Shown: one piece after another, positions 1 through 64,000 of the stretch
How positions within the stretch are numbered: position 1 is the first letter of the stretch
Layout of the letters: every line of letters begins with the position of its first letter
DNA from: Corallococcus sp. AS-1-6
GTDB taxonomy: Bacteria; Myxococcota; Myxococcia; Myxococcales; Myxococcaceae
Reading direction: 5' to 3'
Length of the DNA: 64,000 bases
Assembly (NCBI RefSeq): GCF_020037015.1
Contig: NZ_JAIQDE010000003.1
Coordinates: forward strand, 124,001 to 188,000
Notes under the pieces: generated by a model
The model's database searches: none
Seen by the model: only the letters and a program-made list of their open reading frames with translations
What the model was told of the DNA's origin: nothing
Position numbers and translations under genes: made by a program

Positions 1-1
1 C

Positions 2-589
2 CGCGAGGAGGCCGCGCCCGCGCGCACCCCCTCCCGCTTCCTGCGTGCCCGCACGGAGGAGGCTCCCGCTGCGAAGGCGGAGCCGGCCACCCCGGCCAAG
101 GGCAAGCGCAAGGTCATCCGTCCCTCGCTCCCCGCGGCCGGTGAAGGCGACGAGGCCGGCGCCTCATCCGGGGCCGCGGCGACGGACGAGGGTGTTTCGG
201 TCGCGGACCGCTTCGACGAGGCCGCGCGCGACGCGAGGCGCTCTCGTGAGCCCTGGGCCACGGAGCGCTCGGGCGGCGAGGCTGCTTCGGGCGCGAAGGC
301 GCCTCGCGAGGCCTTCACTCCGCCTTCGTTCGACTCCGAGGACCACGCCCCTGCCGCGTCACCGCACCCGGGCTTCGACCGGATCCGTGCGCTGGCCGCG
401 CAGCGGGGCCAGCTCTCCACGGGGGCGGCGCCGGGCCGCGCGGGCGCGTCCAAGAAGGTCCGCAAGGCGGCCCCTGGCGCGAGCGCGAAGGGGAAAGCCT
501 CGAAGACGTCCGCGCCGAAGAAGGCCGGCGGCTCGAAGGGCGCGGGCAAGAAGCAGGGGCGAGGCGCCCCGGGCAAGCGCAAGCGCTGA
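2..589 (+). CDS. C-terminal part of an unrecognised low-complexity basic protein (5' end outside window)
   Basis: An open frame enters from the left edge and ends at a TGA at 587-589, giving 195 residues of the C-terminus. The visible part is rich in Ala, Glu, Arg and Lys, with acidic stretches around SADRFDEAARDARR-type sequence and one more ordered-looking segment, GFDRIRALAAQRGQLS. The last 50 residues are a Lys/Gly/Ala tail ending in GKRKR. Such a tail suggests a disordered, nucleic-acid-binding extension, but no domain is visible and the N-terminal part is missing, so I assign no function. The start-bearing frame at 45-668 in another phase is a shadow of this one: its Arg/Pro-rich composition is typical of wrong frames in this DNA. 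Confidence 0.7.
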   Translation, partial: REEAAPARTPSRFLRARTEEAPAAKAEPATPAKGKRKVIRPSLPAAGEGDEAGASSGAAATDEGVSVADRFDEAARDARRSREPWATERSGGEAASGAKAPREAFTPPSFDSEDHAPAASPHPGFDRIRALAAQRGQLSTGAAPGRAGASKKVRKAAPGASAKGKASKTSAPKKAGGSKGAGKKQGRGAPGKRKR

Positions 590-640
590 ACGCGGGGCCG
601 GGGCTCCCGGCCTCGCCGCCGTTCCACTCAAGGAGGCCGT

Positions 641-859
641 GTGGGTGCTGTGCGAATCGTGGGGTTGATGCTCGCGGTGGCGGGCGGAGTGCTGCTGTTC
701 ACCGGGCTCAAGGCGCGGGACTCGCTCACGGAGCGCGCCACCGAGCTCATCACCGGCCGCAACACCGAGCAGACCACGCTCTACGTCGCGGGCGGCGGCG
801 CCGCGCTGGTGGGCGGCGTGCTGCTGGCCCTCTTCGGGGGAGGACGAGGCCGGCGTTAG
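641..859 (+). CDS. DUF3185-like small membrane protein
   Basis: A 72-residue protein with a first hydrophobic segment (about residues 5-23), a polar stretch with the pattern LTERATELITGR, and a second hydrophobic segment (about 48-66) ending in a basic tail. This two-helix layout and the central polar region match the DUF3185 family of short inner-membrane proteins of unknown function. The start is GTG at 641, just after an AAGGAGG ribosome-binding site at 630-636; a second in-frame GTG at 650 has more usual spacing and may be the true start. It lies 51 bp after the upstream frame on the same strand and could be cotranscribed with it. Confidence 0.75.
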   Translation: MGAVRIVGLMLAVAGGVLLFTGLKARDSLTERATELITGRNTEQTTLYVAGGGAALVGGVLLALFGGGRGRR

Positions 860-880
860 GCCCCGTCCCCTCCACCCGGA

Positions 881-1720
881 CTACTTGGTGGCGCCGGAGG
901 CCTGCGCGGCCTTGGCGCGCTTGGTCGCCTCGCCGAACTGCTTGGTCGCCTCGTTGGCCTGGGCCGTCAGCTCTTCAATGCGCTTGGCGTGCGCGGCGGC
1001 GCTGGCCTTGGCGGCGGCGACGCGCTCCGCGGCGGCGGGATCCACCACGGCCTTCTTGCCCTTCTCCGGCTTGGGCGGCATGGCGGCCTCGACGGCCTCC
1101 TGCTCGGCGGCCTGCTGCAGCGACTTCTCGTGCTCGATGTACTTGAACATCACGACGCGCTTGTTCAGGTACGGGTTGGGCAGGTCCGGGTTGATGGCGA
1201 TGACCTGATCATACGTCTTCAGCGCGAGCTCCAGCTCCGCGGGCACCGCGGGCGCGGACATGGAGCGGGCGCCGCCGCGCTGCGAGTGCACCTCCGCGAT
1301 CCAGCTCAGCGCGTCGGTGTCCTTCGGGTTGATCTTCAGGCACTCCTGGAAGTACTGCTCCGCCTTGTCCAGCGGGCCGTTCTTCGCGTACATCGCCGCG
1401 ACGTTGCGGTAGACGTCGGCCTTGTCCTGGGGCGTCTTCGCGTAGTCCAGCAGCTTCAGCGCGGCCTGCGCGGCCTCGTCCGTCTGGCCCGCCTGCATGT
1501 GCGCGAAGGCCTTCTTCTCCCAGACCTTCTCCTGGTTCGGGTCGATCTTCAGCGACTCCTCGTACTCCTTCACCGCCTCCGCGTAGTTCTTGTCGGCGAG
1601 GAAGTTGGTGCCCTTGACCCGGTGCTCCTTGGCCTTCTCTTCCTTCTCATCGGCGCAGCCGAAGGAACCGCCCAGGGTCAGCACACCCAGCATCAAACCC
1701 ACGCTACCCAGCCGCTTCAT
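881..1720 (-). CDS. TPR-repeat lipoprotein
   Basis: A 279-residue exported protein. I chose the ATG at 1720 because it opens directly into a signal peptide (MKRLGSVGLMLGVLTLG) with lipobox SFGC; the upstream ATG at 1774 would add an Arg-rich leader before it. The mature protein has tetratricopeptide repeats over about residues 30-200 (patterns such as NYAEAVKEYEESLKIDP and LDKAEQYFQECLKINP). The C-terminus is a long Ala/Lys/Glu-rich helix likely to form a coiled coil. TPR lipoproteins usually scaffold protein-protein contacts in the periplasm; the partner is unknown. It runs convergent to the DUF3185 gene. Confidence 0.85.
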   Translation of the reverse strand: MKRLGSVGLMLGVLTLGGSFGCADEKEEKAKEHRVKGTNFLADKNYAEAVKEYEESLKIDPNQEKVWEKKAFAHMQAGQTDEAAQAALKLLDYAKTPQDKADVYRNVAAMYAKNGPLDKAEQYFQECLKINPKDTDALSWIAEVHSQRGGARSMSAPAVPAELELALKTYDQVIAINPDLPNPYLNKRVVMFKYIEHEKSLQQAAEQEAVEAAMPPKPEKGKKAVVDPAAAERVAAAKASAAAHAKRIEELTAQANEATKQFGEATKRAKAAQASGATK

Positions 1721-1840
1721 GCCCAATGCCTTTCGTGAAGTTCCAGGGGCACGTCCCAGCCGGGGGCCCCACATGGCGCGGAATATACCCGAACTCGCCT
1801 CGTGTACCCCCGTCCTGAAGGCCGGGGCCGCGAGGGCGCC

Positions 1841-2782
1841 TCAGGAGCGTGCGCGCGCGAGCAGGGAGACGAGCAGGGGCGCGCCCAGGGCGGCCGTCAC
1901 CACTCCCACGGGCAATTCACGCCCGGGGAGGATCAGCCGCGCCGACGCATCGCACAACGCGAGGAACGCGGCCCCCACCACCACGGATCCGGGCAGCAGC
2001 ACCCGGCGGCTCACACCGAGCGTCCGGCGCACCAGGTGCGGGACGATGAGCTCCACGAAGGCGATGGGGCCGCACCACGCGACGCAGGCGGCGACGCCCA
2101 GCGCCCCCAGGCCGATGGCCACCGTGCGCACGCGGCGGACGGGGACGCCCTGGGACTCGGCGTGTTCCTCGCCGGCGATGAACACCTCCAGCGCGCGGGT
2201 GAGGGCGAGCAGCCCCACGACGGTGACGGCCGCGAACGGGGTGAGCAGCCGCACGCCCGAGTAGCCCACCTGCGGCAGGTGGCCGAGCGACCAGCGCATG
2301 GCGGCCATGAGCTCGGCGGAGTCCGCGGTGAACTGCAGGCCGGTGGCGATGGCGCTCGCGGCCATGGAGCAGGCGATGCCGGCGAGCACCACGTCGTTCA
2401 TCCGCACGCGGCGGCCCGCGGCGATGGCGGCCACCACCAGGCTGACGCCGAGCGCCCCCAGGAAGGCCGCGGCGGTGATGAGCGGCAGCCAGCCCGACGC
2501 CAGCCGCGCCCCCAGGATGATGGCCACCAGCGCGCCCAGGGTCGCCCCCGCGGTGGTGCCCACGGTGCTGGGCGCGGCGAGCGGGTTCGCGAAGAGGGAC
2601 TGGTACACCGCGCCCACCAGCGACAGCGTCCCGCCCACCAGCATGGCCATCAGCGTGCGGGGCACGCGCAGTTGCCAGAAGACGAAGTCCGCCGAGTCCG
2701 GGGTGAGCCCCGGCCCGATGAACGGCGCCATCGCGCACGCGGCCGCGCAGACCGCCACGAGGAGCCAGGCCTTCACCTTCAC
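1841..2782 (-). CDS. btuC: BtuC/FecCD-type ABC transporter permease
   Basis: A 313-residue integral membrane protein of the FecCD family, which forms the dimeric channel for cobalamin, haem or siderophore import. Typical features are the early RVPRTLMAMLVGG motif, a FANPLAAPSTVGTTAG segment, the cytoplasmic coupling region and about ten hydrophobic helices, ending with the family's LPHLVRR-like segment (VPHLVRRTLG) and GRELPVGVVTA. The start is a GTG at 2782 overlapping the TGA of the ATPase gene by four bases (GTGA), so translation is probably coupled. A longer open frame upstream in the same phase overlaps the ATPase gene and is a shadow. It is the last gene of the three-gene importer operon. 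Confidence 0.93.
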   Translation of the reverse strand: MKVKAWLLVAVCAAACAMAPFIGPGLTPDSADFVFWQLRVPRTLMAMLVGGTLSLVGAVYQSLFANPLAAPSTVGTTAGATLGALVAIILGARLASGWLPLITAAAFLGALGVSLVVAAIAAGRRVRMNDVVLAGIACSMAASAIATGLQFTADSAELMAAMRWSLGHLPQVGYSGVRLLTPFAAVTVVGLLALTRALEVFIAGEEHAESQGVPVRRVRTVAIGLGALGVAACVAWCGPIAFVELIVPHLVRRTLGVSRRVLLPGSVVVGAAFLALCDASARLILPGRELPVGVVTAALGAPLLVSLLARARS

Positions 2783-3573
2783 GGAGCACCTCCGCTCCGG
2801 GGCAGGCCCACGAAGACGCGGTGCCCCTCCACGGACATCCCGTGCATGCGCACGCCGAACAGCTCGCCCAGCCGTTCGCCCAGGTCGGGGGCGTCGAGGC
2901 TCCGGTCGAAGGCCACGCGGCCCTGGGACAGGCCCACGACGCGGGGCGCGCGGGTGCCCGGGGCGTGGGCGTGGGAGAGCACGTTGACGTCGTGGGTGAC
3001 GCAGAGGATGCCGCGCCCCGCGCGCCAGAGGTGGCCCATGCGCGCGTACAGCTCCAACTGCTGCGCGGGGTCCAGGAAGTTGGCGGGCTCGTCCAGCAGC
3101 ACCAACGGCGTCTCCTGCGCGAGCAGGCCCGCGACCGCCACGCGCTGCCGCTCTCCGCCGGACAGCTCCGTGATGGGACGCAGGGCGAAGGATTGGGCGC
3201 CTGCCTCCGCCAGCGCCTGGTGCGCCGCCGTCTCGGAGGCCCGGCGGGATTCGGGGAAGCGGTAGCGCGCGGAGACGACCTGCTCCAGGGCGGTGATGGG
3301 CTCGGCGGCCTCCAGCCGCTGGGGCAGCCACGCGAGCCGCGCGGCGCGCTCCCGGGGGGCGAGCCTCGACACGTCCTGCCCGTCCACGAACGCATGTCCG
3401 GCATCCGGACGCAGCAGGCCCAGCGCCACGCGCAGGAGCGTGGACTTGCCCGCGCCGTTGGGTCCGACGATGGCCACGAAGTCACCGGGGGCCACGCGCA
3501 GGGACACGCTGTCCAGCAGCGTCCGCCCCCGCGCCCGCACCGTCACCGCGTCCAGCGTCAGCCCGGCCGTCAT
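2779..3573 (-). CDS. btuD: BtuD/FecE-type ABC transporter ATP-binding protein
   Basis: A 264-residue ABC ATPase energising the adjacent BtuC-like permease. It shows Walker A GPNGAGKS (residues 37-44), the Q-loop WLPQR, the signature LSGGERQR, Walker B LVLLDEP and the switch His in CVTHD. Its length is normal for the BtuD/FecE/FhuC subfamily. The ATG at 3573 overlaps the stop of the binding-protein gene (ATGA) and its stop overlaps the permease start, so all three subunits are translationally coupled. The order binding protein, ATPase, permease differs from the more common binding protein, permease, ATPase order. Confidence 0.95.
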   Translation of the reverse strand: MTAGLTLDAVTVRARGRTLLDSVSLRVAPGDFVAIVGPNGAGKSTLLRVALGLLRPDAGHAFVDGQDVSRLAPRERAARLAWLPQRLEAAEPITALEQVVSARYRFPESRRASETAAHQALAEAGAQSFALRPITELSGGERQRVAVAGLLAQETPLVLLDEPANFLDPAQQLELYARMGHLWRAGRGILCVTHDVNVLSHAHAPGTRAPRVVGLSQGRVAFDRSLDAPDLGERLGELFGVRMHGMSVEGHRVFVGLPRSGGAP

Positions 3574-4439
3574 CGCGTGGAGGGCAGGGTGCCCAGGGCG
3601 GCGCGGAGCCGCTCGACGACGTCGAGGATGGCGGGCCCGGTGGACTGCACGTCGGGTCCGATGACCAGCCGCACCCGGTCCTCCCGCGCCGCGCGCAGGC
3701 CGGTGAGCTGCTTCCAGGGGGCCAGCACCTGCGCCTGCTTCGCGGCGTCCAGGGCCGGCGCGCTGATCAGCACCAGCACCGCGTCCGGATCCAACGCGAT
3801 GACGCCCTCCAGCGACAGGTTGGGAGGCCCGGTGACGTCCTCCGCGACGGCGTTGCGAGCCCCCGCGGCCTCCAGCGCGGCGCCGTGCAGCGACGCGCGC
3901 TTCATGTACCAGACCTCGGACAGCGTGCCTCCCGTGTCTCCCAGCACCAGCAGCACGCGGGGGGCGTCCTTCGGCGCGGGGCGCGACAGCGTCTGGTGCA
4001 GCTTCCGCGCGAGCTCGGTGGCCTGGGGCTCGCGGCCGCTCAGCCGGCCCAGCTCCTTCACGCTCTCCACCACCTCCGGGAGCGACGTCCAGGGCAGCAC
4101 CTTCAGCGGCGCGAGCGCGGAGAGCGATTCCGCGGGGGCCTGCTTCACCTGCTGATCCACGAGCAGCGTGGGCTTGAGCTTCGCGATGGCCTCGAAGTTC
4201 GGCGCGAAGGTGGTGCCCACCCTGGGCAGGGCGGGCGTGCCCTGGGGCAGGACGGTGTAGTCGGACACGCCCACGAGCTCCGCGCCCGCGCCCAGCGCGA
4301 ACAGCGTCTCCGTGACGGAGGGGGACAGCGAGACGATCCGCCGCGCCTGGGCCTCCGGAGCGGGCGGCGCCGGACGCTGGCAGCCCGCCGCGAGCGCTAT
4401 CACCACGCAGAGCAGGGAGGGGAGGCGGAAGAGACTCAT
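3570..4439 (-). CDS. btuF: BtuF-like periplasmic substrate-binding lipoprotein
   Basis: A 289-residue lipoprotein that should capture the ligand (cobalamin by closest resemblance) and hand it to the BtuC/BtuD-like pair. The ATG at 4439 starts a signal peptide with lipobox LAAGC. The mature protein begins with RIVSLSPSVTETLFALG, the hallmark of the BtuF/helical-backbone binding proteins, and ends with a long helix and a DVVERLRAAL segment. The frame remains open upstream to 4712 but lacks the signal peptide there. The 103-bp gap to the divergent deacetylase gene is too short and shows no B12-box, so I see no cobalamin riboswitch; haem or a siderophore remains a possible ligand. Confidence 0.88.
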   Translation of the reverse strand: MSLFRLPSLLCVVIALAAGCQRPAPPAPEAQARRIVSLSPSVTETLFALGAGAELVGVSDYTVLPQGTPALPRVGTTFAPNFEAIAKLKPTLLVDQQVKQAPAESLSALAPLKVLPWTSLPEVVESVKELGRLSGREPQATELARKLHQTLSRPAPKDAPRVLLVLGDTGGTLSEVWYMKRASLHGAALEAAGARNAVAEDVTGPPNLSLEGVIALDPDAVLVLISAPALDAAKQAQVLAPWKQLTGLRAAREDRVRLVIGPDVQSTGPAILDVVERLRAALGTLPSTR

Positions 4440-4542
4440 GGGCGGGCCGACTTCTAACACGCGGGTCGCGGGAAGCAGCGTCTGGGTTTCGCTCGGGAGG
4501 CGCGGATATCCTGGGGACTCCTCACAGGGGGAATACCCGGAC

Positions 4543-5751
4543 ATGGCTTGGATGAATGGGATGCCGCGCGCGTTCTGCGCCGCGGCGCTGCTCTGCACCA
4601 CCTCGGCGTTCGCCGCGTCGCCGTTCGCGGAAGGGATGATCTCCATCACGTTGGATGACGGGTGGAGCACGCAGTACACGCTGGCGCGGCCGGCGCTGAA
4701 GTCGCGGAACATCCCCGCGACGTACTACCTGGTCACCGACGCGGTGGCGCAGGGGTGGGGCGGCTACATGAGCCTCGCGCAGGTGCAGACGCTCAAGGCG
4801 GAGGGCAACGAGATCGCCAGCCACACGCGCACGCACGCGGACCTCACGTCGCTGACGCCCGCGCAGCTCACGTCGGAGCTGCATGACTCGCGCGCGTGGC
4901 TGGAGGCGAACGTGGGGGCGATGTGCGGCAGGGACTTCGCGTCCCCCTACGGCGCGTACGACGCGACGGTGATGACGGCCTTGAAGGCGGAGTACGCCAG
5001 CCACCGCACCATCAACGCGGGCCGCAACCATCGCGACACGGTCATCTACGAGCTGCGCGCCAACGACGTGTCGAGCGCGGTGACGGTGGCGCAGGTGAAG
5101 GGGTGGATCAACCAGGCCATCGCGGAGAAGAGCTGGCTCATCATCCTCTTCCACGAGTTCACCAGCGGCACGCCCACGCGGGAGACGCAGTACAAGACGA
5201 CGAACTTCGCCAGCATCCTCAACTACGTGCAGTCCACGGGCATCCGCGCCGTGACGGTGGAGCAGGGGCTCGCGCTGTCGGACGGCCTCACGGAGGCGCT
5301 GCCGTCGGTGGGCACGGTCGTCTACGACGACGCGATGGGCAGCGGCTTCCAGGACTGGAGCTGGGCGACGCACGACCTGGACCAGGCCGTCACGGTGCAC
5401 TCCGGCTCCACGGCGGTCGGCTTCGAGCCGGACTTCTGGGAGGCGCTGATGTTCCACCACCCGGGGCTGGACCTGTCGCAGTACCAGTCCGTCGACCTCT
5501 GGGTGCACGGAGGCACGACGGGCGGGCAGCAGGTGCGGCTGGCGCTCTACAACGGCGGCACGCCGCTGGGCAGCATGAGCCTGGAGACGGCGCTGGGGCA
5601 CCCCATCGCGGCGGGGACCTGGCAGAAGGTCTCCATCCCGCTGAGCGCCCTGGGCGCGACGTCCGGCACGGTGGATGACTTCTACGTGATGGACGAATCC
5701 GGCGCGGATCAGGGCACGCTGTACGTGGACGACTTCGTGCTCGTGCCGTAG
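4543..5751 (+). CDS. Secreted polysaccharide deacetylase with C-terminal carbohydrate-binding-like domain
   Basis: A 402-residue secreted enzyme. An N-terminal signal peptide (about residues 1-25, ending SAFAAS) precedes a NodB-fold carbohydrate esterase 4 domain. Motif 1 is TLDDGWS (Asp38, Asp39), motif 2 is SHTRTH (metal ligands His94 and His98), motif 3 is SPYGAYD, and a late LFHEF supplies the last catalytic segment. CE4 enzymes remove N-acetyl or O-acetyl groups from chitin, peptidoglycan or similar polymers. The final 120 residues form a beta-rich module resembling carbohydrate-binding domains. The start at 4543 follows an AGGGGGAA ribosome-binding site. It faces a secreted GH16 enzyme across a shared terminator, which fits degradation of prey or fungal polysaccharide. 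Confidence 0.9.
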   Translation: MAWMNGMPRAFCAAALLCTTSAFAASPFAEGMISITLDDGWSTQYTLARPALKSRNIPATYYLVTDAVAQGWGGYMSLAQVQTLKAEGNEIASHTRTHADLTSLTPAQLTSELHDSRAWLEANVGAMCGRDFASPYGAYDATVMTALKAEYASHRTINAGRNHRDTVIYELRANDVSSAVTVAQVKGWINQAIAEKSWLIILFHEFTSGTPTRETQYKTTNFASILNYVQSTGIRAVTVEQGLALSDGLTEALPSVGTVVYDDAMGSGFQDWSWATHDLDQAVTVHSGSTAVGFEPDFWEALMFHHPGLDLSQYQSVDLWVHGGTTGGQQVRLALYNGGTPLGSMSLETALGHPIAAGTWQKVSIPLSALGATSGTVDDFYVMDESGADQGTLYVDDFVLVP

Positions 5752-5764
5752 TCCTCGAGCCACC

Positions 5765-5794
5765 GCGCGCGCCGGTGTCCTTTCCGGCGCGCGC
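5765..5794. terminator. Bidirectional stem-loop between convergent genes
   Basis: A perfect 11-bp stem (GCGCGCGCCGG with CCGGCGCGCGC) and an 8-nt loop sit in the 59-bp gap between the deacetylase and GH16 stop codons. There is no clear T-run, so it may act as a weak or factor-assisted terminator for both genes. Confidence 0.6.
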
Positions 5795-5810
5795 GTGAAG
5801 ACAGCCGGGC

Positions 5811-7166
5811 CTACAGCTTGATCAACTCCACGTCATCCATGTGGATGAAGTTGGAGCCGTTGTGGGCCGGTGACTTGCTGTGCAGCCCGAACTCCAGGTA
5901 GCCGTTGGTGACGCTGATGGCGGGCGTCTCCAGCAGCGTGTAGTTGCCGTAGGTGCCCAGGTTGGTGATGGCCGGAGCGCAGTCCCCGCAGTTCTTCACC
6001 TGGAAGCGCGCGAAGTCGAACGTGCCTCCCTTGCGGAACCAGGCGCGCAGCTTGTAGTTGCCCGCCGCCAGGCCCGACTTCGTCTGGTACGTCCACGCCT
6101 CGTAGGCCGCCGCGGACGTCCAGTGCGTCAGGTGGTAGCTGCCCGAGTGCCCGCCGTTGTACGTCTCCGAGAACGCCGCCGCGCCCGTGCCGTTCGGGCT
6201 CCAGGTGGTCCAGCCCGTCATGCCCTGCTCGAAGCCCGGGTTGGTGAGCCCCAGCGACTGCGAGCCCCCCGGCTGGTACCAGCGCACCCACTCCACCTCC
6301 ATCGTCTTCTTCGCGCCCCAGGCCAGGTCGATGGAGGCCGGCGCCGGGTTCCCGTACCAGACGCCGCCCAGCGCCAGGTTCAGGATGAGGTAGTGGTTCT
6401 GCTGGAACTCCGACTCGTTGTGGTTGAACGTGGCCGTGGACACGAAGTCCTTGTCCAGGCGGAACACGATGGTGTTCGCCGTCCACTCCACCTCGTACGT
6501 GTGGAAGTCCTGCGACAGGTCCACGCCGCGGCTCGCGCCCGTGCCCCAGTCCGCGTTGCCGTTGTTGTACCAGTGCAGCGCGGACTTCATCCACGTGGGC
6601 TCCGTGGACTTCCACTCCAGGATGTCGATCTCTCCCGCCGCCGGCCAGCCCGCGCTCTGGACGTTCGAGCCCAGCGTCCAGAACGCCGGCCACATGCCGT
6701 AGCCCGGCGGGACCTTGATACTCGCGACGATCTTCCCGTAGCGCCCCTCCACCTTGCCCTTGGTGTGGATGCGGCCGGAATAAAACGACCGGTACTGCCC
6801 CGGGCAGCGCGAGTCCGTGGGGTTGTCCGCCGTGCGCTCCGCCGAGATGATCAGCTTGCCGTTGGCCACCGCCACGTTCTGCGCGCGCGGGAACTCCAGC
6901 TCACCCGTGCCGAAGTTGCAGTTGTTGGTCACCGGATCCCAGTTGCTCGTCAGCACGTTCCACGCGCCCGTGTTCAGCGCTGTGCCCGTGAAGTCGTCCT
7001 GCCACGCCAGCGACCACCCCGAGCCCGGGTCGTACGCGCGCTCGCCCTGCTGCGTCTGCCCGTAACCTTCCGCCTCCACCGGGGCGGCCTCCGGCTCGGG
7101 AGAACAGCCGGAGAGGGTGGTCAGGAGTCCTGCGGCGACAAGGCCTGCTCGAAAGGGGCGGTGCAT
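5811..7166 (-). CDS. Glycoside hydrolase family 16 lipoprotein (beta-1,3-glucanase type)
   Basis: A 451-residue lipoprotein with signal peptide and lipobox LSGC. The catalytic GH16 domain spans about residues 45-310. It holds the retaining-mechanism motif EIDILE near residue 176 (nucleophile Glu, helper Asp, acid/base Glu) and the flanking WPAFWTLG and HYLILNLALGG segments typical of laminarinases and endo-beta-1,3-glucanases. A C-terminal domain of about 140 residues resembles a galactose-binding-like carbohydrate-binding module. The start ATG at 7166 and its GGAG ribosome-binding site lie in the 3' arm of a perfect inverted repeat (7164-7196), suggesting translational control. The likely substrate is fungal or bacterial beta-glucan; the exact linkage is not visible. 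Confidence 0.9.
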   Translation of the reverse strand: MHRPFRAGLVAAGLLTTLSGCSPEPEAAPVEAEGYGQTQQGERAYDPGSGWSLAWQDDFTGTALNTGAWNVLTSNWDPVTNNCNFGTGELEFPRAQNVAVANGKLIISAERTADNPTDSRCPGQYRSFYSGRIHTKGKVEGRYGKIVASIKVPPGYGMWPAFWTLGSNVQSAGWPAAGEIDILEWKSTEPTWMKSALHWYNNGNADWGTGASRGVDLSQDFHTYEVEWTANTIVFRLDKDFVSTATFNHNESEFQQNHYLILNLALGGVWYGNPAPASIDLAWGAKKTMEVEWVRWYQPGGSQSLGLTNPGFEQGMTGWTTWSPNGTGAAAFSETYNGGHSGSYHLTHWTSAAAYEAWTYQTKSGLAAGNYKLRAWFRKGGTFDFARFQVKNCGDCAPAITNLGTYGNYTLLETPAISVTNGYLEFGLHSKSPAHNGSNFIHMDDVELIKL

Positions 7167-7196
7167 GAATGCTCCGGGGTAGGGGGAGCATTCATG
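7164..7196 (-). promoter_or_regulatory. Perfect inverted repeat covering the GH16 ribosome-binding site and start codon
   Basis: On the minus strand the leader reads CATGAATGCTCC, nine bases, then GGAGCATTCATG: a perfect 12-bp inverted repeat. The 3' arm contains the GGAG Shine-Dalgarno and the AUG used by the GH16 gene, so the hairpin would hide both. It could equally be a DNA operator. Confidence 0.65.
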
Positions 7197-7239
7197 TTTG
7201 CCGGTTTTGACGCGTATTGCCAGGAGGTCTGGAAGAACC

Positions 7240-8232
7240 TCAGCCGAGCCATTGGGGATTCTGGACGGTTCCGTCGAAGTGGTGGCTCGTCTTGTACTTC
7301 TCGTAGGCGCCGTCCTGGGCCGCGTCCTTCGTCCTGGCGAGCAGGGCCTGGACCTCCTTTTCGTTCAGGGGCTTGAAGGTGCGCGCGGCGGTCAGCGCCT
7401 GCTGCAGGCGCTCCTGCGAGTCGATGCCGGTGATGACGACGCTGACGGGCAGGGACAGGTTGTAGCGGAGACACTCGGGCGCGGTGACGGTCTTGCTGTC
7501 CAGGATGAACGGGTCGCCCATGGACTTCATGGCGAGCACGCCAATGCCTTCCTTCACGAGCACGGGCAGCACGCGCTTCTCGAAGCTGTTGAAGTGGGCG
7601 TCCATGACGTTGAGGGGCATCTGCACGGTGTCGAAGCGGAAGCCGTGCTTCTTCGCCGTCTCCAGCATCTTCAGGTGGATGTCCGGCGACTTGTGGCCGG
7701 TGAAGCCCAGGAAGCGCGCCTTGCCGGCCTTCTGCGCGTCCTTCATCGCCTCGATGGCGCCGCCTTCGGCGAAGGCCCGGTCGGGGTCGTTGTCGCGGAT
7801 GACTTCGTGGAGCTGGAGCAGGTCCAGGTGGTCCGTCTGGAGCCGCTGGAGGGACTCGTCGATCTGCTTCACGGCGGTCTTCTTGTCGCGGCCGTCGATC
7901 TTCGTCATCAGGAAGGCCTTGGCGCGGTAGCCGTCGCGCAGCGCCTTGCCCATGCGCTCCTCGCTCTTGCCGTCGTTGTAGTCCCAGCAGTTGTCCAGGA
8001 AGTTGATGCCCTGGTCCAACGCGCCGCGGATGAGCGCGAGGCTCTCCGACTCCTCCTTCTGCTTGCCGATGTGGAAGCCCCCGAGCCCGATGCACGACAC
8101 CTCCTGGCCGGTGCGGCCCAGCTTGCGGCGGGGGACGGCGGGCGCATTCTTCGCCTTCTTGGGCGAAGCCCCGAGCACGGGCGGGGCAACCATCAGCGAC
8201 AGCGTCGCGGCGAGGAATTCCTTCCGGGTCAT
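7240..8232 (-). CDS. Aldo/keto reductase, exported or membrane-attached form
   Basis: A 330-residue NAD(P)H-dependent oxidoreductase of the aldo/keto reductase superfamily. An N-terminal hydrophobic leader (TRKEFLAATLSLMVAPPVLG) suggests export. The barrel starts at RRKLGRTGQEVSCIGLGG. The catalytic tetrad is visible as Asp and Tyr in LDNCWDYNDG, Lys in LMTKIDG and His in LLQLHEV. I chose ATG 8232 because it opens into this leader, while the longer frame to 8361 adds an unlike N-terminus. Substrate unknown. It lies 73 bp before the GH16 gene on the same strand and is divergent from the iron-transporter operon. Confidence 0.88.
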   Translation of the reverse strand: MTRKEFLAATLSLMVAPPVLGASPKKAKNAPAVPRRKLGRTGQEVSCIGLGGFHIGKQKEESESLALIRGALDQGINFLDNCWDYNDGKSEERMGKALRDGYRAKAFLMTKIDGRDKKTAVKQIDESLQRLQTDHLDLLQLHEVIRDNDPDRAFAEGGAIEAMKDAQKAGKARFLGFTGHKSPDIHLKMLETAKKHGFRFDTVQMPLNVMDAHFNSFEKRVLPVLVKEGIGVLAMKSMGDPFILDSKTVTAPECLRYNLSLPVSVVITGIDSQERLQQALTAARTFKPLNEKEVQALLARTKDAAQDGAYEKYKTSHHFDGTVQNPQWLG

Positions 8233-8387
8233 GCGCGGGCGTCCTTCCCGAGAGCAGGTATCGTCTGGGAGGCCGACGTTGGGACCGGGCGACGCCCGGG
8301 ACAACGGGCGCGCGGGCCGAGTGTGCAGGAGCCACCGCTGCGGACCAGGTGTGCAGGGCACGCGGGTGCCGCATAATCGACACCCGC

Positions 8388-9434
8388 ATGCGCATCCCCC
8401 TCCTTGTGCGGCGCGTGGGGCCGCTCCTCGCGCTGTTCCTCCTGGCCGCGTGCCGCATTGAATCCGCCGCGCCGTCGGGAGGCGCCGCCGTGGCGCAGGC
8501 CGAGACCCCCTCCGGCGAGGTCTGGGTCTACACGTCGATGTACCGGCACGTGCTGGATGCGATGGAGCCCCTGCTCCAGGAGCGGCTGCCCGGTGTGAAG
8601 GTGCACTGGTACCAGGCGGGCAGTGAGAAGGTGGCCAGCCGGCTGGAGGCGGAGCGGGCCGCGGGCGCGGTGCGCGCGGACGTGCTGATGACGTCGGATC
8701 CGTTCCTCTACGAGCGACTGGCGCGGGAAGGCGCGTTCCTGCGCTACGCGTCCGTGAACGCGCTGCGCATCCCGCGGACGCTGGTGGACCTGGACGCGAG
8801 GTACGCGGCGGTGCGGCTGTCCACGATGGTGCTGGTGCACCGCGTGGGCGCGGGCGAGGCGCCGAAGTCGTTCGCGGCGCTGGTGGATGGAAGTTGGAAG
8901 GGACGGGTGGCCATCGGGGATCCGCTCACGTCGGGCACCGCGTTCACGTGGGCGGTGTTCCTGCACGCGCGGCGCGGGGATGCGTACTTCGCGGGGCTGC
9001 GGGACAAGGGCGCGGTGGTGGCGGGTGGCAACGCGGCGGTGCTCCAGAAGGTGGAGAGCGGCGAGGTGGACGCGGGCGTGCTGCTCTTGGAGAACGCGCT
9101 GACGGCGAAGGCGAAGGGCAGTCCCATCGAGGTCATCTGGCCGGAGGACGGCGCGGTGGTCATCCCGGGCCCGGTGGGCCTGTTCGCGTCGACGCGAAAT
9201 CCAGTGGCGGCGAAGGCGCTGGTGGACGTGCTGTTGTCGCCCGAAGGCCAGCGCATCATCGTGGAGAAGGGGGACATGCACGCGGTGGACCCACGCCTGG
9301 GCGGCCCGCGTGGTGAGCCGGGCGTGGACGGATTGCTGAGCCGCGCGCAGGCCTGGACACCGGAGCTGCTGGAAAAGGGACTGCTGCACGGCGGAGACAT
9401 CAAGGAATCCTTCAGCCGGGCCTTCGCGCGATGA
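8388..9434 (+). CDS. Ferric-iron-type ABC transporter substrate-binding lipoprotein
   Basis: A 348-residue lipoprotein with lipobox LLAAC, related to the FbpA/FutA class of binding proteins. It begins EVWVYTSMYRHVLDAMEPLL and contains the clamp-forming segments VLMTSDPFLYERLAREG and PGPVGLFASTRNPVAAKALVDVLLSPEGQ seen in this class (given here in parts). These proteins bind Fe3+ or related oxyanion-containing ligands in the periplasm. The ATG at 8388 starts the signal peptide. It is the first gene of an operon with a two-domain permease and an ATPase, but an 890-bp repeat-rich segment separates it from the permease. Its TGA overlaps the ATG of the frame through that segment. No Fur box was recognised upstream. 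Confidence 0.9.
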   Translation: MRIPLLVRRVGPLLALFLLAACRIESAAPSGGAAVAQAETPSGEVWVYTSMYRHVLDAMEPLLQERLPGVKVHWYQAGSEKVASRLEAERAAGAVRADVLMTSDPFLYERLAREGAFLRYASVNALRIPRTLVDLDARYAAVRLSTMVLVHRVGAGEAPKSFAALVDGSWKGRVAIGDPLTSGTAFTWAVFLHARRGDAYFAGLRDKGAVVAGGNAAVLQKVESGEVDAGVLLLENALTAKAKGSPIEVIWPEDGAVVIPGPVGLFASTRNPVAAKALVDVLLSPEGQRIIVEKGDMHAVDPRLGGPRGEPGVDGLLSRAQAWTPELLEKGLLHGGDIKESFSRAFAR

Positions 9435-10327
9435 GCGAGGAGCGCGAGACCTGCCGCGCTGACGCGGTGTGGCAGCCAACGCTGATTCGGGCCCAGAGTC
9501 CCCGGACCTTCAGGGAGACGCCCTCCGGACCGGCACGAGCAAAACCTGTCCGACAGTCGGACAGGTTTTCGCTGCTCGGCTGGAACGGGAGCGTCGCCGT
9601 CCAGGAGAACGACAACCGGAGGCCATCAGCACGCGGCGCCACCGGTGGTCGTCCAGCCCTGTCGGACAGTCGGACAAGTTCATGGGGTGCTCGGTCCCCA
9701 GTCCCGGCGGAAGATGAGGCCGGTCCCGCAGGAAGCGGCATCGGGAGACCGTCTGCCCAGGGGGCCCGTCGCAGCGCTCCAAACCTGTCGGACAGTCGGA
9801 CCGGTTCGAGCGGCGAACCCAACGTGTCCGACAGCCGGACCATTTCGCGCAGTGGCCCTGGAGTGGCCGACCGTCGGGCCGGTTCGAGCGGTGATTCAAA
9901 CCTGTCGGACAGTCGGGCAAGTACAGGCGGTGGGCCCAAGCTGTCGGACAGTCGGACCGGTTCGCGCAGTGGCCCTGGCTTGGCCGACCGTCGGACCGGT
10001 TCGAGCGGTGATTCAAACCTGTCGGTCAGTCGGACATGTGCCGACGGTGGGCCCAAGTTGTCGGACGGTCGGACCGGTTGGGGCGGAGGTTCAAACCTGT
10101 CGGACAGTCGGACAGGTTTTTGCGGTGGCCCCAGGTTGTTGGACGGTCGGACCGGTTCACGTGGTCGGTGCGACTTGTCCGACTGTCGGACAGGTTTTGG
10201 GCGTGCCCCGCCGCCGGGGCGCCTCGGAGGGCTTCTCCGTTTCTTAGCCGGTGGTGGGGACCGCTCGGCCGTGGGCGTGGCGCACCAGGGGGGCATTCGT
10301 TCGACCCTTGATGGAGCTGCGCGATGA
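9431..10327 (+). CDS. Doubtful ORF through a 39-bp repeat array: Ser/Arg/Gly repeat protein or non-coding insert
   Basis: A 298-codon frame joined by ATGA overlaps both to the binding-protein stop (9431-9434) and to the permease start (10324-10327), just as a coupled operon gene would be. From about codon 119 it encodes eleven consecutive 13-residue repeats of the type NLSDSRTGSSGEP, because the DNA period of 39 bp is a multiple of three. Against a real protein: other forward frames are also open through the array, third positions are less G/C-biased than in neighbouring genes (10 of 13 in one unit I counted), and no signal, fold or family is visible. It may be a genuine translationally coupled low-complexity protein, or an insertion that happens to stay open. 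Confidence 0.3.
   Translation: MSEERETCRADAVWQPTLIRAQSPRTFRETPSGPARAKPVRQSDRFSLLGWNGSVAVQENDNRRPSARGATGGRPALSDSRTSSWGARSPVPAEDEAGPAGSGIGRPSAQGARRSAPNLSDSRTGSSGEPNVSDSRTISRSGPGVADRRAGSSGDSNLSDSRASTGGGPKLSDSRTGSRSGPGLADRRTGSSGDSNLSVSRTCADGGPKLSDGRTGWGGGSNLSDSRTGFCGGPRLLDGRTGSRGRCDLSDCRTGFGRAPPPGRLGGLLRFLAGGGDRSAVGVAHQGGIRSTLDGAAR
9541..10196. repeat. Array of 13 quasi-palindromic units, eleven of them in exact 39-bp tandem
   Basis: Core units of about 22 bp with consensus CTGTCGGACAGTCGGACCGG start at 9546, 9659, then 9785, 9824, 9863, 9902, 9941, 9980, 10019, 10058, 10097, 10136 and 10175. The last eleven are exactly 39 bp apart. Unit 1 is a perfect palindrome with 14-bp arms around a central A (9541-9569); unit 13 keeps 8-bp perfect arms around a T; internal units are imperfect dyads. 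Units 4-6 resemble units 7-9, a 117-bp higher-order repeat. The array lies between the binding-protein and permease genes of an ABC importer. In RNA it could fold into serial hairpins. Confidence 0.92.
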
Positions 10328-11982
10328 GGGGGCGGTGGATCGCGTTGGCCTTGTGGCTCGTGCCGCTCCTTCTGTTCGCGGTGGTTCCTGTCGTGGCACT
10401 CCTGGTGCGGGGCGTGGGCGCGGCGACGGGTGGCGTGGGTTCGGTGCTCTCGGCGGAGTCCGGGGCGCTGGTGAATACGCTGGGCGTCTCGCTTGGCGCG
10501 ACGGCTTGGGCGTTGTGCCTGGGGGCTCCGCTCGCCTTCCTTCTGTTCCGCACGGACCTGCCACTGCGTGGCGCGTTCACCGTCCTGTTCACCCTGCCGT
10601 CCGCCATCCCCGCGTTCATCTGGGGCATGGGGTGGCTGTCGCTCGCGAGCCCTCGCGCCGGCTACTTGAACCGCATGCTGGGCGCGGACGTGTTCGACCT
10701 CTATGGCGCGGCGGGCATCGCGTTCGTGGAGGGACTCTCCGGACTGCCGCTGGTGCTGCTCGCCGGGGCTGCCGCGCTTCGGCGCGTGGATCCCTCGTTG
10801 GAGGAGGCGGCGCGGGTGTGTGGCGCTTCGCCGCTCCGCGCCGTGCTGAACACCACCGTTCCCCTGGTGCTGCCCGCGCTGTTGTCGGGCTCGGTGATGG
10901 TGTTCCTCATGGCCGCGTCGTCCTTCGGCGTGCCGTACCTCCTGGGCGTGTCGGCGTCGCCGCCCACCCGCGTCCTCACCACCCGCATCTATGAACTGGT
11001 GCTGCTCGGCAGCGAAGAGGGATTGCCGCGTGCGTCCGTCCTTGCCTCGTTCCTGCTGCTGCTCACGCCGTTGGCGCTGGGATTGACCTGGGTGTTGGGC
11101 CGGCGCGGACGGGTGCGATTGAGCGCGGGCAAGGGCGTGTCCCCTCGCGTGCTCGCGTTGGGGGCGTGGCGGCCTGCGGCGCTTGCGGGTGTGGGCCTCG
11201 TGGGTGGGGTGCTGGTGGTGCTGCCCCTGGCGGCCATCCTGCTCACTTCGCTGCAACGCAGCTTCGGCGCCGCGCTGACGTGGGACACGCTGACGCTGTC
11301 GCACTGGTCCGGCGTGCTCTGGGATGCGCGCACGCTTCGGGCCACGGGGCGCAGCGTGCTGCTCGCGGCTGGAGCGGGGCTGCTCGTGGTGGGGCTGGGG
11401 CTTTCCGCGGCGCTCCTGCGGCGGGCCTTCCGTCGCGGCGGCGCGGGCGTGGAGGCCATGGCGGTGTGGCCCTTCGCGGTCCCGGGGACCGTGCTGGCGC
11501 TCGCGCTGCTGGTGGCGTTCTCCCGGGACTGGCGGCTGGTGGTGCTGGACCGCTTCGCGTTCGTGCTGGCCCTGGCGCACACGCCCTGGCTGATGCTCGT
11601 GGGCTACGTGGCGAAGTACCTGGCCCTGGGCGAACGCAACAGCTCCGAGGCCCTGGCCCAGGTGGATCCTTCGCTCGCGGAGGCTGCTCGCGTCGGTGGC
11701 GCGGGACCGGCTCGGGCGTTCTGGGACGCGACCCTGCCGCTGCTCCGGCCCGCGCTCGTGGTGGCGTTCGTGCTCGCGTTCCTCGCGTGCGCCACGGAGA
11801 TCACGCTGTCCGTGCTGCTGGTTCCCGCGGGCTCCGAGGTCCTGGGCACGCTGCTGTTCGAGTTGCAGAGCTACGCGGACCCGGCCGCCGCGTCCGTGCT
11901 CGCGTGCGCGTTCGTGGCGCTGGTGGTCGCGGGACAGGCCGTGCTGGCGTGGGCTCGGCGTCGAGTGCCGGAGGTGCGGTGA
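10324..11982 (+). CDS. Ferric-iron-type ABC transporter permease, two-domain (FbpB-like)
   Basis: A 552-residue membrane protein with two homologous halves, each carrying about six helices and a cytoplasmic EAA loop (EEAARVCGASPLRAVLNT near residue 160 and AEAARVGGAGPARAFWDAT near residue 455). These loops contact the ATPase dimer. Fused two-domain permeases are typical of the FbpB/SfuB family of Fe3+ importers. The ATG at 10324 overlaps the stop of the repeat ORF (ATGA), and the gene's TGA overlaps the ATPase start (TGATG). The N-terminus is intact and hydrophobic immediately, so the upstream repeat array has not damaged the coding region. Confidence 0.93.
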   Translation: MRGRWIALALWLVPLLLFAVVPVVALLVRGVGAATGGVGSVLSAESGALVNTLGVSLGATAWALCLGAPLAFLLFRTDLPLRGAFTVLFTLPSAIPAFIWGMGWLSLASPRAGYLNRMLGADVFDLYGAAGIAFVEGLSGLPLVLLAGAAALRRVDPSLEEAARVCGASPLRAVLNTTVPLVLPALLSGSVMVFLMAASSFGVPYLLGVSASPPTRVLTTRIYELVLLGSEEGLPRASVLASFLLLLTPLALGLTWVLGRRGRVRLSAGKGVSPRVLALGAWRPAALAGVGLVGGVLVVLPLAAILLTSLQRSFGAALTWDTLTLSHWSGVLWDARTLRATGRSVLLAAGAGLLVVGLGLSAALLRRAFRRGGAGVEAMAVWPFAVPGTVLALALLVAFSRDWRLVVLDRFAFVLALAHTPWLMLVGYVAKYLALGERNSSEALAQVDPSLAEAARVGGAGPARAFWDATLPLLRPALVVAFVLAFLACATEITLSVLLVPAGSEVLGTLLFELQSYADPAAASVLACAFVALVVAGQAVLAWARRRVPEVR

Positions 11983-13016
11983 TGGCGGCCATCGTCCTGG
12001 AGGGACTGGTCAAGGCTTACGGCGGGGCGCCCGTGGTGCGCGGCTTGAGCCTTCACGTGGAGCAGGGCGAGCTGGTGTCCCTGCTGGGCCCTTCCGGCTG
12101 CGGGAAGACGACGACCCTGCGGATGCTCGCGGGATTGGAGCACCCGGACGCGGGCGTCATCCGGCTGGGAGACGAGGTCGTCGCCGGGCCCGGCGTGCGC
12201 GTTCCTCCCGAGAAGCGCGGCCTGGGCATGGTGTTCCAGAGCTACGCCATCTGGCCGCATCGCAGCGTCGAAGCCAACGTCGCCTATCCCCTGGTGCTCC
12301 GGAAGGTGCCCCGGCACGAGGTGGCCTCGCGCGTGCGCGAAGCCCTGCGCTGGGTGCGGCTGGAGGCCTTCGCGGCGCGGATGCCGCACGAACTGTCCGG
12401 CGGGCAGTTGCAGCGCGTGGCGCTCGCGCGGGCGCTGGTGGCGGGGCCTCGCGTGCTGCTGCTGGACGAACCCCTGTCCAACCTGGACGCGGCCCTGCGC
12501 GAGGAGCTTCGCGCGGAGATCGCCGCGCTGCGGGCCCGGCTGGGCACGACGCTGGTGTTCGTCACGCATGATCAAGGCGAAGCGCTCGCCCTGTCGGACC
12601 GCATCGCCGTGATGAACCGGGGCGTCATCGAGCAGGTGGATTCGCCGGAGCGGCTGTACCGGGAGCCGGCGACGCCATTCGTCGCCGGCTTCGTCGGAGG
12701 CGCGAACGTGCTGCGGGGCGAGGCTCGCGCGGGCGCCTTCCACTGCGCGGGGACGGAGACCGCGTTCGCTCTCCCCATGGACGCGAGGCCCGGACCGGGG
12801 ACGCTGGTGGTGCGCCCGGAGGACCTGGAGCTGGGGGAGACCGGGACGCCGCTGGTGCTGTCCGCCCGCCTGTTCCTGGGCCACTCGGCGGAGTACCGCT
12901 TCCCGGTGGGCGACGCGTTCCTGCGCGTCATCGGGCCGGCGCTGGAGGGCGTGCGCGCCGGCCAGACGCTCAAGGTGCGCGTGCGCAAGGCCGCCGTGTT
13001 CGACGCGGGCGCGTGA
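11982..13016 (+). CDS. Ferric-iron-type ABC transporter ATP-binding protein (FbpC-like)
   Basis: A 344-residue ATPase of the CUT/Fbp class. Walker A is GPSGCGKT, the Q-loop is MVFQSYAIWPH, the signature is LSGGQLQRVALARAL, Walker B is VLLLDEPLSNLD and the switch His is in FVTHD. After about residue 240 a C-terminal TOBE-like regulatory domain follows, as in PotA/FbpC proteins. The start ATG at 11982 shares one base with the permease TGA. A much longer frame in the same phase (from 11166) overlaps the permease and is a shadow. With the upstream binding protein and permease it makes a complete importer. Confidence 0.94.
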   Translation: MAAIVLEGLVKAYGGAPVVRGLSLHVEQGELVSLLGPSGCGKTTTLRMLAGLEHPDAGVIRLGDEVVAGPGVRVPPEKRGLGMVFQSYAIWPHRSVEANVAYPLVLRKVPRHEVASRVREALRWVRLEAFAARMPHELSGGQLQRVALARALVAGPRVLLLDEPLSNLDAALREELRAEIAALRARLGTTLVFVTHDQGEALALSDRIAVMNRGVIEQVDSPERLYREPATPFVAGFVGGANVLRGEARAGAFHCAGTETAFALPMDARPGPGTLVVRPEDLELGETGTPLVLSARLFLGHSAEYRFPVGDAFLRVIGPALEGVRAGQTLKVRVRKAAVFDAGA

Positions 13017-13019
13017 GGC

Positions 13020-13631
13020 TCAGTACAGCGTCGTCTTCACCCGGGCTGGGAGCTCGCGGTCGTACTCGCCGCCGTCGAAGTCTTCCGGGCTCAGCGCCTG
13101 GAGGATGGAGCCGGGGCTCGGGAACTCGGCGCGGATGACGTGCCGGGCCGGGTCCCAGAGCCCAGAGCGGATCAACGCGCGGCTGCACTGGAAGTAGACC
13201 GTCTCCACGGTGACGCGCAGCACGGAGCGCGGCAGCTTCCCGTCATGGGGGAAGCGCTCGAGCATGGACGGCTCGATGACGATGCTCGCCCGGCCGTTGA
13301 CGCGCAGGGTCTCGTTCACGCCCGGGACGAAGAACAGCAGCGCGACGCGCGGATCCGCCAGGATGTTCCGCAGCGAGTCCATGCGGTTGTTGCCCCGGCG
13401 GTCGGGCAGCAGCAGCGTGTGCGCGTCCTCGATGACCACGAACCCGGCGGGGTCTCCGCGCGGCGAGGCGTCCAGCCCTTCAGGGCCGGACGTGGCGAGC
13501 ACCATGAAGGGCGAGCGTTCAATGAAGGGCCGGTACGCCGGGTGGAGGTGGTCCACCTCCTTGAGCACGGACGACTTCCCGGGAACCCCGTACAGGCGTT
13601 CGAGCGTCTCCACATCGGTCACGGTCTTCAT
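13020..13631 (-). CDS. Pyridoxamine 5'-phosphate oxidase-like FMN-binding protein
   Basis: A 203-residue protein of the PPOX/flavin-reductase split-barrel fold. Family features include FMVLATSGPEGLDASPRGDPAG (read in parts), the LLLPDRRGNNRMDSLRNIL segment that contacts the flavin phosphate, and RVNGRASI. This matches the MSMEG_1061-type subfamily of FMN-dependent PPOX flavoproteins, whose substrates are mostly unknown. It converges on the iron-transporter operon with only a 3-bp gap and is divergent from the gene pair that includes the ECF41 sigma factor, so the 118-bp upstream region is shared. Confidence 0.85.
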   Translation of the reverse strand: MKTVTDVETLERLYGVPGKSSVLKEVDHLHPAYRPFIERSPFMVLATSGPEGLDASPRGDPAGFVVIEDAHTLLLPDRRGNNRMDSLRNILADPRVALLFFVPGVNETLRVNGRASIVIEPSMLERFPHDGKLPRSVLRVTVETVYFQCSRALIRSGLWDPARHVIRAEFPSPGSILQALSPEDFDGGEYDRELPARVKTTLY

Positions 13632-13675
13632 CCGCGGGCGCCTCCCGGGTCCGTTCTAGGCATTTTAAAGGGCCA

Positions 13676-13703
13676 TGTCACACGCGGCACCGGCTGCGTC
13701 GTC
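13676..13703 (+). promoter_or_regulatory. Putative ECF41-type promoter upstream of the CMD-sigma pair
   Basis: TGTCACA (13676-13682) is followed after 17 bp by CGTC (13700-13703); a second CGTC at 13697-13700 gives a 14-bp spacer. TGTCACA with CGTC about 16 bp downstream is the published signature of promoters recognised by ECF41 sigma factors, usually upstream of the very kind of gene that follows here. The first start codon is 46 bp downstream. Confidence 0.72.
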
Positions 13704-13749
13704 CTGGGGATGGAAGGGCACTTCGCCCCCCCAGAACGAGGACCTGCAC

Positions 13750-14211
13750 ATGAAGACCCGGATGAATGCCTTCGCGGTCGCGCCCGAAGCCGTCAACCTC
13801 ATGCTCGAGTTCAGCAAGAAGGTGGAGGCCCTGGGGCTGGAGCCCAGCCTGCGCGAGCTGGTCAAGATCCGCGCGTCCCAGCTCAACGGCTGCGCCTTCT
13901 GCATCCACATGCACACCCGTGACGCCCGTGCGCAGGGGATGACCGAAGAGCGCATCTACCTGCTGGACGGCTGGCGTGAGTCGCCGCTGTACACCGAGCG
14001 CGAGCGGGCGGCCCTGGGCTGGATCGAGGCCCTGACGCTCGTCTCCGAGACGCACGCCTCCGACGAGGACTACGCTGCGCTCACGCCGCACTTCACCGAA
14101 GAGGAGATCGTGAAGCTGACCATCATGATTGCTGTCATCAACTCCTGGAACCGGTTCGCCATCGGCTTCCGGGCCCTCCACCCGGTGACCGCTCGCAGTG
14201 AAGCCGCCTGA
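13750..14211 (+). CDS. Carboxymuconolactone decarboxylase / AhpD-like protein
   Basis: A 153-residue helical protein with the AhpD-type redox motif KIRASQLNGCAFCIHMHTRDA (in parts: Cys-X2-Cys followed by His-X-His). This motif marks alkylhydroperoxidase D-like enzymes of the CMD family. I chose the ATG at 13750, which gives the normal CMD length; the frame is open further upstream but unlike the family. The next gene, an ECF41 sigma factor, overlaps it by 14 bp. CMD proteins are the standard genomic partner and likely regulatory target of ECF41 sigma factors, and a matching promoter lies just upstream. Confidence 0.9.
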   Translation: MKTRMNAFAVAPEAVNLMLEFSKKVEALGLEPSLRELVKIRASQLNGCAFCIHMHTRDARAQGMTEERIYLLDGWRESPLYTERERAALGWIEALTLVSETHASDEDYAALTPHFTEEEIVKLTIMIAVINSWNRFAIGFRALHPVTARSEAA

Positions 14212-15076
14212 ACCGAACCCCGCGGACGTCTTCGACCCGCTCCGCCCCCGGCTGCTCCGCATCGCGTACCGGATGCTGGGCATCGTCGCGGAGGCGGAGG
14301 ACGTGGTGCAGGAGGCGTACTTGCGTTGGCACCAGACGGACCGCGACGCCGTGCGGGACGCCGAGGCCGTGCTCGTCCGCACGGTGACGCGCCTGTGCCT
14401 GGACGTCCTCAAGTCCGCGCGCGTCCGGCGCGAGGAGTACGTGGGGACCTGGCTCCCAGAGCCCATCATCGAGACAGTGGAGGGCGATGACTTGACGCTG
14501 ACCCTGATGATGGCCCTGGAGCGCCTGTCCCCGCTGGAGCGCGCCGCGTTCCTCCTGCACGACGTGTTCGGCATGGACTTCGAGCAGGTGGCGAAGGCCA
14601 TCGACCGCGATCCCGCGGCGTGCCGCCAGCTCGCCAGCCGGGCGCGGGCCCACGTGCAGGAGGCCCGGCCCCGCTTCCCCGTGACGGAGGAGAAGGGCCA
14701 CGAGCTGGCCTCCGCGTTCCACGCCGCGTCCCGGAGCGGCGACACGCAGGCGCTCCAGGCGATGCTGGCCCAGGACGTCATCCTGTACTCCGACGGCGGC
14801 GGCAAGGCGAAGGCGGCCCTCAATCCCATCTACGGCCGGGAGAAGCTGGTGCGCTTCTTCGAAGGGCTGCGGCGCATTCCGGCCGTGGGCTCGGCGCAGG
14901 TGGTGCACGAGGGCACCATCGATGGACTGCCCGCGTACGTCACGCTGGAGGTGGACGGGACGCTGCAGACCACGGCGCTCGGCATCGAGGACGGCCGCAT
15001 CGTCGCCCTCTACGTCACGCGCAACCCCGACAAGCTGAAGGGCATCCGGCGGGCGGTGGTGGGGGAGCCGTCGTAG
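14198..15076 (+). CDS. sigJ: ECF41-family RNA polymerase sigma factor with SnoaL-like C-terminal domain
   Basis: A 292-residue sigma factor. Region 2 (about residues 10-75; IAYRMLGIVAEAEDVVQEAYLRW) and region 4 (about 105-165; LSPLERAAFLLHDVFGMDFEQVA) are followed by a SnoaL/NTF2-like domain. Three motifs diagnostic of ECF41 are present: WLPEP in the linker, DGGGK in the C-terminal domain, and NPDKL at the end. In this family the C-terminal domain replaces an anti-sigma factor and both inhibits and supports activity. The GTG start at 14198 overlaps the CMD gene, so the two are coupled. Autoregulation through the promoter at 13676 is likely. Confidence 0.93.
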   Translation: MKPPEPNPADVFDPLRPRLLRIAYRMLGIVAEAEDVVQEAYLRWHQTDRDAVRDAEAVLVRTVTRLCLDVLKSARVRREEYVGTWLPEPIIETVEGDDLTLTLMMALERLSPLERAAFLLHDVFGMDFEQVAKAIDRDPAACRQLASRARAHVQEARPRFPVTEEKGHELASAFHAASRSGDTQALQAMLAQDVILYSDGGGKAKAALNPIYGREKLVRFFEGLRRIPAVGSAQVVHEGTIDGLPAYVTLEVDGTLQTTALGIEDGRIVALYVTRNPDKLKGIRRAVVGEPS

Positions 15077-15081
15077 GGCGT

Positions 15082-15975
15082 TCAGCTCGCGGAGAAGGCG
15101 TCGCGCGCGAACTCGACGAACCGGAGCAGGGCCGGGGAGCTCCCGGCCTTGCGCCAGGCGATGGCGGTGTTCGTCACCGGCGCGTCCTCCGGCAGGTCGA
15201 TGAAGGCCACGCCCGAGTGGTGCTCCGTGTCGGGCGTGTGCGGCATGGGCGCGATGCCGAAGCCCGCGGAGACGAACCAGATCTTCGTCGCCACGTTCTG
15301 CGCGTACTGGCGCACCGCCGGTTCGACCCCCGCGTCGCGGAGCCTGTCGAAGAACCCCGCGTAGTAGTCCGGCGGCGCGACGCCGGGCTCCACCAGGACA
15401 AGCGGCTCCTCCCGCAGGTCCTTCCACGCCACCGCCTTGCGCTTCGCGAAGGGATGCCGTGAGGGCACCGCCAGCCGGAAGGGCTCCCGCCGGATGAGGT
15501 GCGAGACGACGTCCGGAGGCATCCGCTCACGAGGGCGCAGGATGCCCACGTCCAGCGTGCCCCGCTCCAGGGCCTCCAACTGCCACGCGGACGGATGGTT
15601 GCTCAGCTCGATGTGGACCCCGGGCATCTTCTTCTGGAACGCCCGGAGCATCGCCGCGAACCGGGGCGTCGCGAACGACGAGATGAGGCCCAGCACCAGC
15701 ACGTCCTGTTCGCCCCGGGCCTGCCGCGCCGCGTGCTCCTGGAACCGCTTCGCGCGCTCCAGGAGCTGATGGGCTTCCGGCAGCAACTCACGCCCCAGCT
15801 TCGTGAGGCGCACGGCGCGCCCCTCCCGTTCGAAGAGGGGACCGCCCAGCTCCGCTTCGAACTTGCGGATCTGCTGGCTGAGCGGCGGCTGGGCGATGTG
15901 CAGCCGCTTCGCGGCGCGGGTGAAGCTGAGCTCCTCCGCGACCGCGACGAAGTACCGCAGGTGGCGCAGCTCCAT
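15082..15975 (-). CDS. LysR-family transcriptional regulator
   Basis: A 297-residue regulator. The winged helix-turn-helix spans residues 1-60 (MELRHLRYFVAVAEELSF, then RAAKRLHIAQPPLSQQI), followed by a linker helix and an inducer-binding domain of the periplasmic-binding-protein fold. The ATG at 15975 is the family's usual start; the open frame to 16047 adds a non-homologous leader. It is divergent from an MFS transporter gene with a 77-bp gap holding a perfect LysR-type T-N11-A palindrome. It most likely controls that transporter and itself in response to an unknown, probably aromatic or toxic, effector. Confidence 0.93.
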   Translation of the reverse strand: MELRHLRYFVAVAEELSFTRAAKRLHIAQPPLSQQIRKFEAELGGPLFEREGRAVRLTKLGRELLPEAHQLLERAKRFQEHAARQARGEQDVLVLGLISSFATPRFAAMLRAFQKKMPGVHIELSNHPSAWQLEALERGTLDVGILRPRERMPPDVVSHLIRREPFRLAVPSRHPFAKRKAVAWKDLREEPLVLVEPGVAPPDYYAGFFDRLRDAGVEPAVRQYAQNVATKIWFVSAGFGIAPMPHTPDTEHHSGVAFIDLPEDAPVTNTAIAWRKAGSSPALLRFVEFARDAFSAS

Positions 15976-15990
15976 GGTCCATACGCTCCA

Positions 15991-16007
15991 GGTCTGGATT
16001 CCAGACC
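15991..16007. promoter_or_regulatory. LysR-type operator (T-N11-A palindrome)
   Basis: GGTCTGGATTCCAGACC is a perfect palindrome with 8-bp arms around one base; inside it TCTGGATTCCAGA fits the LysR T-N11-A rule. It lies 16 bp upstream of the LysR start and 46 bp upstream of the MFS start. A TATATT (16013-16018) next to it is a candidate -10 for the MFS gene. Confidence 0.75.
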
Positions 16008-16052
16008 CAGGATATATTGGAAGTATGGATGGGGGAGCGCTAGGCATGTCGC

Positions 16053-17261
16053 ATGGAGACCTCCTCCGCCGTGCTCCCCGCCGCCGTGCCCCAGGCCGCG
16101 CCGATGGACCGCCGGCTGATCTGGACGATGACGACGGCGACGGTGCTCGCGGTGGGCAACGTCTATTACAGCCAGCCGCTGCTGGGCGTCATCGCGCGGA
16201 CCTTTGGCCTGTCCGCCTCCGCCGTGGGCTCCGTGCCGATGATGTCCCAGTTGGGCTACGTGGCGGGGCTGGTGCTCCTGACGCCGTTGGGCGACGTGCT
16301 GGAGAAGCGCGGCCTGCTGGTGACGATGCTGGGGCTCGCGGCGGCGGCGCTCTTCGCGGCGGGGCTGGCGCCCACGTTCCCCCTGTTCCTGTTCGCCTGC
16401 GTGGCCATCGGGCTGACGTCCGTGCTGGTGCAGATCCTCATCCCGTTCGTCGCGGCGCTCAGCGCTCCCGAGGAGCGGGGGCGGAACCTGGGCGTCGTGC
16501 TCAGCGCCGCGCTGGTGGGCGTGCTCATCTCCCGCACGCTCAGCGGTCTGGTGGCGACGCACCTGGGCTGGCGCGGGGTGTACTTCGCGGCCGGCGCGAC
16601 GATGGTGGGCCTGGCGATGACGCTGCGGCTGGGGCTGCCTCGCTACGAGTCCTCCACGCGGCTGACGTATCCTCGCCTCCTGCAATCGCTGTGGACGCTG
16701 CTGCGGGACGTGCCGGGGCTGCGGGCCATCGCGCTCACGGGCGCCCTGATGTACGCGGCGCTCTCCGCGTTCTGGGCGTCCCTGGCGTTCTTCCTGAGCA
16801 GTGACGCGTACCACCAGGGCCCGGGCACGGCGGGCATGTTCGGGCTCATCGGGACGGTGGGGGCGCTCGCCGCGAACGTCACGGGGCGGCACGCCCAGCG
16901 CATTGGCGCGCGGCGGATCGTCCGTGCGTGCATCGTCACGATGCTGGCGGCCTTCGGCGTGTTCGCCGCCTTCGGCACGCTGTGGGCCGGGCTCATCGCG
17001 GGCGTGGTGCTGCTGGACCTGGGGGCGCAGGCCGCCACGGTGTCCAACCAGACGGAGCTGTACCGCCTGCACCCCATCGCGCAGACGCGCCTCAACACGC
17101 TCTACAAGATGTTCTACTTCGTGGGCGGGGCCTGCGGCTCCGCGCTCTCCGCCATCGCGTGGGACCACGCGGGCTGGCGGGGCGTGTGCGCGGTGGGCGG
17201 CGGGTTCCTGCTCATCGCGTTCGTGTGGGAACAGGTCCAGGCGCGGCGGACTTCTGGGTAG
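16053..17261 (+). CDS. MFS transporter, probable drug or metabolite exporter
   Basis: A 402-residue member of the major facilitator superfamily with twelve predicted helices. The loop 2-3 motif appears as PLGDVLEKRGLL, and NVYYSQPLLGVIARTFG in helix 1 marks the subgroup of uncharacterised exporters often paired with LysR regulators. It acts in the inner membrane by proton-driven transport. Substrate cannot be read from sequence. The gene is divergent from the LysR regulator across a shared operator, so substrate-induced derepression is likely. The next gene (methyltransferase) starts 10 bp after its stop and may be cotranscribed. Confidence 0.9.
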   Translation: METSSAVLPAAVPQAAPMDRRLIWTMTTATVLAVGNVYYSQPLLGVIARTFGLSASAVGSVPMMSQLGYVAGLVLLTPLGDVLEKRGLLVTMLGLAAAALFAAGLAPTFPLFLFACVAIGLTSVLVQILIPFVAALSAPEERGRNLGVVLSAALVGVLISRTLSGLVATHLGWRGVYFAAGATMVGLAMTLRLGLPRYESSTRLTYPRLLQSLWTLLRDVPGLRAIALTGALMYAALSAFWASLAFFLSSDAYHQGPGTAGMFGLIGTVGALAANVTGRHAQRIGARRIVRACIVTMLAAFGVFAAFGTLWAGLIAGVVLLDLGAQAATVSNQTELYRLHPIAQTRLNTLYKMFYFVGGACGSALSAIAWDHAGWRGVCAVGGGFLLIAFVWEQVQARRTSG

Positions 17262-17271
17262 GGTGGGGCGC

Positions 17272-18234
17272 ATGCCGTCGAGCCCCTCCGCCGAAAGCCC
17301 ACGCCGCTTCCACGCCGAGCCGTTGATCGCCGTCCTGCGCCACCTGGAGGCGCTGGTGTCGTCCGGGCCCGTGTCCATCGACGTGCCGGATCCGGACCTG
17401 GGCCCCGGGCGCTATCCCGGGGAGCGCGTGGAGGGCGGGCTCGTGCACCGGCCGCTGCGGAGCTGGTGCGACCTGGCGGAAGGACTGTCGTGCCGTCTGC
17501 GCACGCCGCGCACGGTGGACGCGACGCACGTGCGGCTCACGTTCGAGCCGTTGGGTTCGGAGGCTTCGTGGCACGCGGGCGGTGGCGCGCGGACGGAGGC
17601 GCCCCAGGAGCGCTATGGCGCCGCGTCCGACTTCGCGCGCGTGCGGAAGTTCGAGGACGCGGGCTTCCTGCTGCCCTGGCTGGAGGCGATGGGGCGGCTG
17701 GCGCTGCCACCGGGCGCGAGGCTCCTGGACCTGGGCGTCAACCGGGGCGATGAGCTGGCGGCGTTCGCGCAGGTGGAGGGCATCCGCTTCGTGGGCGTGG
17801 ACCACAGCGCGAGCGCCCTGGCGGAGGCACGGGCGGCGTTCCCGGATCCGCGCCATGTGTTCGTGCAGGCGGACCTGAACGCGTTGCCCTCGGACCTGGG
17901 CCGCTTCGACGTGGTGGTGTCGGTGGGCACGTTGCAGAGCCCGGGCGTGGATGACCGGGCGCTCCTGCGCAAGCTGGTGCAGGAGCACCTGGAGCCCGGG
18001 GCCTCGCTGGTGCTGGGCTTCCCCAACTCACGCTTCCGGGACGGAGAGGTCGTGTACGGCGCGCGCGTGCGCAACCTGCGCGAGCCGGACCTGTCGCTGC
18101 TGGTGAAGGACCTGTCCTTCTACCGCCGCTACCTGCACCAGCACGGCTTCCGCACGTTCCTGGGCGGCAAGTACGACCTGCTGCTCACGGCGGTGAGAGG
18201 TCAGGCGTTCGGTCCGGCTGACGAAGACACCTGA
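17272..18234 (+). CDS. SAM-dependent class I methyltransferase
   Basis: A 320-residue protein. The SAM-binding Rossmann core starts near residue 140 with motif I LLDLGVNRGDELAAF, then the acidic residue of motif II in FVGVDHS, motif III-like VQADLNALPSDLGRFDVVVSVG, and a beta-6/7 hairpin at GASLVLGFPNSRF. The first 130 residues have no recognised domain. The acceptor is unknown. The ATG at 17272 follows the MFS stop by 10 bp; the long open frame before it overlaps the MFS gene and is a shadow. Its 3' end overlaps the convergent membrane-protein gene by 34 bp. Confidence 0.85.
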   Translation: MPSSPSAESPRRFHAEPLIAVLRHLEALVSSGPVSIDVPDPDLGPGRYPGERVEGGLVHRPLRSWCDLAEGLSCRLRTPRTVDATHVRLTFEPLGSEASWHAGGGARTEAPQERYGAASDFARVRKFEDAGFLLPWLEAMGRLALPPGARLLDLGVNRGDELAAFAQVEGIRFVGVDHSASALAEARAAFPDPRHVFVQADLNALPSDLGRFDVVVSVGTLQSPGVDDRALLRKLVQEHLEPGASLVLGFPNSRFRDGEVVYGARVRNLREPDLSLLVKDLSFYRRYLHQHGFRTFLGGKYDLLLTAVRGQAFGPADEDT

Positions 18235-18719
18235 GCCTTGGACTTCGCTGTGCGCTCCCGAAGGAGCCAGGCCGTGATGGGAATCACCAGCAGGGAGGCC
18301 ATCCAGCACACGAAGCCAACGGAGGGGTAGAGCAGCTCGAGGTAGCGATTGCCGCCGCTTTCATCCGCAGGGATGGGTTTCACGTACCAGGTGAGCGTCG
18401 ACAGGCCGAGGATGCTCGCCGCGCCGCCGACCCAGAGCGCCTTCCGGTCCTCACCGTCCAGGAGCAGGATGGAGGCCAGGAACGCCAGGGGGTTCGCGAA
18501 CCAGCCGAACTGCAGGATGAACACCCCCAGCCAACCCACGAGCAGCAGCGGCAGGCCCCACATCTGTTCCTCGGCGCGCTTGTTCGTGTTGAACACGGTC
18601 ATCGCGGGCGTCGCGCAGGCGAGCACGAAGAGCACGGCCGACACACCACAGGCCTTCCAGCGTGCCCGCTGTTGGGATGGGGAGCTGCGGGCAGGATTCG
18701 CCGGGCGGGAGGAGTTCAT
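18201..18719 (-). CDS. Unrecognised four-helix membrane protein
   Basis: A 172-residue protein with a basic N-terminus and four hydrophobic segments (about residues 25-43, 54-88 as a close pair, 93-110 and 130-150). It has no motif I recognise. Trp and Gly in GLPLLLVGWLGVFILQFGWFANP-type segments suggest a small integral membrane protein. Its 3' end overlaps the methyltransferase gene on the other strand by 34 bp, which is unusual here but both frames look coding. It is followed upstream, on the same strand, by a YdeI-like gene 11 bp away, so these may form one transcript. Confidence 0.7.
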   Translation of the reverse strand: MNSSRPANPARSSPSQQRARWKACGVSAVLFVLACATPAMTVFNTNKRAEEQMWGLPLLLVGWLGVFILQFGWFANPLAFLASILLLDGEDRKALWVGGAASILGLSTLTWYVKPIPADESGGNRYLELLYPSVGFVCWMASLLVIPITAWLLRERTAKSKAQVSSSAGPNA

Positions 18720-18730
18720 TCGCGCGAATG

Positions 18731-19006
18731 CTACTTCACCGCCCTGGCGCGCAGCGTCTCAAGTGTCTGCGCCAGGCGGCGCGCGCGGGTCTCTTCTTTC
18801 TTCGCTTCGGTGAGCGCCTTCACGAACTCCTTGCGGTGCGTGAAGGCGAGCTTCGTGAACACGTCCCGCAGCGCGGGCTCCGCGTCCAGCGCACGCTGGA
18901 GATCCTCCGGCACCTCCACCTCCTTGGTGAAGCCCAGATAGGTGATGCCGCCGTACCCCTGGTCGTTGGCCACTTCGAGCTTCGCCTTGAACCTGCGCAC
19001 GGCCAT
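18731..19006 (-). CDS. Short YdeI/OmpD-associated-type protein
   Basis: A 91-residue protein. Its C-terminal two-thirds match the YdeI/OmpD-associated family, with VEVPEDLQRALDAEPALRDVFTKL and the HRKEFVKALTEAKKEETRARR helix. The N-terminus MAVRRFKAKLE resembles the start of longer members that carry a DUF1905 domain, but most of that beta domain is absent. It may be a natural short form or the product of an internal deletion. The family is loosely linked to protection against bacteriocins and has no proven activity. It lies 15 bp after the methyltransferase-lipoprotein gene on the same strand. Confidence 0.75.
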   Translation of the reverse strand: MAVRRFKAKLEVANDQGYGGITYLGFTKEVEVPEDLQRALDAEPALRDVFTKLAFTHRKEFVKALTEAKKEETRARRLAQTLETLRARAVK

Positions 19007-19021
19007 CAGCGCGCCTCCGTC

Positions 19022-19804
19022 CTACGGCTTGACGAACTTGAACGCGAAGCGATCGCTCGTGCCCCGGCGCTCACCCGCGGCGCCCGGGCTGGAGCTCCAG
19101 TCGCGCGTGTCCTCCGGGTTGCGCCAGACCTTGCTCTCCTCCTGGAACTGGAGGCCCGCGGCCTGCACCTCGTCACGCACCAGTTGCTCGTCGATGCGGT
19201 GCAGCGTCTGGCCTTCCGTGATGCCCGTGCCCGCCTTCGCGCTGGAGTCGAGGATGACGTACACGCCGCCGGGCTTGAGCGCCTGGAACACCGCCGCGTT
19301 CATCTTCGCCCGGTCCACGCCCAGCCAGCTCGTGTCGTGGTAGATGATGTGGCTCACCACCGCGTCCAGCGTGCCGTTCAGCTCGGGCGGGAAGGGCGCG
19401 TCCAGCTCGCGGTCCAGGCGCACCACGTTCTGGTTCACCGGCCGCGCCAGCCGCTCCTGCCACGGCTTCTCCGCGAACCGCTCCAGCACGACCTTGGGGT
19501 TCTCTCCGTACACCTTGCCCGTGGGCCCCACCGCGCGCGCCAGCAGCTCCGTGGTGTAGCCGCCGCCCGCCATCAGCTCCGCCACGTGCATGCCGGGCTT
19601 GACGCCCACGAACTCCAGCAGGGCGGTCGGATGCCGGCCCGCGTCCAGCTTGCGATCCGCCTCCGTGCGGTCCGGCGCGTCCACCAGCGCCTGCGCGGAC
19701 ACGGCCGCCGCCTGCGTCTGGGGGGAGGACGCCGGAGCCGTGGGCGTCGAGTGGGAACAGCCCGCGAGGGCCAGGAACGATGCCGCCATCAGTGCATTGC
19801 GCAT
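19022..19804 (-). CDS. Exported methyltransferase-like lipoprotein
   Basis: A 260-residue protein with a signal peptide and lipobox ALAGC, starting at ATG 19804. The mature part is a class I methyltransferase-like domain: motif I is VAELMAGGGYTTELLARAVG, then a GENPKVVLERF segment, DAVVSHIIYHD and LKPGGVYVILDSSAK. This resembles the family of putative periplasmic methyltransferases found in proteobacteria. SAM is not expected outside the cytoplasm, so a different ligand or a structural role is possible. The longer frame to 19876 lacks a signal peptide. Confidence 0.85.
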   Translation of the reverse strand: MRNALMAASFLALAGCSHSTPTAPASSPQTQAAAVSAQALVDAPDRTEADRKLDAGRHPTALLEFVGVKPGMHVAELMAGGGYTTELLARAVGPTGKVYGENPKVVLERFAEKPWQERLARPVNQNVVRLDRELDAPFPPELNGTLDAVVSHIIYHDTSWLGVDRAKMNAAVFQALKPGGVYVILDSSAKAGTGITEGQTLHRIDEQLVRDEVQAAGLQFQEESKVWRNPEDTRDWSSSPGAAGERRGTSDRFAFKFVKP

Positions 19805-19970
19805 GGGCGATCCATATCGCCCGCGCTCGCGCATGCCTTCCGAAAAGACGGCCGTTGTCCGCTTGCGGGACGCCACGTGCCACGAGCGGACACCGCGCCT
19901 CCGCCCCCTCGGGCTCGCCGCGGCCCTGCGGCCGTGGCGCTAGAGTTGCAGCCCGCCCCGCTCCGACACC

Positions 19971-22376
19971 ATGTCCCAGCTCCTCCAAGACCTCCGCCTG
20001 TCGCTGCGCCGGATGCGCCGCGAGCCCGTGTTCACCACGGTGGTCGTGGCCACGCTCGCGCTCGCCATCGGGGCCACCACCGCGGTCTTCAGCCTCGTGT
20101 ACCAGGTGCTGCTCAAGCCCCTGCCGTACCCCGAACCCCAGGAGCTGCTGCGCCTCTACCAATCCACGCCGCAGCGTGAGCGGGGCGGGGTGGCGTACGC
20201 GTACCTCCAGGCCTGGCGCGAGCGCCCAGGCGCCTTCCAGGCCATCGAGGGCGTCACCGCGATGGACTCCACGCTGACCGGCCCGGGCGCGGCGCAGCGG
20301 GTGCGCGCGGGGCTCGCGACCCCGGGCCTGTTGTCCCTGCTGGGCGTGCGGCCCGAGCGGGGACAGGACTTCGGACCGGAGTCCCAGGTGCCCGGGCGCG
20401 ACCGGAGCGTGCTCGTGTCCCACGAGTTCTGGCGGAGCCACCTCGGTGGACGCGCGGACGTGGTGGGCCAGACGCTCACGCTGGATGGCGTGCCCCACGT
20501 CGTCCAGGGCGTGCTGCCCGCTTCATTCCGCTTCTGGCCGGGCGTGGACCTGTGGAAGCCCCTGGCTCCCGCGCCCCCGGGGCAGGCCTCGGAGGAGCTC
20601 TACCTGCGTGGCGTGGGCCGGCTGCGGCCGGGTGTCCCGCTGGAGCGCGCCCGCGCGGAGCTGGAGGAGCACTCGCGCGCCTGGGCCGCGACGATGGGCG
20701 GGAAGGACGCGGCGCCCGGCGTGCGGCTGGTGCCGTTGCGGGAACAGGTGGTGGAGACCTCGCGCGAACAACTGTGGCTGCTGGCCGGAGTGATGGCGCT
20801 GGTGCTGTGCGTGGCGTGCGCCAACGTGGCGAACCTGCTGCTCGCGCGGGCCAGTGCCCGGGAGCGGGAGGTCGCGGTGCGCGCGGCGCTGGGCGCGGAC
20901 CGGGGACGGCTGGTGCGGCAGTTCCTGGTGGAGAGCGCGGTGCTGGCGCTGACTGGTGGCGCGGTGGGTCTGCTCCTGGCGATGTGGGGCATGGACCTGC
21001 TGCGCGTGTTCGTCCCCGGGGAGGTGGTGTCACCGGAGGAGCTCGAGCTGGAGCCGTACGTGCTCGCCATCGCGGCGGGCCTGTCCCTGACGACCAGCGT
21101 CCTCTTCGGTCTGGCGCCCGCGCTGCGCGCCTCCCGCGCGGAGGCGAAGGGGGCGCTCGGGGGGCTTCGCGGTGGGAGGGGCGCGACCGGGCCGATGCGG
21201 GCGCGGGCCGTGCTGGTGGTGGCGCAGGTCGCGCTGGCGCTCGTGCCGCTGGTGGGGGCCGGCCTCATGCTGCGCACGCTCCATGCGCTGCACGCCGTGG
21301 CGCCGGGCTTCGACCCGCGAGGCGTCAGCGCGATGGACCTGTCCTTCCCCCGCGAGGCCTACGGGCAGGACGACCCCCGACGGCGGCAGGTGAGCGCGGA
21401 GCTGCTGGCGCGGGTGCGGGCGTTGCCGTCGGTGAAGTCGGCGGGGCTGGCCAGCACGCTGCCGCTGTGGAGCCGCAACGGCTTCAGCGCGGTGGTGCTG
21501 CCCGGTGAAACGGAGCAGGAGGCCCAGGCGCGCGAACCGGTCAACTTCCGCGCGGTGAGTGACGGCTACTTCGCCACGCTGCGCATCCCGCTGAAGGAGG
21601 GCCGCGACGTGAGCGCCGCGGACGGCGCGGGCACGGCGCCGGTGATGGTGGTCAACGAGACCTTCGCGCGGCGCTTCCTGTCGAAGGGCTCCGCGCTGGG
21701 CCAGCGCGCACGGCTGACGCTCGACGGCGAGCCGTTCCGGGAGGTGGTGGGCGTGGTGGGTGACGTGCACCACGCGAGCCTCGCGGAGGAGCCGCGCGCG
21801 GAGGTGTACCTGCCCATGGATCAATTCGAGGGCCTGTTCATGGTCCTCGCCGTGCGCGCGTCCCAGGACTCACGGGCGCTGCTGCCCGCGCTGCGCGAAC
21901 AGCTTCGCGCGGTGGATCCAACCCTGCCGCTCGTCCAGGTGCGCGACCTGGAGGCCGTGGTGGAGGAGAGCCTGGGCCGCACGCGGGTGATGAGCGGTCT
22001 GCTCACCGCCATGGCGGTGCTCGCGCTCACCCTGGCCGGCGTGGGGCTGTACGGTGTCCTGGCGTACACGGTGAGCCAGCGCACGCGCGAGCTGGGCATC
22101 CGCATGGCGCTGGGCGCGACGGACCGGCAGGTGCTGTGGCTGGTCGTGGGGCAGGGGCTGCGGCTGGCGGCGATCGGCGTGGGGGTGGGGCTCGTGGGGG
22201 CGGCGGTGCTGGCGCGCGGCCTTTCGGGGATGCTCTACGGCGTGGGCGCGCTGGACGCCCTGACGTTCGGAGGCGTGCCCCTGCTGCTCGGCGCGGTGGC
22301 GCTCATGGCAAGCTGGTTGCCCGCACGCCGCGCGCTGCGCGTGACGCCCGCCATCGCGCTCCGGGCGGACGAGTAG
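19971..22376 (+). CDS. MacB/FtsX-type ABC permease of the long eight-helix class
   Basis: An 801-residue permease with two MacB-periplasmic-core plus FtsX units. It opens with LLQDLRLSLRRMRREPVFT, helix 1 and the LKPLPYPEPQELLRLY segment typical of the acidobacterial/myxobacterial ADOP permeases. The first FtsX helices run around residues 265-400 with the ARASAREREVAVRAALGA motif, and the second set ends the protein with VSQRTRELGIRMALGA. Such proteins work with a separate ATPase in exporting or mechanotransmitting complexes. No ATPase gene is adjacent, so this is an orphan subunit; no function can be inferred from context. The start ATG at 19971 fits the family. Confidence 0.9.
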   Translation: MSQLLQDLRLSLRRMRREPVFTTVVVATLALAIGATTAVFSLVYQVLLKPLPYPEPQELLRLYQSTPQRERGGVAYAYLQAWRERPGAFQAIEGVTAMDSTLTGPGAAQRVRAGLATPGLLSLLGVRPERGQDFGPESQVPGRDRSVLVSHEFWRSHLGGRADVVGQTLTLDGVPHVVQGVLPASFRFWPGVDLWKPLAPAPPGQASEELYLRGVGRLRPGVPLERARAELEEHSRAWAATMGGKDAAPGVRLVPLREQVVETSREQLWLLAGVMALVLCVACANVANLLLARASAREREVAVRAALGADRGRLVRQFLVESAVLALTGGAVGLLLAMWGMDLLRVFVPGEVVSPEELELEPYVLAIAAGLSLTTSVLFGLAPALRASRAEAKGALGGLRGGRGATGPMRARAVLVVAQVALALVPLVGAGLMLRTLHALHAVAPGFDPRGVSAMDLSFPREAYGQDDPRRRQVSAELLARVRALPSVKSAGLASTLPLWSRNGFSAVVLPGETEQEAQAREPVNFRAVSDGYFATLRIPLKEGRDVSAADGAGTAPVMVVNETFARRFLSKGSALGQRARLTLDGEPFREVVGVVGDVHHASLAEEPRAEVYLPMDQFEGLFMVLAVRASQDSRALLPALREQLRAVDPTLPLVQVRDLEAVVEESLGRTRVMSGLLTAMAVLALTLAGVGLYGVLAYTVSQRTRELGIRMALGATDRQVLWLVVGQGLRLAAIGVGVGLVGAAVLARGLSGMLYGVGALDALTFGGVPLLLGAVALMASWLPARRALRVTPAIALRADE

Positions 22377-22464
22377 GGGCCGACGGACGCAGAGACGGTG
22401 CAGGTCCGCCCCGGAGGACACGGTTTGCCCTGCGTGCGCATCCCCTCCAAGTAGCGACAGAAAA

Positions 22465-22499
22465 GGGCCGCCGCCCCGGGAAGAGGGGAGCGGCGGCCC
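22465..22499 (-). terminator. Rho-independent terminator for the minus-strand lipoprotein gene
   Basis: A perfect 10-bp stem (GGGCCGCCGC with GCGGCGGCCC) and 15-nt loop is followed, in the minus direction, by TTTT (22464-22461). It lies 31 bp after the stop of the lipoprotein gene at 22531. Confidence 0.8.
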
Positions 22500-22530
22500 G
22501 GAGCCCGCGGGGATCAGCGGACCGCGTGCA

Positions 22531-23115
22531 TCACGGCCCGTTCACCTGGAGGTTGTCGATGGCGAGGCCACAGCCGACGCCACCGGAGGTGCTGGTGAGC
22601 TGGATGCGCGACGTGGTGCTGGTGGCGTTGAACACGTACGTGCGCAGGCCCCAGGACGCGGACGCGTTGGAGAAGCTGGCGCTCGACGGGCCGTAGTTGA
22701 TGGTGGCCGACCGGGACACCGTGGCGCAGGCGGGGCTGTTGGACACGTAGAAGGTCACCGTGTAGCCGGCGCCGACGACGGTGGGCACGTCCTGGTACAG
22801 GGAGCCCGCGCCCAGGCCGTTGAGGTCGATGGTCTGCGCGCCGTTCTGCGGCGTCTTGTACGTGTTCTTCATCACCTTGATGCCCGCGGTGATGGTCCAG
22901 CCCGGCAACGCCGTGCTACCGGCGTTGAGGACCACGTAGTTGAAGTTGCCGATGACGTTGTTCTCGAAGCTGCCGTTGGTGGCGACGTTGATGCCCTGCT
23001 CGACGTTGCCCAACTCCGGCTCCTGGCTCACGGCATCCGGGCCCCCACAGCCCATCAGCGCGAAGAAGCCAAAGCCCACCACCGCGCTGCGACGCAGCAT
23101 TTGCTTGCCACTCAT
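22531..23115 (-). CDS. Secreted DUF642/choice-of-anchor-like lipoprotein
   Basis: A 194-residue lipoprotein with lipobox ALMGC. After a short spacer it folds as one beta-rich domain: NGSFENNVIGNFNYV, LPGWTI, an NGAQTIDLNG segment, LYQDVPTVVGAGYTVTFYV and a final CGLAIDNLQVNGP. This order of motifs matches DUF642 and related galactose-binding-like domains that often bind cell-wall carbohydrate. The Cys pair near the C-terminus may form a disulphide. A strong terminator follows, and a 13-bp perfect inverted repeat lies upstream, so the gene appears to be transcribed alone and regulated. Confidence 0.82.
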   Translation of the reverse strand: MSGKQMLRRSAVVGFGFFALMGCGGPDAVSQEPELGNVEQGINVATNGSFENNVIGNFNYVVLNAGSTALPGWTITAGIKVMKNTYKTPQNGAQTIDLNGLGAGSLYQDVPTVVGAGYTVTFYVSNSPACATVSRSATINYGPSSASFSNASASWGLRTYVFNATSTTSRIQLTSTSGGVGCGLAIDNLQVNGP

Positions 23116-23136
23116 GTGATGTGATTCCCCCTGAGA

Positions 23137-23174
23137 TGTGTTTCACCCGCGCGTCGTGCAACGGGTGAAACACA
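23137..23174 (-). promoter_or_regulatory. Perfect 13-bp inverted repeat upstream of the DUF642-like gene
   Basis: TGTGTTTCACCCG (23137-23149) and CGGGTGAAACACA (23162-23174) are exact inverted repeats with a 12-bp spacer, 21 bp before the start codon at 23115. An unusually A+T-rich stretch (about 23170-23215) lies just upstream and probably holds the promoter. The repeat may be an operator or an mRNA leader hairpin. Confidence 0.6.
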
Positions 23175-23292
23175 CCATACATGTTTTCACATCAAGTGTG
23201 TATAACTTCACAGGGGAGTTGCTGGGCTGGCTGCTGCCCAGGCGGGTGCGCGGCCACCCGTGGGTGCGGAGTGGATCACGGCTCCGCGTGCG

Positions 23293-25536
23293 TCAGAGAG
23301 GAATGCAGCCTCCTGTCGACGCGGGGCTGATCACATGACCGTCCGCCTGGGTGCAGCTCTTGACGCTGCGCAGATAGATGGAGCCCGCGGCGCCGCCGCC
23401 ACCGCCGCCACCGCCATCACCCAACACGGCCGTGGTTCCGGGACTGCCAGCGGAGGGGAGGCTCGAGGTGCCACCCGAGCCACCGTTGCCACCCGTGATG
23501 GCAGACCCCGTGCCGCCGGTGGCGCTGCTGTCGCTGTCCTCGCTACCGTTCGCGCCGTTCTCCCCGGGATTCGCGGCGAGGGTTCCCGCGCCAGCACCCT
23601 CTCCACCGCCACCGCCATTGGCGGTCAGTCGCGCGGTGGAAGTCAGGTTCACCTGGAAGGCCTCCAGCACGATGCGGCCTCCGCTCCCTCCGCCGCCACC
23701 GCCCGCCGACTGGGCGGGGGACGCGCTCGCCTTGCCGCCCAGACCCCCGCCGCCGCTCACGGAGAGCGTCTTCGCGACGGTCAGGGTCCTGGCGACCGAA
23801 ATCTGGAAGGCGCCACCCCCGGCGCCACCCAGGCCACCGGCCGCGGTGCCCGAGCCTCCGCCAGGGCCCCCCGCGCATCCACCGAGGAGCGGGGTGAAGA
23901 CCTGGGATTGCTGCAGGCCGCCTTCGCCCCGCGAGTTGCTGGCGTTGAAGCCATCTCCGCCATTCGCTCCCGCCGTCGCACCGCCAGCACCCCCTCCACC
24001 GCCGCCCTGGCCCCCGGTGAACGTCCCGGCCGTGCCCTGGGATGACAAGCACTGCTGATTGCCGCCGGCACCAGGGGCCGGTTCGCCATTCACGATGCGT
24101 CCGCTGGCCAGGATGTCGTGGTTCAACGTCGCATCCCCGTACACCGCGAGGATGACCGGACGGCTGCCCACGATGCGCAGCTCGCCGCCCAGGTCCAGGG
24201 TCCGCACCGGGATGAGCAGGATGTCGGGGGCTCCTCCGCCCTGGGGCACGGTCTTGAGGGTGAGCTGGCCGGTATCGGGGCCGGCGTTCGAGGGCGTCCA
24301 GGACTGGGCGTCCGTGTCGAACACCACCGCGCCGGTGGTCTTCAGTTCGCCAAGCTCACCGCCAGGGATGCCGTTCGGATCGAAGTTGCTGGGCGTGTAT
24401 GGGAACGCGACGCACTGGCCCGTCACGGTGCACACGCGCGGCGTTCCGGACTCGTCCTGGCTGCAGGGCTGGTTGAGCTGGTCCGGGTCCGCCGAATAGA
24501 TGCAGGAGTTGTTCGCCGTGCAGCCCGCGGCGGCCTTGCACTCGATGGGAGGGCACGGCGTGTCCACGCCGATGCACGCGCCATTGCCATTGCAGAAGCC
24601 CGGCTCATGGCAGACGTTGCCGTCCTCGCAGGACGTGGTGACCGGCTTGGGGTCGTACACGCAGATGCCGTTGGTCGGGTTGCAGGTGCCCGTGGACTCC
24701 TGACACTGGGGGCTCGCCGGCGTGGTGCACGTCTTCAGGGTCCCCACGCACTCATTGTCGGCCGTGCAGCGGCCATCGGTCATGCACGGGTTCCCGGGGT
24801 CGCAGACCGCGCCGACCTGCACGTTCCCGTCAACGCACTGGCCCGTGGCGGCCTCGCACGTCACCGTCGGCTGACATTGGCCCACGGGCTGCGTGCACTT
24901 GGGCGTGCCGCCTCCGCACTGCGCGGACGCCCCCACGCCGACGCACCGCTTGCCCGTGTTGCACAGGTCCCCGTCCGTGCACGTCTTCTCCGTGCAGTCC
25001 GAATCCGCGCACGCGAACTTCCCATCACAGTCGTAGTCGATGGTCGTGTCGCACTTCTCCACGGCGCCTGGACGTACGTCACCCTTCGATTCGTCGCAGT
25101 CGGAGACGCCCGCCCACTCGATGCCGGAGGGCGAGCCGTCGCCGTCGGCGTCCACTGCCTTCAGCTCCACGTCGAAGCGCGTGTACTCCTTGGGGACGAT
25201 CGTGAGCGCGGCGTTCGTGAACCGCTCCACCGCCTCACCCGAGCACCGGTCGCCGTCAGCCTCCGCGTACGACGACACCGTGAGCTCCAGCGTCGCGTCC
25301 CAGTCCGCCTTGCGGCGCACCGCGACCAGGACCTCGTTCTTCTCCGCGTTCTTGAACTGGCCGGAGAGGATGTCCGTGGCGTCCTGGTGCCCCTGGGCGT
25401 CCTTGGCCTCCACGCGCACGCACGCGGGCTTGAAGGTGCCGTATTTCACGGACACGCGGATGGCGCCTTCGTCGGGAGCCTTCTCCCCACAGGCGGCCAG
25501 GAACACCACACATCCCAGCAGGCAGAGCCGATTCAT
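23293..25536 (-). CDS. MopE-like Cys-rich/Gly-rich surface lipoprotein, copy 1
   Basis: A 747-residue lipoprotein with lipobox FLAAC. After a 120-residue beta domain ([18 protein letters not shown]) comes a MopE-type metal-binding motif, DADGDG then DCDE and [16 protein letters not shown] (about residues 130-180). A Cys-rich region with EGF-like or stalk repeats spans about 185-375. A further domain is followed by a C-terminal glycine-rich region of about 240 residues ([12 protein letters not shown]-type). The protein is probably anchored to the outer membrane with the Cys-rich part disulphide-bonded. The next gene upstream is a paralogue with a 94%-identical 5' segment. The function is unknown; MopE homologues bind copper. 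Confidence 0.88.
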
Positions 25537-25564
25537 GGCGCCGCACTGTAGCCAACACTTCCCG
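25301..25564. repeat. Duplicated segment A (5' end of copy 1); partner at 27521-27784
   Basis: The 264 bp covering the start codon, upstream leader and first 79 codons of copy 1 align without gaps to 27521-27784 at an offset of 2220 bp. I counted 16 mismatches (94% identity), much higher than in the rest of the two genes. This points to tandem duplication with later gene conversion or recent selection on the 5' part. Confidence 0.9.
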
Positions 25565-25578
25565 GGATAGGGGAGAAG

Positions 25579-27756
25579 TCAGGGCTGCGTGCAGGAGGTG
25601 GTGGCGGGGGGGCTGAGGACATGCCCGACCGCCAGCGCGCAGGGTTGGACGCTGCGCAGGTGGATGTAGCCGACGCTGCCGCCCCCGCCCCCGCCAGACC
25701 CCTCGGTGCCGAAGCCGTCCCGGGTTCCATCCGTGCCCCTGACGGGGAGCGTCGTCCCAGCGCCGCCGGCACCGCCAGCACCTCCGGTGGCGTTGTTGCC
25801 GGTTCCACCCGTGGCGGGGGCCCCTGAGGACTGATTGCCGTTGGCTCCAGCGCTCCCGGCATTGCTGGTGGTCGTTCCGCCCTCGGCGCCACCGCCTCCA
25901 TTGGCGGTGATGCGAGCGGCGGCGGTGAGATTCAGTTGAAAGGCTTCCAACACCACCTGGCCGCCGCTGCCACCACCGCCGCCGCCCCCCGTGGTGCCGC
26001 CGGCTCCGCCATTCCCGCTCGTGGAGAGGTTCTTATCGAGGGTCAGGGTTTGTGCGACGGAGAGCTGGATGGCGCCTCCGCCCGCTCCGCCCCTGCCGCC
26101 GGACGCGCCCGCACCTCCGTTTCCACCCGGGCAGCCACCCAGGAGCGGTTCTGGCCCGGTGGCGCGGTTGATGCCCGCGGCGCCACGGTTCTGGGCGTTG
26201 TAGGCGTTGCCCCCGTCCGCGCCGGGGGTGCCGTTGCCGCCACCACCGCCGCCACCGCCCGTGCTTCCGGAAGCGGTGCCCGCGCCGCCCTGGGACGTAC
26301 CGCACGCGGCGTTGGGGGTGTCGATGGTGCCCGTGGCGAGGATCGACTGGGCCACGGTCGCCGAGCCGTAGACCGCGAAGATGACGGGGTTGGGACCGGT
26401 GATGGTGAGGGTTCCGTTCAGCGCCAGGGCCGACACCGGGATGAGCACGGCCTGCGGGTTTCCGGCGCCCTGATCAAGCAGCACGTACTTGATCGAGTCC
26501 CGGGTCGGGACCTGGCCCGGCGGAGACCAGGTCCGGCTGGTGGTGTCGAACGTCACGCTCCCCGAGGTCCGCAGCTCCCCGATGTCCGCCGCCGCGATCG
26601 AATTCGGGTCGAAGTTGGAGGGCCGGTAGGGGAAGGGGCTGCACTCGGCCGTGGCGGAGCACACGCCAGGGACACCACCGGACGTGGTGCACGTGCCGTT
26701 GAGGTCGACCTCGTACTCGCACTCGGTGTTCGCCGTGCACTGCTGCTTGACGCGGTAGCACGGCGGCGGCGTGCAGGTCGTGGGCGTGCCCACGCAGTTC
26801 CCGTTCCCATCGCAGCGGTCCGGCGTGGTGCACGCGACCGGGTCCTGACAGGCGGTCGTGGCCGGGAGCGGCGTGAAGATGCATTGGCCGTTGGCCGGGT
26901 TGCACGTCCCCGAACGGGACAGGCACTGCTCGGAGGTGGTGCACGTCCGCGCGGTGCCGCCGCACTTCCCATCGGCCCCGCACTGGTCTCCATCCGTGCA
27001 CGCGTTCCCGTCGTTGCAGCTCTTGCCGACGGTGGACTCCGCGGCCTCACACAGCCCGGAGGCGGGGTTGCACGCCAGACGCGCGTCGCAGACGCCCGTG
27101 GGCTGGGTGCACGTCGTCGTCTGCGTGGGCACGCACTTCGCCCCCAGGCCCGAGCCTTCGCAGCGGTCCCCCGTCGTGCAGGCATTGCCGTCGTCACACG
27201 GGTTGCCCCAGCAGTTCTCCTCCTGGCAGCCCGTCCGCTCGTTGCAGTTGAGGTCCACGGTGGAGCCGCAGGTCTCCACGGCGCCCGGGTGCCTGGCCGG
27301 GTTCGAGTCATCACAGTCCGCGGGCTCGCTCCACATGGCGCCCGCCAGATGACCGTCACCATCCGCGTCCGTCGCCTTCAACGTCACGTCGAAGTTCGTG
27401 AACTTCCTGGCGACGATGGTGAGGGGGCCGTTGCTCGAGTGCTGCTCCACGAAGGGGCCGTCACAGCCGGTGGCGGTCGCGGAGGCGTACGAAGACGCCG
27501 TCACGCTCAGCGCCATGTCCCAGTCCGCCTTGCGGCGCACCGCGACCAGGACCTCGTTCTTCTCCGCGTTCTTGAACTGGCTGGAGGGGATGTCGGTGGC
27601 GCCCTGGTGCCCGCTCGCGTCCTTGGCCTCCACGCGCACGCACGCGGGCTTGAAGGAGCCGTACTTCACGGACACGCGGATGGCGCCCTCGTCGGGGGCC
27701 TTCTCCCCACACGCGGCCAGGAACACCACACATCCCAACAGGCAGAGCCGATACAT
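25579..27756 (-). CDS. MopE-like Cys-rich/Gly-rich surface lipoprotein, copy 2
   Basis: A 725-residue paralogue of the downstream gene, with the same signal peptide ([15 protein letters not shown]), N-terminal domain, MopE-like DADGDG...DCDDSN...GAVETCGSTVDLNC motif, Cys-rich region, intermediate domain and glycine-rich C-terminus. I chose ATG 27756 because it matches the start of copy 1 exactly; the frame to 27828 adds a leader not shared with it. The first 79 codons are almost identical to copy 1, the middle and Gly-rich regions have diverged. The copies are separated by 42 bp and probably cotranscribed. Confidence 0.88.
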   Translation of the reverse strand: MYRLCLLGCVVFLAACGEKAPDEGAIRVSVKYGSFKPACVRVEAKDASGHQGATDIPSSQFKNAEKNEVLVAVRRKADWDMALSVTASSYASATATGCDGPFVEQHSSNGPLTIVARKFTNFDVTLKATDADGDGHLAGAMWSEPADCDDSNPARHPGAVETCGSTVDLNCNERTGCQEENCWGNPCDDGNACTTGDRCEGSGLGAKCVPTQTTTCTQPTGVCDARLACNPASGLCEAAESTVGKSCNDGNACTDGDQCGADGKCGGTARTCTTSEQCLSRSGTCNPANGQCIFTPLPATTACQDPVACTTPDRCDGNGNCVGTPTTCTPPPCYRVKQQCTANTECEYEVDLNGTCTTSGGVPGVCSATAECSPFPYRPSNFDPNSIAAADIGELRTSGSVTFDTTSRTWSPPGQVPTRDSIKYVLLDQGAGNPQAVLIPVSALALNGTLTITGPNPVIFAVYGSATVAQSILATGTIDTPNAACGTSQGGAGTASGSTGGGGGGGGNGTPGADGGNAYNAQNRGAAGINRATGPEPLLGGCPGGNGGAGASGGRGGAGGGAIQLSVAQTLTLDKNLSTSGNGGAGGTTGGGGGGGSGGQVVLEAFQLNLTAAARITANGGGGAEGGTTTSNAGSAGANGNQSSGAPATGGTGNNATGGAGGAGGAGTTLPVRGTDGTRDGFGTEGSGGGGGGSVGYIHLRSVQPCALAVGHVLSPPATTSCTQP

Positions 27757-27784
27757 GGCGCTGCACTGTAGCCAACACTTCCCG
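27521..27784. repeat. Duplicated segment B (5' end of copy 2); partner at 25301-25564
   Basis: See the partner segment at 25301-25564. The conserved block extends through the start codon into the untranslated leader (GCACTGTAGCCAACACTTCC in both), so regulatory sequence was duplicated as well. Confidence 0.9.
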
Positions 27785-27787
27785 GGG

Positions 27788-27821
27788 CAGGGGAGCGGGG
27801 CCAGCAGGACCCCGCCCCCTG
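27788..27821 (-). terminator. Possible stem-loop after mutS2
   Basis: CAGGGGAGCGGGG pairs with CCCCGCCCCCTG (12 bp with one bulged A) across a 9-nt loop, between the mutS2 stop and the start of lipoprotein copy 2. No T-run follows, so termination is uncertain. Confidence 0.4.
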
Positions 27822-27834
27822 GTGACACGGTGGC

Positions 27835-30249
27835 TCAGCCGCGCAGGGACACCACGGTGACGCCGTCTCCGCCCTCGTGGCTCTCCCCGGGGCGGAACAT
27901 GCGGATGTACGGCGATGCGGCCAGGTGGTCGCGGATGGCCTGCTTCAGCGCTCCGGTGCCGTGGCCGTGGATGATGAGCGCGGCCTCCTCACCCTTGCGC
28001 AGGCCCTGGTCCAGGAACGTCTCCAGCTCCGCCAGCGCGTCGTCGGCGCGCATGCCGCGCACGTCGCAGCGGAAGTTCGTGGCCTCCACCTGCGACGGCG
28101 CCGCGGACGCCGCGCGCTTCAGGGCCGCTTCGCCCTTGCGCTGCTCCGGGAACTTCGCCTGCTGCGGCTTCTTGCTGCGTGAGCCGGACAGCTCCGTCGT
28201 GGGCACCCGCATCTTCAGCGCGCCGCCCGCGGACACCACCGCCTGGCCTTCCGTCAGCTCCAGGATCTCCACGTCCCGGCCCAGGCCGGAGTGGTGCACC
28301 CACGCGCCCACCTTGAGGTTCGCGGGCCCCGGGGCCTCCACCTGGAACAGCTCCGCCTTGGCCGCCGCCGCGCGCTTCTGCGCCTCCTCCGCGCGCTGCT
28401 GCAACTGCAGGCGCGCCTCGGAGAGCGCCTTCTCGTTCTGCTCGGAGCGCAGCTTCACCAGCAGGTCGCGGACCTCCTGGGCGGCGTGCTCGCTGGCCGC
28501 GTGCACGTCCTCGTTGAACTGCATCATCCGGCCCTTGCGCTCGCGCTCGAAGGCGACCTTCTGCTTCTCCAGGTCCGCGCGGAGCGCCTCCGCCTCCTTC
28601 GCCGCGATGCGCGCCTTCTCCAGCTCCTCGGAGAGCTTGCGCCGCTCGTCCTCGGCCGCCGCCAGCGCCTTGGTGAGCGGGCCGCCCGCGTTGAGCGACA
28701 GCTCCCGCGCGCGCTCGCACACGGAGGCCGGCAGGCCCACCCGCGCCGCCACGTCGATGGCGGACGACTGGCCGGACGCGCCCATCTGCAACCGGAACGT
28801 GGGCGCCATCCGCTTGGAGTCGAAGCCCACGCGCGCGTTGAGGAAGCGCGGATCCATGTGCGCCAGCGCCTTGAGCTCCTCCAGGTGCGTCGTCACCAGG
28901 ACGTACGCGCCCTTGCCGAGCAGCTCCTCCAGCACCGCGATGGCGATGGCCGCGCCCTCGCGAGGATCCGTGTCCGAGGCGATCTCGTCGATGAGCACCA
29001 GCGAGTCCGTCACCACCGCCGCCAGGATGTCGCGCAGCAGGGTGACGTGGCCGCTGAACGAGGACAGGCCCTGGGACAGGTCCTGCGTGTCACCCACGGT
29101 GGAGTGCACGGAGCGGTACAGCGGCATCCGCGACCCTTCGCCCACCGGGATGGGCAGGCCCGCGCGCAGCATCAGCGCGCACAGCCCCACGCCCGTCAGC
29201 GTCACCGTCTTGCCGCCCGCGTTGGGGCCGGACACCACCAGCGCCCGGGCGCTCTCCGTGAGCGTCACGTCGTTGGACACCACCTCCGTGCCCTTGAGCA
29301 CCAGGCGCGGGTGGCGCAGCGCGCGCAACTGCAGCTCCTTCACGCCCTCGAAGGTCGGCGTCGTGGCGTCCAGGTCCGAGGACAGGGTGGCGATGGCCTC
29401 CACCTCGTCCAGCTCCGCCACCGCCTCCAGGCCCTCCAGCATGCGCGCGGACTCGCGGCCCACCAGCCCGCTCAGCTCCTGGAGGACCTTCAGCTCCTCC
29501 TCCGCGACCTCCGACTGCGCGATGGCCAGGTCGTTGCCCAGGCCCACCATCGCCTGCGGCTCCATGAAGAGCGTCTGCCCCGTCTGGCTGGCGTTGTGGA
29601 CGATGCCGTCCACCTCCGCGCGGTAGTTCGACACCACCGGCACCACGTACCGCCCGTTGCGCAGCGTGTAGTAGTTCTCGCGCAGCTTGGCGGTGAACGT
29701 CAGGTCGTGGAGCATCTCGTCCAGGCGCGACTTGATCCGCCGGTGCAGGCCGCGGGCGCGGTCCCGCGCCTCCTTCAGCTCCGGGCTGGCGCGGTCGGAG
29801 AGGGTTCCGTCCGGTTCGAAACACTGATCCAACCGGCGCGCCATGGCCTCCAGGAAGGGCAGGCGCTTGGAGATCTCCGCCAGCCGGGGGACGCGCTCCT
29901 TGCGCTCATCCAGGGCCTCGCGGGTGCGGGCGAAGGCGAAGAGCAACTGGGCCGCGTCGATGAGCTGGCGGGGCTCCAGCACGCCGCCCTTCTCCGCGTG
30001 GCCCACCGCGGTGCGCAGGTCCGTCACGCCGCCCAGGGGCAGCGAGAACTGCTGCTGGGAGAGGAAGCGGGCCTCGTCGACGAGCGCCAGCGCCTCGGCC
30101 ACTTCGGACTCGGTGTCCAGGAATGGACGGGCCAGCACCCGCTCCCTCCCTGGCTCGGTGCGGCAGCGCTGCGTCAGCGCGCGGAGCACTTCCGAGAAAC
30201 CAAGGTCTTCCAATGTCCTTTGGGAAATCTGCACGGTCATGGGTTTCAT
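27835..30249 (-). CDS. mutS2: Endonuclease MutS2
   Basis: An 804-residue MutS2 protein. The N-terminal core and clamp regions (ALTQRCRTEPGRERVLARP onward) lead to the ABC-type ATPase with Walker A GPNAGGKT near residue 340, Walker B LVLIDEI and the signature-like region QGLSSFSGH. A long coiled coil (about 520-630) is followed by a C-terminal Smr nuclease domain with HGHGTG. The usual LDLR motif of the Smr domain reads CDVR here. MutS2 proteins act in recombination control or in rescue of collided ribosomes rather than mismatch repair. ATG codons at 30249 and 30240 are both possible starts; the frame to 31515 overlaps the TPR and cyclase genes and is a shadow. Confidence 0.94.
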   Translation of the reverse strand: MKPMTVQISQRTLEDLGFSEVLRALTQRCRTEPGRERVLARPFLDTESEVAEALALVDEARFLSQQQFSLPLGGVTDLRTAVGHAEKGGVLEPRQLIDAAQLLFAFARTREALDERKERVPRLAEISKRLPFLEAMARRLDQCFEPDGTLSDRASPELKEARDRARGLHRRIKSRLDEMLHDLTFTAKLRENYYTLRNGRYVVPVVSNYRAEVDGIVHNASQTGQTLFMEPQAMVGLGNDLAIAQSEVAEEELKVLQELSGLVGRESARMLEGLEAVAELDEVEAIATLSSDLDATTPTFEGVKELQLRALRHPRLVLKGTEVVSNDVTLTESARALVVSGPNAGGKTVTLTGVGLCALMLRAGLPIPVGEGSRMPLYRSVHSTVGDTQDLSQGLSSFSGHVTLLRDILAAVVTDSLVLIDEIASDTDPREGAAIAIAVLEELLGKGAYVLVTTHLEELKALAHMDPRFLNARVGFDSKRMAPTFRLQMGASGQSSAIDVAARVGLPASVCERARELSLNAGGPLTKALAAAEDERRKLSEELEKARIAAKEAEALRADLEKQKVAFERERKGRMMQFNEDVHAASEHAAQEVRDLLVKLRSEQNEKALSEARLQLQQRAEEAQKRAAAAKAELFQVEAPGPANLKVGAWVHHSGLGRDVEILELTEGQAVVSAGGALKMRVPTTELSGSRSKKPQQAKFPEQRKGEAALKRAASAAPSQVEATNFRCDVRGMRADDALAELETFLDQGLRKGEEAALIIHGHGTGALKQAIRDHLAASPYIRMFRPGESHEGGDGVTVVSLRG

Positions 30250-30315
30250 GCGAGGCCGGGTGTCCGTCAAGGGGAAGTATTGAGGTGGCCCACCGGGACC
30301 TGCTATCTGCCAACC

Positions 30316-31050
30316 ATGATGTGGGTTCTCGTGGCGGCGCTGCTGGCGGGCGCGTCCGACGCACCGGCCTCTCCGGTCCTGACGGCGCAAGCGGCCCCGG
30401 CCCCCAGTCCGCTGGCGGACGCGCTGGCGTTGGAGGCCTCGGGCAACGACGCGGGAGCCCTCGTCGCCCTGGAGCGGCTGATCACCCATCAGCCCCGCTG
30501 GGAGCTGCCCCGGCTGGAGGCCGCGCGCCTGCTCCTCAAGGGAGGCAGCGCCCCGGAGCTGGAGCGCGCCCGCGTCCACCTGGCTACGGCCGGGCGCGAG
30601 GCCCCGGACAACCCCCGCGTGTACTTCCTCCAGGGGCAGCTTTTGGAGGAGCAGGGCGCCACCTTCGACGCCATCCGCGCCTACGAGAAGGCCGTGTCCC
30701 TGCGCCCGTCCTATGACGACGCGCGCTTCCGGCTGGCGGGGCTCTGGGCGCAGGCGGGGGACTGGCTCAAGGCGGAGCTGCACTACCGGCCCCTGTCCAA
30801 GTCCCGGCCCGCGTGGGTGCAGGTGCGCATGCAACTGGCGGCGGTGCTGGAGAAGCAGGGCCGCGCGCTGGACGCGGAGCGGGAGTTCCTGGCCGCGCGC
30901 GACGCCCAGCCAGACAACCCGGGTGTCCTGCGGACCCTGGCGGCGTTCTACGAGCGGACGGACAGGCCCCAGCTCGCAGCGAAGGTGAGGGCGCAGCTCA
31001 CGGCGCCGCCCAAGCGCAACATGCGGGTCCTCAAACCTTCGAAGCGCTGA
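30316..31050 (+). CDS. Exported TPR protein
   Basis: A 244-residue protein with a short signal-like N-terminus (MWVLVAALLAGASDAPA) and tetratricopeptide repeats across most of its length (LADALALEASGNDAGALVALERLI, ATFDAIRAYEKAVSLRP, GRALDAEREFLAARDAQP). No catalytic motif is seen, so an adaptor role is likely. The tandem ATGs at 30316 and 30319 are the start. It is divergent from mutS2 with a 66-bp gap and lies 67 bp before the cyclase gene on the same strand. Confidence 0.83.
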   Translation: MMWVLVAALLAGASDAPASPVLTAQAAPAPSPLADALALEASGNDAGALVALERLITHQPRWELPRLEAARLLLKGGSAPELERARVHLATAGREAPDNPRVYFLQGQLLEEQGATFDAIRAYEKAVSLRPSYDDARFRLAGLWAQAGDWLKAELHYRPLSKSRPAWVQVRMQLAAVLEKQGRALDAEREFLAARDAQPDNPGVLRTLAAFYERTDRPQLAAKVRAQLTAPPKRNMRVLKPSKR

Positions 31051-31117
31051 CAGCGGGCGGCGGGGCGCGGTCCGTGGCGATTGCTTCGCGCGACGCGCTG
31101 CATACACTGCCCCCGCT

Positions 31118-32452
31118 TTGAAGACCGCCAACCTCGCCATCGTCTTCACCGACATCAAGGGCTTCACCGAACGCACCAGTCGGCAGACGCTGGAGGAGAA
31201 CCAGCGGCTGCTCCAGGTGCATGAGGCGTTGCTCGCGCCGCTGTTCAAGGCGTTCGGTGGACGCATCATCAAATCCATCGGCGACGCGTTCCTCGTCACC
31301 TTCGAGTCGCCCACCCAGGCGGTGCTGAGCGGCATCGCCATCCAGGACCGGCTCTGGCACCACAACCGGCAGCTCCTGGAGGATGAGCAGATCCACGTGC
31401 GCGTCGCCGTGAACGTGGGCGAGGTGCGGGTGGAGGCCAACGACATCTTCGGCGAGCCGGTGAACATCGCCGCCCGCGTGGAGGGCATCACGGAGGCGGA
31501 CGAGGTCTTCTTCACGGAGGCCGTCTACCTCTCCATGAACAAGGCGGAGGTGCCGTCGCAGGAGGTGGGCGCGTTCGAGCTGAAGGGCATCCCCGGGAAG
31601 ATCCGCGTCTTCCGCGTGCCGCGCGCGCCCTACCGGGTCCTGGCGCCCACGCCGGACGCGGTGCTGCCCTCGCCGGAGGAGGCGGACTCGCTGCCGCCCT
31701 TCGGCAACCTGGCCCTGGCGCGCGTGGAGTCGAGCCTGGACCTGGGCCAGCGCGCGGCGGCGGGCGCGGCGGCGGTGGGGCAGGGCGCGGTGGCGGTGGG
31801 CCAGCGCGCGGCGGCGGGCGCGGTGCTGGTGGGGCAGCGGGCCACGGTGCTGGGCAAGCAGGCGCGCACCGCGACGGACGCGCTCTGGGCGCGCACGTAC
31901 GCGAAGCTGCCGCCCGCCATCACCACGAAGGTGTCGTCCACCGCGGCCGGCTGGGGCGTGTGCGCGGTGCTGCTGGCGGTGGTCCTGCTGGGTGGGTGGC
32001 TGCTCGTCAACAGTGGCGGCCCCGCGATGCGGGCCATCCGCGACGTGGAGGGCGCCACCGGCGCGGAGAAGGTCACGCGCGTGAACGAGGCGAAGCGGCT
32101 CATCCGGCAGGAGGACGCGGACCAGCGCAACTACCTGAACGGGCGGCTGGAGGAGGCACAGGGCAACATGGGCGCCGCGGTGGTCCATTACGCGCTGGCG
32201 GTGCGCAAGGACGCCAACGGCCGCGCGGAGTCCCGGCTCATCTCGCTCCTGAAGCACGAGCAGTGCGCGGTGCGCACCGGCGCGGTGGAGGCCGTGGCCA
32301 GCCTGCGCCTGGAGTCCGCGCGCGGGGCCCTGGAGTCGCTGGCCGACGACGGCGGCCCGAACGACGGGGAGTCCGGAGGCTTCCTGGGCCTGGGCACCTG
32401 TGACTCGAAGAAGGCCGCGCAGAGCGCGCTCAAGCGCCTGGCGGCGGACTGA
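31118..32452 (+). CDS. Class III adenylate/guanylate cyclase-domain membrane protein
   Basis: A 444-residue protein. The cyclase domain (residues 1-165) has the metal-binding FTDIKGFT and SIGDAF motifs and the transition-state pair in FGEPVNIAARVE, so it looks active; the purine-selecting residues cannot be settled by eye. A linker has repeated Gly/Ala/Gln heptads (AAAGAAAVGQGAVAVGQR), then a single transmembrane helix (about residues 275-297, WGVCAVLLAVVLLGGWLLV) and a C-terminal domain of about 145 residues outside the membrane. The start is TTG at 31118, the only codon that keeps the full cyclase N-terminus. It would make a cyclic nucleotide in the cytoplasm in response to an envelope signal. 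namZ follows after 43 bp. Confidence 0.87.
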   Translation: MKTANLAIVFTDIKGFTERTSRQTLEENQRLLQVHEALLAPLFKAFGGRIIKSIGDAFLVTFESPTQAVLSGIAIQDRLWHHNRQLLEDEQIHVRVAVNVGEVRVEANDIFGEPVNIAARVEGITEADEVFFTEAVYLSMNKAEVPSQEVGAFELKGIPGKIRVFRVPRAPYRVLAPTPDAVLPSPEEADSLPPFGNLALARVESSLDLGQRAAAGAAAVGQGAVAVGQRAAAGAVLVGQRATVLGKQARTATDALWARTYAKLPPAITTKVSSTAAGWGVCAVLLAVVLLGGWLLVNSGGPAMRAIRDVEGATGAEKVTRVNEAKRLIRQEDADQRNYLNGRLEEAQGNMGAAVVHYALAVRKDANGRAESRLISLLKHEQCAVRTGAVEAVASLRLESARGALESLADDGGPNDGESGGFLGLGTCDSKKAAQSALKRLAAD

Positions 32453-32495
32453 CCCTTCCCAGCCCGCGCCACGGCGCGGGACGAGGCGACCGAAC

Positions 32496-33686
32496 GTGAC
32501 GAAGGTGAAGACGGGACTGGATGTGTGGGCGGCGCAGGGGTTCAGCGCGCTCAAGGGCAAGCGCGTGGGCGCCATCGTCAACCCCACGAGCGTGGACTCG
32601 CGCTTCCGCCACCTGGCGGACCTGCTGGCGGGCACGGACGGCGTGACGCTGGCGGCGCTCTTCGGGCCGGAGCACGGCGTCCGCGGTGAAGCCCAGTACA
32701 TGGTGGCCGTGGACGAGGCGCGCGACCGCAAGACGGGCGTCCCGGTGCACAGCCTCTACGGCTCCACCTTCGAGTCGCTCTCCCCGCGCCAGGAGTGGCT
32801 GAAGGGGCTGGACGCGCTGGTGTTCGACATCCAGGACGTGGGCAGCCGCTACTACACCTACGTCTACACCATGGCCCTGGCCATGAAGGCCGCGGTCCAG
32901 GCCCGCGTGCCCTTCTACGTGCTGGACCGGCCCAACCCGCTGGATGGGGTGACGCTGGAGGGCAACCTCGTGGGGGAGAAGTTCCGCTCCTTCGTGGGGC
33001 TGTACGCGCTGCCCAACCGCCACGGCATGACGGCGGGGGAGCTGGCGCGGCTGTTCAACGCGCAGGAGGGCTTCGGCTGCGACCTCACGGTGGTGCCGTG
33101 CGAGGGCTGGACGCGCGACATGGCCTGGAGCGACACGGGCCTGCCGTTCATCCCGCCGTCGCCCAACATGCCCACCGCGGACACGGCGCTGGTGTACCCG
33201 GGCATGTGCCAGCTCGAGGGCACCAACGTGTCCGAGGGCCGCGGCACCTGCCGGCCCTTCGAGCAGTTCGGCGCGCCGTGGGTGGACACGGACCGGTTGA
33301 TGGCGCGGCTGGACCAGGAGCGGCTGCCGGGCGTGGCCTTCCGTCCGGTGGGCTTCACCCCCACGTTCGACAAGTACCAGGGCCAGTCGTGCAGCGGGGC
33401 GTTCATCCACGTCACGGACCGCAAGGTGTTCCAGCCGCTGCGCACGGGCATCGCCATCACCCAGGCGCTGCACGACATCGGCCCGGGCCACTTCGACTGG
33501 CGGGCGGACGCGTACGAGTTCGTGGACGACGTGCCCGCGTTCGACCTGCTGTGCGGCACCGACCAGGTGCGTCGCGGCATCGAGGAGGGGTGGCCCCTGG
33601 ACCGGATGATGGAGGGCTTCGAGGCGCAGACGGAGGCCTTCCGCAAGCGCCGCGAGCCCGCCCTGCTGTACGCTTCCGCGCGGTGA
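32496..33686 (+). CDS. namZ: DUF1343 protein, NamZ-like exo-beta-N-acetylmuramidase
   Basis: A 396-residue protein of the DUF1343 family, whose characterised member NamZ releases MurNAc from the non-reducing end of peptidoglycan fragments. Family signatures include VNPTSVD, LFGPEHGVRGE, VFDIQDVGSRYYTYVYT, FYVLDRPNP, and SPNMPTADTALVYPG with EGTNVSEGRGT. No signal peptide is present, so it would act on imported muropeptides or be released by another route. GTG at 32496 is the start; the longer frame overlaps the cyclase gene. It is 43 bp after the cyclase gene and 7 bp before the metallophosphoesterase gene. Confidence 0.9.
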   Translation: MTKVKTGLDVWAAQGFSALKGKRVGAIVNPTSVDSRFRHLADLLAGTDGVTLAALFGPEHGVRGEAQYMVAVDEARDRKTGVPVHSLYGSTFESLSPRQEWLKGLDALVFDIQDVGSRYYTYVYTMALAMKAAVQARVPFYVLDRPNPLDGVTLEGNLVGEKFRSFVGLYALPNRHGMTAGELARLFNAQEGFGCDLTVVPCEGWTRDMAWSDTGLPFIPPSPNMPTADTALVYPGMCQLEGTNVSEGRGTCRPFEQFGAPWVDTDRLMARLDQERLPGVAFRPVGFTPTFDKYQGQSCSGAFIHVTDRKVFQPLRTGIAITQALHDIGPGHFDWRADAYEFVDDVPAFDLLCGTDQVRRGIEEGWPLDRMMEGFEAQTEAFRKRREPALLYASAR

Positions 33687-33693
33687 CCTGCCC

Positions 33694-34368
33694 GTGATTG
33701 GCGTCTTCTCCGATACGCATGGCGACCTGGATGCCTTCGACGCGGCCTATGAGCTGCTGCGCGCGAAGGGCGCCCGGCGCTTCCTCTTCACCGGCGCGCG
33801 CTACACGGACCTGGATGAGTGGGTGCTGTGGCGCCGCAAGAAGAGCCGGGGCGGGCGCGAATACTCGGACGCGGACTTCCTGGCGGACGTGACGCAGTGG
33901 CTGGTGGCGCCGCAGGACGGCCTGGCGCGCACGCCCGCGTCCCGCGAGGCCCCCGCGGACCTGGCGTCCGAGGACGACCGGCGGCTGGTGATGGAGCGCT
34001 TCGTGCGCGTGCCGGAGCGCGACTCGCTGGCGTACCGGGACCCGGGCGTGGCCAACAAGGCCATGGACCTGGTGGGGGACACGCTCTGCTGCGTGGTGCA
34101 CGACAAGAACGACCTGGTGCGGGACGACCTGCTCAACGCCCAGGTGTTCATCCACGGCAAGGAGTCCGAGCCGGCGGTGGTGCAGATCGGCCCGCGCTAC
34201 TTCGTGACGCCGGGCCGGCTGGTGGGGGCCGCGGAGCAGACGTGCGGCCTGCTGGAGCGGGCGGAGCGCAACCTGAGCTTCTCCGCGTTCCGGTTGGATG
34301 GGCACCTGGTGCTGCCGCCCCGGGTGCTGCAGGTCGATTCGCGCTCGACGAAGCTCACCGTCAAATAA
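33694..34368 (+). CDS. Metallophosphoesterase-like protein
   Basis: A 224-residue protein starting at GTG 33694 with GVFSDTHGDLDAFDAAYELL, the first metal-binding block (DxH) of YfcE-type calcineurin-like phosphoesterases. The next block, usually GD-X-D, is replaced by FTGARYTDLDEW, and the late part has IHGKESEPAVVQIGPRYFVTPG, which resembles the end of the fold. An inserted segment (about 45-120) is not recognised. The missing GDxxD block raises doubt about normal two-metal catalysis. It sits between namZ and nadD on one transcript. Confidence 0.7.
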   Translation: MIGVFSDTHGDLDAFDAAYELLRAKGARRFLFTGARYTDLDEWVLWRRKKSRGGREYSDADFLADVTQWLVAPQDGLARTPASREAPADLASEDDRRLVMERFVRVPERDSLAYRDPGVANKAMDLVGDTLCCVVHDKNDLVRDDLLNAQVFIHGKESEPAVVQIGPRYFVTPGRLVGAAEQTCGLLERAERNLSFSAFRLDGHLVLPPRVLQVDSRSTKLTVK

Positions 34369-34378
34369 GAGGCCCGCC

Positions 34379-34939
34379 GTGAAGGTCGCGCTGCTCGGAG
34401 GCTCGTTCAACCCGCCGCACGTGGGCCACCTGATGGCGGCCTGCTACGTCCACGCGACGCAGGGCGTGGACGCCGTCTGGCTGATGCCCACGTTCCGCCA
34501 CCCGTTCGGCAAGCAGTTGGAGCCCTTCGAGGCGCGCGTGCGCATGTGCGAGGCGCTCTGCCGCGAGACGTCCGGCTGGCTCCAGACGAGCCTGGTGGAG
34601 CGCGAGCTGGGCGGCGGCGGGCGCACGGTGGACACGCTGGCGTACCTGGTGGAGCGCTACCCGGACACGCGCTTCTCGTTGATCATCGGCAGCGACATCC
34701 TCAGGGACCTGCCGCAGTGGAAGGACTTCGACCGCATCCAGCGGATGGCGCACGTGATGGTGCTCTACCGCGCGGGCTACCCGGCGCCGGACACGGTGGG
34801 GCCGCCGCTGGCGGAGGTGTCCTCCACGCAGGTGCGCGACCAGCTCGCGCGCGGCCTGGAGCCGGTGGAGCTGGTGCCCTCCGCGGTGCTGAAGGTGGCG
34901 CGCGAGGAGGGCCTGTATGGCCTGCGCGGGCCTCGCTAG
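34379..34939 (+). CDS. nadD: Nicotinate-nucleotide adenylyltransferase
   Basis: A 186-residue NadD, which adenylates nicotinate mononucleotide to deamido-NAD in NAD biosynthesis. It shows the nucleotidyltransferase motif GGSFNPPHVGHL (residues 7-18), WLMPTFRHPFGK, LIIGSDILRDLPQWKDF and the ISSTQVR-type motif as VSSTQVR. The GTG at 34379 gives the family start; its length is slightly short but complete. It overlaps the convergent outer-membrane protein gene by four bases at its 3' end. It is probably the last gene of the cyclase-namZ-phosphoesterase operon. Confidence 0.92.
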   Translation: MKVALLGGSFNPPHVGHLMAACYVHATQGVDAVWLMPTFRHPFGKQLEPFEARVRMCEALCRETSGWLQTSLVERELGGGGRTVDTLAYLVERYPDTRFSLIIGSDILRDLPQWKDFDRIQRMAHVMVLYRAGYPAPDTVGPPLAEVSSTQVRDQLARGLEPVELVPSAVLKVAREEGLYGLRGPR

Positions 34940-37900
34940 AAGGTCATCCCGATGAGGTGCAGGTCGCCGAAGCCGTCATCGAAGCGGTGGGCGTACTGGT
35001 AGAAGAACGAGAGCGCGTAGGCCTGGCCCACGGAGAGCCGCAGCGTGGCGGAGCCGCCCACCGCCCCGTGGTTGTCCCGGTTGTCCGTGCGCGCGAGGGA
35101 GCCGAACGCGTCCAGCTCCACCTGGCTGACGAAGAGGGACGGCAGCACCCACAGCGTGGACGCCCAGCCGTAGTCGATGATGAAGCGGTAGCGGTAGCGC
35201 GCGTTGGCGAGCACCACGTTGCGCGCGCGGAAGGTGTGGTCCTCGTAGCCGCGCAGGTACTCGCTGAAGGCGAGGCCCGGCTGGAGCTGGAGGGGCAGGT
35301 TCCCGTCCGTGGTGGTGTCGCGGTTGATGAAGATGGCCTGGCCCGGGAGGATGCCGCCGACCTCCAGCAGGCCGTCCGGCGCGCCGGGCAGGGCGCGGCC
35401 CACGACGGAGAGCTGGAGGTTGTCCTTGCCGGTGAAGGGCAGGCCGCCCAGGTAGCCGTCCACGCCCAGGCGCACGTCGCCCACGGTGGAGTCGAGCGTG
35501 AAGGCCTTCGGGAAGACGCCGCCGCTCACGGACAGGCCCAGGCCGCGCTGCGTGCCGCCGTAGGACGTGCTCTCGCCGGCGAAGTACGACGCGGCGACCT
35601 CCGGTCCGATGAGCCGCGTGGTGAGGGCCGGCCGGCGCTCCGTGGCGTCGAAGCGGCGGTCGAGCGCGAGCACGCCGAAGCTCACGGGGGTCGTCCAGAA
35701 CGTGCGGGACGCGAACACGGTGGCCTGCAGGTCCGTGCGCTGGTTCTCGCGCAGGCGTGACGCGGAGACCTGGAGGTAGAAGGGCGACAGCATCGCGTTG
35801 CCGTACGCGAACGACACGCCGGGCTGCTTCTCCTTCAGGTCGTACGTCAGCGTGAGGGCATAGGCGTTGAAGCCCAGCCGGTCCTGTCCCGCGATGGAGA
35901 TGCCACCCGCGAAGTACGGGTCGTTCTCATCGACGTCGTTGGGGACCGTGTAGAAGTAGGGGACGCGGTAGTTCGGGATGAAGAAGCCTTCGAGCGGCGA
36001 ATAGGGCTCGTCCGTCAGCACGTCCACCGCCTTGCCCACGACGGCCGGAGGCGTCACGGGCGCGTCCACGTCATGGGCGGGATCCACCGGCAGGGGCGGC
36101 GGCGCCACCGGCGCCGGGGGGACGTCGGCCGAGGCCTGCGTGGGGGCATCCGCCGGGGGCGCGGGCTGGCCGGGGAAGGCGACGAAGCCGTCCTGCGCGT
36201 CAGGGGCCCGCGCGGTGGCTCCTGGCTCGGGTGCCGGCGCGGTCGCGACGCTCTCGGGCGGCGGCTCGGGCGTCGCGCGCAACTCGGCCAGGGCTTCGGT
36301 GAGGGGCGCGCGGTCCACGGTGAACTGGATGCCGTCGCGGTTGAGGAAGACCACGGCGTCCCCGCCCGCGGGCGCGGCGTCGAGCACCAGGGTCGGCGCG
36401 TCGGTGACGCGGGCGATGCGCCGGGTGGACACCGTCATCACGTGCGCCTGGAGCCGGCCTTCGTGCTCGCGCAGGAAGACGAGGTGATCCGCGCCCAGCC
36501 ACCGGGGCGAGTAGTTGAACAGCCCGTCCCGCGTGAGCCAGCGCAGCGAGCCGTCCGGCTCGCGCAGCACCAGGTCCCAGCCCTGCGTGCCGTTCATGGG
36601 GAACACGTACCGCTCCCCGTCCGGTGAGGTCACCGGCGTGCCCAGCGCCGTGTGCGCCTTGAAGTCCGTCAGCCGCTCGCGCTGGCCGCTCTCCAGGTCC
36701 AGCCGCACGAGGTTGGCCGCGTCGCCGTTCACCTCCACGAAGACGTAGCCCCGGCCGTCCGCCGTCACGTCGCCGCCCATGCCCACCAGGTCGTCCCACA
36801 GCCGCACCACGTCGCCCGTGCGCGCGTCCACCCGCCACAGCTTCCCCGTGTAGCTGCCCACCACGTCCACGTCCGCGCTGACCAGGTACAGCCACCGGCC
36901 ATCCCGGCTGAACGTCATGCCGCTGACCAGCGACGGGCTGGCCACCACCCACCGGCGCCCCGGCAACAGCCGCACCAGCGCGCGGCTGAAGCGCTCGCGG
37001 CCGTCGCGCTCGAGCACCGTGAGGTGGGTGATCTGTTCGCGGCCCACGCTCACCAGCGCGGTGCTTCCGTCGGCCGGGTTCGCGACGAGCCGCGAGAAGT
37101 AGCCCGCCTCCCGCAGGAGCACCTGCTGCGTGGCGGGGCGCTCGCGCACCTGGAGGTCCTTCTGGAGGCTCTGCTCGAACTCGCTGAACAGCGACCCGAT
37201 GTCCTTGCCGTACACCCGCTTGAACCGCAGCGTCACCGCCAGGGGCGGGAGCAGCGAGCTGCCCTGCTCCTCCACCAGCTTCCACAGGCGCTTCTCGCCG
37301 TACGTCTTCGCCAGGTACTCCACGAAGTTCATGCCGCTCAGGTAGTTGCCGCCGAACGGATCCAGCGCGCGCTGCTCCGGGGACAGGTAGCCCGCGTTGA
37401 GCTCGCCCCGGCGGGCCTGCACCGCGCCCTCCCACCAGCCGCGCCACACCGGGCTGTGCGGACGTCCCGTGTCCTTGCCCAGCCGGCCCTCGTAGTAGGT
37501 CGCCAGACCCTCCAGGAACCAGGACTCGGTGAAGATGTTGGGCTGGAAGAGGCCGCCCGTGACCTTGTTCAGCACGTTCCACAGCCCGCCCACCTGCTGC
37601 ATCTGCACGTAGTGGACGGACTCGTGACAGGCCACGTCGCCGATGTCCGTCTCACCCAGGCCCAGCAGGTTGAACTGCTCCAGCGTCATGTGCTGCGGCA
37701 GCACCATCTGCTGCGGCGTGCTGGCGAACTCCGACTGGACGTACGCGTTGTTGAAGTCCGCGCTCGTCAGGTAGACGAGGACCCGCTTGCGCTCGGCCTT
37801 GCTCCACGCGTCGGTGCGCAGCCGGTCCACGCAGCCTTCCATCCGGGCGGCCACCCGCAGCGCCGTCGCCCGCAGGTGCGCCGGGTAGTAGAGCTCCATC

Positions 37901-38052
37901 GACCGAGTGGTCAGCTTGTGCATGTCGTCCCGGGCGAACGACGCCTGGACGTTCTGCGGAAAACGGGGTGCGACGAAAGCACACCCCGATGTCAGCAACA
38001 GGAGGCAAGCGAGGATGGCGGGCTGGCGGGCAGGCCCGCGAGGAGCTGACAT
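34936..38052 (-). CDS. Large lipoprotein with HExxH peptidase, beta-propeller and C-terminal outer-membrane barrel
   Basis: A 1038-residue protein with signal peptide and lipobox LTSGC (ATG 38052). Residues about 40-320 resemble a peptidase-MA-like gluzincin: HESVH near residue 142, followed by FLEGLATYYEGR that can supply the third zinc ligand. A TolB-like propeller follows (repeats such as MTFSRDGRWLYLVSA and TSPDGERYVFPM). Next is a Pro/Ala-rich linker (about 610-700), then an antiparallel strand-rich region of about 330 residues ending in aromatic Phe, as expected for an outer-membrane barrel. The combination is like surface-attached proteases. It is divergent from the next gene; the frame upstream to 38889 overlaps that gene and is a shadow. 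Confidence 0.85.
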   Translation of the reverse strand: MSAPRGPARQPAILACLLLLTSGCAFVAPRFPQNVQASFARDDMHKLTTRSMELYYPAHLRATALRVAARMEGCVDRLRTDAWSKAERKRVLVYLTSADFNNAYVQSEFASTPQQMVLPQHMTLEQFNLLGLGETDIGDVACHESVHYVQMQQVGGLWNVLNKVTGGLFQPNIFTESWFLEGLATYYEGRLGKDTGRPHSPVWRGWWEGAVQARRGELNAGYLSPEQRALDPFGGNYLSGMNFVEYLAKTYGEKRLWKLVEEQGSSLLPPLAVTLRFKRVYGKDIGSLFSEFEQSLQKDLQVRERPATQQVLLREAGYFSRLVANPADGSTALVSVGREQITHLTVLERDGRERFSRALVRLLPGRRWVVASPSLVSGMTFSRDGRWLYLVSADVDVVGSYTGKLWRVDARTGDVVRLWDDLVGMGGDVTADGRGYVFVEVNGDAANLVRLDLESGQRERLTDFKAHTALGTPVTSPDGERYVFPMNGTQGWDLVLREPDGSLRWLTRDGLFNYSPRWLGADHLVFLREHEGRLQAHVMTVSTRRIARVTDAPTLVLDAAPAGGDAVVFLNRDGIQFTVDRAPLTEALAELRATPEPPPESVATAPAPEPGATARAPDAQDGFVAFPGQPAPPADAPTQASADVPPAPVAPPPLPVDPAHDVDAPVTPPAVVGKAVDVLTDEPYSPLEGFFIPNYRVPYFYTVPNDVDENDPYFAGGISIAGQDRLGFNAYALTLTYDLKEKQPGVSFAYGNAMLSPFYLQVSASRLRENQRTDLQATVFASRTFWTTPVSFGVLALDRRFDATERRPALTTRLIGPEVAASYFAGESTSYGGTQRGLGLSVSGGVFPKAFTLDSTVGDVRLGVDGYLGGLPFTGKDNLQLSVVGRALPGAPDGLLEVGGILPGQAIFINRDTTTDGNLPLQLQPGLAFSEYLRGYEDHTFRARNVVLANARYRYRFIIDYGWASTLWVLPSLFVSQVELDAFGSLARTDNRDNHGAVGGSATLRLSVGQAYALSFFYQYAHRFDDGFGDLHLIGMTF

Positions 38053-38087
38053 GGCGGCGCATCCTACCGACCACAATTCGTAGTCAC

Positions 38088-38117
38088 GAACGCGTTTTTC
38101 ACGGTAAGGGAACGCGT
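38088..38117. promoter_or_regulatory. Two GAACGCGT repeats 22 bp apart in a divergent intergenic region
   Basis: GAACGCGT occurs at 38088-38095 and 38110-38117, a two-turn spacing, in the 90 bp between the divergent peptidase/barrel and 38143 genes. The first copy is part of an AACGCGTT palindrome. They may be operator half-sites shared by both promoters; chance cannot be excluded. Confidence 0.35.
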
Positions 38118-38142
38118 CGCATTCCCCACAGGAACCTTCCCA

Positions 38143-39468
38143 ATGACCGAACCCGCCGAGCCCCAGGGGCTCCCTGTTCCGCAGCACGTCCACAATGCGC
38201 AGCTCCAGCTTTCCGCCGCGTTGGAGAAGGCCAGCGGCGCGCCGGTCGACCTGACGAAGGCGCCGTGGGCGGACGTGGAGAAGTCGGTCATCCAGTTGCT
38301 GGGCGGCCGGTTCGACCCGAACAACCCGAACCACCAGGGCGCGGCGCTGGGCCTGGCGGGCGGCTTCGCGCTGCGCCTCATCTCCGAGCACCAGGCGTTC
38401 TGGTTCCCCAACCGGGACTCGCCGGAGGGCGCCTCGCTGGGCTTCCCGGAGGCCATCATCATGCTGTCCCCGTTCGGGGCGGTGATGGACGCGCTGGCGC
38501 AGGGCAAGTTGACGCGGCTGGACGACCTGGCCGCCGACATCCGCCGCTCGCTGGGGCAGGTGAAGTTCGGCACCAACCCGGCGCAGGCCCTGGGCGGCGG
38601 TCAGCCCCAGCGGCTGGGGCCGCAGGACTACCAGCGCCTGTTCGACCCGGGCTTCCTCCAGTTCATCGTGGTGGATCCGGCCAAGACGAAGCAGGCGCTG
38701 GAGGCGAAGACGGACGCGCTGGCGCGCGACGTGCGTGACGCGCTGGGCCGCACCCAGCCGCCGCTGCCGCCGGAGGCCCGCCAGCAGTTCGAGGGGCAGA
38801 TCGTCACGTCGCTGCAGCGCATGGAGCAGGGCAAGTCGCTGGCGGATCAGGCCGAGCGCGCCCCCCGGCTCGCGGAGCTGCTGACGCACCTGGTGGCGAC
38901 GGTGGGGGGCACGGGCTCAGCGCCTGAGGAGTTCTGGCACGACGTGGTGCTGCCGCTGCTCTTCATCGGCACGCCCGCGAGCTTCCCGCCGCTGGATGAC
39001 GATGAGCTGGAGGCGTTCAAGCAGGGCGCGGATCCGCTGGCGCTCTTCGTGGACGTGGTGCCGCACTCGCACCGCGCGCCGGACGAGGGCCTGCTGGGCG
39101 CGTTCGAGATGTCGGAGATCGGCCTGGTGCACCCGGCCTTCCAGAAGGTCGGCGCGCTGCGCCTGATCCGCATCAACCCGGACCGGCTGAAGCCGATGCT
39201 GGAGAAGTACGACCCGAACGCGACCATGGACGCGGTGCAGCGCTTCACGGAGCACGTGTCCAAGGCGGCGGGCAAGCCGGCCGCGGAGTCCCCGCAGGGC
39301 AAGGAGATGCTGCAGGCGGCGCTGACGCTGCTGGCGGACCTGAAGCGCTCCGTGGCGGTGGGCGGCGACGTCTGCCTGCGCCGCCTCACGGAGGCCGAGG
39401 CCGCCTCCGAGCAGGCGCTGGCCATCGTGCGCCGCGCGCTGCAGAGCCCGCGCATCATCCTCACCTAG
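38143..39468 (+). CDS. Unrecognised conserved-looking cytosolic protein
   Basis: A 441-residue protein I do not recognise. It has no signal peptide or transmembrane segment. Parts look globular and mixed alpha/beta: FALRLISEHQAFWFPNRDSPEGASLG (in parts), GFPEAIIMLSPFGAVMDALAQGKL, FWHDVVLPLLFIGTPASFPPLDDDELEAF, and a helical C-terminus with AEAASEQALAIVRRAL. Codon use matches neighbouring genes and the start at 38143 is preceded by ACAGGAAC. It is followed by a strong stem-loop, so it is probably transcribed alone. Confidence 0.75.
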   Translation: MTEPAEPQGLPVPQHVHNAQLQLSAALEKASGAPVDLTKAPWADVEKSVIQLLGGRFDPNNPNHQGAALGLAGGFALRLISEHQAFWFPNRDSPEGASLGFPEAIIMLSPFGAVMDALAQGKLTRLDDLAADIRRSLGQVKFGTNPAQALGGGQPQRLGPQDYQRLFDPGFLQFIVVDPAKTKQALEAKTDALARDVRDALGRTQPPLPPEARQQFEGQIVTSLQRMEQGKSLADQAERAPRLAELLTHLVATVGGTGSAPEEFWHDVVLPLLFIGTPASFPPLDDDELEAFKQGADPLALFVDVVPHSHRAPDEGLLGAFEMSEIGLVHPAFQKVGALRLIRINPDRLKPMLEKYDPNATMDAVQRFTEHVSKAAGKPAAESPQGKEMLQAALTLLADLKRSVAVGGDVCLRRLTEAEAASEQALAIVRRALQSPRIILT

Positions 39469-39480
39469 TCGGGTGGGAAG

Positions 39481-39512
39481 GGCGCGCGTCCGGGGCGACC
39501 GGGACGCGCGCC
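39481..39512. terminator. Bidirectional stem-loop between convergent genes
   Basis: A perfect 11-bp stem (GGCGCGCGTCC with GGACGCGCGCC) with a 10-nt loop fills the 45-bp gap between the convergent stop codons at 39468 and 39514. There is no long T-run on either side. Confidence 0.65.
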
Positions 39513-39513
39513 G

Positions 39514-40356
39514 TCACTTCCTCGCGAGCAGGGCGTCCAGCGCGGCACGGGGCTCCGGGCGGAGCCGCTCCGAGGCCAGGCGCAGGGCCCGCCGCGAGAG
39601 CCGTGCGTAGAGCGGAGCGATGTCGCGAGGCAGCGCCTTGAGGTGCGCCGCGACGACGCCCGCGTCTCCCCGGACGATGGGGCCGGTGAGTCCCCCGGAG
39701 AGGCCGCGCGCTTCGATGCCTCGCAGCGCCGAGCGCATCAGCGGCAGCAGGGCCTTCAGCGCGGCTTCCGGTTCAATGCCCGCGGCGCCCAGCGCGCCCA
39801 CGGCCGCGTCCGCCAGGGCCACCAGTCCACCGGCGCTCAGCACCGCGCCCGCGTGGTAGGCCGCGCGGTGCGCCTCCGGAACGTCGAACATCGCGAAGCC
39901 CACGTCCTCCGCCATGCGCTGGAGGACGGCGCGCAGGGCAGGGGAGCGGGTGCTGATGGCGGCGGTGTGGCCCGCGAGCGAGTCCCTCGCGGAGGACACG
40001 GCGCAGAGCGGATGGAACGAACCCACCGCGCGGCCCCGCTGCGTGCCCAGCGCGGAGAGGGGCAGGGCCCCCGCGGTGTGCACCAGCGCCACCGTGCGCG
40101 GCAGCTCGCGGGACAGGGCTTCGGACACCGAGGGCACCGCCGCGTCCGGAACGCACAGCACACAGACGCGAGCCCTCTTCAGGTCCGCCGCGGTCGCGGG
40201 CTTCAGGCCCAGGGCCCGCGCGCGCTCGCGGCCCGCGTCGTCACGCGAGTACACGCGCACGGGCCAGCGCTTCGCCTGCAACGCCAGCGCGAGCGCACCC
40301 CCCAGCCGGCCCGCGCCGACGATGACCACGGGGACGCGCTTCGCCTTTGTCGTCAC
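39514..40356 (-). CDS. ProC-like Rossmann/DUF2520 protein
   Basis: A 280-residue protein with an N-terminal NAD(P)-binding Rossmann domain (VPVVIVGAGRLGGALALAL) and an all-helical C-terminal domain of the DUF2520 type, with HAGAVLSAGGLVALADAA and SGGLTGPIVRGDAG. The layout is like pyrroline-5-carboxylate reductase or ketopantoate-reductase-like proteins. The family has been tied to no firm reaction. I prefer the GTG at 40356 because the dinucleotide motif then starts near residue 11; an ATG at 40425 would add 23 low-complexity residues. It follows the ClpA-like gene on the same strand. Confidence 0.85.
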   Translation of the reverse strand: MTTKAKRVPVVIVGAGRLGGALALALQAKRWPVRVYSRDDAGRERARALGLKPATAADLKRARVCVLCVPDAAVPSVSEALSRELPRTVALVHTAGALPLSALGTQRGRAVGSFHPLCAVSSARDSLAGHTAAISTRSPALRAVLQRMAEDVGFAMFDVPEAHRAAYHAGAVLSAGGLVALADAAVGALGAAGIEPEAALKALLPLMRSALRGIEARGLSGGLTGPIVRGDAGVVAAHLKALPRDIAPLYARLSRRALRLASERLRPEPRAALDALLARK

Positions 40357-40523
40357 GGGCGCACGACCTTGCGATGCCCTCGAAGCAGGTCGCACCGGCG
40401 CATCGGAGGCAGGAGCCTCCCGCATCAGCCGGCTTCGCGAACCCGTCGTGCGTGGACGCGCCGGATTCTCGGGCTCGGAGCGAGCAGTGCCGCTCCGCGT
40501 GCTCCGGCCTCGCCGCGCCGCTG

Positions 40524-43100
40524 TCAGACGGCGTCCCGGGCGAACTGGAGCTGTCCGGCCTGCACGGCGACGCGCACGCGGTCTCCCGCGCCGAACTCGC
40601 CGGAGAGGATGCGCTCCGCCAGGGGGCCTTCCACCAGCCGCTGCACCACCTGCCGCATCGGCCGCGCGCCCAGCATCGGGTCGAAGCCTCCGGACTTGAG
40701 CAGGTGACCCACCACGTCCGTGCCCGCCGTGTAGACGATGCCGCGCTCCGTCGCGAGCCGCTTGCTGCTCTCCGCCAGGATGAGCGTGGCGATCTTCGCC
40801 ACCTCCTGCTCCGCGAGCGGACGGAACGGCAGCCGCTCATCGATGCGGTTCCACAGCTCCGGCGGCAGCGCCTTGCGCGCCGTGTCCGACGCCATGTCCA
40901 GCGCCTTGCCCTCGGCCGCGTCCGCCGCGCCGAAGCCCACCGCGCGCCCCGTGCGGCTGAACGCCTCCGCGCCCAGGTTCGTGGTCATCACGATGACCGT
41001 GTTCGAGAAGTCGATGTGCCGGCCCTTGCCGTCCGTCAGCCGCCCCTCCTCCAGCACCTGGAGCAGCAGCATCTGCACCTCGCGGTGCGCCTTCTCGATC
41101 TCGTCCAGCACCACCACCGAGGACGGCCGGCGGCGCACCGGCTCCGTGAGCTGCCCGCCCTCGCCGAAGCCCACGTAGCCCGCGGGCGACCCGATGAGGC
41201 GCGAAACGCCGTGGGACTCGGACATCTCGCTCATGTCCAGGCGCACCAGCGCGTCCCGGTTGCCGAACAGCACCTCCGCCAGCGCCCGCGCCATCTCCGT
41301 CTTGCCCACGCCCGTGGGGCCCAGGAAGAGGAAGCTGCCCATGGGGCGGCGCGACGCGAAGCCCGCGTAGTTGCGGCGGATGACCCGGGCGATCCGCACC
41401 ACCGCGTCGCCGTGGCCAATCACCCGCTCCGCCAGGTCGTTCTCCAGCCGGAGCAGCCGCGCGGAGTCGTTCATCAGGAGCCGCTCCTCCGGCACCCCCG
41501 CCAGCTTCGCCACCACGCGCGCCACGTCCGCCGCGTCCACCCGGTGCTTGCCCTCGCGGTGGCAGCGGCTGCCCGCCAGGTCCACCACGCTGATGGCCTT
41601 GTCCGGCATGAACCGGTCCGTCACGTAGCGGCTCGCCAGCGACGCCGCGGCCTCCAGCGCCTCCGGCAGGTAGCGCAGCGCGTGGTGCTCCTCGTAGCGC
41701 CCGATGATGCCCTGGAGGATCTGCACCGTCTCCGGCACCGACGGCTCGTTCACCACCACCGGCGTGAAGCGCCGCTCCAGCGCCGGGTCCGCCGCGATGA
41801 ACTTGCGGTACTCGTCGTGCGTCGTCGCCCCGATGCAGGGGAACTCGCCGCGCGCCATCGCCGTCTTCAGCTCGTTGGCCGCGTCCTGCGGGCCCTCGCC
41901 CGTGGAGCCCGCGCCCACCAGCGTGTGGATCTCATCAATGAAGACCACCACGCGCCCCTCGGCCCGCCGCACCTCTTCCTTCAGCGCGTTGAGCTTCTCG
42001 GAGAACGAGCCGCGCAACTGCGTGCCCGCCACCAGCGTGGCCATGTCCAGCTCGACGAGGATCTTCTCCGCCAGCGTGCCGCGCAGCCCCATGAGGCGCT
42101 GCGCCACGCCCTCCACCACCGCCGTCTTGCCCACGCCGGGCTCGCCCAGCAGGCACGGGTTGTTGGTGCGGCGCTTGCCCAGGATGTCGATGACCTCCTC
42201 GACCTCCCGCGCGCGGCCCACCACCGGATCCAGCTTCCCCTCGCGCGCGGCCTGGCTCAGGTTGCGGCCCAGCGACGTGAGCATCGGGAACGCCTTGGCG
42301 TCCAGCGTCAGCGGCTGACCCTTGGCCTGCGCGGGCGGCGCGGACGGACGGGCCACCGGAGCAGGGGAGGCCACGGGCGGAGCGGGAGGCGTCGCGCGAG
42401 CCACCGGGGCCGGCGGCGCCACGCGCGGCATCGGCGGAGGCGGGGCTTCCGCGGCGGCGTCCTGCGTCACGTCGTCCTCGTCCACGTCGATGAGGTCTCG
42501 CGGCGACAGCGCGGGCGTCGTGCGCGCGGCCGGCGGCGGGGTCGTCACCGGGGGCGTCATCACCGGAGCCGGCGGGGCGGCCGGACGCGGCACGCTCAGC
42601 GCGAACGTGGAGGAGGGGAGGGGAGACGGCGGCGCGCCCACCGGACGGCTCACCGGTGCGCGCGTGGCCACCGCCTGGCCATAGCCCGGCTGGAGCCGGC
42701 GCGGCAGGCCACCGCTGGTGGAATAGGCGAGCGCCGTGTTGGACAGGGAGATGAGGTCCAGCCCCGTGCGCCCCAGCAGGTCGCTCGCGGCGCAGCGCTT
42801 GCGGATGATGGCGATGAGCAGGTGCAGACAGTCCGCCTCACCCGCCCGGAAGGTGCTGGCCAGCTCGCGGGCGCGCGCGGTCAGCTCCTGCACCACGTTG
42901 CCCGTCTCCGCCGGGGCCTCCGTGATGAGCTGGAGCAGCGCGTCCTCGTCCACGCCCTTCTCCTTCAGGAGGAGCTGGGCGCGGTTCTCCACCGTGAAGA
43001 GCGCCAGCAACACGTGGGCCGACGTGGGCTTCTGGGCGACGCTGCGGGCGATGTCATGCGCCTCATGGAGAACCTGGGCGAGATCCGTGCTGTCGACCAT
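40524..43100 (-). CDS. ClpA/ClpC-like double AAA+ unfoldase with a proline-rich linker
   Basis: An 858-residue Hsp100 protein. A Clp N-domain (residues 1-140) is followed by a Pro/Ala-rich linker of about 120 residues. The first AAA+ module has Walker A GEPGVGKT near residue 322 and VVVFIDEIHTLVGAG. The second has GPTGVGKT near residue 590 and VVVLDEIEKAH. The two modules are joined directly: the coiled-coil M domain of ClpB/ClpC is absent, as in ClpA. A VGFG tripeptide-containing loop in the second module sits where ClpA/ClpC have their ClpP-binding loop, so it may feed ClpP, but no clpP or clpS gene is adjacent. The gene stands alone with the DUF2520 gene downstream. Confidence 0.9.
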   Translation of the reverse strand: MVDSTDLAQVLHEAHDIARSVAQKPTSAHVLLALFTVENRAQLLLKEKGVDEDALLQLITEAPAETGNVVQELTARARELASTFRAGEADCLHLLIAIIRKRCAASDLLGRTGLDLISLSNTALAYSTSGGLPRRLQPGYGQAVATRAPVSRPVGAPPSPLPSSTFALSVPRPAAPPAPVMTPPVTTPPPAARTTPALSPRDLIDVDEDDVTQDAAAEAPPPPMPRVAPPAPVARATPPAPPVASPAPVARPSAPPAQAKGQPLTLDAKAFPMLTSLGRNLSQAAREGKLDPVVGRAREVEEVIDILGKRRTNNPCLLGEPGVGKTAVVEGVAQRLMGLRGTLAEKILVELDMATLVAGTQLRGSFSEKLNALKEEVRRAEGRVVVFIDEIHTLVGAGSTGEGPQDAANELKTAMARGEFPCIGATTHDEYRKFIAADPALERRFTPVVVNEPSVPETVQILQGIIGRYEEHHALRYLPEALEAAASLASRYVTDRFMPDKAISVVDLAGSRCHREGKHRVDAADVARVVAKLAGVPEERLLMNDSARLLRLENDLAERVIGHGDAVVRIARVIRRNYAGFASRRPMGSFLFLGPTGVGKTEMARALAEVLFGNRDALVRLDMSEMSESHGVSRLIGSPAGYVGFGEGGQLTEPVRRRPSSVVVLDEIEKAHREVQMLLLQVLEEGRLTDGKGRHIDFSNTVIVMTTNLGAEAFSRTGRAVGFGAADAAEGKALDMASDTARKALPPELWNRIDERLPFRPLAEQEVAKIATLILAESSKRLATERGIVYTAGTDVVGHLLKSGGFDPMLGARPMRQVVQRLVEGPLAERILSGEFGAGDRVRVAVQAGQLQFARDAV

Positions 43101-43316
43101 TCATGCTCCGGCAAGCGTCCAGCCGAGCGGAATACACCGTCCGCCGCTCCGCCGCAAAATTTAGGCTACAGACCGCTACAGGATGGATGCAAGGCAGGAT
43201 AAACCTTGGGGCGCGGCCGGATTTCGTTTGGCTGCCCGCCCGTTTCCCGACTCAATTCAAGGGACCGGGCAATCACTCCGGGAGGGCTGCGTAAACCGCC
43301 CTGAGACCCCATCCCT

Positions 43317-44015
43317 ATGACCTCCCTTGTTCAACCGGCGCGCGTCTTCGTGGACCCCCTTGGGGGCACGCGCGCCGCCGTCGAGGCCCGGCGCTGGCTG
43401 TGGCCCCTCCTCATCCTCGCCTTCTGCGTCGCCATCTCCGGCACCGCCTACGCGCTGCGCTGGGACGCCACCGCCTCCATCGTGAGCGCCCTGCCCACGG
43501 ACTCGACCGCGTCCAGCGTCTCCGAGTCCGACATCGCCGAGCAGATCCAGACGGCGTCGCGCAAGGCGCTGGTGGGCGGCATCGCCAAGGGGCTCATCGT
43601 GATGCCCCTGATGGTGCTGCTGCTCGCGTGCATCCTCTGGGTCGCGGCCTGGCTCTTCAACAAGCCCGCGGTCTTCGGGCAGTTGATGGCGGCCGCCGCG
43701 GTGGCGCTGCTGCCCATCGCGCTGTACCACCTCATCTACGCGGTGTGCGCGGCCTACCAGCACTCGCTCACCGACCTGCGCGCGGAGCGGCTCGTGCCCT
43801 CCAGCCTGGCCCTGCTGGAAGGCCTGTCGCCGAAGATGCAGCGCGTGCTCAAGGGCGTGGACTTCTTCAACCTGTGGAGCGTGGGCCTGCTGGGCGTGGG
43901 CTTCTCCACCGCAACCGGCATGCGCCTGGGGCGCTCGCTGCTGCTCATCGGGGTGATGTACCTCATGTACGTGGGTGTCTTCTTCATTGGCCTGCCGGCG
44001 GGAGGTGGCCGATGA
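43317..44015 (+). CDS. YIP1-like membrane protein at the head of the exporter operon
   Basis: A 232-residue membrane protein with five predicted helices and a soluble stretch between helices 1 and 2 (residues 50-85). The arrangement and PARVFVDPLGG at the N-terminus resemble bacterial YIP1-family proteins. No function is known. Its TGA overlaps the TolC-like gene's ATG (ATGA), so it belongs to the exporter operon and may be an accessory factor. The 216 bp upstream to the divergent clp gene contain an A+T-rich pocket (GCAAAATTTAGGC) and two GCTACAG repeats 10 bp apart (43165 and 43175), the likely promoter area. Confidence 0.75.
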   Translation: MTSLVQPARVFVDPLGGTRAAVEARRWLWPLLILAFCVAISGTAYALRWDATASIVSALPTDSTASSVSESDIAEQIQTASRKALVGGIAKGLIVMPLMVLLLACILWVAAWLFNKPAVFGQLMAAAAVALLPIALYHLIYAVCAAYQHSLTDLRAERLVPSSLALLEGLSPKMQRVLKGVDFFNLWSVGLLGVGFSTATGMRLGRSLLLIGVMYLMYVGVFFIGLPAGGGR

Positions 44016-45337
44016 GCGCCTTCCTCGTCGTCGCGACGCTGCTCACCGCCACGCCCATCACGCTGGAGGAGACGCGCCAACTGGGCCGGAAGAACACCCA
44101 GGCGCTCCAGGCCGCGCTGGACGTCGCCGTGGCCCAGGAGGACCAGCGCGTGGCGCGCTCCGGCCTGCTGCCGCAGGTGCAGCTCAACCTGGGCCCCAGC
44201 CTGGACTACGTGGGCCAGCGACGGCAGGTCTTCACCGTCCCCATCAGTGAGACGGAGACCGTCACGCGGGAGGTGGTGGCCACCTCCAACACGGCGGACA
44301 GCTACTTCGCGTCCCTGGGCGTGTCGCAGGTCATCTACAACCGCGGTCTCTGGAAGCAACTGGAGCAGGCCGGCGTCAACGTGGACGCCACGCGCAACCA
44401 GTCCATTGAAGAGGCGGACACCTCCGAACTGGAGGCCATCCGCCGCTTCTTCAACCTCTTCCTGTCGCAGGCCTCGCTGGACGTGCTCAAGGCGACCGCG
44501 CAGCGCAGCGAGGAGCAACTGGAGCGCGCGCGCGCCCTCTTCACCGCGGGCCGCGTGGGCAAGTCCGAGGAGATCGCCGCGCAGGTCAACCTGGGCAACG
44601 ACCGCATCAACGTCGTGCAGCGCCAGAACCAGTTGGTGGCGGACCAGGTGCAGTTGGCCGTGTGGCTGGCGCGCCCCGGCACGGAGCTGCTCCAGGCGGT
44701 GGACCCCGGCGTGTTCCAGCAGGAGCCCGCGCCGGCGCCCGCCCTGGATGACGCCCTCAAGCAGGCCCGCGAGCACCGCGCCCTGCTCAAGGCGCTCCAG
44801 CAGCGCGTGCGCGTGGCGGAACTCCAGCGGGCCATCGTGCAGGGTGACTACATCCCCCGCGTGGGCCTGTCCGCGCGGTACTCGCACAACAGCCAGGCCC
44901 CGGGCCCGTTCTTCAGCGAGCCCGGCTACGGCAACATCTTCAACGGTAGCATCAACCTGACGTGGGACCTGTTCAACGGCTTCAACACGGATGCCCAGTC
45001 CGCGCGCGCCCAGGTCAACATCCGCAAGGCGGAGCTGACGTTCGCGCAGACGGCGCGGGAGCTGGAGGCGGAGGTGCGCCGCGCCCACCAGGTGCTGGAG
45101 GGGCAGATTGCCTCCGCGAAGCTCGCGACGGACAACCGCGCGGTCGCCCAGCAGGGCCTGGCGCTGGCGGAGGAGCGCTTCCGCGCGGGCGCCGGCTCCA
45201 CGCTGGACGTGCGAGACGCGCAGCTCAAGTTGACCCAGGCGGAGCTGGTGTTGCTCCAGAGCCGCATCGATGTCGAAATCGCCCGCTATGCCCTGTTCCG
45301 GGCCATGGGCACGCTGAACCCGGGAGACTCACAATGA
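44012..45337 (+). CDS. TolC-family outer-membrane efflux protein
   Basis: A 441-residue outer-membrane channel of the TolC family, starting at ATG 44012. Two homologous halves carry long helices (ITLEETRQLGRKNTQALQAAL and TADTSELEAIRRFF in the first, SARAQVNIRKAEL and VRRAHQVLEGQI in the second) separated by beta strands. The signal peptide is very short. It forms a trimeric duct from periplasm to outside, docking to the MacA-like adaptor encoded next. The ATGA overlaps on both sides tie it tightly to its neighbours. The substrate is unknown. Confidence 0.9.
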   Translation: MSAFLVVATLLTATPITLEETRQLGRKNTQALQAALDVAVAQEDQRVARSGLLPQVQLNLGPSLDYVGQRRQVFTVPISETETVTREVVATSNTADSYFASLGVSQVIYNRGLWKQLEQAGVNVDATRNQSIEEADTSELEAIRRFFNLFLSQASLDVLKATAQRSEEQLERARALFTAGRVGKSEEIAAQVNLGNDRINVVQRQNQLVADQVQLAVWLARPGTELLQAVDPGVFQQEPAPAPALDDALKQAREHRALLKALQQRVRVAELQRAIVQGDYIPRVGLSARYSHNSQAPGPFFSEPGYGNIFNGSINLTWDLFNGFNTDAQSARAQVNIRKAELTFAQTARELEAEVRRAHQVLEGQIASAKLATDNRAVAQQGLALAEERFRAGAGSTLDVRDAQLKLTQAELVLLQSRIDVEIARYALFRAMGTLNPGDSQ

Positions 45338-46583
45338 CGTGGTGGAAGGCGGCAATCGCCGGCGCGCTGTTGCTTGGAGCGGTGGCCATCACCGTGGGCG
45401 GCCTGCGGGACCGGCCGCCCCCGACGCAGGAGGTCCAGATGGCCAAGGCCCGCAAGGGCACCATCACCCGCACCATCACCGGCGCGGGCAAGGTGCAGGC
45501 GGCCACCACCGTGAAGATCTCCTCCAACCTGTCCGGAGACCTGGTCTCCCTCAAGGTGAAGGACGGAGACGCCATCACCAAGGGGCAGGTGCTGGGGCAG
45601 ATCGACAAGCGCTACTACGAGGCGGCCGTGAAGCAGGCCACCGCGTCGCGCGACGCGGCCCGCTCCGAGGTCCAGGTGGCGGAGGTGGAGACCGCGCGCC
45701 AGCGCGCGGAGCTGGGGCGCGTGAAGGGGCTCGCGGAGAAGGGGCTCGCGTCCGCCGCGGAGGTGGAGCAGGCCCAGGCCGTGACGGACACCGCCGAGGC
45801 GCGCCTCGCGGCCGCCCGGCAGCGCGTGGCCCAGAGCAGCGCCGTGCTGGAGCAGGCCTCCACGGACCTGGCGCGCACCACGCTCCTGTCCCCCATCGAC
45901 GGCAACGTGATTGAACTGTCGCGTGAGGTGGGCGAGCGCGTGCGCGGCTCCGACTTCTCCGAGGACGTGGTGATGACCATCGCCGCGCTCAACCAGATGG
46001 AGGTGAAGTTCGAGGTGGGTGAGCACGAGGTCGTCCACCTGAAGTACGGCCAGCCGGCGGAGGTGACGCTGGACGCGCTGGAGGGCCAGTCCTTCACCGG
46101 CACCGTGGTGGAGATCGCCCAGAAGGCCACCATCAAGAACCCGGGCACGGAGGCCGAGGTGACCAGCTTCCCCATCACCGTCGCCCTGGACGCGCGTCCG
46201 CCGGGCGTGCTCCCCGGCATGAGCGCCGAGGCGCGCATCAGCGCGGAGACGCACAACGACGCGGTGCTGGTGCCCATCCAGGCCGTCACGGTGCGCGCGG
46301 AGCGCTCGCTGCCGGACTACCAGGCGCCGGTGGAGGGCACGTCGCTCACCGCGAAGCGCCGCACGGAGGCGCTGGCCAAGGTCGTGTTCGTGGTGGACAG
46401 CGACAACAAGGCCCAGGTGCGCCGCGTGCGCACGGGCATCGCCTCCGACACGGAGCTGGAGGTGCTGGAGGGCCTGCAGGTCGGGGACCGCGTGGTGGAG
46501 GGCCCCTACCGCACGCTGTCCAAGGAGCTGTCCCACGGGGACGTGGTGCGCGAGCCGGAGAAGGCCGCGGCGAAGGGCAAGTC

Positions 46584-46587
<4 letters not shown>
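45334..46587 (+). CDS. MacA-like periplasmic adaptor (RND/HlyD family)
   Basis: A 417-residue membrane-fusion protein anchored by an N-terminal helix (residues 5-23). A split biotinyl-lipoyl domain ([20 protein letters not shown] and [21 protein letters not shown]) flanks an alpha-helical hairpin (about 85-160), followed by beta-barrel and membrane-proximal domains. An insert with basic residues (about 330-350) precedes the end. It links the inner-membrane ABC complex to the TolC-like duct. Start and stop overlap the flanking genes (ATGA, GTGA). Confidence 0.92.
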
Positions 46588-47341
<754 letters not shown>

Positions 47342-47345
<4 letters not shown>

Positions 47346-48580
47346 GCTTGCGGCAGCGCTTCCGCGTGGACGTGCTGGAGGGGGTCCGCATCGCGGTGTT
47401 CTCCCTCCAGGCGAACCGGATGCGCACGGTGCTCACGACGCTGGGCATCGGCATCGGCGTGGCCACGCTGCTCGCCATTGTGGGCATCATCCAGGGGCTC
47501 AACTCGTCCTTCGAGAAGCAACTGGCCACGCTGGGGGCGAACACGGTCTTCATCTCCAAGTACCCCTGGATGATCAAGGGCAACTGGTGGATGTACCGCA
47601 ACCGGAAGAACTTCACGCTGGAGCAGGTGGCGCAGTTGCGCGCCCAGGCGGACTTCATCACCGCCATCTCCCCGGCGGTGATGCGCATGTCGGACGTGGC
47701 GCACGGCGCCCTCCAGGTCTCCAACGTGCGCATCAACGGCGTGTGGAGCGACTACCAGGCCATCGGCAACTACGAGGTGGTGTCCGGACGCTTCCTCACC
47801 CGCGCGGACGAAGAGGTGAACCGGGCGGTGGCGGTGCTGGGCGCGGACGTGGCCGCCTCGCTCTTTCCCAGCATCAGCCCGTTGGGGCAGACGGTGCGCA
47901 TCGACGGGCGGCCCTTCCAGGTGGTGGGCACGCTGGGGCGCAAGGGGAAGGTCGTGGCGGAGAACATGGACCTGTCCGTGTTCATGCCGTTCAAGACCTT
48001 CAACTCGCACTTCGGCAAGGGGCGGCCCATGCAGATCGCCATCGCCGTGGCGGACGCGGGGCGGATGGCGAAGGTGGAGGACCAGTTGGTGGGCATCATG
48101 CGGCGCGTGCGCGCGACGCCGCCGGGCCAGCCGGACGACTTCAACGTCAACCGGACGGACTCGCTCGCGGCGACGTACGAGCAGCTCACCGGCGCGCTCT
48201 ACGCGGTGGCCACGGGCGTGGGCCTCATCACGCTCCTGGTGGGCGGCATCGGCATCATGAACATCATGCTGGTGTCGGTGCGGGAGCGGACGCGGGAGAT
48301 AGGGGTCCGCCGGGCGCTGGGCGCGCGTCAGCGGACCATCGTGCTCCAGTTCCTGATGGAGGCCTCCAGCGTGTCCGCGGTGGGGGGCCTGTTGGGGACG
48401 ACGGTGGGGCTGGGCACGGCGAAGATCGTGTCCCTGGTGACGCCGCTGGCGGCGGACGTGCGCCCCAGCACGGTGGTGGGCGGGGTGGCGTTCGCGGCGC
48501 TGGTGGGCCTGCTGTTCGGCATCTGGCCGGCCGCGCGGGCGGCGAAGCTGGACCCGGTGGAAGCGCTCCGCTACGAATAA
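47342..48580 (+). CDS. MacB/FtsX-type permease subunit 1
   Basis: A 412-residue permease with an N-terminal helix (about 22-45), a MacB-type periplasmic core (about 50-280) and three C-terminal helices with the [17 protein letters not shown] coupling motif. It lacks an ATPase domain and needs the preceding gene's product. ATG 47342 overlaps the ATPase stop. Permease 2 follows after 4 bp. The pair probably forms a heterodimeric inner-membrane core that couples ATP hydrolysis to TolC-dependent export by mechanotransmission. Confidence 0.92.
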
Positions 48581-48584
48581 GGCG

Positions 48585-49814
48585 ATGCGGGCCTTCCTGG
48601 ACAACCTGCGGCTGGCGCTCGGCACGTTCCTGGGCAACCCGCTGCGCTCGCTCTTGACGCTGGTGGGCATCGTCATCGGCGTGGCCACCGTCATCACGAT
48701 GATGGCCCTGATTGAAGGACTGCGCGAACAGGTGAACAAGAACCTGGGCAGCCTGGGCGCGCACACCTTCGAGGTGACGAAGTGGCCCACCGGCTTCGGC
48801 CGCATCAACTGGGCGAAGTACGCCAAGCGCAAGGACCTGCTCGGCGACGACGTGCGCGCCATCGTGGAGTCCTGTCCGTCGGTGGGGGCGGCCACGCCCA
48901 CGGCCCAGGAGTGGGGCAAGAAGCTGACCACGGCGTTCCGGGAGACGCCCCCTTCGGTGAGCGTCCTGGGCACGGAGCCCACGTACCTGGAGACGAGCGG
49001 CGTCGTCGTGTCCACCGGCCGCTTCTTCAACGAGACGGAGACGTTGGACGGCCGCCCGGTGATGGTCATTGGCGTGGACCTGGCGGACACGCTCTTCCCG
49101 GGCATGAACCCGGTGGGCTCCGAGGTGCGGCTTCAGGGCCGGCCGTTCCAGGTGATTGGCGTGCTGCAGAAGCGCGGCAGCGTCATGGGGATGGCCAGCC
49201 AGGACAACCAGGCCATCGTGCCCATGCGCGCGTTCCAGCAGTTCTACGGGAAGAACCGCTCGGTGGAGATCGACATCCAGGCGCGTGACGGGGCGTCCTT
49301 CCAGAAGGCGCAGGACGAGGTGGTGAACCTGATGCGCCGCCGCCGGGGCCTGACGCCGCAGGAGCCGAACGACTTCGAGGTGCACACCAACGAGTCCATG
49401 ACGGCGTCCTTCAACGAGCTGTCCCAGGTCATCGCGTTCGCGGGCGTGGGCGTGTGCCTGCTGTCGCTGGTGGTGGGCGGCATCGGCATCCTGAACATCA
49501 TGCTGATGTCGGTGACGGAGCGGACGCGGGAGATTGGCATCCGCAAGGCGCTGGGCGCGCGCCGCCGCCGCATCCTGGGCCAGTTCGCCACGGAGGCGGT
49601 GATGCTGTCGCTCGTGGGCGGGGTGCTGGGGCTGGGGCTGGGCTTCGGGTTCGTCTTCCTGGGCAAGTGGGTGCTGCTGTTCCCCATGAGCGTGCCCGCG
49701 TGGGCCGTGGCGCTGTCGCTGGGGATGAGCTGTGGCGTGGGGCTCGTCTTCGGCATCTACCCGGCGTCGCGCGCGGCGCGGCTGGACCCGGTGGAGGCGA
49801 TGCGCGCGGAGTAG
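48585..49814 (+). CDS. MacB/FtsX-type permease subunit 2
   Basis: A 409-residue paralogue of the preceding permease, with the same layout: helix 1 (SLLTLVGIVIGVATVITMMAL), a periplasmic core, then three helices with TERTREIGIRKALGARRRR. Differences in the core suggest the two permeases are not interchangeable and make a heterodimer. It is the last gene of the six-gene operon (YIP1-like, TolC, MacA, ATPase, permease 1, permease 2). The start ATG at 48585 has an AAGG ribosome-binding site inside the end of the previous gene. Confidence 0.92.
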   Translation: MRAFLDNLRLALGTFLGNPLRSLLTLVGIVIGVATVITMMALIEGLREQVNKNLGSLGAHTFEVTKWPTGFGRINWAKYAKRKDLLGDDVRAIVESCPSVGAATPTAQEWGKKLTTAFRETPPSVSVLGTEPTYLETSGVVVSTGRFFNETETLDGRPVMVIGVDLADTLFPGMNPVGSEVRLQGRPFQVIGVLQKRGSVMGMASQDNQAIVPMRAFQQFYGKNRSVEIDIQARDGASFQKAQDEVVNLMRRRRGLTPQEPNDFEVHTNESMTASFNELSQVIAFAGVGVCLLSLVVGGIGILNIMLMSVTERTREIGIRKALGARRRRILGQFATEAVMLSLVGGVLGLGLGFGFVFLGKWVLLFPMSVPAWAVALSLGMSCGVGLVFGIYPASRAARLDPVEAMRAE

Positions 49815-49920
49815 GGCGCCGGAGGCCCGCGGAGGGAGGCGTGAACACGCCAGCGCCATGGCGGGGATGGCGTCCACCCGGTAGGGTGCTCCTGTCCCTA
49901 CCGCACGGGGCCCGCACCGC

Positions 49921-50502
49921 ATGTCCATGTCCTCCTACGTCACGCTGCCGCTGCCCGCCGTTCCCGCGCCGTACCGGGTGCGCGTCTTCACCCCCGAGGA
50001 CATGGACGGCGTCATCGCGCTGTACTCCCATCCGGAGGTGGCGCGGAGCCTCAACTTCACCGTGCCCGTGCTCCGGGAGACGCTGCACCAGAAGCTGACC
50101 GGTGACCTGGAGGCGATGCGCCAGGGCAAGGGCATCCGCTGGGTGCTGTCGAAGGGAGACGACCCGACGCCCCAGGGCTACCTGACCCTCTTCAACTGGA
50201 GCCAGAAGGACCGCCGCGCGGAGGTGGGCTACATGGTGGCGCGCGCGCTGTGGGGGCAGGGCGTGATGACGGTCATCCTGCCCGCGCTGATCCGCTTCGG
50301 CTTCGAGCACCTGAACCTCCACCGCATCGAGGGCATGGTGAACGCGCGCAACAGCGCGTCGTCCAAGGCGCTGACGCGCGCGGGCTTCCAGCAGGAGGGC
50401 GTGATGCGCGGCTACCAGGCCGACGGGAACGGGGGCGGGTTCAACGACATCATGCTGTTCGCGCTGCTCGAGGACGCCTGGCGCGCGTCCGTCGCGACGT
50501 AG
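49921..50502 (+). CDS. GNAT-family N-acetyltransferase (RimJ/RimL type)
   Basis: A 193-residue GCN5-related acetyltransferase of the Acetyltransf_3/RimJ-RimL class. It has the N-terminal beta strand YRVRVFTPEDMDGVIALY, the acetyl-CoA site ALWGQGVMTVILPALIRFGF, the NLHRIEGMVNARNSASSKAL motif and a C-terminal RGYQADGNGGGFNDIMLF. Members acetylate ribosomal-protein N-termini, aminoglycosides or small metabolites; the substrate is not evident. ATG 49921 follows a 106-bp gap after the exporter operon. It converges on the metzincin-motif gene with 9 bp between stops. Confidence 0.9.
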   Translation: MSMSSYVTLPLPAVPAPYRVRVFTPEDMDGVIALYSHPEVARSLNFTVPVLRETLHQKLTGDLEAMRQGKGIRWVLSKGDDPTPQGYLTLFNWSQKDRRAEVGYMVARALWGQGVMTVILPALIRFGFEHLNLHRIEGMVNARNSASSKALTRAGFQQEGVMRGYQADGNGGGFNDIMLFALLEDAWRASVAT

Positions 50503-50511
50503 GCCCGCGCC

Positions 50512-52311
50512 TCACGGCAGGTCGCGCGCGAACTGTTCGCGGTAGCGGGCCTGGAGCGTCTTCAGTTGGCGCGTGCCCCGGTACTCGCGCGCGAGCAGGT
50601 GCCACGCCTCCGTGCGCGAGGGCTCCAGGGCGATGACCCGCTCCAGGTGCTTGCGCGCGCACCCATGCGCACGGGTGTTCGTCGCCAGCACGGCGAGCAG
50701 CAGGTGGGCCTGCACCGCGTCCTCCCGGACCGCGAGCACCCGCTCGCAGGCGGTGCGCGCGGAGCCCAGGCGCCCCTGGAGCAGGTGCAGCTCGCATTGC
50801 AGGAGCGTGACGGAGGGGCTCGCCGGATACGCCCGCGCCAGCGCGGCGATGCGCTCGCGCGCGGGCCCCGAGGAGCCGGCATGCAGCAGCGCCTCGACGT
50901 CGGACACCGCGCGCACCAGGGCTCCTTCGCGCGCGGGCTCGACGACGGACGTGCCCCCATCCGACAGGGCCGGCAGCGCCACCTGTCTTCGAAGACGGGC
51001 CGCCTGTTCCAGCACGGCCTCGGAGGCCGCCAGCCCTCGCGCGCGCGCCGCGGTCTCCTCCGCCCACGTCACGCAGTGGGCGCGGAGGAAGAGCGCCGCC
51101 AGGTCCGCCCACTGCGCGGGCTCCACGTCCGCCCGGGCCTCCAGGTTCGTCCTCGCCGCCACCAGGCTGTCGCGGGCCTCGTCGAAGCGGCCCGCGTGCA
51201 GGTGGAGCAGCGCGACGTTCATGCGCAGGGAGGGCTCGCGGGGAAACCGCGCGATGGCCCGCTCGCAGCGCTCCCGCGTGGCGTCCAGTCCCGGGGTGAG
51301 GTGCACGGCGAGGTAGCACGCCAGCAACTGCACGCGTTCGTCCTGGGGGTGCCGCACGGCCAGCGGCTCCAGGGCCTCCGCGGCCACGTCCGGCCGGCCC
51401 GCCTTCTCCAGGGCGATGACCTCCGCCAGCCGCTGCCGCTCCAGCGGCGCCAGCGAGCGGGGCGTCCCCTCCGGCCCCAGCACGACCCCGGAGGCGCGCA
51501 CCCGCTCCGTCCATTCCAGGAGGAAGTCCCGCTCGGGCCCTTCCCACGCCGGGCCCGTCATCGCCTCCACCGCCGCGCGCAGCTCCCGGGCCCAGGCCTT
51601 CTGCGCCTCCAGCTCCACGCGGGCGCCGGGCAGGTGCCTCAGCCCCGCGCCCAGCAGCGCGAGCGTCCGCGCGTCGAACCCCGTCTGGCCCGCGTCGTAC
51701 TTCGGGGACATCCACCCCCGTCCGTCGCGCACGTGCGGCGCGCCCAGGGTGTGGGCCCACTCGTGCAGCAGGACCGCCACCTCCAGCCGCTGCCGCGCCT
51801 CCACCGGCAGCTCTCCGCCCAGGCCGCGCAGCACGCAGTGCCGTCCCAGCACGCGCGCGAAGCCCAGCTCGTGCTGCGCGCCGCTGAACGTCGCGGGCGC
51901 CGCCACCAGGCCCACGACGAGGTCCACGTCCTCGCCCGCGTCCACCTCCTCCAGCGCAGCCAGCACCGGCTCCAGCGGACCGTCCGAGCCGCGCCGCTCC
52001 CACGCCCGCGTGGACTCCAGCTCGAACGTGACGCCCAGGGGGCCGCGCACGGACCCGCTCGCGCGCTGGAGCCACCCGGCGACGCCCCGCTCCCAGTGGA
52101 GGCTCCGCGCACGGTGGTCCACGTCCGCGTACACGCGCACCCGCAACACCTTCGCCGTGGGGGCAGGGGAGGAAACCGCTGACAGGGCGCTGCCGGCCCG
52201 CGCGGCGCCACGCGGCGGTGACGGGGCGGCGCAGCGCAGCCCCAGGACTCCGGCGAGCAGGAGCAGGACCGCCCTCAACCAGCCTGGCGTCCGCGGGGAC
52301 CCGGGAATCAC
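50512..52311 (-). CDS. Lipoprotein with metzincin-type zinc motif and TPR repeats
   Basis: A 599-residue lipoprotein with signal peptide and lipobox LGLRC. An N-terminal domain of about 200 residues (RVRVYADVDHRARSLHW...) holds HEWAHTLGAPH (residues about 182-192), the complete HExxHxxGxxH zinc signature of metzincins, followed by a Met in GWMSPKYD that could be the Met-turn. The rest is helical with tetratricopeptide repeats (for example LSVRMNVALLHLHAGRFDEARDSL and PASPSVTLLQCELHLLQGRLGSARTAC), including Cys residues. The protein is probably a surface metalloprotease with a TPR arm. It has no recognised homologue in my knowledge. Confidence 0.82.
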   Translation of the reverse strand: MIPGSPRTPGWLRAVLLLLAGVLGLRCAAPSPPRGAARAGSALSAVSSPAPTAKVLRVRVYADVDHRARSLHWERGVAGWLQRASGSVRGPLGVTFELESTRAWERRGSDGPLEPVLAALEEVDAGEDVDLVVGLVAAPATFSGAQHELGFARVLGRHCVLRGLGGELPVEARQRLEVAVLLHEWAHTLGAPHVRDGRGWMSPKYDAGQTGFDARTLALLGAGLRHLPGARVELEAQKAWARELRAAVEAMTGPAWEGPERDFLLEWTERVRASGVVLGPEGTPRSLAPLERQRLAEVIALEKAGRPDVAAEALEPLAVRHPQDERVQLLACYLAVHLTPGLDATRERCERAIARFPREPSLRMNVALLHLHAGRFDEARDSLVAARTNLEARADVEPAQWADLAALFLRAHCVTWAEETAARARGLAASEAVLEQAARLRRQVALPALSDGGTSVVEPAREGALVRAVSDVEALLHAGSSGPARERIAALARAYPASPSVTLLQCELHLLQGRLGSARTACERVLAVREDAVQAHLLLAVLATNTRAHGCARKHLERVIALEPSRTEAWHLLAREYRGTRQLKTLQARYREQFARDLP

Positions 52312-52418
52312 GGACAGGACCTGGCAGGTAGAGGGGGAACAGTGCCCGCGAAGGGGCAGGGGAGGCGGTGGGCCTCACTCAACGGGAGGCTGCCACCGCC
52401 ATCACCCGGGGACGGACC

Positions 52419-52832
52419 TCAGGCCGCGGCGTCCTCTTCCTTCGAGGGCTCGGTGGCGTTCGTGATCCAGTCGATCGCCTTGTGCTCCCAGTCCGTGTCC
52501 TTCGACGCGTCGATGTAGCGCTCCCACTCGTACACGCCGCTCTGCTTGGCCATGCGCACCATCATCAGGCGGGCCACGGTGCTGTCGAGCACCACCGCCG
52601 AGCGCACCATGCCGTTCTGCCGGAGCCAGCCCATCGCCTGCTTGATGATCTCCTGGGTCTCCGGCGGGTTCGCCTTCTGGCTGCGGATGTCCACCATCAG
52701 CCCGAAGGGCCGCCCGCGCTTCAGCGCCACCTTGGCGCGAAGGTCCTCGAACCAGACCTTGGCCTCGGCAGGGGTGATGTAGCCCGGCGCATTGATCCGG
52801 TACCCGTACTCCGTCCGCAGATTCTCAGCCAT
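52419..52832 (-). CDS. STAS/SpoIIAA-like small protein
   Basis: A 137-residue protein of alpha/beta pattern: FGLMVDIRSQKANPPETQEIIKQAM, then RSAVVLDSTVARLMMVRMAKQSGVYEWERYI and a final AIDWI helix. The strand-helix order is like STAS/SpoIIAA-type domains common in myxobacteria, but no phosphoacceptor Ser can be assigned. I prefer the ATG at 52832, preceded by GGGGG, over the GTG at 52844. It lies 107 bp before the metzincin-motif gene on the same strand and is divergent from the ThDP gene. Confidence 0.75.
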   Translation of the reverse strand: MAENLRTEYGYRINAPGYITPAEAKVWFEDLRAKVALKRGRPFGLMVDIRSQKANPPETQEIIKQAMGWLRQNGMVRSAVVLDSTVARLMMVRMAKQSGVYEWERYIDASKDTDWEHKAIDWITNATEPSKEEDAAA

Positions 52833-53225
52833 GACAACCCCCACGTTGATTGCGGTGCGCGCGCCACTCCCGTGCGAATCCGGGCGGATGGCAGCGTGCC
52901 CGTGAGCCTACCCCAGTCAGCACGTGCGTGGATCCACTCCCGCCTCACCTGCGTACGCGCGCGAGCCCCGTCCTCCCCGTGAAGATGAAGACGTCCCTCG
53001 GTAAACGTGGTAGTCGTCACGGAGTCTGAGAATCCAGCGTCAGGCGAACTTTCCACTGATTTTACTTCACAGTCGCTCGCTTCTCCGCTATTAAGGGGAT
53101 GCAGTTTTCCAGCACACCCGCAACACTGTCACAGACATCGAGGTCCCCCCGGACTCGGTGGCAGCGAAACGACGCGGTCGCAGCGTCGAACCTCACGGGT
53201 TCCGGGGCCTTGGAGACGTCCTTCA
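52833..53225. other. 393-bp divergent intergenic region
   Basis: The space between the STAS-like and ThDP-enzyme genes has no convincing gene. It contains a clearly A+T-richer stretch (about 53005-53110, with ACTGATTTTACTTCAC and CTATTAAGGGGATG) in which the promoter of the ThDP-KAS operon probably lies, followed by about 120 bp of ordinary leader. I found no recognisable operator, riboswitch or sigma-54 site. A 49-codon out-of-frame ORF (53099-53248) that overlaps the ThDP start is not supported. Confidence 0.6.
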
Positions 53226-55136
53226 ATGTCCAACTCCTCGCTCGCTGAGCTCCAGGCCGCCACTTCGAACCCGCTGCGGAACGAGGTGCCCGTCGAGGCG
53301 CTGCGTACCGAGGCCGCGGGGAAGGCGAACGCGCTGGAGGCCCGTCACGGCGATCCGATCCCGATGTACGGGGACGTGAATGCGCGGGGCTTCAAGACGG
53401 TGGAGGACCTGACGGTCGCCGACTGCGTGATCGCGCACCTGGAGGCGGAGGAGGTGGACGCGGTGTTCGGCGTCCCGGGCGGCAACATCGCCCCGTTCCA
53501 GCAGGCGCTGCGCAAGCACCGCTCCATGCGCTTCATCATCGCGTCGCACGAGGGCGGCGCGGCGTTCATGGCGGACGGCTACGCGCGCGCCACCGGCAAG
53601 CTGGGCGTGTGCATGGTGACGGCGGGCCCGGGCGCGACCAACGCGCTGACGGGCGTGGCCTCCGCGCATCTGGACGGCGTGCCCATGCTGGCCATCAGCG
53701 GCAACGTGGCCACGGACCGCGTGGGCCTGATGGCCATCCAGGAGAGCAGCAGCACCCACGGCGTGAACACGGTGGAGGTGTTCCGCCAGGCGTGCGCCAG
53801 CTCGACCATCGTTCCGGACGCGCAGAGCTTCCAGCGGCTGCTGGCGCGCTCCATGCGCACGGCGCAGGGCCTGCCGGGCGGCGCCGCGCACCTCAGCGTG
53901 CCGGCGAACATCGCGCGCCAGCCCATCCACCGCGCCTCCGTCCCCACCACGCGCGGCGCCTTCCGCGCCCGTCCGGCGACCGCGCCCTTCGAGGACCTGC
54001 GCGCTGCCTTCACGCTGCTGCGCACCGCGCGCCGCCCGCTCATCTTCCTGGGCTCGGGCGCGCGCGAGGCGATGTCGGAGCACGCCGAGGCGTTCACCGC
54101 GTTCGTCACCCAGCACGGCATCCCGGTGGCCACCAGCATGCGCGGCAAGGGGCTGTTCTCCGAGCGCGAGGCGCTGTCGCTGGGCGTGCTGGGCCTGGCC
54201 GGCAGCAAGCGCGCGGAGGCGTACCTGCGCGACGGCGTGGACGTGATGCTGGTGCTGGGCAGCCGCCTGGGTGAGTGGGCCTCCCGCAGCTTCCACCGCT
54301 ACTTCCAGGCCGTGCACCACGTCATCCAGGTGGACGTGAACGCCTCCAACATCGGCCAGTTCCTGCCGGTGCGGCTGCCCATCGTGGCGGACGTGGGCTC
54401 GGTGATGACGGGCCTGGCGGAGCTGGGGCAGATGATTGGCCCGTCCAGCGGCGCGCGCGTGCAGGAGCGCTGGGCGCAGGTGATGGCGCTGACGGAGCCC
54501 GCGCCCGCCGTGCGCGCCCCGCAGGCCCGGGACTCGGTGAAGCCGCAGGACCTGATGGCGGAGCTCGACAAGCACCTGAGCCCGGACATGGACCTGTACA
54601 TCGACATGGGCAACTGCACGGGTTGGACGTCGCACCTGCTGCACATCACGCCCCCCGCGCGCATCTTCTACCCGTGCGGCCTGTCGTCCATGGGCTGGTC
54701 CTGCGGCGCCGTCATCGGCGGCAAGGTGGGCCGGCCGGACCGCTCCGCGGTGGCCATCGTGGGTGACGGCGCGTTCCTGATGAACGGCACGGAGATGCTC
54801 ACCGCGTCGCGCTACCGCGTGGGCACGGTGACCCTCGTCCTCAACGACAACTTCCTGGGCATGGTGAACCACGGCGAGCACGTGCAGGACCGCTCGGTGC
54901 CGCTGGAGGACGACTTCTACGGTCTGGGCAACCCGGACCTGAAGGCCTTCTCCGAGTCGCTGGGCGCGCGCGCCTACACGGTGAACGCCCCCGGCCAGTT
55001 GGACGCGCTGCTGCCGGAGGTGCTCCGCCGCGCGAACGAGACCGGCCAGCCGCAGGTCATCGTCGCGCACATCGACTACCGCGAGGTCCCTCCGTACGGC
55101 GACCGCTTCGCCGCGGTGGCGTCGGACGGGAAGTAG
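53226..55136 (+). CDS. Thiamine-diphosphate-dependent enzyme of the acetolactate synthase type
   Basis: A 636-residue three-domain ThDP enzyme. The PYR domain holds VDAVFGVPGGNIAPFQQAL and the catalytic Glu109 in SHEGGAAFMADGYARATG. A central transhydrogenase-like domain follows (LIFLGSGAREA). The PP domain has GDGAF (GDG at 513-515) to NDN (540-542), the usual 27-residue spacing for Mg-ThDP binding. A 55-residue N-terminal extension precedes the PYR domain. The reaction is probably decarboxylation of a 2-oxo acid and carboligation, but no small regulatory ilvN subunit is adjacent, so it may not make valine precursors. A KAS III homologue starts 6 bp downstream, suggesting a two-enzyme pathway. 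A GGAG ribosome-binding site precedes ATG 53226. Confidence 0.9.
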   Translation: MSNSSLAELQAATSNPLRNEVPVEALRTEAAGKANALEARHGDPIPMYGDVNARGFKTVEDLTVADCVIAHLEAEEVDAVFGVPGGNIAPFQQALRKHRSMRFIIASHEGGAAFMADGYARATGKLGVCMVTAGPGATNALTGVASAHLDGVPMLAISGNVATDRVGLMAIQESSSTHGVNTVEVFRQACASSTIVPDAQSFQRLLARSMRTAQGLPGGAAHLSVPANIARQPIHRASVPTTRGAFRARPATAPFEDLRAAFTLLRTARRPLIFLGSGAREAMSEHAEAFTAFVTQHGIPVATSMRGKGLFSEREALSLGVLGLAGSKRAEAYLRDGVDVMLVLGSRLGEWASRSFHRYFQAVHHVIQVDVNASNIGQFLPVRLPIVADVGSVMTGLAELGQMIGPSSGARVQERWAQVMALTEPAPAVRAPQARDSVKPQDLMAELDKHLSPDMDLYIDMGNCTGWTSHLLHITPPARIFYPCGLSSMGWSCGAVIGGKVGRPDRSAVAIVGDGAFLMNGTEMLTASRYRVGTVTLVLNDNFLGMVNHGEHVQDRSVPLEDDFYGLGNPDLKAFSESLGARAYTVNAPGQLDALLPEVLRRANETGQPQVIVAHIDYREVPPYGDRFAAVASDGK

Positions 55137-55141
55137 CCCCC

Positions 55142-56107
55142 ATGACCGCCGCGACCTTCGCGCTCCTGGGTGTCGGCGCCGCGGTCCCCGAGCAGGTCCG
55201 CGGCAACGACGACCCGCTGTTCGAGCCGCTGCGCCGCGCCGCCGGGAGTGGCGGGGAGCACGCGCTCTTCTACGGCAACCGCGAGCGCCGGGTGCTGGGC
55301 CCGGGCGAGTCCCTGGCCTCGCTCACCGCGAAGGCGGGCGCCGCCGCGCTCCAGGACGCGGGGCTGACGGCCTCGGACGTGGAGCGGCTGTACGGCTACG
55401 TGTCGGTGTCGGAGTTCATCGCGCCGAACGAGCTGTACGCGGTGCACCGGGAGCTGGGCCTGTCCCAGGGCACGCTGGTGGTGCCGGTGAACGCGGACTT
55501 CGCCAACTTCCTGATGGGCGTGGTGCTGGCCTGGGAGGCCCTGCGCGCGGGCAGCCTCCGGCACGCGCTGGTGGCGGTGGGCTCCGCGTGGACGCGCAAC
55601 GTGGACTACACGCAGGGCCACGCCATTGGCATTGGCGACGGAGCGGGCGCGGTGGTGGTGGGCGCGGGCGAGGGGCTCACGCTGGTGGACTGGGGCGCGG
55701 ACACCTTCAGCGACGAATACGGCGCGATGATGATGGGCCCGCGTCCGGAGTCCGGCCTCGCGTACCCGACCTATGGCATCGCCCCCACATCGGGCGTGAA
55801 GGCGTTCCTGAACTCGGGGATGAACGGGCCGCCCCGGCTGGTGGAGCGGCTGCTCGCGAAGCACGGCGTGGCGCGCGAGGACGTGACGCTCATCTCCCAC
55901 CAGGCCACGCGCAAGCTGATGGACCACTGGGCCCAGGAGATCCGCCCGCGCGAGTACCTGGACACCTTCGAGGCGTACGGGAACATGGTGCACGCGTCCA
56001 TCCCGGTGACGCTGGCGCGGTTCCGCCGCGAGCTGCGCACGAAGTACCTGGTGATGGTCGGCCTGGGCATTGGCGCGCACCAGATGGCGCTGCTGGTGCG
56101 CGTCTAG
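55142..56107 (+). CDS. KAS III (FabH)-like protein lacking the active-site Cys
   Basis: A 321-residue thiolase-fold protein of the 3-oxoacyl-ACP synthase III family. His253 (SHQAT) and Asn281 (AYGNMVHASIP) of the KAS III triad are present, but the Cys that carries the acyl group is replaced: FabH has CAGF where this protein has FANF, with Phe at residue 120. It therefore cannot form the normal acyl-enzyme. It might decarboxylate, act as an acyltransferase by another route, or be a structural partner of the ThDP enzyme encoded 6 bp upstream. Length and the GDGAGAVVVG segment are normal for the family. The reading frame is intact, so it is not a pseudogene. Confidence 0.87.
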   Translation: MTAATFALLGVGAAVPEQVRGNDDPLFEPLRRAAGSGGEHALFYGNRERRVLGPGESLASLTAKAGAAALQDAGLTASDVERLYGYVSVSEFIAPNELYAVHRELGLSQGTLVVPVNADFANFLMGVVLAWEALRAGSLRHALVAVGSAWTRNVDYTQGHAIGIGDGAGAVVVGAGEGLTLVDWGADTFSDEYGAMMMGPRPESGLAYPTYGIAPTSGVKAFLNSGMNGPPRLVERLLAKHGVAREDVTLISHQATRKLMDHWAQEIRPREYLDTFEAYGNMVHASIPVTLARFRRELRTKYLVMVGLGIGAHQMALLVRV

Positions 56108-56119
56108 CGGGGCCGCCCG

Positions 56120-56944
56120 CTACTGATCGTCGCAGGGCGTGCCCAGCCGGATGCCCGTGTAGACGCCCAGCTCGTTGTAGATGAGGGGCAGGTTCTGCTC
56201 CACGGGGACGTTGCGCAGCTCCACCTCCTTGCGCGCCTTCTCGATCCAGATGGGCTTCTGCGCGCGGTCGATGACGAGCCGCAGTTGGCCCTTCTTGGTG
56301 GTGAAGATCTCCCCCTCGGAGTCCGCGACCACGTTGGTCATCTTCTGCGGCTTCAGGTCGCCTCGCGGCCCGATGAACACGCGGAAGTTGCGGGACTCCG
56401 CGGGCGTGAAGCCCTTGTCGACGTAGTAGTAGGTGCCCTCCGAGTCGCGCAGCAGCGCGTGGGGGACGAACTTCTGCGGGTTGGGCACGTAGGTGGCCTT
56501 GCGCAGGAGCTCCCGCGCCTGGGCGCCGGGGAGCATCTCCAGCGCCACCTTGCGCTCGCCGCAGCGCAGGGCGCAGGTGCGCTCCTTCGTGTCCACGGAG
56601 AGCTGCGAGTGCACGCGCAGGTCCACGCCGTCGTAGTCGGCGGTCCCGTTGGGGTTGAAGAAGCGCGGATCCAGGAAGGTGGTGGCGGAGAGGTTCCGGG
56701 CGCGGGGGCGCGGCACCACGACCAGCGTCTTTCCGTCGCCGTAGTAGAGCTGGTCCTCCAGCTCGTCCGTGTCCTCGCGGGGCACGGAGACGACGTAGTG
56801 GCCCCGGCCGTCGGTGCAGACGGCGGTGGCCTCCAGGAGCATGCGCTGGCCCAGGTTCTCCGCCTTGCCCCACGGAGGCTCGACGGCGGCGGCGGGACTG
56901 GCGGCGAGGAGCACGGCCACGGGGAGGATGCGTTGGAAGAGCAT
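56120..56944 (-). CDS. Secreted protein of unknown family
   Basis: A 274-residue protein with a clean signal peptide (MLFQRILPVAVLLAASPAAA). The mature part is beta-rich with Cys in TAVCTDG, TCALRCGE and GTPCDD, suggesting disulphides. The C-terminal half has repeated Lys/Glu/Val-rich strands (GEIFTTKKGQLRLVIDRAQKPIWIEKA). I do not recognise the family. The ATG at 56944 lies 11 bp after the stop of the next secreted protein upstream; both follow the kinase gene and probably belong to one transcript. The longer frame to 57508 overlaps that gene and is a shadow. Confidence 0.75.
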   Translation of the reverse strand: MLFQRILPVAVLLAASPAAAVEPPWGKAENLGQRMLLEATAVCTDGRGHYVVSVPREDTDELEDQLYYGDGKTLVVVPRPRARNLSATTFLDPRFFNPNGTADYDGVDLRVHSQLSVDTKERTCALRCGERKVALEMLPGAQARELLRKATYVPNPQKFVPHALLRDSEGTYYYVDKGFTPAESRNFRVFIGPRGDLKPQKMTNVVADSEGEIFTTKKGQLRLVIDRAQKPIWIEKARKEVELRNVPVEQNLPLIYNELGVYTGIRLGTPCDDQ

Positions 56945-56955
56945 GGTGCGCGGGC

Positions 56956-57777
56956 CTAGAGGTGCTTCTTGAAGTAGCGGGTGGCGGCCTTCTCCTGCTG
57001 GCTCGCCTCCGGGGTGGTGGTCCACACGAAGCGGTCGCCCTGCAGCGCGGGCTCCAGCGCGGAGCCGAAGCGGCAGTCCATCTGCTTCAGGCGGGCCTTC
57101 ACGGTGCTCCGGGCCTCCTCGGAGACGTCGCACAGGGCCTTCAGCGCGGTGAGGGGAGAGACGCAGTAGCGGGCGATCTTCTGGGCCTTGAGGACGGGCT
57201 CGGTGATGGTGCTCCAATCGATGGCGCCCGCCATGGAGGTGCCGCAGGTGGTGTTCAGCTCCTGGAGCGCTTCGGCGTAGGCGGTGTCGTGGACGGTCTC
57301 CTCCGCTTTGCGGTCGAAGGCCATCAGCTTCGCGAGCTGGCCGCTCTGGGTCTGCTGCTGGTGCTGGGCGTAGACCTCCTCCGGCTTGAGCTTCTGGGAG
57401 CGCGCCTCGTCGTACTGGACGGCGAGGCCGTTGCCGGGGCCGCCGGGGAAGTGCAGCTCCGCGTTCTTGCCCACGATGATGAGCGGCGAGTAGTCCTTGC
57501 CGTGCCACTGGGTCGTGTAGTTGTGGCGCAGCGTGCTGGGGCTGCTCCAGTCCTTCAGCGTGTAGGGGAGGACCAGGTTGTCCAGCGCGGAGCCCGTGCC
57601 CTGGACGCGCAGGAGGAACTTCTTCTGCTCACGGGGCGCGAGCGGAACGACGGCGACCTGTTCTCCCTGCGGGCCCACGAACACCTTGCCGGCTTCCACG
57701 GGAATGGGCGGCGCGGCCAGGGAGGGCAGGGTGCCCAGGAGGGTGGCCAGCACGGCCACGGCGACGATGCATTTCAT
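56956..57777 (-). CDS. Secreted protein of unknown family in the kinase operon
   Basis: A 273-residue protein with a signal peptide (MKCIVAVAVLATLLGTLPSLAA) starting at ATG 57777. The first 120 residues look like a small beta domain (VAVVPLAPREQKKFLLRVQGTG) followed by HGKDYSPLIIVGKNAELHFPGGPGNG, the rest is helical with four Cys (CGTS, YCVSP, LCDVS, DCRFG). I do not recognise the family. It is placed between the kinase gene (59 bp upstream) and the next secreted protein (11 bp downstream), so the three are likely to act together at the envelope. Confidence 0.75.
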   Translation of the reverse strand: MKCIVAVAVLATLLGTLPSLAAPPIPVEAGKVFVGPQGEQVAVVPLAPREQKKFLLRVQGTGSALDNLVLPYTLKDWSSPSTLRHNYTTQWHGKDYSPLIIVGKNAELHFPGGPGNGLAVQYDEARSQKLKPEEVYAQHQQQTQSGQLAKLMAFDRKAEETVHDTAYAEALQELNTTCGTSMAGAIDWSTITEPVLKAQKIARYCVSPLTALKALCDVSEEARSTVKARLKQMDCRFGSALEPALQGDRFVWTTTPEASQQEKAATRYFKKHL

Positions 57778-57836
57778 GTTGGATGTATCCCCCTCACCCG
57801 TCCGCGGTTTCGCGGACGGGCGGTGTCTGCTCAACG

Positions 57837-59957
<2,121 letters not shown>

Positions 59958-60081
59958 GGAAGAGGCGTGTCCTGATGACAAAAGGGGTGCGAGGCACCAC
60001 CGTGAAACACGGCGCCACGCTACCACGCCCCATCCGCCAGGGCGCGAGCCCGCCCCCCGCCGCCATACCCCGGACAGTCGA

Positions 60082-60113
60082 ACGCCCGGACCCTCGCGAG
60101 AGGACCCGGGCGT
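60082..60113 (-). terminator. Possible stem-loop after the DEAD-box helicase gene
   Basis: ACGCCCGG pairs with CCGGGCGT (8 bp), and CCTC with GAGG inside the loop adds an inner stem. It lies about 70 bp after the helicase stop in the 224-bp gap before the kinase start. There is no T-run; the call is weak. Confidence 0.4.
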
Positions 60114-60181
60114 CTTGAACTCCATCCATCCCTGCTCACCCGGAAACGGCGCGGTGCTCACGCCCTACCCGGGACGGGGGC

Positions 60182-61630
60182 TCAGCCCCACTTGGACATC
60201 GTGCGCCGGGGCGGAGGCGAGCTCGGCCCCGCGGCCGCGGGCGAAGCCACCGCCGGCCGGGCCTGCTGCGAACGGCCCTGGCCACCGCCGCGCGGCGCCT
60301 GTCCGTTGCCACCACCGCTGGCCTGACGCGACTGGCCACCGCCACCGCCACCGCCGCGGCGCTGCCCGCCACCCCGGCGCTGACCCCCACCGCCGCCGCC
60401 ACCGCCGCGCGACTGGCCCCGGCCACCCCGGTTCATCGGAGGACGGCTCTCCTCCACGTCACCGGGCAGGGGAGGGGGCAGGTGCGAGCGGAACGCGGCG
60501 TCCGCCACCACCGGCACGCTGCGGCGGATGGTGCGCTCGATGTCGCGCAGGTACGCGCGCTCCTCGGAGTCGCAGAAGGACACGGCCTGGCCGCTGGCGC
60601 CCGCGCGGCCCGTGCGGCCGATGCGGTGCACGTACTGCTCCGGCACGTTGGGCAGGTCGTAGTTGAACACGTGCGACAGCCCGTCGATGTCGATGCCGCG
60701 CGCCGCGATGTCCGTGGCCACCAGCACCCGCAGGGTGCCGGCGCGGAACTCGTCCAGCGCGCGCTCGCGGGCGTTCTGGCTCTTGTTGCCGTGGATGGCG
60801 TCCGCGCGCACGCCCGCCGCCGTGAGCTGCTTGGCCACGCGGTTGGCGCCGTGCTTCGTGCGCGTGAACACCAGCGCGCGAGGGATCGCCTTCGCGTCCT
60901 GGAGCAGGTGCGTGAGCAGCGCGCGCTTCTCCTCGCGCTCCACGAAGTACACCTGCTGGCTCACGGTGTCCGCGGTGCTGGACGCGGGCGTCACCTCCAC
61001 GCGCACCGGCTCCTTCAGGATGTTGCGCGCCAGGTCCATGATGTCCGGCGGCAGCGTCGCGCTGAAGAACAGCGTCTGGCGCACCGGCGGCAGCACCTTG
61101 ATGACCCGCCGCACGTCGTGGATGAACCCCATGTCCAGCATGCGGTCCGCCTCGTCCAGCACGAACACTTCCAGCGCGCGCAGGGTCACGAACCCCTGGT
61201 CGATGAGATCCAGCAGGCGCCCCGGCGTCGCCACCAGGATGTCCACGCCCTGGCGCAGCGCCTGGACCTGCGGGTTCTGGCCCACGCCGCCGAACACCAC
61301 CGCGTGGCGCAGGGGCAGGTTCTTGCCGTAGGTGACGAAGCTGTCGCTCACCTGGCTGGCCAGCTCGCGCGTGGGCGTCAGCACCAGGCAGCGCACCGGA
61401 CGCGCGCCGCCCGCGGGCGCCTTCGCCGACAGCCGCTGGAGGATGGGCAGCGCGAACGCCGCCGTCTTCCCCGTGCCCGTCTGGGCCACGCCCAGCACGT
61501 CCTTGCCCGCCAGGGCATGGGGAATCGCCTTCGCCTGGATGGGCGTCGGCGTGGTGTAGCCCTCCGCCTTGACGGCCTTGAGGAGCGAATCGGTCAACTG
61601 CAGTTCGTCGAAAGTCATGAAATCCCGCAT
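60182..61630 (-). CDS. rhlE: DEAD-box RNA helicase (RhlE type)
   Basis: A 482-residue ATP-dependent RNA helicase. Motifs in order: the Q motif ([14 protein letters not shown]), [28 protein letters not shown] (VLDEADRM), SAT, ARGIDID and [12 protein letters not shown]-terminal RGG/Gly-rich tail of about 80 residues ([12 protein letters not shown]-type) probably aids RNA binding. It remodels RNA or ribosome intermediates, often at low temperature. ATG 61630 and ATG 61618 are both possible starts. A stable hairpin immediately upstream contains the ribosome-binding site. The gene is divergent from opgG across 508 bp. Confidence 0.94.
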
Positions 61631-61636
61631 GTGAAG

Positions 61637-61671
61637 GGTCGGCGCACTCCCCCTCCGGCGGGGGACCGACC
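61637..61671 (-). promoter_or_regulatory. Leader hairpin containing the helicase ribosome-binding site
   Basis: In the minus-strand mRNA GGTCGG pairs with CCGACC and, inside it, CCCCC pairs with GGGGG. The 3' part includes the GGAGGGGGAG purine tract, the only plausible Shine-Dalgarno, and the hairpin ends 6 nt before the AUG at 61630. It would restrict ribosome access until melted. Confidence 0.5.
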
Positions 61672-61975
61672 GCGCAGCGCGCCCTCCCGCGGTATTGCGG
61701 GGGCGCCTGGCGGTACGCGGTCAGGCCAATCAACGGCCCGAGGCACCTGCGAACGTCTTGGAACCCCTGGGCCTCCGGGACGATTCCCGGTGCCGCCCAG
61801 GGCGCGGGCCACACTGCCTGCAACGGGCGGCAATGTCCCGGGAAATCCTCCCCGCCCGCCTGCCCCCCGCCGCTGTGGAGATTTCGGACAGGGCTGTTGG
61901 CCGCCTGTCCCCATCGTCCACAACCCCCCAGTCCAGGCGCCGCCAGCCCCCTCTCCCAGCGCCCTCTCAAGCCGC

Positions 61976-62040
61976 TGGAATCATTGGAGCAGCAAGTAAT
62001 GGCTTGGCGCCTGCCGTGGGCAGGTCCTTGGAATGATTGG
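61976..62040. repeat. Paired TGGAATSATTGG sites upstream of the sigma-54 promoter
   Basis: TGGAATCATTGG (61976-61987) and TGGAATGATTGG (62029-62040) differ only at the central base and are 53 bp, about five helical turns, apart. They lie 89 and 36 bp upstream of the -24 element, a usual place for binding sites of sigma-54 activators. Confidence 0.6.
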
Positions 62041-62063
62041 GAAATTCCCCAGCCCCTGCCGAC

Positions 62064-62079
62064 TGGCATGACCGTTGCT
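62064..62079 (+). promoter_or_regulatory. Sigma-54 (RpoN) promoter for opgG
   Basis: TGGCATGACCGTTGCT matches the sigma-54 consensus TGGCAC-N5-TTGCW at all positions but one, with correct GG-to-GC spacing. It ends 59 bp before the opgG start codon. Transcription would need a bacterial enhancer-binding protein. Confidence 0.78.
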
Positions 62080-62138
62080 AGCCTTTGCCGCGTCGCGCCG
62101 TACTGGCGCGGGCGGTGGCCCCTGGTGAGGAGCGGGAC

Positions 62139-63668
62139 TTGAAGCGGTGGCAGCGACAGACGGTGGGGATGGCCTGGGGGTTGGGGCTGTGCGTGGCGGC
62201 GCTGGCGTGTGCCCAGCAGCCGAAGGCGGGGACGGCGAAGGCCTCCGGGTTCTCCGTCCGGACGGTGGAGGAGAAGGCCCGCGCGCTGGCCGCGAAGCCG
62301 TACCAGGAGCCGCCCATCGGCGTGCCGCCGTCCTTCGAGAAGCTCACCTACGATCAGTACCGGGACATCCGCTTCCGCGACGCCTCGTCGCTGTGGCGTG
62401 AAGAGGGGCTGCCGTTCCGGGCGCAGTTCTTCCACCCCGGTTTTTATTACACCCGTCCGGTGGGCGTGAACGTGGTGGAGGGCGGCAAGGCGCGCCCGGT
62501 GCCGTTCTCCACGGATCAGTTCACCTACGGCCCCCTGGTGGACCATCCGCCCAAGGGCAAGGTGAACGGCTTCGCGGGCTTCCGCCTCAACGCGCCGCTC
62601 AACACGAAGGACTACTACGACGAGCTGGTGGTCTTCCTGGGCGCCAGCTACTTCCGCGCGCTGGGCAAGGGCAACCTGTACGGCCTGTCCGCGCGCGGGC
62701 TCGCCATCGACACGGCGCAGCCGGGGGGCGAGGAGTTCCCCACGTTCCGCGAGTTCTGGCTGGAGACGCCGGCCCCGGGCTCGGACACGGTGGTGGTGCA
62801 CGCGCTGATGGACAGCCCCAGCGTCACGGGCGCGTACCGCTTCGCCATCCGCCCGGGTGAGCGGACCGTGATGGACGTGGACTCCACGGTGTTCGTGCGC
62901 AAGCCGGTGCGTCAGTTGGGCGTGGCGCCGCTCACCAGCATGTTCCTCTTCGGGGAGAACGACCGGGGCGACTTCGACGACTTCCGCCCGGAGGTGCACG
63001 ACTCCGACGGCATCTCCGTGTGGATGAAGAACGGCGAGAAGCTGTGGCGCCCCCTGAAGAACCCGAAGCAGATCCAGGTGAGCAGCTTCCACACGGACGG
63101 GCTGGCGGGCTTCGGCCTGTTGCAGCGCGACCAGGCGTTCACCAGCTACGAGGACCTGGAGGCGCACTCCGAGCGTCGTCCGGGCGCCTGGGTGGAGCCG
63201 GTGGGCGACTGGGGCGCGGGCTCCGTGCGGCTCGTGGAGCTGCCCACCCGCGAGGAGATCCACGACAACATCGTGGCCTTCTGGGTGCCGGATGCACCGG
63301 TGCAGGCGGGTGCACAGCTTCGCTTCTCCTACCGGCTGTCCTGGGGCTTCTCCCCCGAGGGCGTGAAGGCCGGAGGTTCCACCGTCGCGGCGACGCGTGT
63401 CGCGGCGGGCAGCAAGCCGGGGGCGCGCCGCTTCGTCCTCGACTTCACGAAGGCCAGCACGGAGGGCACGGGCCCGGTGGAGGCGGTCGTCACCGCTTCT
63501 CGCGGCCAGGTGCTGCACCCGCGCGCGGAGGTCCACGCCGTCACCGGTGGCTTCCGCGCGGCCTTCGAGCTCATGCCCGACGGAGAAGGCCCCGTCGAGC
63601 TGCGCTGCTTCCTGAAACGCGGTTCCGAGACCCTCACCGAGACCTGGAGCTACCTGTGGATTCCGTGA
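62139..63668 (+). CDS. opgG: OpgG/MdoG-type periplasmic glucan biosynthesis protein
   Basis: A 509-residue periplasmic protein of the OpgG/OpgD family, needed for backbone shaping of osmoregulated periplasmic glucans. Characteristic segments: FSVRTVEEKARALAAKPYQEP, LTYDQYRDIRFR, FFHPGFYYTRPVGVNVVEGG, FGENDRGDFDDFRPEVHDSDG and a C-terminal immunoglobulin-like domain ending SYLWIP. I chose the TTG at 62139 because it has a GAGG ribosome-binding site and opens a signal peptide with lipobox-like ALACAQ; ATG 62169 and TTG 62085 are alternatives. It is preceded by a sigma-54 promoter. Its stop overlaps the next gene's GTG. Confidence 0.92.
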   Translation: MKRWQRQTVGMAWGLGLCVAALACAQQPKAGTAKASGFSVRTVEEKARALAAKPYQEPPIGVPPSFEKLTYDQYRDIRFRDASSLWREEGLPFRAQFFHPGFYYTRPVGVNVVEGGKARPVPFSTDQFTYGPLVDHPPKGKVNGFAGFRLNAPLNTKDYYDELVVFLGASYFRALGKGNLYGLSARGLAIDTAQPGGEEFPTFREFWLETPAPGSDTVVVHALMDSPSVTGAYRFAIRPGERTVMDVDSTVFVRKPVRQLGVAPLTSMFLFGENDRGDFDDFRPEVHDSDGISVWMKNGEKLWRPLKNPKQIQVSSFHTDGLAGFGLLQRDQAFTSYEDLEAHSERRPGAWVEPVGDWGAGSVRLVELPTREEIHDNIVAFWVPDAPVQAGAQLRFSYRLSWGFSPEGVKAGGSTVAATRVAAGSKPGARRFVLDFTKASTEGTGPVEAVVTASRGQVLHPRAEVHAVTGGFRAAFELMPDGEGPVELRCFLKRGSETLTETWSYLWIP

Positions 63669-64000
63669 CCACGCACCCGTTCATCTCCTTCGCTCCGGCG
63701 ATGCCCCTGGAGGCCCGCGCGGACACCCGCGCCGCGCTGGTGAGCTTCTTCCAGGACTTCGGCTTCACCAGCCGCGACGACCTGGAGAAGCTCTCGGGCT
63801 GGGTCCTGGGCACGCGCGAAATGTCCCTGTCGCCGGAGGCCGCGCTGGCGCTCGCGCGGTGGCGGGTGGAGGGCTGGCTCGCGGAGGTGCTGGGGCCCTC
63901 GCACGTGGGGCCGGCGCTGCTGGGGCGCGGCCGGGCCGCGTTCGTGCTGGTGGGCGGCGCGCGCTGGGGCGCGGACGTGCTGATGCGCGCTCCGTCCTCG
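63665..64000 (+). CDS. N-terminal part of the gene after opgG (3' end outside window)
   Basis: A frame starting at GTG 63665 overlaps the opgG TGA by four bases (GTGA) and runs off the right edge, giving 112 residues. In many bacteria opgG is followed by opgH, the inner-membrane glucosyltransferase, which is the best guess from position. However, the visible part (ISFAPAMPLEARADTRAAL, then SFFQDFGFTSRDDLEKLSGW) is soluble and helical and shows no transmembrane segment or glycosyltransferase motif yet. A different glucan-modifying or unrelated protein is possible. Confidence 0.65.
   Translation, partial: MTTHPFISFAPAMPLEARADTRAALVSFFQDFGFTSRDDLEKLSGWVLGTREMSLSPEAALALARWRVEGWLAEVLGPSHVGPALLGRGRAAFVLVGGARWGADVLMRAPSS

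Follow-up and report, generated by a model that had tools for sequence, protein, structure and literature searches.

In Corallococcus sp. AS-1-6, an inverted repeat encloses both the Shine-Dalgarno sequence (SD) and the start codon of a gene for a GH16 glucanase, and by computation a stem over SD and AUG is present in long RNA from all 16 members of the genus (weakest in the genome labelled L014). We propose that this hairpin silences read-through from the reductase gene upstream while mRNA made from the gene's own promoter is spared, an arrangement like that of phage T4 gene e. To this reading we assign a probability of a little over one in three (~0.37). The wider claim is rather doubtful, namely that throughout the genus the design of T4 gene e recurs on the chromosome of a predatory bacterium, at a gene whose enzyme cuts glucans, with a promoter within the 5' arm and enzyme obtained from that promoter only. 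The leader is probably to be filed as a hairpin that hides a ribosome-binding site, a member of an already known kind of control.

The repeat was examined within a stretch of 64,000 nucleotides (the window) of a genome assembled as 9.5 Mb in 82 contigs. The initial annotation had described perfect 12-bp arms and a 9-nt loop at 7164–7196, with GGAG and the start codon (7166) of a GH16 gene inside the 3' arm. A check of the sequence returned exactly these arms, loop and coordinates. Reading of the minus strand, from which the gene is transcribed, bore out the position of both initiation signals within the 3' arm (SD GGAG at 7175–7172, ATG at 7166–7164, 5 nt between them), and the assignment of the gene to GH16 is upheld by its match to PF00722 (6.4e-21). 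Across the repeat the RNA runs CATGAATGCTCC, CCCTACCCC, GGAGCATTCATG. The features used below, with negative positions counted back from the GH16 ATG, are as follows:

5811–7166, minus strand: GH16 glucanase (laminarinase-like) gene, start codon 7166–7164; best PDB match ULam111 (5wut_A, 3.5e-36)
7164–7175, as read on the plus strand: CATGAATGCTCC
7185–7196, as read on the plus strand: GGAGCATTCATG
7185–7196, minus strand: 5' arm, CATGAATGCTCC in RNA, −30 to −19; no variation among 16 genomes in columns −29 to −27 and −24 to −19
7176–7184, minus strand: C-rich loop of 9 nt (8 nt in 4 of 16 species)
7164–7175, minus strand: 3' arm, GGAGCATTCATG, with SD and start codon; GGAGC the same in all 16 genomes, −4 to −2 variable
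7182–7226, minus strand: conserved leader block, −60 to −16, including the 5' arm, from alignment; also present in L014 despite a different upstream gene
7218–7223, minus strand: candidate −35, CTGGCA, −57 to −52, invariant in 16 of 16 genomes
7194–7199, minus strand: candidate −10, AAACAT (AANYAT in the genus), −33 to −28, overlapping the outer end of the 5' arm
7186–7189, minus strand: putative transcription start region, −23 to −20, inside the 5' arm, placed by spacing from the candidate −10 only
7240–8232, minus strand: aldo/keto reductase gene, upstream, the assumed source of read-through; PF00248, 8.5e-36

No ATG, GTG or TTG lies earlier in the GH16 frame, in which 7166 is the first start, and the start position is identical in 16 of 16 members of the genus; the N-terminus, with its LSGC, reads as a lipoprotein signal. 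The reductase gene (scanned as an open reading frame at 7240–8361, the ATG at 8232 being the start that we chose) is co-directional with GH16 and stops 73 bp ahead of its ATG, and a scan of 7100–7320 found no terminator-like site for this upstream gene. Judged by the presence of the reductase end upstream, the gene order permits read-through in 15 of 16 genus genomes. A scan for a co-directional upstream frame returned 14 of 16, its filter having missed L017 and L014 being divergent; in L014, which lacks the reductase gene, the GH16 gene and that for the solute-binding protein lie side by side in divergent orientation. Past the reductase gene of the window lies a gene for a transporter solute-binding protein that points away, and a polysaccharide deacetylase gene downstream of GH16 is convergent with it.

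Other repeats were seen in the window. Between the convergent deacetylase and GH16 genes, at 5764–5795, there is a GC-rich 12-bp inverted repeat with a loop of 8, possibly a bidirectional terminator lacking a T run, and similar repeats are visible at the equivalent place in many genus members. Between a solute-binding protein gene and a permease gene lies an imperfect tandem array (9778–10196) of about 10 copies of a 39-bp unit, for which readings of 78 and 117 bp are also possible. The array is rich in CTGTCGGACAGTCGGAC-like palindromes, to which a 13-bp inverted repeat at 9541–9569 is related. A perfect 13-bp inverted repeat with a 12-nt loop (TGTGTTTCACCCG / CGGGTGAAACACA) lies at 23137–23174.

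The window contains four perfect inverted repeats with arms of at least 12 bp and loops of 3–20 nt, where six simulations under a first-order Markov model gave an expectation of 0.83. Repeats of this length are thus only slightly unusual in themselves, and arm length alone is weak evidence. Gene calling on 464 kb (the window plus 400 kb from contig C11) gave 189 genes, and none of the others has a perfect stem over its SD as long as the 12 bp of GH16, the runner-up having 8; this set is limited to genes with an SD-like site and was called by simple in-house criteria (GC by codon position and an SD beside the start), and some of its starts are surely wrong. When the leaders of the 188 other genes were shuffled (150 times each, loops of up to 20), a stem of at least 12 bp arose in 1 of 28,200 sequences and one of at least 11 bp in 5, which puts the per-gene chance of such a stem, from that single event, at ~4e-5. 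By simple arithmetic, with ~8000 genes assumed, about 0.3 such stems are expected by chance per genome. Accidental complementarity is unlikely at one given gene, not so across a genome, and conservation is therefore the stronger argument.

A protein search recovered orthologs in all 16 genus genomes covered, and every one of their leaders (L002–L017) was examined; a 101-base query spanning the hairpin found 14 of them at the DNA level, L014 and L015 being reached through the protein. Absence of the 5' arm from close relatives had been named in advance as an argument against function. All 16 genus members in fact retain this arm, and with it a stem that covers SD and AUG. The GCTCC/GGAGC pairs are identical in all leaders, and with a sixth pair that is U-A in 13 genomes and U-G in 3, six inner pairs form throughout. 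The next two pairs outward, on the −3 or −2 side, are broken in 4 and 5 genomes (7 of 16 in all), while the outer YATG/CATG pairs form in every genome, the outermost as U-G in 7. The spacer shortens from 9 to 8 nt in L011–L014, and the majority sequence of the genus is the complete 12-bp palindrome.

Conservation of paired changes had been suggested as a check. In an alignment from −30 to +45, which includes the entire hairpin (a second alignment covers the leader), one double change among 16 sequences, in L015, restores a pair. Paired cells made up 95.3% of 192, against 94.6% after shuffling, a level reached by 37 of 500 shuffles, and the covariation score for the 16 genus sequences was not significant, being reached in 191 of 500 shuffles; covariation neither proves nor refutes the stem. 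Folding of −45 to +3 gave z-scores between −2.8 and −6.6 in all 16 genus members; among the 188 control genes 13 fell below −2, the lowest at −4.6. The computed cost of opening SD and AUG (−45 to +6) was 9.3–20.2 kcal/mol across the 16 genomes, a value reached by at most 2.1% of controls for 12 of them and by 11–31% for L004, L005, L012 and L014.

Upstream of the loop, the 5' arm forms part of a longer conserved block. This block opens at −60 with TTCCTGGCAA, invariant in 16 genomes except for its first base, becomes more variable from −50 to −43, and then continues as AAAAC-GG-AA through the 5' arm to −16. Conservation crosses the edge of the arm without a break, and the 5' arm is more strictly kept than the 3' arm outside SD and ATG. 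Because the block stays in L014, where the reductase gene is missing, we assign it to the GH16 gene, whose promoter it probably holds. CTGGCA-18-AANYAT is the only consistently placed promoter-like pair in the block and the top or tied-top pair in 16 of 16 genomes, always at the same place and with 7–8 of 12 matches. A −10 of the form AANNNT is known from M. xanthus vegA. By score the candidate promoter is weak: a stricter scan, at a 9-of-12 cut-off, passed no site, and the score of the pair was no better than that of shuffles (reached in 157, 134, 42 and 29 of 500 for L002, L009, L012 and L015, respectively), so that its fixed place and the invariant −35 alone would speak for a promoter.

Further readings of the leader were tried and rejected. 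A sigma-54 promoter has a GC 10 nt after its GG; CTGGCA fits, but by eye the expected GC is missing. An AUG is found inside the 5' arm of 16 of 16 Corallococcus leaders, at an offset of 29 or 28, and opens frames of 10, 24 or at least 29 codons; these frames and lengths differ between species, which does not fit a conserved leader peptide. In fourU RNA thermometers UUUU stands opposite the SD. Here CUCC stands opposite GGAG, and nothing in 7050–7350 matched Rfam at threshold, which does not fit an RNA thermometer of the fourU or ROSE type; for a riboswitch or other Rfam leader, the same interval gave a single sub-threshold hit of 9.6 bits of 55. Nor was there a regulon: the palindrome (up to 3 mismatches) and the upstream block CCTGGCAA-N6-TNAAAACNGG (up to 2 mismatches) each occur once in the genome. 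A looser pattern, GCTCC-gap-GGAGC-gap-ATG, has 93 genome matches, compared with 30 for a reversed control pattern.

The computed cost of opening SD and AUG was then set against the position at which the RNA begins. Averaged over the 16 genomes, it was 16.1 kcal/mol when the RNA began at −110, 15.5 at −31, 12.2 at −28, 8.6 at −25, 7.9 at −23 and 5.3 at −21 to −19; a start at −23 would still leave a 5-bp hairpin. Because the cost falls once the start lies inside the 5' arm, the repeat would separate two kinds of mRNA, a shut one from read-through and an open one from the gene's own promoter. Cutting the leaders of 188 control genes from −45 to −21 lowered the cost by 1.6 on average and by 10.2 at most. 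With the same cut, 12 of the 16 GH16 leaders fell by more than every control, while the fall in L004, L005 and L012 was reached by 3 of 188 controls and that in L014 by 24 of 188. For read-through RNA the cost ranged over species from 11.2 to 19.2, a spread of 8 kcal/mol. The lowest value of the 16 belongs to L014, which lacks the reductase gene (n = 1), and its relative L012, already with both outer mismatches, stands at 13.9.

From these features we infer a promoter, a transcript start, read-through and an effect on translation that would work together as follows. Transcripts entering from upstream, chiefly by read-through from the reductase gene, would carry both arms, and in such RNA the hairpin would hide the GH16 SD and AUG. 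The gene's own promoter (−35 CTGGCA, −10 AANYAT) would overlap the 5' arm, and mRNA made from it would start inside the arm, be unable to form the full stem and be translated; glucanase would then be made only when this promoter fires. The same nucleotides would have two functions, one in DNA as promoter and one in RNA as the antisense of the ribosome site, and in this model the stricter conservation of the 5' arm would arise because the arm serves both promoter and pairing. If true, a leak-proof design familiar from phage and from insertion elements would be seen in an ordinary bacterial chromosome, and the complementarity of promoter and ribosome site would be explained. The model also suggests how other such leaders might be found: the downstream edge of the promoter would be complementary to the SD, and the gene upstream would run in the same direction.

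Several results count against silencing of read-through by the hairpin: the weak promoter, the 7 of 16 genomes with broken outer pairs, the insignificant covariation, the opening costs of four genomes, which 11–31% of controls reach, and the ordinary leaders of the M. xanthus clade (below). The initial annotation had expected the stem to block initiation. The structural side of that expectation stands, with a stem over SD and AUG in all 16 genomes. The presence of the hairpin in every transcript has become less sure, because the conserved block starts at −60 and promoter-like hexamers put the start inside the 5' arm, from where little of the computed block is left; the promoter pair, however, scores no better than shuffled leaders.

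Related designs are known. In the transposase genes of IS10 and IS50, fold-back control operates: read-through RNA with both arms buries the start, and the genes' own transcripts start within an arm. Read-through RNA at the GH16 gene would likewise hold both arms, and its own transcripts would start within one; unlike in IS10/IS50, no mobile element was seen at the repeat and the arms are not element ends. For T4 gene e, the available part of the published account describes long early transcripts that form an inhibitory structure, cutting lysozyme synthesis 100-fold, and late promoters just upstream of the ribosome site whose transcripts are without the 5' portion of this structure (PMC3014915). 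By computation, the GH16 leader resembles T4 gene e in having the SD and/or AUG in a helix of the longer transcripts, and if its candidate promoter is right it would also share a promoter encoded around the 5' strand. It differs in belonging to a chromosomal glucanase gene of a predatory bacterium, with an ordinary neighbour as the assumed source of long RNA and no phage late promoter. In the accessible portion of a study of the mgtC-mgtB intergenic region, start regions are said to be often sequestered and stem-loops to control downstream translation; a short ORF is involved at mgtB, whereas the AUG in the GH16 5' arm has no conserved frame (PMC8092293). Corallococcus sp. EGB, the source of the beta-1,3-glucanase LamC and of the same genus as the gene studied here, is said to hold four GH16 beta-1,3-glucanase genes in its genome, and the part of that report available to us describes no leader control (PMC8466578). 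Among the titles and abstract openings surveyed in the literature, from which subscription papers were mostly absent, none named a leader of the proposed kind.

Other explanations would account for parts of these data. That the hairpin is a plain brake, as in the initial annotation, is somewhat unlikely; the gene's own mRNA would then start upstream of 7197, always contain the stem and be translated at a low level until a protein, a small RNA, temperature or coupled translation opened it. The stem itself (12 bp, first of 189) and its conservation in 16 of 16 genus members agree with a brake of this kind, as do the AUG in the 5' arm of every Corallococcus leader and the failure of the promoter pair that places the start inside the arm to outscore shuffles. 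Yet the aligned stretch, from −65 on, contains no conserved −35 upstream of −60; the frames of the 5' arm AUG differ between species, and there is therefore no conserved leader peptide; the cost for read-through RNA varies by 8 kcal/mol between species; and no Rfam family reaches threshold. It is unlikely that the complementarity has no role, the 5' arm being promoter and initiation sequence and the 3' arm ribosome site and ATG, each conserved separately. Conservation that passes straight across the arm boundary is consistent with such a coincidence, and so are the breaks at −3 or −2, which affect 7 of 16 genomes, one further genome carrying a compensated change; against it stand the chance of ~4e-5 for the stem at a given gene, an invariant C at −5 and G at −23 that a GGAG site does not need, and a genus majority sequence that is the full 12-bp palindrome.

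A DNA operator, bound by a dimeric repressor across the promoter and start region, had been offered by the initial annotation as the alternative to an RNA hairpin, and we consider it very unlikely. The arm centres are 21 bp apart, equal to two helical turns, and the location over the candidate transcript start would suit repression, but a second copy is absent from the 9.5 Mb at up to 3 mismatches of 22. The spacer, which is 8 rather than 9 nt in four of the species, departs from a fixed half-site spacing, pairs of the palindrome are broken in 7 of the 16, and in 9 of 16 genomes the 3' half-site is unlike that of the window, with changes that are one-sided. The five neighbouring proteins that were scanned (GH16, reductase, deacetylase and two transporter parts) include no member of a regulator family. 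The unique site, the shifting spacer and this regulator-free set of neighbours all disfavour an operator. The pyrC gene of enteric bacteria is controlled by start-site switching, and at the GH16 gene a start that moved slightly within the 5' arm would similarly tune a 5'-terminal GCUCC/GGAGC hairpin. The six pairs formed in all 16 genomes are those that a −24 start would include, and the mean opening cost drops from 7.9 at −23 to 5.3 at −21; the energy step is small, however, and there is no link to nucleotide metabolism, and we regard such switching as highly improbable.

The survey of leaders also reached outside Corallococcus; its 50 leaders came from 20 strong orthologs of the protein search and from the 30 loci listed by a further search, which matched 68 of 96 genomes. 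Their start codons were chosen by eye, and clades were labelled from leaders and proteins shared with named records ('fulvus-like' is a label only). In the nine loci of the M. xanthus clade (L152–L160) the corresponding position, ~35 nt ahead of the GH16 ATG, is occupied by another hairpin, consisting of CCAGGGG..CCCCTGG with ATGTC/GACAT outside, in which the G and C runs lengthen together between species. Its opening cost of 5.4–10.3 (control mean 7.8) and z-scores of −0.82 to 0.51 are ordinary for its composition, and cutting these leaders to −21 lowers the cost by 0.6–7.9, a fall reached by 7 to 108 of 188 controls. A hairpin conserved beyond the genus was rejected on these opening costs and shuffles; the feature looks limited to one genus, and we claim its conservation within Corallococcus only.

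Two of six Pyxidicoccus-like leaders fold strongly (L162, z −3.95; L166, z −3.23) and four do not; the two strong hairpins are placed just before or over the SD. Among 11 fulvus-like and 8 other leaders, z fell below −2 in 1 of 19 (L169). In L018, L020 and L021, from other genera, a GC-rich hairpin followed by a T-rich stretch was seen by eye shortly before the GH16 start; it may be an attenuator or else terminate the preceding gene. The record L056, labelled Comamonas sp. KCTC 72670, has a GH16 gene whose sequence and leader resemble those in Myxococcus genomes (compare L159, by eye) and is probably mislabelled.
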